NCBI RefSeq assembly: GCF_003711515.1
Contig: NW_021167081.1
Span: forward strand, 2,660,483-2,724,482
DNA from: Sodiomyces alkalinus F11
Taxonomy: Eukaryota > Ascomycota > Sordariomycetes > Glomerellales > Plectosphaerellaceae
Reading direction: 5' to 3'
Length of the DNA stretch: 64,000 nt
The notes under the pieces were generated by a model. It had not been told where the DNA came from. It saw only the letters and a program-made list of their open reading frames with translations, and did no database searches. Below are positions 1-64,000 of this stretch, one piece after another (within the stretch, counting starts at the first letter, position 1; each line of letters opens with the position of its first letter). A program made the position numbers and the translations under genes.

Positions 1-709
1 GTATTGAATGCGTGCCGCAATCTTTGTTCTTTCTGTGTCCTGTCAGGTACAGGCACCCACCAGCCGCGCAACGCGTAACCACTCACTCGGAATCGCCTTT
101 CGGTAGTATGGTTGCCATTTAGCCTTTCTGTCGAATGGTTTTCTAGCCGGTCTCTCTTTCACTTTTTCAGTCCTAGCTCGCAGTAAATGGGCTGGTATCC
201 CGCTAGCGGCGTCATTTCTCGCCTTCGATCTAGTGTTGAAAGTAGGAAGGTCCTCCTCCGTAAAGACGTAAGTGTTCTGGCTAATGTCAGGGTTCATTTC
301 GAGGTCGTATTCCCTTGGGACGAGCTGGTGCCCCGCGAGCTCCGTATTCAGGAGCATGCGGAATCGGTGCTGCCAACCTTAGCATGACAACTTCCAAGGA
401 CGAGACGGGATGTAAACCAACATCTATCGTGCCGTCCGGGCGTATTACATCCCACTGCCTCATCGTGCCCACTTCAATATCCGCGTCATCAGGAAGCTTA
501 CTCCAAGCATCCCAGATTTCCTTGGGGACTTTTGCTAGGTACGCCTGATCAAACGAGCCTTGCGAGACAGCTGAATCAAAGAACTCAAGGTCCCCAGCAT
601 CTTCGTATAGATCGTCTTCATCGGGTAGGGCAACAGCGGAGCCACTGAATGCATCAGGGTCTGGTTTAATGTATGGCGATTCCGCTTTGATTTGAACAGG
701 TTGGGCCAT
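1..709 (-). CDS. Transcription initiation factor TFIIF beta subunit (RAP30/Tfg2 type), 3' end outside window
   Basis: General transcription factor subunit that joins TFIIF alpha and delivers RNA polymerase II to promoters; nuclear. The start is ATG at 709-707 in a good context (CATCGCCATGG). Exon 1 (709-422) has an acidic N-terminus (PDEDDLYEDAGDLEFFD) and the family motif AYLAKVPKEIWDAWSKLPDDADIE; only the first and last parts are quoted as landmarks. Exon 2 (369-87) carries VPREYDLEM, FTEEDLP, a SKARNDAASGIPAHLLR-type stretch and WQPYYRKAIP, all typical of fungal TFIIF beta. Exon 3 (39-1) begins RTQKEQRLRHAFN, aligning with the start of the C-terminal winged-helix region, and continues out of the window. 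CA and TG are normal here, so the gene is not RIPed although it lies only 282 bp from the transposon block. Family assignment is secure; the exact splice sites are inferred. Confidence 0.88.
40..86 (-). other. TFIIF beta intron 2 (47 bp)
   Basis: A strong GTGAGT donor follows PYYRKAIP on the minus strand, and CTGACAG supplies a branch-like and acceptor sequence 47 bp later. Reading through instead ends at TGA (43-45) with a tail unlike TFIIF beta. An alternative acceptor 7 bp farther on would drop two or three residues and keep the frame shifted; the chosen site keeps the expected frame. Confidence 0.65.
370..421 (-). other. TFIIF beta intron 1 (52 bp)
   Basis: Reading the minus strand, GTTGGT opens the intron, TGCTAAG fits a fungal branch site and GGCAG is the acceptor. 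Splicing joins ...DGTID to HRFRMLLN... in frame. Without it, the frame runs on into a Pro/Arg-rich tail unlike the family. The donor is not ideal; a neighbouring GT at the following triplet would not restore the frame. Confidence 0.7.
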
Positions 710-985
710 GGCGATGACCTCCGGGTGAAAGTGTTAGCAGTCCAGGCAGCAATGAGCAATGACGTTGCAGAATCTAGAGCTCAACAGGTAAAATTGGTGA
801 CTTGTAGGGTGGAAAGAGGGTAGTGATTACCTACCCGGGAAGGGGGGGGGGTGTATGCACAGTCTGTCGGACAGGCCGTAAGATTGACGGTCATGTAACG
901 GGCACGGATTTGACCGAAGGATTGTACCCTTAGTAATCGGGGTGGACACCTGCAGAATCTTCACTATAGAAATTATAGTGGCAGG
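710..985 (-). promoter_or_regulatory. Upstream region of the TFIIF beta gene
   Basis: Non-coding stretch between the start codon and the first transposon. CA/TG content is normal, there is a G10 run near 841, and no clear TATA box was found. The Copia element inserted 282 bp upstream of the ATG, so the promoter is confined to this short interval or extends beyond the element. Confidence 0.5.
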
Positions 986-990
986 AGTTC

Positions 991-1542
991 TGTCGTATGG
1001 GCAGGACAACGACGTGGTCTATAGGGGATCCAGGGGGGATCCACTACCTGACTAAGGTCTTCGTGTCGCACGTCAAATAGCACTTGGATGATTAACTTAG
1101 TAGAGCAGAAATCTCGTGTAGGTGTTTTCTATTAAGTTACGTCTGTGTGAGTCTCTTAGGCCCTTACTTTAGGTGGTAAAGACTCTGTTATAGGTACTAT
1201 ATTATTTGGATCCTATCCGGTCTTTTCCGGTATCCGCCCCTATTATATCCTGATACCCGAGGTCCGATGCCCTTAGTCAGGGAGTGGATCCCCCCTGGAT
1301 CCCCTATAGACTATGTTATGGTCCTGCCTATACGACACTTTGGGCCTCGGGTATTAGGATATAATAGGGGCGGATACCGGAAAAGACCGGATAGGATCTA
1401 ATTAATATAGTACCTATAACAGGGTCTTCACCACCTAAATTAAGGGTATAAGAGACATATATAGACGTAACTTAATGGAAAACACCTATACGAGATTTCT
1501 ACTCTACTAAGTTAATTATCGAAGTGCTATTTAATATACGAT
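991..1542 (+). repeat. Copia 5' LTR, interrupted (991-1063 and 1343-1542)
   Basis: Matches the 3' LTR at 7096-7370 over its whole length once the inserted 1064-1342 segment is removed. Compared with the 3' LTR, differences are mostly CA to TA and TG to TA; for example ACTCACACAG in the 3' copy corresponds to a TATATATAG-type stretch here, so this copy is the more heavily RIPed of the two. Confidence 0.92.
1064..1337 (-). mobile_element. Solo LTR of the same Copia family nested in antisense in the 5' LTR
   Basis: Begins TGTCGCACGTC and ends TACGACA, the reverse complement of the full LTR (274 bp against 275). It is flanked by CTTCG (1059-1063) and CTTTG (1338-1342), a 5-bp duplication with one C/T change. 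Removing it restores the uninterrupted LTR sequence GGTCTTCGGGCCTCGGG. A solo LTR implies insertion followed by LTR-LTR recombination. Confidence 0.92.
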
Positions 1543-1553
1543 AGTTATAAGCC
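1543..1553 (+). other. Copia primer-binding site, half-tRNA type
   Basis: GTTATAAGCCC directly abuts the 5' LTR. With one TG to TA change it is GTTATGAGCCC, complementary to the anticodon loop region of initiator tRNA-Met rather than its 3' end, as in Drosophila copia and yeast Ty5. This supports priming by an internally cut tRNA-iMet. Confidence 0.7.
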
Positions 1554-1859
1554 CGGTTTATAACGTCTAAACGATAGATATTAATAAGGCTACCCCTATT
1601 CCACAATAAAAGTAATCACGTTTATATAAGCACTCTTAAATAACTACTATCAACCTGATTAGAGTACTTAAGCGATTAATTAACCTACTAACCTACCTAT
1701 TAATTAATTAATTAACCAATAAGTAAGTAAAGATATCTTTTAACGTATCTAACGCCGAATAAAAGGCGGCCGCTATTACCCTTATTAATTAAAGGGATTA
1801 GGTAATATAGGAGCGCGCCGTGCGCGGTAAATCTACCTCCTACTAGGAAAACTATCTCG

Positions 1860-3160
1860 ATCTAAAGCTAAGTAATAAGGAGGCTAACGCCTACCTACTT
1901 CTTAAGCCTACGCCACTTAATATCCGTAAATATAAGGCTCTCGCCGTGGACCCTAACGTGGAGGAGGCTATAGCCACCACTATCACGGCTACTCCGTCTT
2001 CCACTATTATACTAAAGGGCGACAAGGAAGTCGCGGGCGCCGCCGCTACTATAGCGGCTATAGCCGCCGGTAAGAAAAAAACGGCCGCCCGCCGGAAGGT
2101 TACGACCACGGCCGTAACGAAAGAACTAATAACTAGGACGCTTATATCTATCGATTACCTCTCTAAAAAGGGGCGTACGCGTTACCTCTAAGATCGCCGT
2201 GTATACTATAAAAAAAAGACAGACTACGATATATAGTAGAAGGAATTTAATAAGGTACGCTCCTATATCGAAAGGACCGTTTATACTATATTATATAGCC
2301 TCCTTACCTAGCTATAGGATACTACCGTAAATAACCCACGGGCTTAGGCTTACTCTCCTATACGCGCACGTAGGACTAACCCCTATAGATCTCTATAAGG
2401 AAGCCCTAGTCCTATACCGATAATACACTACGCCTATAAAGGCTATACCTAAGAATATAAACGCTTAGGTAATAAGCCAGAAAATAGCGATAATACACTA
2501 TAAATATATAGGCGTTTTAGAGCTATTAAGCGTGGACCGTCAAGTAGAAGTCGCCTTAAAAGCTATTAGACCTATCGCCCAGGAATAGAGTAATAACTAC
2601 CTAGTAAATAACTATAATAAGATTATAGAAAATAAGCTAACGATTAACGACTTCGTAACGGCTCTACGTGCAGTTCTTAGTAATATAAAAAGCCTATAAT
2701 TCTCTACCGTAAAGCCTAGAGTCGGGAGAGGCACCTTTAGTACCCTTAGGAACCTCTCCGATACTAAGGATGCTACTAATAATAAAGATAATAAGAAGCG
2801 TCCTCGTAGCAATACGTCCGTAAAGGCTATCCCTCCCGTAATAAGGAGGCCTTACGAGATATATAAAAACCCCTATACTACCGCCGCCTACTAGTATATA
2901 AGGCCGGATATACGCCCTTATACCTAGTATAGCCGTGAAGATATTATAAAGGTCGCGGAAAAGAAGATATATAACTATAGTTTTAAAAGCCGCGTGGATA
3001 CCGCGATATAGAAGAGGCGGGAAGCCTTAGGGGCTATTACCGCTAATAAGATAAAGGAAGTCTAGGAAGATTAACTCTATAATACTACGCCTACTATAAT
3101 AGTTTATAAAGACCTATCCGTTACCGCGATAGGGGGACTAGGCGCCTATCTAACCTAAGG
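1860..3160 (+). pseudogene. Copia gag relic
   Basis: A frame-2 reading starting near 1860 stays coherent through an Ala/Lys-rich stretch (1946-2191, the longest intact piece) and a Tyr/Leu-rich helical region (2190-2700), interrupted only by TAA/TAG where Gln or Trp are likely. Gag forms the particle that packages element RNA in the cytoplasm. No intact CCHC knuckle was identified. Assignment rests mainly on position between the primer site and protease. Confidence 0.55.
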
Positions 3161-3239
3161 GGTAGCGCGCCGTCGTCGTACGACGATACTATTAAGATTA
3201 TAATAAGAATAGGGGGTATCCCTGTCTGTTAACTAAGCC

Positions 3240-4500
3240 AGAGCGCTATTATACTACACGATCCTAGATTCAGGATCGTTAATCTATATCTTTAATAATC
3301 GAGGCCGTTTTACGGCTGTTAGACTACCCACAGATACTTTATCTTTATCCCTTTAGGTGGGTACTTATAAGGCTTCTATCCTCGGATACGGAGATATTAA
3401 GCTACGTATATAATCCTTATCGGGCACGAAGAGGCTATTACGCCTCCGTGATATTATATACTATAAGGAATTCTATACCAATATCGTCTCGGAACGCTAG
3501 CTACGCCTATAAGGTTACCGCTTGGATACCGTAAATAATACTATTATTAGCTCCGCTAATAACTGGCCTATCTATAAGCTACTAAATATCCACGGCTAGT
3601 ATATAATTAAGCGCGCGGAAGCTACGGCCGCCACCGCATTCGCGGTCTTAGTAAGGCGCCCGCGCGATAACCCGTATAAAAGATCACGATAACCGCGGTA
3701 ACCGTAGAAGACTATAGTATAACGGTGGTATAAACGCCTCGGCCACTACGGCACCGACGCTCTCGCGAAAATTATCGACGCTATTTAGGGGGTAAAGATA
3801 AAAGGACCACGTATAACGGACTATAACGCGTATAGGTAATCGTAAGTATCTATATAGATCTGGCGAATACTATCTCTTTACCCGTTAAAACCCGGAGAGG
3901 CCCTAGCTATTAATTATCACGATCTAGAAGGGGCGGAGTCATTAGTAGACGGCCTATATAAGTCTATTATATTCGTTATAGACGTATATATAGGTTATAC
4001 GTGGAATTACTACCTATAAAAGAGAGACTAAGGCTTTATCCTGCACGTATTAAAAGACGTTTTTACCCTGCTTAAGACCTAATTCGACGTCCGGCCACGT
4101 ATCATATAAGCCGATTCCGAGATATTTTAGTACCTAGAAGTCGTTACTTTCCTCGCTACTAAGGGGATAAAAGGCTAGCCGTCGGCACTATATTTACAGG
4201 ATTAAAACGGCGTTATAGAATGGATTAAAGGCATTATTAAGCGAAGGGCGAGGGCTATAAGGATTAGAGCTAATCTGCCTATATATCTAGCCTAAGATCT
4301 TTAAGACTACTATATATCTATATAATAAGACACTACCATATATTAACGACTAGCGAACGCTATATAAAGGCCTATACGGCCGTTCACCTAACCTTATATA
4401 CCTATAAGCTTATGGCTATAAAGCCTTTATAAAAATGCGCGATACCTAAGCTAAAAGAAACGGCCTATAAAGGCTAGAACCGAAGGCATAGATCGGTTAT
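3240..4500 (+). pseudogene. Copia protease and integrase relic
   Basis: Protease: ILDSGS at 3261-3278 is the DSG active-site box, followed by a hydrophobic LIYI. Integrase: VIDVYIGYTWNYY begins at 3975 and matches the first catalytic Asp region of Copia integrases (DDYSRYTWVY type). The QNGVIE box, with Q now TAA, lies near 4201-4220 and marks the region of the catalytic Glu. The frame is 3, with stops at expected Gln/Trp sites. These enzymes mature the particle and insert the cDNA into nuclear DNA. Confidence 0.8.
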
Positions 4501-5440
4501 CATGTCGGATACTAATCCTCGAATAGCTTCCATATTTAGCTGCTATACCTAACGGATATTATCACTATAAGAGATATAGTCTTTAACGAAGATAAGATAT
4601 TCGATAGCAGGATTAAAACGCTATAAGCTATGGCTTCCGCTAAGGAAATCGGAGAACGCCTATAATCTATCCGTATTACCTAATCTAATAAGACCGCGAA
4701 TAGGCTACTATTAAGGGGTATAGCCGTAGACGTATTAGATCTTAAGTCGGAAGACTCTAACGCCACCGCTATTACTACGGATACTACTATTATTATAGGA
4801 GAAGACTATACTACCGCTGTTACTACGGGAGAGTCCACCGCTATTACTACGGACACTTCACGGTTTACTACTGCGAGGTTTAAACCGTTTCCCACGCCTC
4901 TAATATCCCCGGAAGATCCCGCGCGCGCGTTCCTTATATCGTTAGCGGTAGTCAGGGGCGTTAAGGTAGAAGAATATAATAACCACTAACGGATAGCCAG
5001 GGATACCCTTAGGGGGTGCTTATCGGCCGAGCGCCTATTACCCGCGCGCCTATCTATTATAAGTCTATACGCGACCGAGAAGGTATAGAACGAGAACGCC
5101 TAAAAGGCGTTCTTTAACTCTAGAAGGACTTATAACCCTATATATAGGAGGAAGTAAGCTATTAACGACGGTAATACTATCGGCGCTAATACTATAGATC
5201 CCTCTCCCTCTAACGCCTCCCTATCGCGTCTAACCCGCGGGGATCTCCCGCCTCTGCTAAACTACCACCACGATATACGCCTATACCCGTTACGGGAGCG
5301 GTAGTTATAGGCTAAGGGGGAATACCTTAAGGGGCACCGATAGATAGGCTATTAATAGGAGGTCCGCGGTGATTAGGCTAATAAGTAATAAGTCCTCGCC
5401 TATAGATAGGTATACACCTATAAATTTAATAAGGAAAGCA
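4500..5440 (+). pseudogene. Copia pol linker between integrase and RT (Thr/Ser-rich)
   Basis: Still element-internal. Around 4740-4870 it encodes a Thr/Ala/Ile-rich, locally repetitive stretch (variants of TTAITTDT), typical of the low-complexity spacer between integrase and RT in Copia polyproteins. No catalytic motif. Confidence 0.5.
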
Positions 5441-6780
5441 CCCTCCTTGAATATAAAGTGCGCCTTATAGTATAAGGGGATTAATAAAAACGGTTAGAGA
5501 CTAAAGATAACTACGTCGTAACGCTAGCCTCGTAGTCCTTCCGTATACTAATAGCGATAGCCGCCTAATTTAACCTAGAGATAAAGTAGTTTAATGCTAT
5601 TAACGCGTTCGTTAATGCTAGGCTTAATGAAGAGGTGTTTATAAAGATACCGTAAGGCTATACAGTGCTAGGTAAGGGACTACTACTACGGAAAGCCCTC
5701 TTCGGCTTAAGGGTATTGCTACTACTATAGTAAGAGAAATTTAGCGGCACGCTATAGAGGATAGGATTCACGGCTATACCTAATTATCCCTATATTATAA
5801 TCCGCGACGGTTTAATTCTATTCTTCTATATCGACGATATCGGACTTATATACTATAAAGACCGTACGACTAACGTCGACGACCTTAAAGCTACCCTTAA
5901 GCGAAGCTATAGGTTATTAGGAGGCGAGGAAATCCGTTAGTTCCTAGGAATTAAAGTCCTAAGGGATAAAGCCACCCGTAGGTTATAGCTATTATAATCC
6001 TCCTATATAGAGAAGATCGCGGTTAAATACTACGTAGATATACTCTACCAAAAACTACTAAAGGTCCTATTATTAATAATAGAGCCGCTAATACCCTGCG
6101 ATAGTATACGCGCGTTAATTCCCGAGGTCCGCTAGTACTAGGGTATAATCGGTTCTATCCTATATACCGCTATCGTGATAAGGCCCGATATCGCGTTCGC
6201 CTATTTAAAGCTTTTCTAATATAACGTTAACCCCTCCTCTAACTACCTTAAAAGGGCTTAATAAATACTGCTATTCATATACTATATAAGACACTACTAC
6301 CTAGAATTCGGCGGGGATAGGCTCTTCCTAATAGTAAGCGACGCGTTCTTTAAGGATAATCCAGACCGTAAGAGTTCGTAAGGATATACGATAAAGCTTT
6401 TCGGCGGCACCGTTAACTAGAAGGCGGGTAAGTAACCGATAGTAACGACGTTATTAATAGAATCGGAACTGCTTACTCTTATAGAGGCCGCTAAAGAGAC
6501 GTTATTCGTTAGCCGGATATTAAGGGATTTAGAGCTTCGGTTAGACTAATAGTAACTATAGCTACACTACGATAATCAGCAGCCTATTAACCTCGTTAAT
6601 AAGATGGCATAATGCCTACGGATAAGGCTACGGCACGTTGATATATATAACTAGTGGGCGCGCTAGTCAGTATAATAAGGTCTTTTTAAGGTCACGTATG
6701 TTAACACGAAGGAGATAATCGCGGACGGTTTAACGAAGGCACTGCCGGAGGCAGGGATTAAAAGACTATAGTAATAGCTT
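5440..6780 (+). pseudogene. Copia reverse transcriptase and RNase H relic
   Basis: The RT box YIDDI lies at 5827-5841, with both Asp codons intact; upstream are the IKIP-GYTVLGKG and LLLRKALFGL segments that match the Copia RT core. RNase H follows with SDAFFKDNPDRKSS, GYTIKLFGG and IESELLTLIEAAKE, and the C-terminal LRHVDIYN is near 6630. Together these make the RNA-templated cDNA inside the particle. A short basic tail (6790-6950, VDPMDIDPIK) may be the pol C-terminus. Many in-frame TAA/TAG make it non-functional. Confidence 0.88.
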
Positions 6781-7095
6781 AATTTAACGGATTAAAAGGA
6801 TCGTATCGATTAAACGCGCTAAAGCCACGGCTGTAGCGACTACGATGACCCCTAAAGGCGTAGTAGATCCGATGGATATAGATCCGATTAAATAGATCCG
6901 GCTAATCAGGATCGAGGAACTAATTAAGATAGAATTAAATTAAACGGTTAAATAGGGCGGATTTAGATCCTATTTACGAGGGCGTTTTTCCCTTAACTGT
7001 TAATTTTACGATAGAAAAGCTAAGAGCGTTTGGTTTAAACCGAAGCCTCTGATTAGTCAGTTAACCTAGGAACACCCACCGTAACTAAGGGGGTG

Positions 7096-7370
7096 TATCG
7101 TATAGGCAGGACCACGACGTGGTTTATAGGGGATCCAGGGGGGATCCACTACCTAACTAAGGTCTTCGGGCCTCGGGTATCAGGATATAATAGGGGCGGA
7201 TACCGGAAAAGACCGGATAGGATCCAAATAATATAGTACCCATAACAGAGTCTTCACCACCCAAATTAAGGGCATAAGAGACTCACACAGATATAAATTG
7301 ACATAATACACACACACGAGATTTCTGCTCTACTAAGTCAATTATCCAAGTGCTATTTTAACGTACGATA
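7096..7370 (+). repeat. Copia 3' LTR (275 bp)
   Basis: Starts TATCGTATAGGCAGG and ends ACGTACGATA. It retains many CA dinucleotides (CACACACACGAG near 7309) that are TA in the 5' LTR. The direct duplication AGTTC follows at 7371-7375. Confidence 0.93.
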
Positions 7371-7867
7371 AGTTCCCTAACGGTTCAGGGATTTTAGACA
7401 GTCACACACACACAGATCTATAGATGTATAAGCCTTAATTAAATTAACGGATTAACTGCCCTACTACTACTCTACGTTATTATTTACGGTTACGCTATAT
7501 CTAATAATTAAGAGTCTTATATACTATCGACGATTCATCTCTTTTACTTATTAAACTACCGATTAAGAGCTATCTAAGCCGAGCCGGTATAGCGAACCTT
7601 ACCGAATCTATTACGGCTTAAACAAGCTAACCTACGATTAAGATTATCGTTATATAAGATCTCCGAGGTTAATACTATATAAATTATACCCAAAGCTACT
7701 AGACCTTCTAGAAACAAAGTGATGACGCGACGGGTATAGTCTATAGTGTCCGGAACCAATTTACTAATCTTAAAGATCATTCCCTTTCCCTAAAACCGGC
7801 CTTAGAGCTTTAACCTGATTTTAATAACCTTATAACTCTTCTTCTAACTACCGCGCCGCCTACCACG

Positions 7868-8093
7868 CTAGATCTAACAACTACTGGAACGGCTATAATA
7901 CCTTTACTTAATTTAATTACCACGCTGCCTTCCGCGCCAGATCTAACGACTACCGGAACAGTCGCGTATACCCTCAACTACGTTAAGGGTTGGCTGCTTC
8001 CCATAGCAGATCTAACCACTACTGGAAAGGCTACCTAATAAGGATACCTCGGATACCTCCGTGGCAGATCTAATGGTTACCGGAACAGTCACC
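7868..8093 (+). repeat. Tandem ~69-bp repeat, about four units
   Basis: The motif AGATCTAAC-ACTACYGGAAC recurs with GAT at 7871, 7940, 8009 and 8067 (spacings 69, 69, 58). The first three are in phase and read A/P-DLTTTGT on the plus strand, suggesting a repeated peptide; the fourth is out of phase. Between units the sequence is variable. Confidence 0.75.
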
Positions 8094-9254
8094 TACAACA
8101 TTAAATAATAACCAAAGAGCACCATACGTACACCGAAGATAAGTCACGGCCTTAGAAGAAAACTAGCATATATTCCGTAAATATCCTATTAAAGAGTGGG
8201 CTTAAGGAATCCTCTCGAGTCCGAAGGTCGAACGGGTACTTATTTAGACCCGGAACTAATAACCGCAAGACTGATTTAGAGTAAGAGTGGCCGCCTACCC
8301 TCTTTAGAGGCCGGCACGTAATAACTACGTAGTTACCGGCAGCACGGCGTTACTTATCTAACTACCCACTACGAGTAAAAGGATCTACCCTATAAGCTAA
8401 GTTATCACCACGATCAAACTATTATATATCTACGTGCTTTTGATAATACTGACCCCTCTATGACTACGGCCGTAGAACGGTTAGATATCCTCTTAACGGT
8501 ATATACGGCTCCTGCCTACGTCGGCGAGAGCTATAGCCTCGGTAGAACCACCCGAAAGCCACGTACGGCTCCTACCTACATAGTGGATTATACCGATATT
8601 TCCGATTGTATAATTATAAAGCGATGGCGTTAAATATCTACGCCGTTATACGGGAGTTCCTGCAGTTATTTAAGCGGCAGTTCTAACTGTAACGAAGTTA
8701 CCCGCGAGAGTGATATTAAGCTGATATAATCCTAGGTGAAAGCAGGCGTTATTAAAGGATTTTGATATCCGACTAGAGTACTCCAGGCTGGACTCCTATT
8801 TAATAATAAGATACCGTGGTAAGGCTAGTAGCGGTAATGCAGTAATACTGTCGGTTCTTCTAAACCTATCACTTCCCCGGTTTCCCCCAGAATTACGGTC
8901 TATAATACCCAGTAGTAAGGCGTGGATCAAGGCCGTTTTCTAGAGATATAAGCTAAAGACTCCTCCCCTTATATAACAGCTTATTTTAAACTTACCCATG
9001 CCTTCGCCGGGGCTAGTTCCCCCCGGATCCTCTTCCTTGACGGTACTATTGAGGTTACGTCTGTAATACCCTTCCGTGGGGGGTAGAGAAGGCTATCTCG
9101 CGTCCAGATAGATAAGATTTATAAAACGAACTATATGATTTAGCTGGTATAGCCCTTAATCAACGTCTATAACCACCTAGTCTATAGCTTCCCGCTTTAC
9201 TAGTAACCCCGCCATCAGTTTATAGCGCCGATAATAGCCATAATATTAGGAAAT

Positions 9255-9457
9255 CGTGATTCCCCTACGTTTACGGGGTTCCTTATAGATAGAGGAACAC
9301 GATACAGTGATTCCCCTATAGCTATGCCTATTGGGCTCCTTATAGAAAAAGGAACGCGCCTATATCAGTAAGGACATAGCTAGTTAATATATAACACGGT
9401 GCTATAATTCCCCTATAGTTACGGCTATAGGGCTTATTATAGATAGAGGAGCGCGTC
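9255..9457. repeat. Three-copy imperfect repeat (~50 bp units)
   Basis: Units start near 9255, 9307 and 9401. Each has ATTCCCCTA, a short variable part, then a TATAG-rich segment and GGAACACG/GGAACGCG/GGAGCGCG. They are in the same orientation and flank a ~45-bp spacer between copies 2 and 3. Confidence 0.65.
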
Positions 9458-10779
9458 TAAGGAGACTAGTAAAGAAGAAGACCGGATATCGGCGTTTAAC
9501 GCCGACCGGAAGGTCTTCGTAATCGCGTCGGTGCCCGGTTGCCGGGAATAGATAGAAGACCGGTTAATATAACCACCTCCGGAACCACCGGAAAATAGGG
9601 CCGTGGAAAACGGTACCGGTAGACGTCGTAAAAGACACGAAGTACCCAAGTCTATAAAGAAACAATATATAAGGCTAATAAGCATAGATCCCTATATAAA
9701 CACGGGGCATAGTTTATATTACGAGGAGACTAAAAGCATTAGATCCCGGCTCTACCAACTTAAGATCTTCCTGCACGCGTTAGAGCTCGGGTGTATAAGC
9801 CGAGATCTTCCTAACACCGTGTATACTGCCTTGTGTATTATACCTATATAAAGACGTAGTGGCACTAGATCGTTAAGACAAAGATCAGATAAAGAGATCA
9901 CTCTAGCAAAACCACGATATATAATCAAAATATAAATAATAATACTATAACCTTTAGCGAAGAAGTAGATCGGTAGTTACTATTCTGATTAGGGTAACGT
10001 AAGTTAAACTACAAAGATACCTTAAATATAAAATAAGTAATTGTAAAAAAGGATAATAATTAAATAATAAGTCTTTAGTAGGGATATCCGGAGCCTGTCC
10101 TTGATATATATATAGGAGGTAGATCCGGTAGACTTAAAAAGGGGGTTATATAACCGGCTACTAATACTATACTAAAGCCGTATCTACGCGGTTATAATAC
10201 GGCCCTAGTTATCTTGTTTACGCTATTATAGCGTAGATAACTCCTAAAAACAAGTAGATATAAGTAAATAAACTAAGTAAAGAGCTATTATATACCCTTA
10301 TTTCTCTAGTCACCCCGTCCTTTATATATACCTAGTTAGGGATCCTCTTAGTTTTAGTTCCTTAGTATATACCGTTCTCTTACTATCTCTATTAGCTATA
10401 TCCTTAAGATATCACTTATTAATTGCTTTATATATACCTTTACTTACGCTTTCGTAAGGTTCTCCCTCCGACTATGTAGTTACACTTATTAGCCTTACTA
10501 GCCTCTTAATCGACGGTAGCTTTATCTACCTCCTATTTAATCCCCGCGTTATAATAAAGGTATCCTTCCTAAGGTACTACCCGAGGCGGCGGTAGATATA
10601 GCACGCTATTAGCTATTATGTCACGGAGGCCTACTCGGTATAGGTTCTTAAAGGACTTAACCTATTCTTCCTTAGTATATAGACTCGACCTAATAGAATT
10701 AACGCGCTTAGCTAAAGGCAGTATATCTACGAGTCTATAATAGAGCAGGTAATAAGATATCTCCGTGCTTTTAGCCTTA

Positions 10780-11390
10780 TACTTTATAATATGCCCTATC
10801 TAGGCATATCTCTGGCCAGCCAGTACTATCGGACCTAGGGCTTCTAGGGTTCGGAATAGCGACCTTTAGGTACAGAGATTAGGGTATAATAAAGATATCT
10901 TCTCTAAACTAAGGGGAACCGCGCCGAGGATATATCCCTCGGCCGGTTTAGCCTAACTATAATCCGTATTACCGATTCTACGCTATACGTACGGATAGTC
11001 CAGGCGCTATTCATTCTCTATCTATACGAATAGCGCTAGAGCTATATATTCCCTATCTAATTAAATAGCTCCCGTGCTATCCGTTCTATAGTAGGGCGGA
11101 TAGTGCTAGCGCTATTCCTACGGAGGCTAGGGAATAGGGCGTATTATATACCCCGGGCGATAAAAGCCCTGCGTCCCGCGGGCGTTCCGTGTCGAGATAA
11201 TAGCGCCGGGCACGTAAACTACGACGCGCCGATATGGGGTTTATTAGCCGCACGGTAGCTTACTTAGTAGCCGTGGGCGCGGGATAGTGTCTATAATAGA
11301 AAGGAAATAGTGGGTATAGTAATATAATATATTACGCTGACTAGGCGTTATTACTACTCCGTATAGGCTATATACAAGAGGAAAATAAAT
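10780..11390. repeat. Dispersed repeat R, copy 1
   Basis: Shares scattered blocks with 46868-47400 in the same orientation and order: TGCCC-TAGGCATA-CTCTGGCCA-CCAGTACTAT, then GATATCTTCTCTAA, then a GC-rich block with CCGCGGGCG, then TTTATTAGCC/ACTAATAAACCG. Possibly an LTR or the end of an unrecognised element. No terminal duplication was found. Confidence 0.5.
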
Positions 11391-11599
11391 ACGCGAATAA
11401 GGAGAGTTCAAGGAGTAAATAGGGAAGTAAAACTATAGATAGAGAATATAGAGAGGTAAAGGAAAATAAAAAAATAAACATAGACTATACTAAACCGTCC
11501 GATACACCTATACTATATTACCTAAATCCTATACTATACTGAGAATTAATATAGCTATACACTAAACCCTAGTGCCTAAACTATATACTAGATTACTAA

Positions 11600-12590
11600 T
11601 AACTTATAACACTCTACCGGCCGATATCTACTTAAATCTTAGTAACTTCTAGTAGTTATAGATTAGTATTAGGGAAGCCTTAACGCGATACTTTACGATT
11701 TAGGATCTTAGCTATATTATCCTCTATAAGCTTAGTCTCTTACTCCTCCACCGTTTACTATAAGATCTTATATAAGACTATAACGCCTTTTTTACTATAT
11801 GACTCGTAATAACGCGGTATTACTACGGCGCGCCGAATAACTACCTTGGCGAGATCCGCGTTATCGATATACTATTTAGCTAGCTATTCGCGCTCATTAT
11901 TATCTAGAGCGCCGAGAGGGTCTACCTTCATAAGGTAAACCCGCTTTCCTACATACTAAAAGCTAACGAGTAGATTTAGCTTAGCGGCGTTCCAGATATT
12001 ATAGTTTACTACGTGCTCGTTAAGGAAGGCGGCCGCCTAGATAGCGGCCGGAAGAGGTAGTATAGCGGCGCATAAGCGTTATTTAACCTCTCCGAATATC
12101 TAATCTTAGTACGTAAACTCGTTAAAGTTAACTAGCTAGGACGTATTATTTAGACTAGCGGCAAAGCTCTTAGCCGCTTAGGTATATAGGACTTCTTACC
12201 TAGAGTATAAGAATATACGCCACGTTAAGGGAGATAAGGTATAGCCTTAATAGGGGCGTTTAGTGCCTGCGAGGGGCAAGGGGACGCTAATAGTAATAGG
12301 TGCCGGTATACCTAGCCGTAACCTAATAAGCATAGCGGTAACGCTTTAGATAACTAAGGCCGGTATATTTTATAGCGATTATAGGAAATTATTGACGATA
12401 GCGATACGGGACTTTATATTAGCCGTGTAGTTAGCCGTATTATAAAGGAAATCTACTCCACTAATCTCGTTATTCTCTAGGCGTTCTAGTAAGTTCGTTA
12501 ACTTAAGGCTTAGGGATGCTAGCTTATAGACTATCCGAAGGACGTAGGAGGGTAGTATAGCGTTATATAGCTATAGGGGGGGGGGGGTGC
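11600..12590 (-). pseudogene. Unrecognised protein-coding relic
   Basis: Read on the minus strand from about 12590 down to 11600, one frame stays coherent for roughly 320 codons. It starts in a Pro run (the C14 tract at 12578-12591), continues with a Leu-rich helical part (LASLSLKLTNLLERLENNE), then IPAPITISVPLPLAG, NEHVVNYNIWNAAKLNLL and KVDPLGALDNNERE. All breaks are TAA/TAG at plausible Gln/Trp positions. The plus strand over the same stretch is Arg-rich and less protein-like. I do not recognise the family; it lacks RT, integrase or transposase motifs. A structural (particle) protein is one guess from composition only. Its 5' part is cut off by the LINE A 3' end at 12673. Confidence 0.45.
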
Positions 12591-12856
12591 TGGGGCTAGT
12601 ATCTAGGCGATAGTGGTGGTATTATTACGTGGTAACGGTAAGCCTAAGGCAATTACCGTGGGACCTAGGCGGTTTTTTTCTTTTTTATTTATTTATTTAT
12701 TACGCGTATGCAGCCCTAAAGCTATAGCGCGGCGACTCTCGCCCTAAGTGCTAAAGGGTAATAGGAACTAGGTACAGTAAAATAGATCGTACTAAACAAA
12801 GGAAATCCTCCTTAACAATCTGCCTAATAAAACCTAATAGATAAAAACCTAATAGG

Positions 12857-13215
12857 TGTTAGGTGCCTGCAGTAGTGGTTATAATAGGTCCCTAGTATAA
12901 ACCCACAGGGATCTAGGTATACCTAGTCTAAGACCCCTTAAGGTGTAAACAAAGCAAGTTATCACATAGTAAATAGAATAGTCCCTCGAAGTAAATAAGG
13001 CAGCCCTTAAGGAAGTAAATAAGTAGTCCTAGAGGAGCAGAGCGTAGCCTTAAAGAGCGAGGGAGCCTCCTCTTAGAAGAGGGGGGGGGGGGGGCTAGCG
13101 ATTAATCTAACTCTTTGGCTATACCCACGTTTAACCCTATTATAATCCTATCGTGATCCTACCTGGTTCTTTACTTAACCCTATCTTTTCACTCTTTACG
13201 ACTACCTATTTAATA
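12857..13215 (+). repeat. Gy1 5' LTR
   Basis: Matches 21619-21976 along its whole length, including a long G run (13080-13094 here, nine Gs in the 3' copy). The G-run length difference and many C/T and G/A differences are the main divergence. Confidence 0.93.
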
Positions 13216-13269
13216 TTTTAATCGCTCTACCCTCTAAGGGCGCGAAGACCGTTAAGGAGAGTCACTAAG

Positions 13270-16200
13270 ATATCTAACTATCACGAAATAAATAATCCTA
13301 CCTTCGATTTTAACGAGGCTGCTAGTTAGTTCGAATAGTAGCTCCGCGATAGCGAGACCGCTTTTATAGAAGACACCTATAACCCCGCTAACAAGGAACA
13401 CGACCAGAATACGCCGGGAACTAATACTACTCCCGTACCCACCACCGCACCGGCACCTATCCCTGCGTCTGCTACCGCTTTTATCCCTATCGCTAGTATT
13501 ACCTCTACCACTACCTTTACCCCTATTACTATCCCCGTTCCTCCTATAACTATGACGGGATAGGCGTATAACCCTAATCTGCCCCTGTAAGTAGACGTTA
13601 ACCTAGCTATACTAACGTATAAATAATTAGACGAACGTGTTAAATAGATAAAGGTATAGAACCACGGTAAGCGTAAGCTCGCGTACCTTACTAAGCTAAA
13701 GGCGGATACTACCGCCGCTACTACTACCGCCGCCGCCGTTATTAATCCTAAACCGGCCGATATCACCTACTGCCGTATAGCTAAACCCCGGCGCCGTACT
13801 ATGGCGACCCTAACGGGTTCTTAGTATATCTATAACGTGTCCACGATATCCTCTATACACGGGTCCGCCACTTAGGCTAAGTTTAATTTCCCTCTGCCTA
13901 AATAGGATAGCGTATCCTAGGCTAAGTATCGCACGTCTATTTAGGAGACTAACTAACGGTTTGACCTGGCTCCTTAATCCTTTCCCACAGACACTACGAA
14001 GAACTACTTCGTTATATTATACCTCCCCTATTACCTTAAGGAACGCTAGCAGGCTAAACTACGGTATAAATATAATAGTGACTCTAATAGAGTTAGCTAG
14101 GCTACCCTATAGGCCTGGTTATCCCGATAGGTCGATACTAACGATACCCGCCTATAAGAGGTAGCGGTGTAGATACAGAGCGAGTCTATCTTATTATAGA
14201 GAGAGGCAGAGTCCTATACTAAGTTTATATAACGGTAGGAAGCCCTAGAGTCAGAACTACCGGGCGAGCTCCTAGACTAGTGGAGGATTTAGATAGTATT
14301 AACGAGGGTGCTCCTACCTATCCGGGACTATATAGTATCTATAGAGGTCCCTAAGAATTATTAGGACCTAGCCCCGGTCTATTATAGGGCTAAGGCCTTA
14401 ACCATTACCGATGGTTTAGCTATCGGCCGGATAGACTTCTAGTCCGCTACCTAACGATATTATCTCCGCTCGCGTGCCCACGGTTATAATCCCCACGCTC
14501 CGGCCACTCATAGGCCTACTAGTGGCCCTCCTTATACCCCTGTTTCTGCCCTTATTTCTACGTCTGCCCCTACGCCTATACTAGCCTTTACCCCTAGTTA
14601 TCCTATACGCCCTAAACCGTTATCCTACCTCGATTCTATTACTTACTATAACTATAACTAAAAGGGGCACTACGCTACTATATGCCCTACTCCTCGGGTA
14701 TAGCGCTTAAGTAATAGTAACCCGAATACCTAACCGGTATCCACCTCTCGCCCCACGGTCGGCCGTGTTATAGGCGAGGTGCCCTAAGAACTATACCCGC
14801 CTCGGACTACCCCTACTACTATACTAGTAAAGGCACGCGTATCCTTTCGCCGAGGTAGGGGATAGGTGTAGATATCGGCTCTCCTTAACGGAGGCGCCTA
14901 TATTAACGTTTTAGATCGGTCCCTCCTAGGACCTAGTTAGGTTCCCGAGGGGTCCCTGATCCCGGTGTCCTGGATTACGGAGGGATAAACGAAGATAACC
15001 CTTAGGTCCCTCTATAGGATTATCACTACTACTAACCACTAGGATCGGAAGAAAGTGTAGCGCGTCGAGTTTCACGTTATAGACCTCGATCCCTAGGGCG
15101 TAAAGATTATCCTAGGGAGGCCGTGGCTTATAGCCGTCAACCCTAACGTTAATTAGCAGTATAGTATATAGACCTATCCCTTAACCTACGCAGAGCTAGG
15201 CGTAGTTATATCCCTAAGAGAGCTATGTAGGGCAGTCACACAAGCTAAGTCTATCCTTACTCTAACCTATATAGGTTTTACGCGGGGCCTATATATCGGC
15301 TATATCGGCCTAGCAGAAAACCCTTTAGTAGGATATAGAGATAAATTCTTAGAGGCCGGGGAACCCCCTACACCGCCGGAACAGTATTAAGATTTCGCTA
15401 ACGTTTTTAACGTTAAAAACGCCGGACGGCTGCCGACGCACTAGTAATAGGATCACGTGATTAAGGTAAAGGAAAGGAAAAAGCCTCTCTATAACCCTAT
15501 TTACCCCCTCGCCGTATAAGAGCTTAAGGTGCTACGCTAGTATCTATAGGATACCGTTACGAAAGGGTAGATTAGACTATCCACTAGTCCGGCCGGCGCC
15601 CCTATCCTATTTATCCCTAAAAAAGGTAGTAAGCTATATTTATATATTGACTATAGGGGATTAAATAAGGTGATCGTTAAGGACTATACCCCCCTACCCC
15701 TAATCCACGAAATTCTAAATCGGTTATCGTTAGCGTAGTACTACACTAAGCTAGACCTTAAAGATAAATACTATCGGTTACGGATTCGGGAGGGCGATAA
15801 GTGGAAAACGGCGTTCCGGATAAAATACGGTCACTACGAGTATCTTATAATACCGTTCGGTCTTATAAACGCCCCTGCAAGCTTCTAACGCTATATTAAT
15901 TAGGCGTTAACGGGTCTTATAGACACTATCTATATAGTCTACCTTGATAATATCCTTATTGATAGTCAGGACTTAGTTACCCACCGCGTTGATATCCGCG
16001 AGGTCCTTATAAGGCTTAGGTAATAGTCCCTGTATACTAACCCCGATAAGTATAAGTTTAAGACCCGCGATATTAAATTCCTAGGGTTTATCTATAGCCC
16101 GGATAGGGTACGGATAAATCCGGCTCGCGTTAAGGTAATCCGCGACTAGGAGCTCCCTAATAGTCTTAAGAAGATACAGGTCTGCCTAGGTTTTACGGGG

Positions 16201-18860
16201 TTTTATAGACGTTTTATTCGGAACTACTCTAAGGTGGCCGCCCCTCTTATAGACTATCTTAAAAGGGGCCTTACTAAGGGCCACGCCGGGGTCCTTATAC
16301 TTTCCTAGTAGGCCTAGGCCGCGTTCGAGAAAATAAAGTTACTATTTTAGAAAGCGCCCGTTTTACGGTATTTTAATCCTGCTCTACCAATACGTATTAA
16401 GCCAGACGCTTCTGCTTTTACTATTAGTGCTATTATCAGTTAGCTTAAGGATAGGCTATGACCTATCGCGTTTATATCTCGTAAGCTTTATAGCGCTAAG
16501 CTCAACTATAGCACGCCCGATTCCAAGCTTATAGCTATTATCGAGTCATTTCGGACGTAGCGGCACTACGTGGCTTATAGTCAGAGCCCTATTATCGTTC
16601 TAACAGACTACCTAAACTATTATCACCTACTAGATAAGCCTAAGCTTAAGGGATAGCACGCACGGTGGCTTAAGGAGCTCGCCCCGTTCGATTTCGAGAT
16701 TTAGCACCGCCCGGGGATATTAAACCCCGCGGATAGGTTATCCCGGAAACCTTAATATACCCCCTATAAGCGTGCCGTAGTTATTAACCGGACTAAGGCG
16801 GTATGGGCTTTTTCGAAGCGTTTTATTATAGGCTATATCGGGAATTAAGGTGGTTCCCGTGCTACCCTAGTTTCTATTCCCGCTCTTAACTCCCCCTTAC
16901 CGAAGGTAGTAGAGGTATAGGCGGATAATCTCTTCTTAGAGCCCTTATCGAGGCGTTTTATTTTAGGCTATATCAGGGACTAGATTAGTTGCCGTAATAG
17001 CCCTTATTATAATTTTCCCGCTCCTCCTATCTTACTAAAGGTGGTCGAGATATAAGCGGATAACCATTTTTTAGAGCCCGTTCCTCCTACCTTAGTAGTA
17101 AAGACGTATACGGATAACCTTTCTTCCTCTATAGAGTCTATTTCGAAGCGTTCTGCCTTAGACCTATATAGGACCTAGTATAATACCCGCGCCGTTCCCG
17201 CCCCTCCTATCTTACCGGAAAAGGTAGTAAAGACGTAAGCGGATAACCTCCCTATCTTAGAGCCTATATCGAGGCATTTTATATTAGGCCTTATTAGTAA
17301 TTAGCGTATTTCCCGTACTACCCCCGAGTCTAACCCTATTTTTCCCACTCTTAATTCCCCTACCTTACTAAAAAAGGTAGCAGAGGCGTAAGCGGATAAC
17401 CCTTTTTACACTAGATAGAGTAAGGCCCACGGTGACGATACTATATACGGACACTAGTCTAGGAGTAGTAGTATCCTTTATTTTAAGAACCGCGTTTTTA
17501 TACCAGACCACTCTAGCCTCCGTTAAAAGGTCCTATAGTGTTTCTATAATAAACCCAGCGTGGGTCACTATAGAGTTATAAGGACTACTAAGAGGATTTC
17601 GGACTTTTACTTCTAGGATCATTTACTCAGGGATATCCGGCAGTTTATACCCACCTACGGCGTATATTAACGCACTAAGCCGCGGCACTATAAGCTTTAT
17701 AATAAGCTAGCGAGTCTCCTAATACCCTGGCGCCCCTTTACAGAGATATCTATTAACTTTATCACGGGCCTACCGCCGGTTTATAGCGCGACTATAGATA
17801 GGAAAAAGGACGCTATCCTTATAGTAGTATACCGCCTAGTAAAGTACTCGATTTATATCCCCTTAAGTAGTAACCTAATAGTAGAAGGGTTAGCTAAGTC
17901 CTTATAGCACCACGTTTTCCGCACCTTTAGTCTACCTAACGGCATTATATCCGATCGCGGGGCATTATTTACGAGTCGTTTTTAGGTAACCTTATATCGC
18001 TACCTTAGTACTATAAGACGCCTATCTATAGCGTGGCACCCGTAGACGGATAGATAAACGGAGCGATAGAATCAGAATCTCGAATACTATCTTCGGGTAT
18101 TCTGCTTATAGGAATAGGATAACTAGGTTAACCGGTTACCGCTAGCAGAATTCACCTAGAGTATAGCGTGGCACTCTACCATACGCTATACTCCCGCTAA
18201 CGCGTTAATAGGCTATAACCTAAGGGGACCTAATAAAGTGTAGCTCCTAAGGGCAGGCGAGGTTCGTGCTACTAAAGCCGAGCGCTATACAGAGCACCTT
18301 ATACCCTAGCGCCGATCTATTTCGGACCTTATTAAAAAGGCGCAGGCTTCCTATAAACGGTATTATAATAACGGTTATACCCAGTGTTCTTTTAAGGTCG
18401 ATAAGTATATCCTACTATCTATAAAGAATATCCGGCAGAAAAGACCGTCGAAAAATTTAGCGATAGGTTTATCGGCACGTACAAAGTAACCAAAATCATT
18501 AGTACGTAAAGTCTAGCCTACCAATTAGAACTACGAAAGGGTATAAGGATTCATAACGTCTTCCCGGTTTCCCTACTAGAACTGTAGAGGTCCCGCGATA
18601 GGTTATAACCGGAACCACCTAAGGTCGACGTTAAACCAGATTCGGATAAGTATAAGGTTAAAGCTATCCTGGACCACCGATACTAAGGAAAACAGCGCTA
18701 GTATCTAATTAAATAGGCGGGCTATAGCGATAAAAAGAATACCTAGGAACCGAAGCGGAACGTCCCCGATAAACTTATTAACGCCTACTTTAAGGCGAGA
18801 CTATTACAGAACCAGACGGGTTTATACACTATTCCTATAAAAGACCTTATAGACACGACA
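13270..18860 (+). pseudogene. Gy1 gag-pol relic (Gag, protease, RT, RNase H, integrase, chromodomain)
   Basis: A single frame starts at ATA 13270 (an ATG by one TG to TA change, MSNYHE...) and can be followed through gag, with a Pro/Thr-rich region, to a CCHC knuckle near 14647-14690 (YNYNQKGHYATICPTP, first Cys now Tyr). Protease follows (LNGGAYINVLDRSLLG near 14885). RT has YLDN at 15940-15951, where YLDD is expected: the second catalytic Asp is lost by GATGAT to GATAAT. RNase H runs to ~16755, then a repeat-bearing linker, integrase (INFITGLPPV near 17755; ISDRG near 17948) and a chromodomain (YKVKAILDHRY...YLIKWAGY, 18650-18790, W read from TAG). Dead by RIP. Confidence 0.9.
16810..17400 (+). 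repeat. Tandem coding repeats in the Gy1 RNase H-integrase linker
   Basis: The segment TCGARGCGTTTTAT...GGCTATATC recurs with starts near 16813, 16949, 17144 and 17270, each preceded by GCGGATAA(C/T) and GAGCCC. The peptide repeat reads ADNLFLEP(L)SRRFILGYI with Pro-rich spacers. Unit spacing is uneven (about 136, 195, 126 bp). Confidence 0.75.
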
Positions 18861-19431
18861 TAAGGACGTTATTCTATCTTTCCCCCTCCTTACGGATAAC
18901 AAGACCTATTAGGAACTAAATAAGTTTATACACTATCCCCGCAGGGGACCTAATAAACATAAGGGCCCACGTATCGGCCATATTAACTAAAACCCTTTAA
19001 TAGGCCGTGGAGATAAGTTCTTAGGCAGGGACCCCCCCTTAACCTAGACAGGAACCATAGGGGTATTATCGCCTCGTTTACTATTTTCTTCTTCTTTTTT
19101 TACGCGTTCTCCTCTTAACCTTTACCCTTCCTTTTCAGCGTTTTATTCCCGACCTCCGTTCCTTTTTCCGGGTATAACGCCCTTAATCCCCGTTCTTATT
19201 CTTTTGGTAAAATAACTTATCGCCCTTAAAGTCTATTTTCCTCCACTACTCCCTTAATTAACCCTTATAATAAAAACACGATTATATTATAATAGAAATA
19301 TAGTTAGGACCGTTAGGGTTATAATAGGAATACCCTAAAGCTAGTAAAAAAAAAAAAAAAAGGAAAGCCTAACCCGAAGGCTAGTAAAAAACCTGAAAAA
19401 AAAGAAATTAACCGTTCCTCTATATATACCC

Positions 19432-20230
19432 TCACGGCCCCTTCAGGGCATCCTTAGACCCCACTAACTTATTATCTAAAGGGGTAGGCTCCCGCCTAGC
19501 CACCTCGTTACTATTATTCTCTATATATACCTGGCTCTGCCCTATAGTAGTAGCCACCGTTCCCCCCTTTTACCCACCACCCGCGGATAGTATTGAAGGC
19601 CGAAGAGACAGAGGCGTCTTCGCCTTCTGCTTCTTCTTCTTTTTCCCTAATAAAGGAGTTAAGGGCGTCAAAGCCTTCTTCCCCTTCTTCACTAATAAGG
19701 TTAGCACTATATCGTTATCGTCGGGCACTTCGTAAGAATCCGGGGGACCCTAAGGACCTTACGGTATAAAGCCTTAAGGTGACGTAGGACTACCGTTACT
19801 AAGTATATTATTACCTATAAAGATAACCCCCATGGGGGCTAAAGCAGACCCTAAGGGTATAGGCAGGTCTTCCTAGGCCTAAGCCTAAGCTAGGTTAAGA
19901 GCGGCTATCTACTCGAAAGTAGTAGCCGTCCGCTCCTAGGCCATAAGGTCGCGCTCGCGTAATATAAGGCGTTATTATTTAATATCGAGGCGTTTCTACT
20001 TAACGGCTAAACGCTACAACTATAGCCCGACGAATTACTTAAGGATTAACTCTATACTATTAAGCCTCTTATAGATATCCTCCGCTATTTTCTAGCGGGC
20101 GTCGGTAACTTCCTTAGCTTAACGCTAAGTAGCTATAGCTTCCTCGGTAGATAACCGGTTAACCTCTAGCGTTACTTAACCCCCTCTCTAAGGATAACCT
20201 AGTATCGAACTACTATAGCCTAATACTATA
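19432..20230 (-). pseudogene. Antisense accessory ORF of Gy1: coiled-coil, basic C-terminal half
   Basis: Read on the minus strand, one frame runs from about 20230 to a TGA at 19432-19434, a stop not of the RIP type. In order: VTLEVNRLSTEEAIAT; a long charged helix with many Gln/Leu/Arg (KEVTDARQKIAEDIYKRLN, ILKQFVGLQLQRL); QQRLILRERDLMAQE; then a Pro/Gly linker with PPDSYEVPDDND; then KKGKKALTPLL and KKKKKQKAK, which could be a nuclear localisation signal. The heptad-like Leu/Ile spacing suggests a coiled coil. Internal stops are TAA/TAG at Gln-like positions. It converges with pol. No family recognised; the start is uncertain. Confidence 0.6.
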
Positions 20231-21618
20231 TAGAATTAGTAAAGAAACTATATAGGACTAATAGAGGGATATAGTTAATAGGAAGGACTATAATACTTAC
20301 GCGGCGACTGTCGTTTAGGCCACCTTTCTTAATAGCGATAACTAAAACCTTTTATGGCTACTCCGTAGCGTTCTTACCGGTAATAAGGAGCTATTATATA
20401 CATTAGAAACGGAACCATGGAGTAGTCTATAAAGGGAGGGGCTATAGAGATTAAGTGATAATAAAGAGGTATAAAAGAGAATAAAGGCGTATCGAAACGA
20501 TAACGAAGATATATACCTTACTACGCGGTATTTGAGGCTATTTTACTTAGAGTAATAATAGTATTTATTCCTCCGCCGACTGTTATCGGTATAGCGGCAC
20601 GTCACGGCTTCGATAGTATACGCTTTCTCCTTAAGGTTAATCGCTACTAACTGTATAACGTATATAAGGGGCCCTTAGATCCCCGCCTATACCGATATAC
20701 ACTACCCTTTAGCGTAGAGTAACCGATAGCGTAATAGTCCATATTAAAGGCGTAGCCGTAGTCGAAGCAGGAGGCTCTAGCGTAGATAGAGCGATAATGT
20801 ACGATAAGGCAGGCTATATAACCGACTATAAGACTAATTACCAAGCGGACTACGAGGTCGATATCGTAGCCGTGGTCTTAAGCCTCGTAAAGGCCCGCGT
20901 TATACTCGTAGGAGTAGCGGCGCGTTTATTATTATCGTCCTAGGAAGGTATAGTAACTACGCGTGGTTAGCTAGTATTATAGACTAAAGACGTTTTAGAA
21001 GCACTTATAAGACGGTAGTTATTTAATAGATAGAAGACTATAAGACATTAGTACGCGGTATCTTAGATTAGGGGAAAACTTACGAAGAATAGCACGATCG
21101 GAAAATTAAGTATAGGAGAGGAAGAAAAGAATAGGAAGAAGGGAATAACGGCAGGTTACGAGATATCCCTAAAAAGCAGTTGTATAGGTACCTATTTTTA
21201 GTATAAAAAAGGAAGCTATAAATCCACGAAAGGAGTAATAACGGACCCTACGTAACACCGGCTTTAGGAGTCTTTATAGATAAATTAAAGGGATAGCCCG
21301 GAAGAATACAGGGATAGACTTGGGGGGGCTAGTAAAGGAACCGGTTAGGAACCTATTAGAGTCCCGGGTAGGATATTAGCTCTAGTAGTCTTAGTCGAGG
21401 GAACGAAGGGAGAGGGGACGCACCCGGGTCAGGGCTAAAGCCGAAGAGGTCCTATATAGGAACCAGGCGGGGACCTATCGGGGTCCCGTCGTGGAAGGCT
21501 TTAGTTCGGGGTATCGAAGGGATTGAAAGACGGACTCGGAGACTAAGTATCGGAGGAGCCGCGAAGCCGGCACGGATTACACGCTCCTAAGGACTAGAGT
21601 ATCCGGGGGAGGTCGCTA
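20230..21618. other. Gy1 3' non-pol region upstream of the 3' LTR
   Basis: Internal to Gy1. Contains an open minus-strand stretch at 20647-20844 with a hydrophobic run (VISLIVGYIACLIVHY) that might be an upstream exon or second antisense ORF, but RIP bias towards Ile/Tyr makes that weak. A G-rich tract (CGGGGGAGG, 21604-21612) near the 3' LTR is a candidate polypurine tract. Confidence 0.4.
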
Positions 21619-21976
21619 TATCAGGTGCCTATAGCAGTGGTTATAATAGGTGCCTAGTACAAACCCATAAGGATCCAGGTATACCTAGTCTAAAACCCGT
21701 TAAGATATAAACAAAGTAAGGTATTATATAGTAAATAGAATAGTCCCTCGGAGTAAATAAGGTAGCCCTCGAGGAAGTAAATAAGTAGTCCTAGAGGAGT
21801 AGAGCGTAGCCTTAAAGAGCGAGGGAGCCTCCCCTTAGAAAAGGGGGGGGGTTAGCGATTAATCTGACTCTTTGGCTATATATACCCACGTTGAACCCTA
21901 TTATAATCCTATCGTGATCCTACCTGGTTCCTTAGTTGACCCTACCTTTTCACTCTTTACGACTACCTATTTAACG
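21619..21976 (+). repeat. Gy1 3' LTR
   Basis: Starts TATCAGGTGCC and ends TTTAACG, followed by the ATAGG duplication. It keeps CTACCTGGTTCCTTAG and TTGACCC, which help define the family; the same LTR appears inverted at 63909. Confidence 0.93.
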
Positions 21977-22039
21977 ATAGGTAAAAACCTAATAGGTAAA
22001 AGTCTAATAGGTAAAAAACCAAAGTAAAATAACTAGACC

Positions 22040-25000
22040 GTAGGAGTCGTGGCTTACGCCCTATACCACTCTACCGAGGCTATTTTAGTAGCTAAAAAAT
22101 AGGCCTATAAGGCCTATATTCCTTTTTTATTACTAAATAATAGCGGTAGAGATAGCGGTAGGCCTGCTAGCGCTTCCCGCAGGGCTTTTCGTTCTTCTTT
22201 ATAAAAAGGGCAGGAAAGAATAAGGTATACTATATCCTATATAGGGGAGCCTGGACAGCAATAGCGGTCGTTAGCGTAGTTTTAGACTCTTTTTTAGTGG
22301 GTTTTTAGGTATCCGAAACCGGTTTTTAACTACGTAAAAGCCGACTTTACCCACCTAGGGCCTTATATTAGGAGTGGTTCTCGGGAGAAACGGAGGTTAT
22401 CGCGGACTAGTCGCCTATATAGGCGGCCTAATCGAACCGATTTACCTCTTTTCTTCCTCCTCCTCGTGGTTCTATAGAGATTTCTAGTCTTAAATAAGGG
22501 CTTTATTTACCCGGCGTTTTAGGCGGCTAAGGGTAACTAAGCAAACGGATTTAGTAGCTTTTTCGGGGTTTAACGCCCCTTTAGCCACCTTATCCGCTAG
22601 TTCGTTCCCTTCTATCCCTATATACGAGGGGCATTACTAGATAGAGACCGAAGTGCCTAGTTATTTAAGGCGTAAAATAAGGTCTTTAGCTTCTATAGCC
22701 CACTATAAGGTGCGCTAAAGCTTCTAAATAGCCGCCTAGGAATCACTAAAAATATAGTATTCTAGGGGCCTAGGCGTCTACTCTAGGGCAGCGTATAGGG
22801 CCTGGAGAATAGCGTATAATTCAGCGTCCGCGACTTCGGCAGCGGCTCCTAGGTTAAAGCCTATAGCCTTACAGGGCCTACTAGCGTTAGTCCACTATAT
22901 TATAGCGGCTGTAGCCTAAGAAGGCCCTATAGGGGGCCTAGTAGGGTAGCCTAGAGAGCCGTCGGTGTAGAAAATAGCAGCCTATTCCCCTAGGCCTTAT
23001 TGAATTTCAGCGAGGGCTTCGAGGTGAGCTGTTTTCTAATCGGGGTTATCGGGGCTAGTATGTATTCGGTCTTTAAGGGGGAAAAAGGGTCTTAGGTCGG
23101 CTATAGGTTCCGAGGCCTAGGGGGCCTCCCACCTAGCCGAAGGACCCTTAATATCCGAAGACTAACCTACTAACGCTACTATTTCTAGGCCTAGCTTATA
23201 GAGCTGTATATTAGGCTATAGATTCTAAAGAAGGGCGAGGTTTTGTTAGTTTTTATCCCCTAGCCCCCTTAAACGCTAGTAAAGAGCTAGCATTTAATAG
23301 GGTGGTTTGGAAAGAACTTCAAGGTCCTAAAGGCATATAGCCTATTAGACCTAGTTAACCGAACCGTTACTAGGGGAACTGCTGCTTTAAGTTCTAAAGG
23401 GCGTAGGGGGGCCCCCTTAAAAGCCCCTAGGGCCCTAACTAAAGCGCCGTATTGTAGGCGTTCTAGGCGGTCTACTAGCTGCTTTTTTAGTGGTTTAGGG
23501 TCCTACTAGAGCTATAAGCCAAAGTCAGCTAGTAAGGTAATATAGGCTGTATATAGCTTCCTTAGGGCCTTAAAGAAAAGACCCCTCTACGAGCTAGCTA
23601 GCCTATGTAGTCTATTTAGGGCCCCTGAAACTGAATTTAGGCGTTTTTCGACGTGGGGTTTAAAGGATAGCTTATAATTAAACCAGACCCCTAGCCACCT
23701 AATAGCACCTAACGTAGGTTTAACTAGGTACTCCTATATAGTAGCTAGAGTGTCTTCTTTACAGCGTCTTCGGTGGAAGTGAATAAGCTCCGTTTTTTTA
23801 GGGTTAAAGAGGACTTAGTTAACTTTTACTACGTTAAAAAGGGAGGCTACGGCTTTTTCTAGGGCTTTATAGTTTTTCCTAGCCGACGTAGATACTATAG
23901 ATAGCTAGAAATCGTCGATATAGGATAGCTAAAGGCCCTGAAAATCCGGCCCCGCTATAACCTTCCTAATATGAATTAGGAATAGGATGGGGGAAACCGG
24001 GGAGCCTTATAGAACCCCTATATTTAGGGAGGTAGGCTACTAGACCTGGCCCTCGAAAGGTAGTTAGATACGCCTGTTTTCTATGAAAGAGGCTACCTAT
24101 TCAACTAGGTTCAGCGGTAGTTATAGTTCTTAAAGGGTCCTAAGTAGCTACGGACGGGCGACGTGATCCAAGAGTCCCTTAATATCTAAAAATAGCGTAG
24201 AAATCACCGGATTCTAGCGTGATTTCCGCTGTTTTTCGATATAGTGGAGGAGGAGAAGGGCCGTATCGATAGCAGAGCGTTATTCTCTACCCCTTATTTA
24301 ACTAGGGTGTAGAAGGTCGTCGCGGGTATTAGCTATAAAGCTAAGCCTAGTAGCTATAACCCTCTCGAGGACTTTACCTAAGCAGTTTAGAAGGGCTATA
24401 ATCCTATAATACATAGGATTAGAATAGTCCTTCTTCCCTGGCTTCGGTAAAACGACCCCCCTAGGGCTGTTTTCTAGTAGGTAGGGTGGTGGCCTGCTAA
24501 AAGCAGGGCTGAATAGGCTTATAAAAAGGACCCAGGGATAACCTTATAGGCCTAGTAGATCGGTTTTAGACTAATTCTATTAGGCCCTAGGGCTTTCCCC
24601 TTAGCGGCGCCGAATATAGCGCGCTATAGTTCGGCAGCCTAGAGGCTAGGCCACTCCCACGGTCTTCTAAGGCCCTTACTGCGTGATCTAGTTAGGCTCT
24701 AGGGGGCGTTCGAGGGGTAGAAGGGGCCTAGGCCCCCTAAAGGGCCTGTAAATACAGGGGCTTTAGGGGCGTCGGTGGCGGAAGAAGAAGAAGAAGAAGA
24801 GGAAGAAGATAGTGCTACAAAAAGGGTGTGAAGTAGGGCGTTGTATTTATCTTCGAAGGCGTAGGCCTTCTGCTTCGTAGGCGTTTAAATCGGTGGGACT
24901 TTCGCGTTAAGGCCGCTTTTCGTATAGTTATAGGCCTTAAAGATTTTAGGGCCTTCGGCGTAGGCTAGGAAGGCCTCCTAGTAGTCGTTCTTTACGGGCT

Positions 25001-26230
25001 TTACCGCTCTATATTAGACGTCACGAGCTTTTTTCCAGGAGGTTTCTAAAGACGCTATCTAGGTAGCCGAAGCCCCCTTTTTGGACGTCTTTCTAAATAC
25101 CCTAAAAGCCCTACTAGCTGATTTTCGTAGGGCCTTTAGCTCTTTAGTCCACCAGGGTTTCGAACACTATATTACCCTTAACTTAAGCACTATAGCCTAA
25201 AGCGTTAGGGCAATAGTGTCCGAGAGGTATCGACCTAAAAAGTCCTAGTCCGAGGCGTTAATAGTCTATTAGAGGTTCCGGTTAAGGTTAGGTTCTAGGC
25301 TTATTAGGGTACTAGAAAACAGATCTTAATTAGCTAGCTTATAGTTATAAGCCGGCTAGAGAGACCTATTTATAGGACCTTTGGAACCTAAGATAGTAGC
25401 CGAAAGGAGGATAGCGCGGTGTAGAGAGTTAGTATTTTCGATATATTCCCACTTATCGAAGCGGAGACGATTAAAGCTGGGCGTGTAACAGGCTAGGTCT
25501 ACAACCGACTCTTAACGAGGATTAGACCTAAAAAAGGTCCCCCCGTTTAGGTTAACTTCTTCAGAGTCCACGAAATAGGTAGCTCCGAGGCTATCTAACT
25601 AGTCTACTAGGGCCTAGGCCTTCATAAAAGCCTAGTTAGTAGTAGCTCCGTTCCACTACTAGTGATTTCTGTTAAAGTCCCCTATAATAAGGGTAGGCTT
25701 AGGGACCTATAGGCCCTATAGTACTCGATCCTCGGTCCAGGGCCGGCTTCTAGGGCGTAAAAAGGGGGGGAAAGAAGAAGAAAAAGAAGAAGTAGAAGAG
25801 GTAAAAGGGGTAAGGCTAGGGGGCCGCCGTCGGCCTATCGTTTCGGGGTCCTATTCTATCTAATTATAGACGTATAGAATATAAAAGGTCTATAGATAAT
25901 AAACCTCTATAATTTGCGCGTCTATATCGTCTAGAAGGTTATCGTGCTGTGAAGAATCGATACTAGAGCCCTTTCCTATGTAAGTAAGGACCCTAGGATT
26001 AATACGGAAGAACTAGGTTTTTTAGGATATAGGCGTAACGGTATAGAAAGTATGGTGGTTCCGAATAAACCACCCTTCTAGTATCGAGACGCAGGCTAGT
26101 TCCTGAATAAGGACTATATTAGCCGAAGTCTCTAAAGCCTGTTCTAGGATAGCCTTTTACGCCGGGGTCTATTTATCGATATTATATTAAATAAACTGAA
26201 TATCCTTCGAACTAAAAGGCCCTTTATTTA
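22040..26230 (-). pseudogene. LINE A ORF2 relic: AP endonuclease, reverse transcriptase, RNase H
   Basis: Protein that nicks target DNA and copies LINE RNA in place. Minus strand, N to C: endonuclease with QYNIDK and LIQELA (near 26200-26100), GDFNRNH near 25665-25685 and a downstream VDLACY; RT with YIDDF at 23908-23922 followed by HFHRRR; RNase H with YTDGSLG (near 22955), ADAELYAI (near 22830), FSDSQAAIQKL (near 22750; Q is TAG) and GIEGNELADKVAKGAL (near 22600). Order and motifs fit Tad1-like fungal LINEs. The catalytic Asp residues of RT and RNase H remain, but numerous TAA/TAG interrupt the frame. Confidence 0.88.
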
Positions 26231-27000
26231 GAATTTAGGGTTTTATAGCTTGAAAGACCTCGTAGTCTCTACTAAAGGGGGGGTAGTCTCCCTCGCAGTT
26301 ATAGCACTTATAGGTCTTATGCTTGTAGTCTCCGTATTCTTTATACTCGTTGTAGTAGTGGTATTCCTCCCTATAACCTTTAACGGCGCAGATAGGGCAC
26401 GAAGCTAGGCTCTTATAGGTCCCCCGGGTATTACCCGAATTTCTAGCAGTTAGAATACTAGGTTCTAGGGGTTATAGGCCTATATTTATAGACCTTTAGC
26501 CGCTGGCCGGCTATATAGAGCCCCTGTTTTAGGCAGTACTTCTGTTCTTTAGTGGAGGGTATAGAACTAACCACTATGCCGTAAAACACGTTTAGAGCCC
26601 CTAACCACCGAGGCTTCCTTACTACCCTAATAGAGTTAAAGGTGCCGACTTTAGTAGCCAGGTCCTATAGGCCTAGGCCCTGTTATAGGCTTCGGTTTAG
26701 GGCCTCTTACGGCGGCTCGGAGGGGTCGGGTAGAGGGGTATCGCCACCCCTAAAGGCTCTGGAAGGCACCTATTTAATAATAAGCTTAAACTAGTTGCCT
26801 ATAGGCTAGGGGGGCTGGAGAGGGAGGTTTAGCTCTTTAAACCACTGATTCTGCGAGTCTAGGAGCTGTTAAACGCTGTAACTCGGCCCCGGGGTTAAAA
26901 CAAGGTTCCCGTTAGTCGACTGGCTAATAGCCGTAACTACAGGGAATTTTATGGCTTATATTAAGCTTATTCCGAAGCACGAGGGGGTCGAAGTTTTCCC
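26230..27000 (-). pseudogene. LINE A ORF1 C-terminal relic (zinc-knuckle RNA-binding protein)
   Basis: Minus strand: GNLVLTPGPSYSVQQLLDS, then KVGTFNSIRVVRKPRWLG, a QKYCLKQGLYIAG stretch, NCWKFGNT and a Cys-rich end with CPICAVKG and KTYKCYNCEGDYP. This is the ORF1 layout of fungal Tad-type LINEs, ending in CCHC-like knuckles that bind element RNA. A one-base frame slip occurs near the first knuckle. The N-terminal half is missing at ~27000. Confidence 0.72.
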
Positions 27001-28800
27001 TTAGAATCTCTGTCCCTGCCGTAGCTAGTATAAAGAACACTTATAAGATCTTCGTACTAGACGAATAATTCGAAGAACCTTTCCCGAAATACCCTAAACG
27101 CCCTAACCCTGCCGTTAGTATACGCCTACCCCCTTAGACTTATACCTAAGATACCATAGACACTTAGACTTAGTATCATAAGCCTACCCCCGTTATCGTT
27201 ATTGGCGACTCCGATAATAAGGCTCCCTTACCGGCTATTCCCTTTATTCTTACGCCCGCTACTTCTACTACCCCTAAATATATCCCTTCTTTTCACTTAT
27301 ATACGCCCCCTACTATTACTAGTACGGGTGGGGTTAACACACTAAAAACCTTAATAGCCGCTCTATTCTTAGGAACTACCCTAGCCTTTAGGCTTAGTGT
27401 AAACCGGCGTAACGCGGCTAAAACGGATAATACAGGAATTATTACATAGCTAACTCCCCGCTCTACTTAGTAGCACTAGATATAGCTAGGCGGGCATGGC
27501 GTACTACCCTGCAGGAGCCTTAGAAGGACTTCTATAATACCACCTATACCTTATAATACCCACCCCGAAAATTTCTTCTTAGACCTATTATACCTAAACG
27601 GAAGCAGGCCCTAGCGCCTCTGCCGCTAACTAATAGAACCCCGACCTAGGCCGAAGCCTAGACTAAAGGCGCCGCCGCCCCGATCAATATATTAGGAGTA
27701 GCCCCGACTAAGAGTAATACTAAATCCTTTACCGTATATGCCCGAAAGTAACTATAATAGACTATAAAACACCTTATTTAACCCCGATAGTTGAAAGCCT
27801 CCGTCGTGAATATTTTAAGTCAGGCTATTAAACAGGGTATATCTAAAGCTAGGAACACGCCGTGAGCTAATAACGCCCTAGCGAGCTAGCTCTATAACGA
27901 ATTCATCGGTCTAATTATAATAAGGGTACCGGCTCTAGTAGCCGGTATAGACCCGCCTAGGGCGCCGGGAGGCAAAGACTCCTAACCCCGACTAAATAGG
28001 GTAGCACCGCCTGGTAAGACTAATCCTAGCTTACCGCCCGCTAGGGCATCCCCAGTAAAGCCCGAGAGATAGCCTAAGGTAAAGCTAAAGGCCCCCCCGC
28101 TAAAATCGATAGGCTAGTAGAGCCTTCACCCTAATGATTAATATGATTAGACTATGATAATAAAGGGGAAAAAGAACAATAATAATATAACCCCCCTAAA
28201 GATAAGCGGGGACCACCTATTAAAGAAAGATAATAGAATCTTTATCTAATTCCCGGATAGAGTGCTAATGTATCAAAAGAGGAGAGAGGCTGTAATAATC
28301 CTACGATAAGCGATTACTAAGACCGGTAAAGTCGATAACTAAGATATTATTACTATCGAACGGACCTGTACCGGTATAGCGATCTACCCTAGGAATACTA
28401 TAGCTAGGAAGAAGATATCTTCGCGAAGCGATAAGGGCTTTTCATATTTAGGGGGCAGAGATATGGTATACCTACGTGATTTATAAGGTGGTTAACCGTA
28501 TTAATAACTATATAGTAATAAAGTCTATATTCGACGCAGAAGCCTTTAAAAGAACCGGACTAAAGCCGGTCCGCATATAAAGATATAAGCGGTAGAATAG
28601 TAATAAGGACTACTCTAGCTAGACTATCTTTTTCTAAGCGGAACCGAAAAAACGCTTCCGACTATTTAAGACATCGCCACAAATAAGGGCCTATAAAGCT
28701 AAATAACCAATCGTCTAGTGTAATAAGTACTAAGATTACTACCCCCGATATACCTATAACGCTAAAAGTAAATTTAGGGAATACGGCTCCCCCCTAATAA
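27000..28800 (+). pseudogene. Opposite-strand LINE ORF1 relic (LINE F)
   Basis: Plus-strand reading: Pro/Thr-rich N-terminal part (27170-27340, PTPVIVIGDSDNKAP), a helix, Pro-rich PPGKTNPSLPPARAS (28000-28050), then KISGDHLLKKDNRIFIRFP (28190-28260), TCTGIAIYPRN (28365-28400), GLKPVRI (28560-28585), KKRFRLFKTSPQ and a degenerate Cys knuckle (28650-28790). The order matches Tad-type ORF1 (RIF-RLP, TGWAI-P, TGL-PVR, F-LFG-S-A). It belongs to a LINE diverged from LINE A and is cut at ~28800 by the LINE B tail, so no ORF2 follows here. Confidence 0.65.
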
Positions 28801-28810
28801 AGGGATATAC

Positions 28811-31038
28811 TTTTTGTTTTATTTTTTTATTTTCTTTATTCAGTTCGCGCATGCGGCCCTAAAGCTATGGCGCGACGCCTTTTGCCCTATAGGCTCAAGG
28901 CTAGAATAAGCTATAGTAAAGAGTGGAATAGTAGTAAACAAAGGAAATCCTCCGTAACAGTCTGGCTAATATACCGAAAAACAGGTAAAACCCCAAAACA
29001 GAAAACTAGACCGCAGGATCCGAGGTTTACGCCCTATACCACTCCGCCGAGGCTATTTTAGTAGCTACAAGATACGCCTCTAAGGCCTGTATACGTCTTT
29101 TAGTCCCGAATAATAGCGGCAGGGATAGCGGTAGGCTTGCTAGGGCTTCCCGCAGGGCTTTTCGTTCGTTGCTATAAAAAGGGCAGGAAAGGATAAAGTG
29201 GGCTGTATCCTGTATAGAGGAGCCGGGACAGGAACAGCGGTCGTTAGCGCAGTTTCGGGCCCTCTTTTAGTGGGATTTTAGGTATCCGAATCCAGTTTTT
29301 AACTGAATAAAAGCCGACTTTACCCACCTAGGGCCCTGTATCGGCAGTGGTTTTCGGGAAAAGCGGAGGTTATCTCGGACTAGGCGCCTATAAAGGCGGC
29401 CTAAACGCACCGATTTACCCCTTTTTTCCGCCTTTTCCTCTTCGTTCTATAAAGCCTTCCAGTCTCGAACTAGAGCCTTATTAACCCGGCGTTTTAAGTG
29501 GCTAAGGGTAACTAAGCTAATAGATTTAGCAGCTTTTTTAGGGTCTAACGCCTATTTAGCTGCCTTATCTGCTAATTCGTTCCCTTCTATCCCTATATAC
29601 GAAGGGCACCACCATATAGAGACTAAAGTGCCCTGTTATTTAAGATATTGAATAAGGGTCTTAGCCTCTATAGCCCCCTGCGAGGAGCCCTGAAGCTTCT
29701 GAATAGCCGCCTGTGAATCGCTAAAAATATAGCATTTAAGGGGCCTAGGCGACTACTTTAGGGCAGTGTGAAGGGCCTAAAGAATAGCGTTTAATTCGGC
29801 GTCGGCGACTTCGGCAGAGTCCCCTAGGTTAATACCTATAGCTCTACAGGGCCTGCCGGTACTAGCTAGCTGTATAATAGCAGCTATAGTCTGCGGAGGC
29901 CCTGTAGGAGGCCTTATAGGGTGGCCTAGGGAACCGTCCGTATAGACAATAAAGACCTACTCGCCTAGGGACTATTATATATCCTTAAGGGCTTCGAGGT
30001 AGGCTGTTTTTAGCTCTTAGGTGCCGGAGTCGGTATTATCCGTGGTTTTAGGCCTTTCCTTTAGAGGAAAAAAGGGCCTAAGGTCTGCTATAGGCTCGGA
30101 CACCCAGGGGGCCTCCCACCTAGCTGCCGGGCCCTTTGTCCCCTAGGACTGCCCTACTAAGGCTACTAATTCTAGGCCTAGCTTATAAAGCTATGTGGTA
30201 GGCTGTAGGTCTTATAGGCGGGCGAGGGCTTTCCCTAGCTCCCCTAGAAGCTGGCGTCTAATAGGGTGGTTCGGTAAGAACTTTAAGGACCCAAAGGCAT
30301 AAAGCCTATTAGGTTTAGTTAACCGAATCGAAGCTAGAGGGACAGCTGCTTCTAGTTCTAGAGCCCGTATGGGCGCCCTCCTAAAAGCCCCTAGAGCCCT
30401 GACTAGAGCGCCGTATTATAGGCGTTCTAGGCGGTCGACTAGGTGCTTTTTAGTGATTAAGGGTCCTACTATAGCTATAAGCTAAAGTCAGCTAATAAGG
30501 CTATACAGGCTATATATAGCTGCTGTAGGGCCTTAAAAGAAAGGCCCCTCTACGAGCTAGCTAGCCTCTGGAGTCTATTTAAGGCCCTTGTAGCTGAATT
30601 TAGGCGTTTTTCGATATAGGGTTTAAAGGATAGCTTAGGATTAAACTAGATCCCTAGCCACCTAATAGCACCTAGCGTAGGTTTTACTAGGTGCCCCCCT
30701 ATAATAACTGGGGCGTCTTTAATAGAGCGTTTTTGGTGGAAGTGAATAAGCTCTGTTTTATCCGGGTCGAAAAGAACGTGGTTATTATTAGCTACTGCGA
30801 AAAGGGAGGCTACGGCTTTTTCTAGGATCTTATAGTTTTTCCTAGCCGACGTAAACGCTATAGATAGCTGAAAATCGTCTATATAGGATAACTGAAGACC
30901 TGTAAAATCCGGCCCCGCTATAAGCTTCCTAATATAAATTAAGAATAGGATAGGGGAAATCGGGGGGCCTTATAGAACCCCTATATTTAGGGGGGTAGGC
31001 TACTAAACCTGGCCCTTAACGGCTAGTTAGATACGCCT
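28811..31038 (-). mobile_element. LINE B: 3' part of a Tad1-like LINE (RNase H and RT)
   Basis: Minus-strand copy starting with a T-rich tail (28811-28840) and the 3' UTR block ATGCGGCCCTAAAGCTAT (28851-28868). ORF2 parts: RNase H with GIEGNELADKAA-like (near 29575) and RT with YIDDF (near 30868-30882). It is collinear with LINE A 21990-24070 and stops abruptly at 31038, where Gypsy G1 begins; the same LINE probably continues at 47760 and 56751. Divergence from A and C includes many non-RIP changes, so it is a separate insertion. Confidence 0.87.
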
Positions 31039-31555
31039 TATTACGAGGGCTTCCGGTCCTCTATAGTATAGCAGATAATAGGGGACTAGCGTCGAGGTTT
31101 TATTTTAAAATAAGAAGAGGATATTAACTAAAAAGCAGTAACTGTTATTCGTAGTGGTCTAGTCGTAGTTACGTCGTAAAGACTAGGCGTCTTTTTTATA
31201 AGGTAGGTTTAAGCGTAGAATAGTAGTCCAGGTAAAGACTTAGATTAATCGATATCTTATTCTTTAGTAGAAGTAAGACCTAGAATACTCTGATATATAT
31301 ATAGTGTAGTTTACTAAGCCACGGGTGAATAGAGTTATATTATTTACTAGTGCCCTAGTAAACGTCCTAACCTATTCACCGTCCCCTCCGTGAACACTTC
31401 GCGACACCCTACGTACCAGTGTATCCGTCTTAGCGTAGTCACGTATCAGGGCACGTAATCCCTCTTTCCTGAATTATCTTCTAGTAATATCCTAGTACGT
31501 CACGTACTAGTATATCCTTTATGCTATTATATAGTTAGGCCCGTTAGCCGTAATA
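31039..31555 (-). repeat. G1 3' LTR (517 bp)
   Basis: Plus-strand view starts TATTACGAGGGCTTCCGG and ends CCGTTAGCCGTAATA. It aligns with the solo LTR 49900-50398 in inverted orientation (consensus TGTTACGACC...GTCGTAACA). It is more strongly RIPed than the proximal half of that solo LTR. Confidence 0.87.
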
Positions 31556-31659
31556 TTACCTCCCTCCTTCTAAGCGCTATTCTACCGGTCGTATAAGTAG
31601 GTCGCCTCCCTAGGTTTATTACTTCCTTACTTTTCTTCTTTTCTTTATAGCTGACTATT

Positions 31660-32331
31660 ATACCCGACCGTGTGCAGAAACGTTCTGCTAAACCTTCGCC
31701 TTCCCGTTCCACCCTTAATCACCAGATTAAATCCGCGCTGATTAACGATTAATGTTACGAGGTTATCCCTTATACTGGTTATTTTAACCGTAACCTTAGT
31801 TATCTCTTCCTTAACGATCTCGATTATTATTCTTACTATTACCGTGCAGGTCGTATCTATAACTCTTCTCGTATTCCTATATCTTCCGGTTAGTGTTTCC
31901 CTAGGTTGTATCCTTAGGCTATGCTTTTTCTGACCCTCTTTTCCATAGCTCGCCGAATTAACGCTAAGCTTAAACGGCTCGAGTAGGAGGAGAACCTACC
32001 CGAAGAGGCCCTTTAAAAGCTTATCGCGGAGTAATAGCGAAAAACCTCCGAAGCTCTCGCTAAACTTTCTCGCTTTCGTCGAATACGTTTATAGCTTCGG
32101 AAAAAAGGCGTTAAAATAGTCCGAAGAGACCTTACGAATATAGAGGAGTTAGAGAAAGTGGAGCGGAAGGAAGCCGAGGCTTATTATACGGAGTCCGGGA
32201 CTATAGTGGCTACGTAGGCGGTAGGTGCTATTACCGTGATTAATTAGAATCAGGTTATAGCGAAGGATATAGGTGATTTTTCAGATATTAATTTTACACA
32301 GACCGCGGCGTCTAGTTCTAGGTCCCGATAG
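31660..32331 (+). pseudogene. Antisense accessory ORF of G1 (about 223 codons)
   Basis: On the strand opposite to G1, one frame runs without net indel from ATA 31660 (ATG by one TG to TA change) to TAG 32329-32331. It reads MPDRVQKRSAKPSPSRS (Lys/Arg/Ser-rich), a Tyr/Asn/Leu middle (YTGYFNRNLSYLFLNDLDYY), then a long charged helix (RRINAKLKRLE, LPEEALQKLIAE, ALAKLSRFRRIRLQLRKKG), EELEKVERKEAEAYY and a Thr/Ser-rich end. All internal stops are TAA/TAG at Gln-like sites. The opposite frame is low-complexity Ser/Arg. It ends within ~20 bp of the pol stop region, tail to tail. Family unknown. Confidence 0.65.
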
Positions 32332-32349
32332 TGTTTTATCGGTATTACT

Positions 32350-35300
32350 TTAGGAGTTACTTATAACAGATTTGGTTTTTTTTAGGTTCCTATATAGTAT
32401 CGCCGTGGTCGTAGTTTTTTCACTTAATAAGATATTCGGTACCGTCTAGCGTCTCTCGGTAGTTAAGGATTCGTTGTGCTTTATATATATCGCTAGTATC
32501 GACTACGATCGTGTTTTATATTATTTTTATATTCTTTAATACTAGTTCAAGTAATAAGATATAAAAATTATTATATATCCTTATTATCGGAGGTAGTGAT
32601 AGGATATAGTTCGTATCTGATTTTTTCTCTAAGATTTCGAATAGTCCTAGTTTTTTAAAATCTAATTTATCGCTTAGTCGTTATATTTTTATATTTTTAC
32701 GAATAAGGTAGTCGCGGTCCCCCCTTAAAAGGGTTAGTCCCTTAATCCTTAATTAATTCGCCTACTTACTTATTTGTATTCTAACTATCTCTAGGTCGGT
32801 TCCTAATTCTTCGTATAGTTCTTTTATATCTTAAACTATTTTTATTACTTTTAGCGTATCTAGTCCTTCTAAAGGTTTTTTAAATACTATCAGATTATAT
32901 CCGTACTTTACTTTAAACGGTGTTTTCTTTATTAACTCGTTTAATAAGCTATTATATACGAATTATATAAGCGGTAGGTATTATACCTAATTATCTTACT
33001 CGAATTATACATAGTATCGTAGGTATTATTCTAGGATTTAGTTTATAATTTCGGTTTATCCGTCGGTTATAGGGTAAAATACTATTAAGTACTTATATTA
33101 CGCCCCTAGCTAGCTTATAACTGCTTTCTAGAAGTTACTAGTAAATAATTTATCTCTATCTATAATAATCTCGTACAATATACCATGATCCCGGATTAGG
33201 CGGTTAAGGAAGATACTAGCTAGTTCCTCTATTATAGTGTTTTTAATATATAGAATATCAAGAGTGTATTTCGTGAATCGGTCGATAATTACGAATACGC
33301 TATTATAGGCGATTCTTATTACTAGATCTTTGGATATCGGAAATCCTATCACGAAGTCTATTATACTCGATTCCTAAGGTTTATTTACTACTAGTAGTGG
33401 CTTTAGTAGTCCGTAAGGTTTATATCGGCTACTCTTTACTTTCTAGTAAATATCGTAGTTACGAATAAAGTCCCTAACTCGTTTTTTAGTTCCTATATAG
33501 CCGTATTATTATCGTACTCGGCGGTAGGTCTTATAAACTCCTTAATATCCATGTATTAGCGAGGCGTGTACTTCTTTAAACGTGGTATCGATTGTCCGAT
33601 TAATACTATTTATTTCTCTGTTTTTAAGGGTAAGAGCTTCTCCTTCCTATTAAAGTATAGCTTATAGTTTAGGTGATTTATCAGGTATTCCTAGTCGGCT
33701 AAGTGCGTTTACGCGACTATTTTCGCTTCCTTTTATATATTAAATATAGAAATTGAATTCGGATAGGAATTCTGCCTATCGGATCTATCGTTTATTAAGA
33801 ACCTTAGTAGTGGTGAATTACGTAAGGTTTTTATAATCCGTGTAGACCTATACCGGATATTTGATTCCTAATAGATACGGTCTTTATTCCTTAAAGGCTT
33901 CGATAATAGCTATTAGCTTTTTATCGTGGATTTAATAGTTAAGTTCTAGTCCACTAAGTTTCTTAGCTATAAAGGCTATAGGATATAGTCTTCCTTCTAC
34001 ATCGCGTTATCCGAGTTATACTCCTAGAGCCTAGTCGGATACGTCTATTTCGAGTTCGTATTCTTTATCGGGATTTAGTATTACTAAGATAGGTTCGCTA
34101 ATAACCCTTCCTTTAAGGGCTTAGAATACTTCTTCTATTCTTTCGTTCTATTTCGAAGTTAAGCCCTTTTTTAGTTATTGTAGTTAAGGGGATAGTAATC
34201 TTACTATAGTCCTTAATAAACCGTGGATAGTAATTAACGAGTCCGAGGAAAGACTAAATATCGCGAATATTTTACGGCTATAGCTACTTAAAGACGTATT
34301 AGATTTTCGCCTTATTTATTCAGATTTCGTTAAGTCGTATTATATATCCTGAAAAGTTAACTTTTACGTATGGAATTATACCTTTTCTAGTTTAACTAGT
34401 AGGTCGGCGTCTTATAGGAGTTATAAGATCGTGTGAACGTGTTATCGGTGTTCTTCGAGTGTTTTAGAGAAGATAAGGATATCGTCCAGGTATACTATAA
34501 TAAAATAATGTAGATATTTCCTTAGGATATCGTTAATAAGCGTTTAAAACGATACCGGCGTATTTATTAATCTAAAGGGTATAATAAGGTACTCGAAATA
34601 TCCTCGCTTTATTCGGAATACTATTTTCTACTCTTCTCCTTCCTTAATCCTAATTAAGTTATAGGCTCCTTTTAAGTTAAGTACTATAAACTATTATACT
34701 CTAACTAACTAATCTTATATCTCCGAGATAAGAGGTAATAGGTAGCGGTTCTTAATAGTTATATTATTAAGTTATCGATAGTCGATATATAGTCGTAGTT
34801 TACCGTTTTTCTTTAATATCAATAGGATAGGGTATCCTGCTAGTAACTATAATACTCTAATATAGCCTTTTACTAGTATTTCTTTAAGATATTCTTCTAA
34901 GGTATCTAAATCCTTTTAATTTAATCCGTAGACTAAAAAGAATTTAGGGTATATACCCTCCTTAAGGGGTATCTTGTAATCGCAGTATCGATATTGCGGT
35001 AATCTAGTCTTTAGATTATCGGTAAATAGCTTTCCGTATTTACGGTATTCTAGTAATACCTTAGCGAGTCTATTATAATCGCCTTCTACGAGTCCTTTCT
35101 CTGCTTAAATAATCTAATAGATTCCTTTAATAAGATTTATTACGCGTTAGTTATCGTGCCGTCGCTATTATCTTAACGTCTTTCGGTCTTTTCGCGCCTT
35201 GGTCCCTAACTTTTAGCGGCTATTTAAGTCTCCCTTAGGCTCCTTTATCGGTAAGTTTTTCTGCTATTCTTAACGGATATCGGGATCGGGTAAGGTTTCT

Positions 35301-35720
35301 TTTATAGTCTTCTACTTACTCTCTAATCTCCACTAAAGCTAGCTAAGCTTCTAGTCTATATCGGGATTCTACTCGTTAAACTATAGGTTACTAAGGATAA
35401 TATTCTTATAGCCTATATCGTATATATCGAACTTTATTATTTTAGTTTTATTCTAAATTTCAACCTAAAGGTATATAGTCTCCTAGCTAATAATAACTTC
35501 TTCTTAGGACTAGTTCTTTCCTGTATACGGAGTAATTTTATACTCGTCTTCTAGGTGTTTCCTAACCCAGGGTATAAAGAACTTTCTTACGGCTACTAGT
35601 AAGATAAAGTTTCCTGCTACGCCTATATCTAATAGTGCGGTTATCTTATATTTATCGAGTCGTATTCTCAGTTAAAGTCTTTATAATATACGACTATTTA
35701 GTCACGATAGTATTATCTGG
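32350..35720 (-). pseudogene. G1 pol relic (protease, RT, RNase H, integrase, chromodomain)
   Basis: Minus strand, N to C: protease remnant ALLDIGVAGNFI (near 35630; DSG now DIG); RT with YLDDILIFS (near 34475-34500), intact; RNase H with NPDKEYELEIDVSD and AFIAKKLSGLELNY (33930-34080); integrase core with VFVIIDRFTKYTLDI, IRDHGILYEIIIDRD (open frame 33128-33352) and a following QTDGQTE-like site (W/Q from TAG/TAA); then DIYKAQRILNYRETLDGTEYL-type chromodomain (32400-32480), quoted in part. This is the chromovirus order. Inactive through in-frame TAA/TAG. Confidence 0.86.
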
Positions 35721-36109
35721 TATAGTATATCTTACCCCTGGTATTATAGCCTATGTCTTAATAAATTCTTTAACGTGTATATCTATAAGGTTATCGGGCC
35801 GAAGATACCACTAAAGCAAACTTTACAAAGTATCACCGATACTAAGCAGGCGAATACAGCGTATAATAAGAAAAGCCTTTTCGAGGCACTAAACAAGAGT
35901 ATTAGGACTAAGAGGATAATAATAATAATAATAACACTGCCTTATCGTTATCCCTTAGTTTTGTATGGACGCGGATATTATCCGTGAATAGTTATCTACG
36001 GAGGCTTAACATTAAGTGGGCGAGGAGCGCTGACTAATCGGCGAGCTACGCGTCCTTTATCTATATAGGGGAACCGTCCCCAATAACCACTAAGAACCTA
36101 TTCGCCCTG

Positions 36110-37130
36110 CTAGCGTATTAGGTGTAATAATAGTAAGAGTTTAACTAGTAAATATAAATATAGAATAAAGCTATCCTATAATAGCTTATCGAATATACGG
36201 CGATAAAACGGGAATAAAAGAAGCTATTAGTCTATAACTACAAGACTCTAAGAGAGAACACGAGTATTACTAAGATTAATAACTAGGTATCCGCGGTTAA
36301 AGCCGGGAACCGTTTTAGGGTAAAAGCTCTTATACTCTAGCTAATTAAATAGACTTTAACTAAGCTAGAGCGCTCCTACTGGATATTATAGCGGAGCTAT
36401 AAATAGAAGCCTTTATCCTCTATACAGGATAACCTCAAGGCGTTTATTCGGCGAGAATACTTATCCCGCGATTGGTAGGATTTATATTACCGGAAGAAGC
36501 TTTATAAATTACGTATTATCGGCGACATAACGCTAGTAAGGTTATTCGAATAATAGGATAACTACTATCGCCTACAAGAGCAGGGGATATATAGTAGCGA
36601 AAAGGGTACTTATAAGTAGTTTAGGCGATTACCCGCACGGTTCCGCGATAAGCTTCAAGAGCGTCGGGTTAAGCTTAAGGAAGCTTGTATAGTAGCATAT
36701 AAGGCGTAGTTATTTTCGAAGATATACTCCCCGAATAAGAAGTCCGATTGCTGGAAAAGGTCCTACTCTTATTACTAGAAGGATAACGGTTTATCGAAAA
36801 GATGATAGTATATATCTGCTAAATAGTTGGAAAATACCGTAAAGGGATAATAATAAGCGATAAAGTCTTTATCCTCGATAACTATACCTAGCACCTAAAG
36901 GACCTTTAGGTTAGATAAGCCCTTTAATAAGGTCTACTATAATTATAGTAAAAAGAGATATTAGTCTATGGACTATTATAATAAGGACTATAAGAGTAAT
37001 AGTAAGGGCTTAGCGAAGAAAAGCGCTAATATAAGTAATATCTAGGTCTAAGCGGATTTAGCCCTTAATAACGATATACGGATTATAAAGATCCCTAATA
37101 GCCCGGGAAACGAGTCGGCGTAGTGTAGGG
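36110..37130 (+). pseudogene. G2 gag relic
   Basis: The plus-strand frame reads IQDNLKAFIRREYLSRDWQ, KLRIIGDITLVRLFE, RLPARFRDKLQERRVKLKE and ends with a knuckle near 36930-36990 where YYNYSKKRYQ replaces the expected CYNCSKKGHQ: TGC/TGT codons are now TAC/TAT. Gag packages element RNA. Preceding bases (35990-36110) show no feature. Confidence 0.65.
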
Positions 37131-37149
37131 GGTAAATACTATATCCGTA

Positions 37150-37856
37150 AAAGCCCTAAAATAAGTCCTATTCGGTAAAGTCACGCGAGGCGTAACGTAT
37201 ATTATCCGAGAGGGGCGCGAGGTTGAGCTAAGTATCGACTTAAACACGGGTATATAAGTCGATATTATTAGTCCCGCGCTAGTTAAATACTTAAAGCTAT
37301 AGCTATTAGGCGGAATCTACGCCCCGGCTCTAAAAGGGTTTAATAGCTAAGCGGTGAGTAATCGCAGAGTATACGGCTTAGCCTTTTACTTAGTAGATTC
37401 TAAGGGGAGGCCTAGACTGTTAAAGAGAGTATTTATTTATACGGACCGCCCGAAGGGGTCGGGTTACTTACTACTATCCAATAATAGTATAGGTTAAGAG
37501 AGTATCTTAATTGATATAGCTAACCGAATATTCGGTTTTAGGCCGCCCTTTATTACGGAACTCGAGTGTAAGGCTAGTAGGTAATAAACTAAAGGGTAAA
37601 GCCGTATATTATATACGTTAGTATAGCTACCACTATCGCGGAGAACGCCCTGGATATAATAATTCTATTAGTAGATAATAATAAACTATACTCTAAAGGC
37701 TTATATTTATCTTTTAGTCTATAATAGTTTAAAAATATAATCTTAGAAGGGATAGCGAAGGAATTACCTATACTAAAGGACATAGAATATTCTATTAATC
37801 TATACAAGGGAAAAAAGCCTTTATTCTCCTTTTATACCTATTCTTACCTATATAGC
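37150..37856 (+). pseudogene. G2 protease and pol N-terminal relic
   Basis: VELSIDLNTGIQVDIISPALVKYL begins near 37223 (quoted in part as LNTGIQVDIIS): the retropepsin DTG/DSG box, with the catalytic Asp apparently Asn. The frame goes on through FYLVDSKGRPRLLKRVF to LPILKDIEYSINLYKGKKP (near 37770), which matches the segment just before the RT domain. The SINE enters directly after YLYS at 37856. Confidence 0.65.
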
Positions 37857-38332
37857 GGGGGGGATAGCGTAGGTGGTAGACATGCCTGGTGGCCGCGCAA
37901 GGACATGGGTTCGAATCCCACTCCCCTTAATTATACGCGGTTTTTTTCGCGCGCGACCTTCCTGGAGCTCCTGCATGTTACAGGGGTCCCCGCACACTAG
38001 GAAAGATATTCATCAGCTTACGTGCTAATAAGTGGAACCACACTACCTCCTTCGGTATATACCCTCCTTAGGGGGGGAGGGTACGTACCTATCATATATA
38101 ATTAAGCATACCTACACACTTACTACGATCAAGCCCTAGAGCCTAGGAAACTACGGGGAGCGCGCACCACCACTTAAGGATAAGTCCCGGACAAATAACT
38201 CTGGTTCGCCGATTCTTTACTTTTATATACAGGTTATATAAATAACTAGATACTCGTTATAGGCTTAGTCTTCTTAATAGACTTATACTATAGCTCTAGG
38301 GCTATTTATACGTATTAAATAAAAAAACAAAA
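37857..38332 (+). mobile_element. SINE: tRNA-headed, A-tailed insertion in G2 with 12-bp duplication
   Basis: The 476-bp insert is flanked by TACCTATATAGC (37845-37856) and TACTTATATAGC (38333-38344), one C/T apart. It starts exactly with a tRNA-like sequence (GGGGGGGATAGCG) carrying A and B boxes, has a body of ~330 bp with normal CA/TG content (the only such island of this size inside the transposon block apart from part of the 49900 solo LTR), and ends with AAATAAAAAAACAAAA. The last ~45 bp before the tail (TATAGCTCTAGGGCT...ACGTATTAAAT) match the LINE A/B/C 3' end. It splits the G2 pol frame between YLYS and the RT start. No protein coding was seen. Confidence 0.85.
37858..37928 (+). promoter_or_regulatory. 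SINE head: tRNA-like RNA polymerase III promoter
   Basis: A box TAGCGTAGGTGG (37865-37876) and B box GGTTCGAATCC (37908-37918) fit the tRNA consensus; acceptor halves GGGGGGA and TCCCCTT pair with two G-T; T stem and variable loop (AGGAC) are tRNA-like. The D and anticodon arms pair poorly and no U33 is present, so it is not a working tRNA. A T7 run at 37941-37947 could terminate Pol III early. Confidence 0.75.
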
Positions 38333-38344
38333 TACTTATATAGC

Positions 38345-39319
38345 TTAAGGAGCTAAAGAAGTATATCGCTAAAGGAATAGCGAGCGGTTATATTTAGAAA
38401 TCGATTAGCTTAGCGGGATTATTAATCCTATTTATACCGAAGAAGAATAATAGTCTTTATCTATATATTAAGTATCGTAGACTAAACGCTGTCACGATTA
38501 AGAACCAGTACCTACTCCTACTAATCGGGGAATTACTAGATCGCTTTTCGGCCGCCTAGTAATTCCGAAAGGTTAATATCCGGGATACCTATTACCGGAT
38601 TCTGATTAAGAAAGAGGATTACTAAAAAACTATATTTAGGACACGGTATAGTTATTTTAAGTATATACTTATGCTATTTAGATTAATAAACACGCCTATA
38701 ATATTTTAGGTATACGTTTACTAAGCGCTCCCCGGTCTACTTAATATATACTATATTATATACCTCGACGATATCCTAACCTAGTCCTAAATTAAGGACC
38801 AATATATAAAGTACCTATAAGAGGTCCTTAAGAGGTTATAGCATTACTAACTATATACTAAACTATGAAAATACGAATTCTATAAGGACCGGGGTAGACT
38901 TTCTAGAGTTTATAGTAAGCTTTAGGGGTATTATAATAGACCTAAAAAGGGTAGAAACGGTAGCTGACTAGCTAGCGCCAGAGTCCTTTAAGAACGTATA
39001 AGTCTTCTTCGGATTCCCGAATTGCTATAAGAGATTTATTCAGGGGTACCCGAAAGTTATAATACTATTATCTACGCTACTAAAGGGTAGTAAGGCCGGT
39101 ATAAAGAAAGGACTATTCTATTTTCCGCTAGAGGCTTAAGAAGCCTTTACAAAGCTAAAGGTCGCTATTAGCTAAGCGCCTATTCTACGCGATTAGAACC
39201 CTATATTAGATTCTAGAGTTAAGATAAACGTGTTAGATAAAGTAGTATCCGGAATTCTGAGTTAGAAGTACGACTTATAGTAACGACTAATTACCTACTA
39301 CTCGCGAAAGCTTACCGGT
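38345..39319 (+). pseudogene. G2 reverse transcriptase and RNase H start
   Basis: LKELKKYIAKGIASGYI opens the RT fingers; then LFIPKKNNSLYLYIKYRRLN, a KTIFRTRYSYFKY segment and the catalytic box YLDDIL at 38761-38778 with both Asp intact, then the RNase H approach VLDKVVSG and PYYSRKLTG at 39290-39319. Stops are RIP-type. The rest of RNase H is at 46225. Confidence 0.85.
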
Positions 39320-39527
39320 TAGTACGGATTAACCCTGATATAAAGGATCCGGCTATATTCCGGATCTTCCTAACTAGGCGCTTAGTTAACGGACCTATAT
39401 CGCTAGGTTATCGCTATCTTATACCTAGCCTAGGGCTATAGACTTTTCTCTTTTTTTCTTCCTTACTTCTAGATAATCTATAATTATAACCCTACTTAGT
39501 GCCACGACCTATAACTAATCGTTTAGA
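39320..39527 (+). repeat. G3 5' LTR
   Basis: Starts TAGTACGGATTAACCC; aligns with the 3' LTR and both G4 LTRs (213 bp each). The last bases (TCGTTTAGA) are diverged. The sequence after it, TATCTAAAACTTAGCGA, is shared with G4 and must include the primer site; no tRNA match was recognised. Confidence 0.85.
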
Positions 39528-39599
39528 TATCTAAAACTTAGCGATAGCTATACGCTACGCTAGTAATAGATTAGGATCCTAACGCTACTATCTAGCGAC

Positions 39600-41000
39600 C
39601 TATTAAAATAAAATAAGTCGCGGAGTGGATAAACTAACGGTTCGAAGGAAACGACTCAGCCTTAAATATAAGGCTAGGCTCTCTTTAAAAATAATATACC
39701 GATATTAATATAAGGCTTATCACGATATAGGGATACTACTCGGAACTACGCTAGTTTATAAACCGGTAACGCGGAAGAGAAAAGACTAATAAGCGATAAC
39801 GTCTATTAGTCGAATAGCTTATAGCCCGGCTCCTAGAATTACCTATTCCGTAGAACCTAATACTGCCTAACTTACATATTCCGGCTCCTTTATAGACCCT
39901 AATAATTCTTATACTAGTAAAGTCTACTATATTACCGGTTATATTACTAGCGCTATAGCCGATAATAATAGTAGTCGCCCCGACCTTAACGGCGGCGCCC
40001 TATAAGATTATAAATAGCCCGGCGAAGTTCTTAGGGACGCGAGTATACTAAAACGTATAAGCCTACGAGATATAGTAGAAGCTTATAATTAATAGCGATT
40101 TACTCTAGAATAATATATAAGCTTAGTATATAATCTATAATTACCTAGGACCCGAAGTATAATAGGTTATATAGGCCTTTTATAAAAGTAACGGACCGGG
40201 TAAGCATATAAAGGCTAATACCTTTATAGCGTATCTTAACTATATATATCTTAACCTTATAAAATAATCGCGGGCTATCTAAGCCTGACGTATAATTCGT
40301 TAATAATCCGATAAGTCGTTTGCTACCTTCCTACCCCGTTTTAAAAGATAGATCGCCTTTACGAGCGGTACTAAATAGGAAGCTACTATATAGATTTTAT
40401 TCCTTAAAGAAGCGATTACCTCGTGATTTAAGGATAAGCTTATCTCCGCCCGTATCCTTAGTAACCACTATACTATATAGGTTAATAGCGTGTAAAACAT
40501 CGCCGGGAAACTTAAAAAATACTAATTCGAATAAAACTACGATAATAAGCTTAAGACTACGTAGCCGCGAAGAAGGATACCGATACTAATATAAAGATAA
40601 GTGGGGTAAACCGTATTAGCAATAGGAAAGCGAAGTGAGAGACTCGGATATACTATAACTATAATAAAAAGGGGTATATCGCGCGGAACTATAAAAAGCT
40701 AAATGAAAACTAAGATATAGTCCGGAAGGTTAAAGAGTCTCGCGTAAAGGATCGCGATCAAAGAGAGGATAAGTTAACTAATAAGGGCGACTCGGAAAAA
40801 GAATAGCTTTAACACGAAAATAAGTATTAAAGCCGATAGCCGCGATATAGCGGGAGTAAGAGGCGTTTAAAGTATATACTAGTAATAACCCGGTACTTAT
40901 AATAGCTAAAGTAAATAAACGGCGTATCCTTACTCTTATTAATACTAATTACGACTACTATACTACTATAAGTAAATAGCTTACCTAAAGACTCTAATCA
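39600..41000 (+). pseudogene. G3 gag relic with all zinc ligands converted to Tyr
   Basis: Plus-strand gag with FLGTRVYQNVQAYEIQQK, YIIYNYLGPEVQQVIQAF and FKDKLISARILSNHYTIQV, ending in a knuckle at 40651-40692. The knuckle reads YYNYNKKGYIARNY where CX2CX4HX4C (CYNCNKKGHIARNC) is expected: three Cys codons TGY and one His codon CAY are all TAY. Confidence 0.7.
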
Positions 41001-44000
41001 CTATTAGTCGATAAAACGAATCGATTACTAAATACCTTCTCGGAAGGTACTAAGACTCTTAGTAGCACGGGGATTGCTATCTACGAACTTAATAATAGCG
41101 GCTACACGTAAAGGATATTGATATATATAGTGCCCGGGCTTAATTAATACATTTACCTCGGGAAGCCCTAGATAGAATAAAATAATATAATACACTACGC
41201 TAAGGATCAATAACTTTATTACGGAGTAGCTAGATTAAATATACGACTTTATCACGAAAATAAACCTATTAGAGTATAAGCTATCTATAACGCTTATTTA
41301 GTTATTAGATCCGTGTTCGCGGGTATTATACGATAATTATAATAAAAGGGCGAAAAAGTCTTAGTCTAAGGGGTAAGCTTAAAAGATATAGAAAAAGCGT
41401 TAAATAAGAAATAACCGGTAGACCCGAAGGACTTTATACCTAAAAGGCTACTACGAGAATTCGGCGACTTATTTACGCCCGATGAGGCTAACTAATTTTC
41501 GGTATAGTAACCAGGAGCTAACTATAAGGTAAACCTTATACCCGGAAGCGATAATAAGGAATTATCGCTTCCTTAAGGGCCGCCTTATAATATAATAAGA
41601 GAAGAACTCCTAGTATGACGGAAAACACTTACTAATCTAATAGATAAGGGACTTATCCGTGCTAGTAGTTTAGAAGCCGCGGCTTTTATTCTTTTTATAA
41701 CGAAGCTAGGCGGAGGATTTTATTTTTATTATTATTATTAAATATTAAATACGATTGCTAAGTAAGATTAGTACTTACTCCTTTTAATCGCTAAGATACT
41801 ATAAAACCTAAGCTAAGCGAAATAGTTTATAAAGCTTAATATAATCATTACTTTCTATACGATTAGGATAGCCCTAGGATACGAATATAAGACTATATTC
41901 TAAACTCGATTTAGGCTTTTGGAATAGCTTGTCTCCGTATTCGGCTAAAGTAAAGCCCCCGCGACTTTCTAGCGATATATTAATAAAACGCTATAGCCTT
42001 TCCTAAATAACTTTGTTACCCCTTATATTAATAATATCCTAATTTACTTTAGTAGGAGTTAGGCTCATAATAAGGCGAAGGTAAAATAAGTACTCCGCGC
42101 GTTTATAGACGCTAGCCTAAACCTAGATTAGTTAAAATATAAGTTTAGCGTCAAAATAGTAAAGTACCTAGGATTTATAATCTACGTGGGGAAAAGCGTA
42201 TCTTATTACCTAAAGAAGTTATAAGCTATCCGCGAGTAAAAAGCGTTTATAACGGTTAAGAGCGTACGAAGCTTTTTAGGGTTTATAAATTATTACCGGA
42301 TATTTATTAAGGACTTTTCGGGGATCTCCGCTTTATTAATAGCACTTACTAAGACGGATTATACCTTTTAATAGGGTCGTAAGGAAGGAATAGCCTTTTA
42401 TAAGCTAAAGGCGAGGTTCTAAGAAGGACCGATACTAAAATAATAGAACTTAATAAATAAGATATTTATTAAGATAGACTATTTAGAATTCGTCCTTAGG
42501 GGTAGCCTAATAAAAGAAGATATAGATTAAATTCGCTATATAGTCGTATATTAGATCTATAAACTTAATCAAGCGGAATAAAACTCCCTAATTTATAATA
42601 AGGAAATACTAAGAATTATAAGTTATTTAGTAATATAACGGGCTAAGCTTTTTAGTTATAGGTAACTTATAGTTCTCTCCGACTATATAGCCCTTAAATA
42701 CTTTATAATAAAGCACACGCTTACTAAGCGATAAAGCTAATAGGCCGGTAAGCTTATATAGTTTAACCTTATACTTAAGCATAGGAAAGGAAAGGATAAC
42801 GCGATAGCGGATACCCTCTTATATTTATAATAAGATAAGCCCTAAGATATAATAGATAAATAGTAATAACTTTATTATATTTAATTAATTCTCGATACTA
42901 TAATTATACTTAGTATTCGTAGTCTTAATAGTAGCTAAATAGTCTTTAAGGCGGACTAAAAGCTATAATAAGTATAGAATAAAACGCTTATAACCGATTA
43001 ATAGTATTAAGGAGCCTTATTCGCGGTTATTAAAGAAGAATATTAGTTCTTACTATTATTAGAATTAAAGTTATAAATAGATAAGTCTTTAGTCTCGACG
43101 ACCGTGTTATTACTATCCCGCGACTAAATCTAGGTGCCCGGGTCTCTTAAAGAGTCGATAATATAAGGCAGGAATACCTAGTTAATTCACGACTTAGTAA
43201 TTAGAAGATACCCCGGACACGAAAATACTATCGCCTTAATAACGCGTTATTTCTTCTAGCCGAGGATAATTAAGAATATCCGATAATTCGTCCGGAACTA
43301 TAATATTTACAGAAAGAGGTATATATAGAGGAACACGAAATAGGGTCTTTTACGCCCCTTCCCTATTCTAAAATAAATAGTAAGCAAATTATTAATAGAC
43401 TTTATAACGGATCTACTACTAGCCGGCGAGAAGAAGGCGCGCTACTTTTAGGTTATTATAGACCGCCTAACTAAGGCGATAATATTAGAAGCGATAAAGA
43501 TAATACAAGCCGAAGCTTACGCAGAATAGCTTTTATACTACTATTTCCGGGTTTACAGAATACCTAGGTTAATTATTAGTAACTAGGGTTCGAATTAGAT
43601 ATAAAGGTTCTAAAAGCACTTTTACGAGCTTATACGGATATCACGTAAGCTTAGTATAGTATACTACCCTTAGAGTAAAAAAGTAATAAAGCGTATAAAC
43701 TAAGAAGTATAAGCGTATTTATAAGCTTTTATCCATTACGCTTACGATAATTGGGATCGCCTATAGCCTATATTATAACTACCTCTAAATAACTATAAGA
43801 GCTTTATAATAGGGTTTAGTCCTTTCTTCTTAGAATATAGCTATTATATTAACCCGATCTAGATAACTAAGGAGCCCTTTATAGAATCTAGAGTCTTAAT
43901 AGCCTATAACGTACTACGCCGTTTATAGGAAACGACGAAGTTCGCCTAGGCCGTGATTATATCGATATAGCTTAGAAATAAGGAGTCTATTAACTAATAT

Positions 44001-44480
44001 TATATACCGGCTAAGTGTTTTAAGGTTATTAACTTAGTTTAGCTATTGTTAGATACCTATTCGACTCCGTGATTATCCCGTAAGCTTAACTGGCTTTATT
44101 AAAATACCGAGTTATAAAAGTAATTAGCCTATATATAGTTAAGCTCGCTATATTATTATAGACTTACCCCCGATTCTACGTAGACTTAGTACGTTACGTA
44201 GGCGATAACCCCCTCCCGGTATAGATAGCGAATAACCCTTAACTACCGCTTATATAAGAAGTACCCGATAGCGAAGAATAAAAAGTTAAGGAAATCCTCT
44301 ACGTAAGGATAAAGAGGTAAGGTAAGGAATTAAGATATAAGGTACTAGTATAATAGGTAGGATATTATAAGCCTACCTAGAAACTGCTAAAACTATTAGC
44401 GTAAATACGGGTACTTAATAAGTTTAAAAGGAAATTTGGCTTAGTAATAACGAATGATAGCCTATTAAATACCTTCGCGA
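41000..44480 (+). pseudogene. G3 pol relic (protease to chromodomain)
   Basis: RT motif YINNIL at 42024-42041, where YIDDIL is expected; both catalytic Asp codons changed GAT to AAT in TG contexts. Upstream are PEDFTRPDEA-like RT entry and LIAKI-Y-L segments; RNase H around 42400-42850; integrase 43000-44200 with a VDFITDLLLAG-type segment near 43395 and the downstream EFAYN-like region; a chromodomain-like EILYVRIKR-GKELRYKVL near 44291-44400. G4 shows the same domain series in mirror image. Limits approximate. Confidence 0.8.
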
Positions 44481-44544
44481 TATTATAATATAGGAGCCGA
44501 TATATAAGCGATTATATCGTGATAATTAGAAAGGAGTAAAAGTC

Positions 44545-45560
44545 GGATTTAGTTTATACCGGATAGGCCCCGCGCCCTAGCTAAGCTTAATATAAGCCTA
44601 GATTAATATCCTTAGCCTTAAAATTACTATTTGTAGGATTATCGACTTCCGTAAAAGTCTTACCTTTATCGCTCTATTATAGATCGGAGTCTATCTTCTT
44701 AACCTTATTATTATCTATATTATTATCTTTATTATCGTTATTATCGGGGATTATAACCGTGTTAGCGATAACTATACCTGTAAACGTAAAAGTCTATTTA
44801 TACTCCGTAAATTATTAGAGTTCGGAGATTATAATATTAGCGCGACTAAGTATAAGTATCTCCCTAAATAGCTAAGTATACTCCCTTAGCTTTATAAGAC
44901 TAAGGCGCTTAAAGTCTTTATTCGATAACATTAACCCCGATGAAAGAGTAAGAGTAATAAAATAGGTGTTCTTTTCTGTTACGATATTAGGAGAGACCGG
45001 GCCCGATACTATTACCTTACCTATAACCTTATAAGAAGGAGATAAAGCTAGCTATTCCGCCCTAATAATAACCTCCTCCGGAGGCGATATATTTAGTCCT
45101 AATACTATCTTTTCTATAATCTTTAAGGGAGGAGGAAAGACTAACGTTATTATCTTATTAGCGACCTTTATTACCGGAGGAAATAAGCCTAGTTTAGTTA
45201 CCTTATGAATAACTTTAGGAAAAGGTAGTAAGGCTAATTACGGTACTATCTTTTCTTAGACCTCCTAAAGAGGAGAAAGGGCTAGCGCGATTACTATATT
45301 AGGAGCCTCTGCGAGATATATAGCTACGGGTAATATCGCTATTATCGCTTCCTTAGCTATAAGAGTATCCTAGAATACCGCGTAGGCGTTAAGATACGGT
45401 TTTTACTCCTAGGAGAAAGGTTAGCGATACGGTTATAATCTTAAAGGGGGAGGTCGTATTATAGGGGCGTTTTTATTATTATCGCTAATCAGGGTAGCCG
45501 TCTTAAATAACCTTTACACGTAGCCTTTAAAATATATTAGGAGAGGAGTATACCAGTATA
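44545..45560 (-). pseudogene. Antisense accessory ORF of G3
   Basis: Minus-strand frame N to C: RLFKTATLISDNNKN, repeated hydrophobic units of the type LALSP(P/L)-EV separated by Val/Ile-rich stretches, GPVSPNIVTEKNTYF, KDFKRLSLIKLREY, then an Asp/Asn/Lys-rich segment (IPDNNDNKDNN) and a C-terminal KDINLGLYQA with stop near 44590. The G4 copy at 50530-51481 shares the frame throughout. In a hand alignment of about 95 codons, differences fall 27/16/21 at codon positions 1/2/3 of this frame, with the second position lowest, as expected if the antisense strand is the coding one. Function unknown. Confidence 0.5.
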
Positions 45561-46009
45561 TCTTCGTAAAGTATATATAGTATATTTTTCCTCTAATTAG
45601 TCTAGCTATGATAAATGTGCTTATACTTTCTATGAGCGATATCGCGTGTATAAAGGAGGTAAGGCTTATTATAAAGGCTACTAAAAGGGAAGAACGAGTA
45701 TATACGGAACTACTATTACTATTATTATTATTATTAAAGGTAGGGAGAGGAGTAGAGGAAAATGAAGTCTACGAGGAAAATAGAGACGATATATCTACGG
45801 ATAGGATCAACGCGAGGGAGGCCTATATTACTATTTCGGGCACGTAAATAAAGGTTAGTAAGTGACTGAAGATTTCTTTAATATCGAGGTAAGGGTAAGG
45901 TAAGATAAAAGGACGCGATTATCCCTTTATTACAGCGACGTAAAGGGAAGCCGAACTATAATAGGGACACGCGGTTACGTAACCCCTGGAGGGAGAGGAG
46001 GGAGGATAA

Positions 46010-46224
46010 TATTACGGGTTAACCCCGATATAAAGAATCCGGGTATACTCTAGATCTTCCTAACTACGCACTTAGTTAACAGACCTGTATCGCTAGGTTA
46101 TCGGTACCTTATAGTTAGCCTAGCGCTATAGACTTTTCTTATTTTTCTATCTTCCATTCTTAGTTCTAGATAATCCATTATTACGACCTTACTTAGTACT
46201 ATAAGCTATAACCAGTCGCTTATA
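46010..46224 (+). repeat. G3 3' LTR (215 bp)
   Basis: Starts TATTACGGGTTAACCCCG directly after the polypurine tract, ends TCGCTTATA; followed by CCGAT, then the G2 RNase H frame resumes. Confidence 0.88.
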
Positions 46225-46867
46225 CCGATATAGAGTAATAGTAGGCTCTAGGATAATAGGAGTTATTAGCTATTATAGAAAGCTTAGAGTACGAAAGATA
46301 CTATCTTAAAGGTAAAGAGCAGGCGTTTATAGTCCTAAAAAACTATAAAGCGCTATAACGCGTATTACGGGCGCTAGTATAAAACGTTCGCGGAAGGCTT
46401 ACTAGATAGGTATATTAGCTTATATTATTTAATTTTAAGCTATAGTATCGCCCGGGAAAGATAAACATAGCGGATAAGCTATTCAGGAGGCTAGACTATA
46501 TAAAAAGGGAAATATTATATAGCGATATCCTTTTTGCCCTTTATAGTAAGCTAAGTCTAATTAATACAATATAGGCGAGCGCTTACCGATAAATAGTATA
46601 AGTCTATATTACCCCGGAAAAAGCAGTCCTTCTTATATATATAGGCCGCCCGGAGGTTACTTTAGGAGGAGGATCTTAGGTCTAAAAGATAACGAGGTCG
46701 CTCCGCTAAGCGAAGATATTATATAGCTAAGCTTTAGAGTAGAACGATAAGGGTAATATCTACCTCTAAGCCTAGTGGATAGCACCTTATATATTATTAT
46801 CCTAGCGATTACACGGGTAAAGAAAAACCGCGGTAATAAAACAATAGCCTAGTAGGCCTCCGCTAAT
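46225..46867 (+). pseudogene. G2 RNase H C-terminal part and unassigned tail
   Basis: IEQQALGQQELLAIIESL, ERYYLKGKEQAFIVL and LQYRPGKINIADKL (46225-46500) complete the G2 RNase H and connection region split by G3. Beyond about 46600 similarity to integrase is not seen; 46600-46867 shows nothing clear. Confidence 0.75.
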
Positions 46868-47400
46868 ATGCCCTGAGTAGGCATACATCTGGCCAACCAG
46901 TACTATTAGACCTAGGGACTAAAATTTCTAAGGGGTAACCTTAGCGAGGCGTAAATAGTAGTAAAATAAGATATCTTCTCTAAGCTAGAAAGGGGACGCG
47001 CCCCCCGGACTAATATACCCACGGGTAAACCCTACAGGATCCTCGGTATCTCCGTATATAATCTTCCGGAAGCCCTAGTATATACCGTGACTTCTCGAGT
47101 ATACCCTAAAGGTACCTATAGTATACCCCGTGGGTGGTATAGTATATACTATAGTACTTTTAAGGTATGCTCACGGTACCCGGGGGTATTTCCCTGGGCG
47201 TAAACGCCCTACGTTCCGGGGGCTTCCCTAGTAACTACGATAGCCTTGCTTAGGCACGTCGCGGTTATACTAATAAACCGTGGTATAGTTAGAAGATAAT
47301 ATAAAGAAAAGGTGTTTCTCGGCGGCGCCCTAATAGTAGCCGCTATTATTACTACCTAAAGAGAGTAGAATATACCGGGTATATCCCGGCTAGGGCAATT
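46868..47400. repeat. Dispersed repeat R, copy 2
   Basis: Same blocks and order as 10780-11390. Opens with the short inverted repeat ATGCC-CTGAGTA-GGCAT. The middle differs strongly and contains several GTATACC/GGTATAC-like palindromic pieces (47060-47190). Confidence 0.5.
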
Positions 47401-47759
47401 AACAATAAATAAAACCTTAAACTAAATCTTATCCTATATTACCCCTAGTACAGGTAATCTAGCCTAGTAAACTATTATATCCAGCTATAGAGTCACTCTA
47501 GAATAGTAACCTTATAGTCATTATTATCCTAGGTAATAGGCTTAATCTTATCCGGGAAACCCTACTAGTTAGTATTAGCCTTAAGAGTACTAGCCGTGTT
47601 TTACACTATTCTCTTATTTACTAGCCCGTTACGGTGTCCGGTGTTAAGATTAGTAAATAATATTAGTCCGGACACGCTTTACTCGGTATACTAGCGTTAA
47701 AGAGCCGCGTATATAAGTAGGGTACGGAGGGAGAGCTTATAGTTAGCGGTAACCCGCTT
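47401..47759. other. Unassigned TA-rich stretch
   Basis: No coding or terminal-repeat evidence. Contains perfect 8-bp arms GTGTCCGG (47634-47641) and CCGGACAC (47668-47675) around a TA-rich centre, and nearby TTATTTACTAG/TAGTAAATAA inverted pieces. Lies between copy 2 of repeat R and the resumed LINE. Confidence 0.4.
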
Positions 47760-49012
47760 AGTAAGCTAGTTAAGGTCGGCCTCCTTTCCTGGCTTCGGTA
47801 AGATAACCCCGAGGGCCTCTTTCTAGTAGGTAGGGTAGTGCGTCATGGAAAAAAAAGCTAAGTACGCCTGTAAAAAGGACCCGGTAATAGCCTTATAGGC
47901 CTATTAGATTAGTTTTAACCCGATTCTATTGGGTCTAGGGGCTTTCTCTTTAGCGGCTCTTAAGACCGCGCGTTATAACTCTACAGCTTAGAGCCTAGCC
48001 TACTCCCATTGTCTTCTAACGCCCTTACTACGTGATCTAGTCAGATTCTAGGGGCCGTTAGAAGGGTTAGAGGGGCCTAGGCCCCTCTAAAGAGCCTGTA
48101 AATACAGGGGCTTCGGGGGCGTTAGTAGTAGAGGGAAAAAGAGTCTGAAATAAGGCATTATACTTACCCTTGAAGGTGTAGGCTATCTGTTTCGTAGGCG
48201 TTCGAATTAGTGGAATTGTGGCGTTTACGCCGCTCTTTGTGTAGTTATAGGCCTTAAGAATGTTAGGGGCTTTAGTGTGGGCTAGGAATACCTCCTAGTA
48301 GTCGTTGTTTACCGTTTTTACTACCCGGTAGTAAGCGTTTTGTGCTTCCTGCCAGGAGGCCTCTAAAAACACTAGCCGGGTAGCTAAGGCCCTATTTTTA
48401 GCCTTTCTAAAACCCTCAAAGGCCTTACTAGGTAATTTTCGCAAGGCTTTTAGCTCTTTAATCCACCACGGTTTCGAACGTTCTACTATCTTTAACTTAG
48501 GTACTAAGGCCTTAAGCGCGAGGGTAATAGTATCCGAAAGGCAGGCATCTATAAAGTCCTAGGCCAAGACGTCGATAGCCTATTAAAGCTGCTAGTTAAG
48601 ACTAGGTTCTTAGCTCTTTAAAGTACTAGAAAACAGGTCCTAACCTACTAGGTTATAGTTATAAGCCGGCGGGAGTAACCTATCTATAGGACGTTTAGAG
48701 CCTAATATAGTAGCGGAAAGGAGGATAGCGCGGTATAAAGAGGTAGTGTTTTCGATATATTCCTACTAATTAAAGCGGAGACGATCGAAACCGGGTATAT
48801 AAAAAGTAAGGTCTATCAGCGACTCTTAACGAAGATTAGACCTAAAACAAGTCCTCCTATTTTAGTTAACTTCTTTAAAGTCTACTAAATAAATAGCTCC
48901 GAGGCTATCTAACTAGTCTACTAGGGCCTAGGCTATAATATAAGCCTAGTTAGTAGTAGCCCCGTTCTACTACTAGTGGTTTCTATTAAAGTCCCCTATA
49001 ATAAGACTAGGT
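47760..49012 (-). mobile_element. LINE D: middle part of a Tad1-like ORF2, probably the continuation of LINE B
   Basis: Collinear with LINE A from about 24425 to 25695: RT N-terminal part and endonuclease C-terminal part (GDFNRNH region near 48990). It ends at the G4 insertion with TAGGT at 49008-49012. LINE B stops at the equivalent of 24073 in LINE A, so some 350 bp are missing between the two if they are one insertion. Contains the same Arg/Ser-rich and TAG-broken frame as LINE A. Confidence 0.82.
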
Positions 49013-49225
49013 TATTAACGACTAGTCACAGGTCGTGGCATAAGTGAGGTCGTAATAATAGATTATCTAGAACTAAGGAAGGAAGAAGAAAAAGGAGAAA
49101 CGTCTATAGCGCTAGGCTAGCTATAAGGTAACGATAGCTGGGCGATATAGGTCCGTTAACTAAGCGCGTAGCTAGGAAGATCCGGAGTATAGCCGGATGT
49201 TCTATATCGGGGCTAACCCATAATA
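49013..49225 (-). repeat. G4 3' LTR
   Basis: Plus-strand view TATTAACGACTAG...ACCCATAATA. Same length as the right LTR, with scattered differences, and flanked by TAGGT. Confidence 0.92.
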
Positions 49226-49899
49226 TATCCCCCCCCTCCTCCCTCCGGGGGTTATATAACCGCGCGCCCTTATTATGCCTCGGTTCCCCCTTACGTCGCG
49301 GTAATAAAGGAATAGGCGCGTCTCTTTATCTTACCTCGCCCTTACCTCGATATCAAAGAAATCTTAGGTCGTCTGCTAACCCTTTATTCACGTGCCTAAA
49401 ATAGTAATATAGGCTCCCTCGCGTAAATCCTATCCGTAGATATATTATGCCCTTTTTTCCCTTCTAGGCTCTCTCTTCCTCTCTTCCTCCCTAACTATAA
49501 TAATAATAATAATAGCTATAGCTATTCTATACGTTCTCGCGCCTCCTTATAGCGATAATTACTCTAACTCCTTTTAGTCGTTGATTCCCCCTATTAATAC
49601 TCGTATAGTTTAAGAGTTCCCCGTCTAAGATAAGCTATCCCTTTCTCGCGATCTCTATATAAGGTAACCCTACTAACTTATAGCGTTTATAGATAGCGTT
49701 AGCCCCCGGCGATAATAGGGGTAATAATAGTAGTAAGCGTGCTACTAACGATAATATAAGTGCTACGCTTTTACGCCTTAGGCTATACTAACTATATAAT
49801 AATTCGGGTTATCGCCGCCGCCTCCGCCTAAGAAGAAGAAGTTAGAGGGTAATTAGCCTCCTAAGCACCCTCCCGGTAATATTTATACTAAGCTATACC

Positions 49900-50398
49900 T
49901 GTTACGACCAACGGGCCCAACACATAATATGCAGGAAGGATGCCCTGGTACGTCACGCCGCACCAAGATATAACCAGAAGATGACTTAGGAAGGAGTCAC
50001 GTGTTAGGCCACGTGATACAGGGAAAGGATACTTTAGAATAACATAGGGAGTGATCACCAGGGGCCTGGAAAGCAAAAGTAAATAATGTAGGGAGTGATC
50101 ACTAAGGGCCTGGTGAGCAAGAGTGAATATTATACTATATATACCTTAGTATCCTAGGCCTTACTTCTACTAGAGAATAAGGTATCGATTAATCTAAGTC
50201 TTTACCTAGACTACTATTCTACGCTTAAACCTACCTTATAAAGAAGACGCCTAGTCTTTACGACGTAACTACGACTAGACTACTACGAACGATAGTTACT
50301 GCTCTTTAGTTAATATCCTCTTCTTATTTTGAACTAAAACCTCGACGCCAGTTCCCTATCGGCCGTTATACTATAAAGGACCGGAAGCCGTCGTAATA
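49900..50398 (+). mobile_element. Solo LTR of the G1 family in G4, duplication ATACC
   Basis: Begins TGTTACGACCAACGGGCC and ends GCCGTCGTAATA; ATACC precedes (49895-49899) and follows (50399-50403). It matches the G1 3' LTR in inverse orientation. The first ~200 bp keep many CA/TG (CACATAATATGCAGG, CACGTG twice) while the last ~250 bp are TA-rich. Contains a 46-bp tandem duplication starting at about 50046 and 50091 (TAGGGAGTGATCAC). Confidence 0.92.
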
Positions 50399-50529
50399 AT
50401 ACCTCCCTTACACGCGCGATATCGCTAATAGGAAGTATAAGCGCCTTTATTATAGGTAGACTAGTCGGGGGAGGAAATACTATATATACTCTACGAAGAT
50501 ATACCAATATATACCTCTTCTAACATACC

Positions 50530-51481
50530 TTAAAGGCTACGCGCAGAGGTTATTTAAGACGGCTACCCTTATTAGCGATAATAATAAGAACGGCCCTATA
50601 AGACTATTTCTCCTTTAAAGTCGCGAGCTTATCGCTAAACTCTTTCCTAGGAATAGGACCCGTGTCTTAACGCCTACGCGGCGTTCTAGGATACCCTTAT
50701 AGCTAGGGATCCGATAACGGCGATATTACCTATAGCTATATATCCCGCGGAGGCTCCTAATACGGTAATCGTGTTAGCCCTTTCTCCTCCTTAGGAGGTC
50801 TAAGAAGTGGTAGTACTATAGCTAGCCTTATTACCTTTTCCTAAGGTTATTAACGAGGTGGCTAAACTAGCCTTATTTTCTTTAGTAATAAAGGTCGTTA
50901 GCGAGGTGGTTACGCTAATCTTTTCTCCTCTTTTAGGGGTCTTAGAAGAGATAGCGTCGGGATTAGATATATCGCCTTCGGAGGAGGTCGTTACTAGGGC
51001 GGGATAACTAGCCTTATCGCCTCCTTACGAGGTTATAGGCGAGGTAGTGGTTTTAGGCCCGGTCCCTCTTAATATCGTAGCGGAAGAGAATACTCGTTTT
51101 ATTACTCCTACTCCTTTATCGGAGCCTTTATTATGTAATAAAGACTTTAGGCGCCTTTAACTTATAGATTTAAGAGAGTAGACTCAGCTATTTAGGGAGA
51201 TACTTAGACTCGGTTATACTAATATTATAATCGCCGAATTCTAATAATACGCGGAGTATAAGCGAGCTTTTATACTTATAGGTATAATTATTAGGAGTAC
51301 TATTATAATCCCCGATAATAACGATAATAAGGATAATAACGATAATAATAATAAAGAGATTAAGGAGACTAACGCTAACCTATAAAAGGGCGAGGAGGGT
51401 AAGACTTTTACGGAAGTCGATAATCCCGATGATAAGGACTTTAAGGGCGAGGACGTTAATTTAGGCTTATATTAAGTATAG
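50530..51481 (+). pseudogene. Antisense accessory ORF of G4
   Basis: Plus-strand frame on the strand opposite to G4. N to C: RLFKTATLISDNNKN, RELIAKLFPRNRTRVL, LALSPP-EV repeats, KVINEVAKLALFSLVIKVV, EEIASGLDISPSEEVV, GPVPLNIVAEENTRF, NKDFRRLQLIDLRE, then an Asn/Asp-rich stretch from codons AATAAC/GATAAT (51310-51360), FTEVDNPDDKDFKGED and VNLGLYQV with TAG 51479-51481. One frame slip is needed near 50700. Homologous to the G3 copy over its whole length. It starts close to the solo LTR and converges with pol. Unknown family; the sense strand is also fairly open, which lowers confidence. Confidence 0.5.
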
Positions 51482-51499
51482 CTAAGGCGCGGGGCCTAT

Positions 51500-54400
51500 C
51501 CGGCCTATAATAAATCTAAACCTTACTCTTTTCCGATTATCGCGATACGATCACTTATATATCGGTTCCTATATCGTGATAGCGTATAGTTAACTAATAG
51601 CCTATCGTTTATTATTACTAGGCCGAACTACTTTTTAAACTTATTAAGTGCCCGCGTTTATACTAATAGTTCTAGCGGTTCCTAAGTCACTTTATAGTAT
51701 CCTACCTATTATACTAGTACTTTACGTTTTAATCCTCTACCTTACCTCTTTATTCTCGTGTAGAGAATTTCCTAGACTTTTTATTCCTCGCTATTAGTCG
51801 ATTCTCGGATAGGCGTGGGTTAGGGGTTATCTACTAACTACCCTAATAGGGGGTTATCGCCCGCGCGGCGTAGTAAATCTATATACAATCAGGGATAGAT
51901 CTATAATAGTACGGCGAGTTCGACTACGTACGGGCTAATTACCTTTATAGCCCGGTATTTACGGTATAGCTAGTCAGGCTTACGCGATAGTTAACGGGTT
52001 AAGTAATTAGCTAGCGATAGCTAGACTAAGTCGTTTACTTTAAAACGCTTAGCCGGTAAGCGACGTTAGTTTACGGACTCTTTAATCCTAAGCTATATTA
52101 ATATAATCGTAGCTTAGGCGAACTCTATCGCTTCCTATAAGCGGCGTAGTAGGTTATATACCGCTAATACTTTCGGTTCTATTAAGGGCTCCTTAGTTAT
52201 TTAGATTAAGTCGATATAGTAACTATACTTTAAGAAAAAGAGACTAAACCCTATCGCGGAGCTTTTACAATTATTGAGGGCTAATTATATTATTGAGGGC
52301 TAATTATATTATAGGTAGTAGGCGATCCTAGTTATCCTAAGCGTAATAACTAAAGGCTCGTAAATAGGCCTATACTTCTTAGTTTATACGCTTAGTTACT
52401 TTATCAGTTTAGGGGTAGTATACTATACTAAGCTTACGCGATACCTGGGTAAGCTTATAAAAGTATTTCTAGAATCTACTTATCTAGTTCGAACCTTAGT
52501 TATTAATAATCGATTAAGGTATTCCGTAGAACCGGAAATAGTAGTATAGGAACCGTTCTGTATAGGCTTCGGCTTTTATTATCTTTATTACCTTGGACGT
52601 TACGGCCTTAGTTAGACGATCTATAATAACCTAAAAGTAGCGCGCTTTCTTCTCGCCGGCTAATAGCAGGTCTATTATAAAACCTATTAATAGATCGCTA
52701 TATATTTATTCTAGCACGGGAAAAGCACGTAAAAGGCCTTATTTTACGTTCCTCTACACGTATCCTCTTCTATAGATATCGTAATTCCGGATAAATCGTC
52801 GGATATCCTTATTTATCCTCGGCTAGAAGAAATAACATGCCACTAAGGCGATAGTATTTTCACGTCCCGGGTATCCTCCGATTACCGAGTCGTGGATTAA
52901 CTAGATAATCCTTCCTTATACCGTTACACCTTTAGTAGACCCGGGCACCTAAATCCGGTCGCGGAATAATATTAACCCGGTTACGGAGATAGAATACTCG
53001 GAAATCTATAGCTTTAATTCTAATACCGGCGGGAACTACCGTTCTTCCTTAGTAACCGCGGATAAAGCTCCTTAATACTACATATCGGTTATAAGCGTCT
53101 AATCCTATAATCGCTATAACTCCTAGTCCGCTTCGAAGATTATTTAGCCGCTATTTACGTTACGAACGCGAGGTAGGATTACGGTAGTAGGAATTAATTA
53201 GATATAATAGGATTATTCCCTTTTATCTATTATATCCTAAGGCTTATCTTACTATTAACCTAAAAGGGTATCCGCTATCGTATTATCTTTTCCCTTTTAG
53301 TACTCGAGTATAAAGTCGAATTACGCGAGCTCGCCGGCCTATCGGCTCTATCGCTCTATAAGCGTTTATTTCATTATAAAGTATTTAATGGCCTTATAGT
53401 CGGATAGGACTATAAACTATCCATGACTCATAAGCTCGGCTCGCTATACTATTAAGTAGCTTATAATCGCTAGTATCTCTTTATCGTTGATTAAGTAATT
53501 ATATTCCGCTCTATTAAGTTTACGTGAGTAGTATACGACTATATAGCGATTTCCGTCTACGTCTTCTTATATTAAGCTACCTCTAAAAGCGAACCCCGAA
53601 TAGTCTATTTCGATAAAGGTCTTATTTATAGGGTCCTATTACCGAAGTATTAGTCCTTCTTAGAACCTTACTTTTAGCTCGCGGAAAGCCGCTTCTTTAA
53701 TAGGACCCTATCGGAAGGCGTAATACTTTTTGGTGAGTGCTATCAATAGTACGGAAATCCCTAAAAAGTCCTTAATAAAGATCTGGTAATAATTCGTAAA
53801 TCCTAAGAAGCTTCGTACGCCTTTAACCGATATAGGCGCTTCTTACTCGCGAATAGCTTATAACTTCTCCGGGTCGTATAATACGCCCTTTCCTATAATA
53901 ACTATAAATCCTAGGTACTTCACTATCTTCACGCTAAACTCGCACTTTAACGGGTCTAGGTTTAGGCTAGTGTCCGCGAGCGCGCGGAGCACCTATTTAA
54001 CCTTTATTGTATAGTTAGCCCGGCTCCTACTAAAGTAGACTAGGATATTATTAATATAAGTGGTAATAAAGTCGTTTAGGAAGCCTTATAGTGTTTTATT
54101 AATATATCGCTAAAAGGTTATTAACGCTCTCCTTAAGCTAAACGGGTAGATAAGCTACTTAAAAAGCCTAAACCGCATTCGGAATATAGTCTTATACTTA
54201 AACCCGGGAGCTATCCTAATTTTATAAAAGGCGGCGATTATATTAAGCTTCGTAAACTATTTCGCCTGCCTTAAGTTCTATAGCGTTTTAGCGATTAAAG
54301 GAAATAGGTAATAGTCTTACTTAGTAATCGTATTTAGCGCTCGGTAATCGTAATAGAATCGGAGTCCTTTACCTAATTTCCTTTTAAAAAGGATAGGAGC

Positions 54401-55150
54401 CGCGGCTTCCGAACTACTAACTCGGATAAATCCTTTATCTATTAGGTCGGTAAGTATTTTTTATAACACTAAGAGTTTTCCCCTCGATATATTATAGAGT
54501 AGCCCCTAAAGGAGTAATAGCTCCTTACTATCGCTATTAGGTATAAGGTTAACTTCGTGATCGACTCCTAGTCGGTATAGCGGTAATTAGTTTACTTTAT
54601 CGGGCGTGAATAGGTCGCTAAATTCTTATAATAGCTTTTCAGGTATAAAGTCCCTCGGGTCGATTAGTTATTTCTTATTTAACGCTTTTTCGATATCCTT
54701 TAAGCTTACTCCTTAAATTAAGGCTTCCTCGTACTTCCGTCGTAATTATCGGATAAGGCCCGCGAATATAGATGTAGTAACTAAATAAGTATCGCGAATA
54801 GCTTATACTCCGGCTAGTTCCTTTTTATAGTAGAGTCGTATCTTTAGTCTAGCTACTCCGTAGTAAAGTCTTTGATTCTTAGCGTAATACGTTATATTAT
54901 TGTATTCTATTTAAGGCTTCCCGAGGAATACGTCTTAATTAAGCCCGGGTACTATATATATAAATAGTCTTTACGAGTAGCCGCTGATCTTAAGCTTATA
55001 GACGGCGATTCCCGCGCTATTAATAGTTCCGGTAGCTTCCGAGAAGCTATTTAGTAGTTAATTCGTCTTATCGATTAACGGTAATTAGAGTCTTTAGGTA
55101 AACCGTTTATGTATAGCGGTATAGGAATCGTAACTCATATTAATAAGGGC
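51500..55150 (-). pseudogene. G4 pol relic (protease, RT, RNase H, integrase, chromodomain)
   Basis: Read right to left. RT has YINNIL on the minus strand at about 54040-54060, the same double Asp to Asn state as G3; RNase H and connection lie at 53270-54000; integrase core 51900-53250, including the segment complementary to 52660-52700 (DLLLAGEKKA type); chromodomain near 51620-51780. Stops are TAA/TAG. Domain assignment rests on collinearity with G3. Confidence 0.78.
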
Positions 55151-55249
55151 GAGGATATACTATTTATTTACTCTAGCTATAATAAGTATAAGGTTATTAC
55201 TAGCACGCACTTTAAATATTTCCTACTCCTACTATATCGTGGTTATCGG

Positions 55250-56480
55250 CTTTAACGCCCGTTTTTACGTTAGAGCTATTCTTTTTCCAAGTCGTTATTA
55301 TTAATTAACTTATTATCGCTCTTATCGCGATCCTTCGTATAAGACTCTTTAACCTTTCGAACCGTCTCTTGGTTTTCCTTTAGTTTCTAATAGTTCCGTG
55401 CAATATACCCTTTCTTATTATAGTTATAGTACGTTCGAGTCTCCTACTTCGCCTTCCTATCGCTAACGCGGCTTACTCCACCTATCTTCGTGTCGTTATC
55501 GGCGTCCTTCTTCGTAGTCGCGTACTCTTAAGCTCGCTTATCGTAATTCCGCTCAAACTAATAACCCTTAAGCTTCCCGGCGATCTCTTATATACCGTTA
55601 ACCTATATAGTATAGTTATCGGTAGGAATACAGGCCGAAATAAGCTTATCCCTAAGTTAAGAGGTATTCGCTCCTTTAAGGAATAAAATCTATACGGTAG
55701 CTTCTTACTCCGTACCGCCCGCGAGGGCGATCTATCTTTCGAAACGGGGTAAAAAGGCAGTAAACGACTTATTAGACCGTTATTAAATCGTGCGTAGGGC
55801 TTAAGCGGCTCGCGACTATTCCGTGGGGTTAAGGTAGGTGCGATTAAGGTACGCTATAAAGTCGTTAGGGTCTATAAGCTTACCCGGCCTATTACGTTTA
55901 TAGAAGGCCAATACTACCTATTATACCTCGGGTCCTAGGGAATTATAAATAGTATACTAGGCTTATATATTATTCTAGAATAAGTCGCTATCGATTATAA
56001 GCTTTTACTATATCGCGTAGGCCTATACGCTATAGTATACTCTTTTCCCTAAAAACTTCGCCGGGCTATTAATAGTCTTACGGGGTATTACCGTTATTAT
56101 TATCGGCTAAAGCGCCGGCGAGGGGACCGGAGATAGCGTGGATTCTACTAACGGAAGAATTATCAGGGTCTATAAAGGCGCCGGAATATCCAGGTTTAGC
56201 GGTATTAGGTTCTACGGAGTAGGCGATCCTAGAAGCCGGGCTACGAGTTATTTAACTAATAGGCGTTATCGCTTATCGGCTTCTTCCCTCGCGTGTTATC
56301 GTTTAATAAACCAGCGTATCTCCGAGTAATACTCTTATATTAGGGTAAGCCTAACGTTAATATCGGCGTATTACTCGTGGAGAGGGCCTAGCCTTATATT
56401 TAAGGCTTAGTAGTTTTCTTCGAAGCGTCGGCTTATCCACTCCGCGACCTATTTAATTCTAATAGGTCGCTAGGCGGTAG
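55250..56480 (-). pseudogene. G4 gag relic
   Basis: Minus-strand gag whose knuckle (55390-55431) reads YYNYNKKGYIARNY, all four zinc ligands being Tyr codons, as in G3. Upstream (55700-56400) are the Gag helices matching the G3 copy. The plus-strand open stretch at 56138-56329 is its shadow. Confidence 0.68.
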
Positions 56481-56537
56481 TATTCGGATCTTAGTCTATC
56501 GCTAGCGTAACGCGTGGGTGTCGCTAAGTTCTAGATA

Positions 56538-56750
56538 TATTAACGACTAGTTATAGATTATAGTATAAATAAGGTCGTAATGATAGATTATCTAGAACTA
56601 AGGAAGGAAGAAGAAACAGGAGAAAAGTCTATAGCGCTAGGCTAGCTATAAGGTGGCGATAGCTAGGCGATATAGGTCCGTTAACTAAGCGCGTAGCTAG
56701 GAAGATCCGGAGTATAGCCGGATCCTCTATATCGGAGCTAACCCGTAATA
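56538..56750 (-). repeat. G4 5' LTR
   Basis: Ends CCCGTAATA before TAGGT. Adjacent inside, on the coding strand, is TATCTAGAACTTAGCGACACCC, shared with G3 (there TATCTAAAACTTAGCGA): the primer-site region. Confidence 0.92.
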
Positions 56751-57525
56751 TAGGTTTAGGGACTTATAGGCCTTATAGCACTCGATCTTCGGTCCAGACC
56801 CGGCTTCTAGAGCCTAAAAAGGAACGAAAAGATAAAGGAGAAGGAGAAGTGGAAGAGGTAAAAGGGGTAGGGCTAGGGGGCCTAAGCCCTTTACCGGTTA
56901 TTTCGGGGTCCTATTCTATGCAATTATAAACATATTGAACATAGAAGGTCTATAGATAGTAAACCTCTATAGTATACGTGTCTATATCGTCTAGTATGTT
57001 ATCGCGATATAGAGAATCGGTACTAGAGCCCTTCCTTATATAAGTAAGGACCCTAGGCTTAATAGAAAGGGACTAGGTCTTTTAAGATATAGGCGTAACG
57101 GTGTAAAAAGCAGGGTGGTTTAGAATAAACTACCCCTCTAGTGTCGAGAGGTAGGCAGATTCCTAAATAAGGACTATATCAGCCGAAGCTTCTAAAGTCT
57201 ATTCTAGGATAGCCTCCTACACCAGGGTCTATTTATCGACCATATATTACATATACCGCATATCCTTTAAACTAAAAGGCCCTGAATATATAGCATTTAG
57301 GGTTTAATAAATTAAAAGACCTCATAGTCTTTAGTAAAAGGAGGGTACTCTCCCTTATAACTATAGCACTTATAGGCCTTATACTCGTAGTCTCCGTAGT
57401 CTTTATAGTCGTTATAGTAGTAGTATTCTTCCCCGTGGCCTTTAATAGCGTAGACAGAGCTAGTAACTAGACCTTTATAGGTTAGCCGGGTATACCCGAA
57501 TTTCTACTAGTCACCTATTATAATT
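56751..57525 (-). mobile_element. LINE E: 5' part of ORF2 and end of ORF1, continuation of LINE D
   Basis: Continues LINE D across G4: LINE A sequence GTAGGCTTAGGGACC is split here as ...TAGGT | TAGGTTTAGGG. Contains the endonuclease N-terminal region (RVLTYI near 57045) and the ORF1 knuckle region (57330-57490), collinear with LINE A 25705-26450. Similarity ends near 57525, so the copy is 5' truncated or broken there. Confidence 0.82.
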
Positions 57526-58800
57526 AGGAATGCTAGCATAGCCACCACGAAGGTACCGCGGTTTATAATAAAGTATAAGAATATCTGTTAATATTACTAA
57601 TAATATCCTTGGAGTATATCCTTCGAGTACCTTCGTACTCGAACAAAGGATATCTTGCCCGTAAGCCTAGACCATTCGAGTTAGATAAAGGAATACGTCT
57701 TAGACAAAGAATTACGTCTTAGAAAAAGGATTACGTCTTAGACAAAGGATTACGTTATTATTACGATCTCCATCCCTTTATAAAGACAGACGATCTTGAT
57801 CCCTTTACAAAGAAGGAAATAATAAAGGATATTAACCCGTCCCCTCGGTTCGGTTCTTCCTTCCTTGATTCTTCTTCTTTATCGCTTTTATATAATCCAT
57901 ACGCGCGCCGAAATTCTACTATTATAATCCTATTATTACTATCTATTTTTCCACCGCTTTTCGCGACTTTCGTCCCTTCCACTTATCCGTAATCCTTAAA
58001 AGGCTATAAGCCCGAAAAAGCTCGACTAAAGTCTTAAAATAAAGTATTCCTTAATTGCCTACGGTCGTAAGTTAAAAAGAGAAGCCCCCGATTCTAAATA
58101 ATAGTCCCTATTCCTCTCCGATATTCCACTTTATATACTACTAACACTTTCTACCTATCTTTATACCGACCTACCTACTTATATTTACGTATCTACGATT
58201 CGAACGATTAGTCGGCCTAGTCATACGCTTATAAATCTATAATCAGAAAGTATATAAAAGCTATAATTACGTCAATTAAATAGGGGCACTCTGTATTCTT
58301 TATGTACAGATACTATAACCACTATACTATAATAGCTATTCTAGTTATACTACTAGAATACCTTTCTGTACTTATAAGTCTTTAGTTCTTTTACTAGGAT
58401 TTCTACTTATATATTTCCGACCATAGAATTCTATATAAATATCGTGTTTTCTACGCGACCGTGAATCCCCTTGTTGCGCAAACACCTATTTTAGGATCCT
58501 CGCGAATAATGAAATTATACCGGCTGCACTTTAGACCCGTTAGAATAAAGGAATACTATCTCTAGAAATAAAGGAATTCTGTTATTCGTACATACGGGTA
58601 TCGTTTTCTTTATCTAGAAAGCCGTGTTCCCTCTTTTAGAATAAAGAACTATATACCGACTCTATTTTAGACCCGCACGAATAAAGGTATCGCTATAGTA
58701 ACCGCCCGTGCATAGAATAAAAAAAAGAATAAACAAAAGGACTATTTTCCTTATTTATATTATAGCTTCTTTAGTTCTTATCCAACATAAATAAATTAAA
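57526..58800. other. Unassigned stretch with a hairpin and short tandem repeats
   Basis: Contains a hairpin at 57617-57652 (TTCGAGTAC-CTTC-GTACTCGAA nested in ATATCC/GGATAT) and four 18-19-bp units of AAAGGATTACGTCTTAGAC at 57685-57755. Farther right are Pyr-rich DNA and three loose copies of TTAGACCCG..GAATAAAGG (58530-58690). No convincing coding; the open minus-strand stretch 57761-57982 has no family features. Confidence 0.5.
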
Positions 58801-60420
58801 TGCCGTTTAGAAGCCCTTAAGATACCCGTATAGGCAGGACTTAAAGATAGTAATATAAAGAAGCTTAAGGGTAGTCAGGACTATTAGACCTAGACGATAG
58901 CTATATATGTCTATATTATATATAAGGGAAAGCTTTAAGAAAAGCGTATAAAACACCTGCCTTTAGATACCTTTAATAAGGCTAAAGAAGAAGATTGAAA
59001 GGTTACCAGAGATTTACTCTCCGTTCTATAAGACGGGTCCCTAACGTGGGTTTAGGACCTTAATTTTACTTTAGAAATCTAGGAAAAGCTAAAGTCCCTA
59101 TATAAGAAAAAAGGGTTTTAAGCTAACTATAACGTCCTTACGTTGTTCTTTAACCTAAATATCTTAGAATTCTCTATACTTAAGGACTTTGTATATAAAG
59201 TCTAAGAAAGACTAATTATCTTTCGAGGAAGGGATATTATACTACCCGATAAAGTGGTTTTTATCTAGACCCTAAACCGTCTTAATAAGCGTTACGATAT
59301 AGGTACTATATACATTACGTAGGCCCTTCAGTATAATATCGATAGTTATATATTCGATACAATTATTTCGGAACTAATGAACGCGTTAAGGGAAATCGGC
59401 TCTTCTACTTCGAAGGCCCTGCTTATAAAAGCCTAGAAAAATCAGAAGAATTAGAAAAAGAATCAGAAGAAATAGTCTAATAGCGGCTAGAAAAACGTCT
59501 TCTATAGTAACTATAAAAGGCCAAGGTATTGGCCGATAAACTATTATTTTCTTTACCCGGAAACAGCCCTCGTAGGCTAGGTGCTTTTAGGTTTAGCGAA
59601 AAATACCTAAAAGCGGGTAAATAAAAATAAAAAGCCCCCGAAGACGGTACTGTCGAAGCTATCGTTATAAGAGTCTAGAATACTTAATTTCTTTTATTAG
59701 TACGAGTAATACAAGCTCCTAAGAAAATAAGTAATAACAAGACTATTAATTTAGTCTCTAATTTACCCCTTACGGAGGAGCCTTTTATAGAAGAACAAGA
59801 AGAATAAGAATAAGAATTAAAAGAAGAAAAAGAAGAAAAGGAAGATTAAAAAGAAGAAGAAGACTCGGATAATGAAGTTCTTTTTTAAGACATTCCTATT
59901 ATGTCTAAACCCTCTTATCTCCCGGGCCCTTACGCGGAAGACCTAATAGATATTAAACAGGTATTTATCCTTAAAAATAAACGATAAATAAATAAAACCC
60001 CTTAAAATAGTAATATAAATATAGAACGGGTAGTAGAAAAGATTAATAGGATTTCACATATTAACTTAACTTTGAAATTCTATATCGATAGTGGCGCTAT
60101 AGTATACGTAGCAGTAAATAAAACGCTCTTTTCTACGTATACAACTACTTAAAGTACTACTAGTTAGGGTAATACAAATAAAATAAACATAATAGGTACT
60201 AGTAACGAATATATTAAATTCAGGGATTTAGGAAGAATACTACTACTTGAGAACTGCTTACATAATCCCGAATTAGGTACTAATATTATCAGCCTTCCTA
60301 TCCTAGATAAAAAGAAAATCTACGGCCTTATAGGAAATAACTAGCTTATTCTATTCTAAAATAACTAAAATAAAACTACTAACATTTTTACAAGAGCCGT
60401 TTTATATAATAGGCTTTACT
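58800..60420 (+). pseudogene. Second Copia-type relic: gag and protease only
   Basis: Plus-strand gag with NYNVLTLFFNLNILEFS, DIILPDKVVFIQTLNRLNK and a knuckle remnant YSNYKRPRYWP (59505-59535; Cys and His now Tyr). Then a Glu/Lys-rich linker (59760-59870) and protease FYIDSGAIVYVAVNK at 60083-60127, with the DSG box intact. The Copia style (DSGA-hV followed by LEN-L--P-L) is recognisable to about 60350. No integrase or RT follows before LINE C. Not closely similar to the 991-7370 element. Confidence 0.72.
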
Positions 60421-60986
60421 AGGTTTCAGCACGGGCCCTAATGTATAGGGCGGTAATAGGGTCATCGTCACGGTTCTTATAGCCCTATAATGCTATAAAT
60501 ATAACAGGAATAAAGAAGACTATTCTAGATAAAAGAAAAGAGATAAAGAAATAGATTCTAAAACAAATAAACAAATAGATTCTAAAAGAAATAAAAAATA
60601 GATTCAAGGAATAAAGGGACTGATTCAATAAATAAAGAAATAGTCAGGCACACAGAATACGGTCTTAGAAAATACCCGCTTAAAGACCCACTCTTTAGGG
60701 GTATAGGTCGTGGAATAAAGAAAAGAAGAACCGGCAGAATAAAGAATAGAATAAAGAGACCGAAATGACCGTCGGAAAAGAATAAATAGAAAAGACAATA
60801 TAACGCTATAGCACTACAGGATAGGTTATATTAACCCCACTGCTTTAAAATATATAAATAGAGATGCTATAAATATATCTAAAGATTATATAGGAGAAAT
60901 ATATAGGTATAAAGCCTATAGAAAAAGCAAGTTAGCTACGCTTATAAATAAACAATCTGTTAATAAATATAAGGAAGTTTCCTACC
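60421..60986. other. AT-rich stretch with short repeats before LINE C
   Basis: CA/TG are less depleted than in neighbours. AATAGATTCTAAAA-type units recur at 60550-60630, and GAATAAAG recurs several times to 60760. No coding or RNA gene was recognised. Confidence 0.4.
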
Positions 60987-63908
60987 TTTTTTTTTAATTC
61001 ATTACGCGCATGCAGCCCTAAAGCTATGGCGCGGCGCCTATCGCCCTAAGGGCTAAAGGCTATCAGAAGCTAGGTATAGTAAAATAGAGCGTAGTACTAA
61101 TAAATACAGGAAATCCTCCGTAATAGTCTTGCCTAATAGACCTAATAGATAAATAAAACCAAAGTAAAATAACTAGACCGCAGAGTCCGAGGTTTACGCC
61201 CTGTACTACTCCGCCGAAGCTATTTTAGGGGCTAAAAGATAGGCCTAGAAGGCCTGTATTCCTCTTTTAGTATCGAATACTAGTGGTAGAGATAGCGGTA
61301 GGCCTGCTAGGGCTTCCCATAGGGCTCTTCGTTTGTTTTTATAAAAAGGGCAGGAAAGAATAACGTATGCTGTATCCTGTATAGGGGAGCCGGGATAGGA
61401 ATAGCGGTCGTTAGCGTAGTTTTAGGCCCTTTTATAGTTGGTTGTTAGGTCTCCGAAGCCGGCTTTTAACTGCGTAAAAGCCAATTTTACCCACCTAGGG
61501 CCTTATATTAGTAGTGGTTTTCGGGAGAAACGGAGGTTATCGCGGACTAGTCGCCTATATAGGCGGCCTAATCGAACCGATTTACCTCTTTTCTCCTCCT
61601 CCTCTTCGTGATTCCACAGGGTTTTCTAGTCTTACATAAGGGCTTTATTTACCCGGCGTTTTAGGTGGCTAAGGGTAACTAAGCTAACGGATTGAGTGGC
61701 TTTTTCGGGGTTTAACGCCCCTTTAGCTACCTTATCCGCTAGTTCGTTCCCTTTTATCCCCACGTGCGAGGGGCACCACCACACGGAAACGGATATGCCT
61801 AGTTATTTAAGGCGTGAAATCAGGTCTTTAGCCTCTATAGCCCACTATAAGGTGCGCTAAAGCTTTTGAATAGCCGCCTGGGAATCACTAACAGTATAGC
61901 ACTTTAGGGGCCTCGGCGTCTGCTCGAGGGCAGCGTAAAGAGCCTAGAGAATAGCGTATAATATAGCGTCCGCGACTTCGGCCGCGGCTCCTAGGTTAAA
62001 GCCTATAGCTTTACAAGGCCTTCCAGCTTTAGTCCACTATATTACAGCGGCTATAGCCTGAGAAGGCCCTATAGAGGGCCTAGTAGGGTGGCCTAGAGAG
62101 CCGTCGGTGTAGAAAACAGCAGCCCATTCCCCTAGGCCTTATTAAAGTTCAGCGAGGGCTTCGAGGTGAGCTGTTTTCTAATCGGGTATATCGGGGCCGG
62201 TATCTATAGGCCGGTATTTAAGGGGGAAAAAGGGTCTTAAGTCCGCTACAGGCTCCGAGGCCCAGGGGGCCTCCCACCTAGCTAATAGACCCTCGATATC
62301 CTAAGACTAACCTACTAAAGCCACTGTTTCTAGGCCTAGCCTATATAGTTATATGGTAGGCTATAGGCTCTAAAGAAGGGCGAGGTGTTCCTCGTTTTCG
62401 TTTAGTAGGAGCTAGTGTCTAATAGGGTGGTTCGGTAGGAATTTTAAAGTCCTAAAGGCATAAAGCCTATTAGACCTAGTTAACCTAACCGCCGCTAGGG
62501 GGACTACTGCTTCGAGTTCTAGGGGTCGTAAAGGGGCCCCTCTAAAGGCCCCTAGGGCCCGGACTAAAGCGCCGTACTGTAGGCGTTCTAGACGGTCTAC
62601 TAGGTGTTTGTTAGGTGATTTAGGGTCCCACCAGAGCTATAAGCCAAAGTCAGCTAAGGAGGCGATACAGGCTGTATATAGCTAGCGTAGGGCCTTAAAA
62701 GAAAGGCCTCTCTTCGAGCTAGCTAGCCTGTGTAACCTGTTTAGGGCCCCTGAAGCTGAATTTAGGCGTTTTTCGACGTGGGATTTAAAGGATAGCTTAG
62801 GATCGAACCAGACCCCTAGCCACCTACTAACACCTAGCACGGGTTTAACTAGGTGCCCCCCATAGTAACTAGAGTGTCTTCTTTAGAACGTCTTCGGTGG
62901 AAGTGAATAAGCTCTGTTTTTTCAGGTTTAAAGAGGACTTAGTTAACTTTTACTACGTCGAAAAGGGAGGCTACGGCTTTTTCTAGGGTTTTACAGTTCT
63001 TCCTAGTCAACGTAGATACTATAAATAGCTGGAAATCGTCGATATAGGATAGCTAAAGGCTATGAAACTCCGGCCCCGCTATAACCCTCCTAATATAAAT
63101 TAGGAATAGGATAGGAGAAACCGGGGAGCCTTATAGAACCCCTATATTTAGGGGGGTAGGCTATTAAACCTGCCCCTCGAAGGCTAATTAGATACGACTA
63201 TTTTCTATAAAAGAGGCTACCTATTTAACTAGGTTCGGGGGTAGTTATAGTTCTTAAAGAGTCCTGAGTAGCTAAGGACGGGCGACGTAATCGAAGGCTT
63301 CTTTAATATCTAAAAATAGTATAGAAATCACCGGATTCTAGCGTGATTTACGCTATTTTTCGATATAGTAGAGGAGGAGAAGGGCCGTATCGATAGCAGA
63401 GCGTTATTTTCTACCCCCTATTTAACTAGGGTGTAGAAGGTCGTCGCGGGTATTAGCTATAAAGCGAAGTCTAGCAGCTATAACCCTCTTAAGGACTTTA
63501 CCTAAGCAGTTTAGAAGGGCTATAATCTAATAAGACTTAGATTTAGAATAGTCCTTCTTCCCTAGCTTCGGTAAAACGACCCCTAGGGCTTCCTTCTAGC
63601 AGGTAGGGTAGTGGCCTGCTAAAAGTAGGGCTGAATAGGCTTATATAAAGAACCCAGGGATAACCTTATAGGCCTGTTAGATCGGTTTTAGGGTAATCCT
63701 ATTAGGCCCTAGGGCTTTTCCCTTAGTAGCTCCGAATATAGCGCGCTGTAGTTTAGCAGCCTAGAGGCTAGGCCACTCCCACGGTCTTCCAAGGCCCTTA
63801 CTGCGTGATCTAGTTAGGCTCTAGGGGCCGTTCGAAGGGTAGGAGCGGCCTAGGCCCCCTGAAGGGCGTATAAATACAGGGGCTTCAGGGGCGTCGGTGG
63901 AGGAAGAA
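60987..63908 (-). mobile_element. LINE C: third Tad1-like LINE copy
   Basis: Starts with a T9 tail (60987-60995) and the 3' UTR block ATGCAGCCCTAAAGCTAT (61010-61027). Collinear with LINE A from its 3' end to the equivalent of 24785: RNase H with YTDGSLG (near 62100) and AD-E-YAI (near 61970), and RT with YIDDF (near 63030-63044). It keeps the 3' UTR without the Gy1 insertion, so it gives the empty-site version of LINE A around 12856/21977. Broken at 63909 by an LTR insertion. Confidence 0.88.
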
Positions 63909-64000
63909 TGTTAAATGGGTAGTCGTAAAGAGTGAAAAGGTAGGGTTAAGTAAGGAACTAGGTGTGATCACGATAGGATCACGATAGGGAGAGTATAGGG
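63909..64000 (-). mobile_element. Start of an inverted Gy1-family LTR, running out of the window
   Basis: TGTTAAATGGGTAGTCG opens the reverse complement of the Gy1 LTR end (AAAGAGTGAAAAGGTAGGGT follows). GATCACGATAG is duplicated locally (63967-63988). The insertion lies in the GAA-rich tract of LINE C. Whether it is a solo LTR or a full element cannot be seen. Confidence 0.85.

Follow-up and report, generated by a model that had tools for sequence, protein, structure and literature searches.

A SINE of tRNA origin in Sodiomyces alkalinus F11 with a terminal hairpin in common with a resident LINE

The soda-lake fungus Sodiomyces alkalinus F11 harbours a tRNA-derived SINE (SINE2), a dead copy of which occupies positions 37857-38332 of the 64-kb window (the whole stretch of 64,000 nt analysed in the present study). 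The final 37 nt before its A-rich tail are homologous to the 3' end of a resident LINE family, three members of which (LINEs A, B and C) lie in the same window. We consider it very probable that the SINE, now extinct, was once copied by the reverse transcriptase (RT) of this LINE by way of the common terminal hairpin. Coordinates of all features are given in Table 1.

Table 1 Features of the SINE copy, the LINE copies in the window and selected loci elsewhere in the genome (positions with a contig label)
Feature	Position	Strand	Basis or remark
SINE copy, subfamily A, 476 bp	37857-38332	+	Whole-element search of own genome
5' target site duplication TACCTATATAGC	37845-37856	+	
3' target site duplication TACTTATATAGC	38333-38344	+	
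tRNA-like head	37858-37929	+	ARAGORN; Rfam RF00005 on same stretch in 4/4 sibling copies tried
A box-like TAGCGTAGGTG	37865-37875	+	
B box GGTTCGAATCC, perfect	37908-37918	+	
T7 run directly behind tRNA head	37941-37947	+	Possible internal pol III terminator
Hairpin in SINE body	38054-38089	+	50 alignment columns around it: A and B consensus 100% identical
37-nt terminal block common to LINE 3' end	38284-38320	+	Hairpin in consensus, damaged in window copy
A-rich tail	38321-38332	+	
LINE A 3' end	12696-12726	-	3 mismatches; 5'-truncated copy, ~0.16-0.17 kb common to other copies
LINE B 3' end	28839-28869	-	3 mismatches
LINE B RNase H-region (29153-29737) and RT (30502-30993) similarity	29153-30993	-	tblastn, E=9.5e-12 and 2.3e-14
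LINE C 3' end	60998-61028	-	Exact match to search string
LINE C, second half of RNase H and region behind	61296-61904	-	tblastn with intact L078 ORF, E=2.7e-7
LINE C RT similarity, two pieces	62508-63778	-	tblastn, E=2.7e-32
L078, L104: uninterrupted GC-rich LINE ORF2	G000:C4:1461941-1462693		987-aa open frame, other family
L118	G000:C4:648327-649545		Tail-only insertion
L119	C4:1103622-1104840		Tail-only insertion

The SINE family and its insertion sites

The sequence-only reading had described a 476-bp insert between 12-bp target site duplications (TSDs) that differ at one C/T mismatch, with a tRNA-like head bearing A and B boxes at its 5' end and an A-rich 3' end, and each of these features was recovered here. 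The Rfam tRNA model RF00005 matched the head over its full length in four of four sibling copies tried, with scores of 35.3 and 31.4 bits (both above the gathering score), 27.2 and 25.5 bits; the head of the window copy scored below the gathering threshold. ARAGORN called the window copy tRNA-Gly, and over 56 SINE loci it returned a tRNA in only 33, 22 of which were Thr. Because the call differs from copy to copy, no isotype can be assigned to the head and the glycine identity was dropped. Directly behind the head, 37 of 45 SINE copies carry a run of at least four and at most seven T residues, which might terminate RNA polymerase III (pol III) and calls for caution over full-length pol III transcription of the element. 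In many copies this T4-T7 run is flanked by inverted repeats. The consensus SINEs fold far below their shuffles (z of -5.4 and -5.1), with a z of -2.0 for the window copy. Complete elements measure ~450-520 bp, and the family displays the traits of a SINE2, being short, non-coding and dispersed, with a tRNA-like head, both boxes and independent TSDs. Across the 64-kb window there are no stop-to-stop frames of 150 aa. Short tandem arrays were seen at 57681-57755 (19-bp units), 50038-50129 (44-bp units) and 60536-60643 (24-bp units).

A whole-element search of the genome (43.4 Mb, 22 contigs) returned 41 matches at 40 loci, non-self matches being 75-86% identical; this count is a lower bound, as 40 of 69 candidates were scored. 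A Pol I subunit gene on the contig that holds the window is 100% identical to RPA2 of Sodiomyces alkalinus F11 along 713 aa. A further 16 SINE loci were retrieved through the tail, with 32 of 34 tail places fetched, giving a total of at least 56 loci, 44 of subfamily A and 12 of subfamily B. Compared in 50-column steps, the two consensus sequences are 94-100% identical across the first 250 columns, drop to 74, 60, 24 and 70% in the successive steps of the body and recover to 94% over columns 450-499, the closing A-rich piece being 78% identical.

Copies elsewhere in the genome have TSDs of their own, as the sequence-only reading implied. Strong TSDs (score ≥9) flank 26 of the 45 SINE copies with a complete 5' end, versus 18 of 880 controls in which the 5' flank of one copy was paired with the 3' flank of another, and no TSD was found in 11 of the 45. 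TSD lengths range from 9 to 17 bp. Some copies are 5'-truncated, including one truncated at position 112 with a perfect 14-bp TSD (L046) and one with a 17-bp TSD containing two differences (L037). All four sampled Gypsy relatives of the flanking sequence have an empty site, running straight through with the duplicated sequence present once. The SINE seems to be inserted in a RIPed Gypsy reverse transcriptase gene (window positions 37720-37856 and 38345-38700), as judged from a reading of the flanks and from RVT_1 matches coinciding with relatives of the flanks.

SINE insertions with strong TSDs lie in a T|A context in 23 of 26 cases, compared with 1676 of 4076 background sites (41%; p=8e-7). 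For the LINE the evidence is thin, at seven of ten insertions (p=0.06; 0.05 to 0.27 across six motif definitions), the ten sites being the 12 with a score ≥8 minus two excluded by hand (L111 and L125). Among the three LINE sites outside this context, L054 and L121 can be read as T|A after a boundary shift made post hoc. A TSD score ≥9 was reached by only nine of 23 truncated LINE copies, versus seven of 109 controls.

The shared 3' end and its hairpin

Alignment of the terminal block with the minus-strand 3' ends of LINEs A, B and C held up on re-examination, and in a BLAST search within the window the terminal 45 nt of the SINE matched LINE A (E=1.4e-5). Over the last 37 nt, the SINE-B consensus is identical to the LINE consensus at 32 positions and SINE-A at 30; the five B-LINE differences comprise four transitions and one T/A, and A and LINE differ at seven positions. 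Individual copies agree with the LINE consensus at 17-34 of the 37 positions in A (median 27) and at 28-34 in B (median 31). Relative to the A-rich tail, the block occupies one and the same position in both elements. In neither subfamily did any of 20,000 mononucleotide shuffles of the last 80 nt reach the observed score; among dinucleotide shuffles, one of 5000 did so for SINE-A at 115 nt and none of 5000 for SINE-A at 80 nt or for SINE-B at both lengths. A first dinucleotide run on subfamily A (2000 shuffles) had a top score of 43 versus 39. Genome-wide, the tail pattern produced 273 matches, 100 of which were listed, and the reversed pattern none.

Weaker similarity had also been proposed to reach back to about position 38255. 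This extension found no support: upstream of the 37-nt block, 39-97% of shuffles equalled or exceeded the real score of SINE against LINE consensus in local and global alignments, which is the level of chance. Other SINE copies do keep the LINE-like 3' end, which is present at 39 of the 40 loci from the whole-element search, the exception (L035) ending early. This is the less biased figure for the SINE, since the 70 LINE loci were found through LINE 3' end similarity (30) or the tail pattern (40) and therefore all carry the tail by selection. What the alignment shows is homology of the tails; transfer from the LINE to the SINE is suggested by the precedent of other such pairs.

The block folds into a hairpin directly before the A-rich tail, drawn here with CGCGC paired to GCGCG, followed by AU/AU and AGC/GCU. 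In the RNAfold optimum the outer stem is unchanged, and the inner helix is paired in a slightly altered way around the loop UUAG. The ten drawn pairs are formed in 664 of 700 cells for the LINE (95%), 106 of 120 for SINE-B (88%) and 346 of 430 for SINE-A (80%), and the best slid-register control reached 61%, a comparison that favours the drawn pairs because they were drawn by hand from these same sequences. At one of them (-32/-12), 35 of 43 A copies and 10 of 12 B copies have C-A. Folding gives -14.2 for the LINE consensus core, -11.8 for that of B and -10.3 for that of A, values reached by 24, 6 and 9 of 1000 shuffles, respectively. A middle stem pair is U-A in 42 of 43 A copies and C-G in nine of 12 B copies and 67 of 70 LINE copies. 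This paired difference looks compensatory, with modest support, because it represents one event in which both changes are CpG decay and because, with eight such sites in the stem, a random pair of hits would fall on partners about 1 time in 7.

At two loci (L118 and L119) similarity to other LINE copies starts only 37 nt before the tail. Each insert consists of ~40 nt of this 3' end followed by an A-rich tail; the flanking TSDs are an exact one of 10 bp and one of 11 bp with a single mismatch, respectively. The simplest view is that both are LINE copies whose truncation lies immediately 5' of the hairpin; as such they mark the start of copying and do not demonstrate that a template needs nothing but the hairpin. 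By eye, the surroundings of L119 do not look RIPed. At a further locus on the minus strand (L052; G000:C1:4854923-4855093 and beyond) the LINE 3' end occurs in tandem, in the order tail, A run, another ~64 nt of that 3' end, second A run, with a variant common to both units, suggesting template jumping or slippage.

Taken further, the 37-nt hairpin could be all that the LINE enzyme needs, recognised by its shape more than by its letters. We offer this only tentatively, from the U-A pair of SINE-A as against C-G in the LINE and SINE-B, from the presence of one hairpin on two SINE bodies, and from the two tail-only insertions, which hold little beyond block and tail. If it is true, the 37 shared nt would delimit, as mapped by nature, the element that a fungal Tad1-type LINE recognises.

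An alternative is that the tail is common by descent only and the hairpin is a passive relic, a relaxed LINE enzyme having accepted any poly(A)-ended RNA. The A-rich tail behind the block in both elements would suit such an enzyme, and the T|A(A) context of the SINE insertions is compatible with simple A/T priming. Against it, the block is kept in both SINE subfamilies despite their unlike bodies and at all but one of the whole-element loci, and one stem pair is C-G in the LINE and SINE-B and U-A in SINE-A; we judge this explanation unlikely.

The probable partner LINE, its decay and a model of SINE mobilisation

In LINEs B and C, tblastn placed RT similarity, RNase H-region similarity and the tail in this order on one strand, the RNase H match spanning the second half of that domain and what lies behind it. 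All partner LINE frames in the window are broken, and no intact partner was present among the 150 scored of 978 RT candidates. The partner is likely to belong to the Tad1 clade, its RTs being known as fragments. The top RVT_1 matches were rejected as the partner; most cover ~160 codons of the 205-position model and would appear to resemble the RTs of LTR elements.

The sole uninterrupted RVT_1 match among the same 150 of 978 candidates is a LINE ORF2 of another family (L078). It contains RT and RNase H domains by Pfam, many of its relatives also have endonuclease domains, and it is 74-80% identical to the ten closest relatives listed. Its matches in the window are at 27-34% amino acid identity. 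The RNase H-region match of LINE C corresponds to L078 residues 748-941, the Pfam RNase H domain spanning residues 678-816. The existence of this intact, different ORF2 is a reason to consider that the SINE owed its mobility to some other LINE family of the genome. Against this, the tail block is absent from the 2.2 kb behind the ORF (L104), the one other family examined, which disfavours it as the SINE partner, and the 273 tail-pattern matches fit a large RIPed LINE family; mobilisation by another family is thus very unlikely. Chance or convergence in AT-rich, RIPed sequence, to which the shortness of the common part (37 nt, with nothing above chance upstream) and the single dinucleotide shuffle that reached the SINE-A score might be credited, has a negligible probability given that no mononucleotide shuffle reached the score, that the reversed pattern is missing from the genome and that both blocks hold the same position relative to the A tail.

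Both elements bear RIP-type changes. C-to-T change at CpA amounts to 44% in SINE-A (33 copies), 48% in SINE-B (10 copies) and 32% in the LINE 3' end (66 copies), versus 3-10% at CpC and CpT and 6-15% at CpG in the same sets, and these percentages may be inflated as the consensus rule prefers C and G at mixed columns. Judged by groups of copies, the SINE/LINE pair looks extinct. The sequence-only reading held that the SINE "is or was" mobilised by a Tad1-like LINE. Given the group-level RIP-type changes and the lack of an intact partner among the 150 of 978 RT candidates, "was mobilised" is the right tense; the RT and RNase H-region similarity upstream of the tail supports the remainder, with the shared part reduced to 37 nt, shorter than had been claimed. 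The findings suggest that RIP extinguished both the SINE and its LINE partner.

Under the favoured explanation, copying by the resident LINE through the common hairpin, pol III would presumably have transcribed the SINE RNA by means of its internal A and B boxes. The terminal hairpin of this RNA was most likely what the LINE protein recognised, and that protein would have cut one genomic strand at T|A(A), where priming on the A-rich tail, followed by copying of the SINE into the site, would have left TSDs of 9-17 bp and the occasional 5' truncation. Two subfamilies with the same head and tail and unlike bodies carry the hairpin, and RIP-type mutation afterwards struck SINE and LINE alike.

Relation to known fungal SINE/LINE pairs

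Loose searches on Sodiomyces with transposable elements or SINE showed, among the papers listed, no title on this SINE, and letter strings from the sequence occurred in six papers, none of them on fungal repeats as judged by title; Repbase and most subscription papers were outside the scope of these searches. SINE/LINE pairs have been published from Magnaporthe, Blumeria and Aspergillus fumigatus, and tail sharing of this kind is therefore already known. Mg-SINE/MgL and SINE2-1_BG/Tad1-24_BG are tabulated as tail-sharing pairs of Magnaporthe and Blumeria, respectively (PMC3747384, table entries). Mg-SINE, paired with MgL (MGR583), is likewise a tRNA-derived fungal SINE of ~0.47 kb joined to its LINE by the 3' end (PMC3747384, table entries), and its size and number are given as 472 bp and ca. 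100 copies (PMC5063351, in the text available). Set side by side with it by description, the Sodiomyces family differs in its RIP-type changes. SINE2-1_BG of Blumeria graminis is also a tRNA-derived SINE with a tail common to a Tad1 LINE (PMC3747384, table entries); it belongs to another fungal lineage, and the likeness is again by description.

In Aspergillus fumigatus, a likeness is reported between the 3' terminus of AfuSINE2-1a and the 3' UTR of the Tad-clade LINE I-1_AF. By description, that similarity covers positions 210-335 of AfuSINE2-1a, whereas in the Sodiomyces SINE it covers the last 37 nt only (PMC5063351, in the text available). Stem-loops in common 3' ends have been reported for Tad1 in fungi (PMC5135761, in the passages available). 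A looser parallel is Eg-R1 of Blumeria hordei, a fungal SINE-like element which also has internal poly(T) stretches. In the passages available it is said to be without A and B boxes and made by pol II, unlike the Sodiomyces SINE, which has both boxes (PMC6022598).

The Sodiomyces pair is thus a well-documented further example of known fungal SINE/LINE tail sharing, and as such unsurprising. Its new details are the two subfamilies with one tail, the paired C-G/U-A difference, the hairpin-sized LINE-type insertions and the T-run behind the head. The 37-nt hairpin offers a concrete minimal element for a fungal LINE assay. To the pairs already known from other fungi, the present analysis adds a well-supported SINE/LINE pair in the Plectosphaerellaceae, in which the common part has been narrowed to this hairpin.
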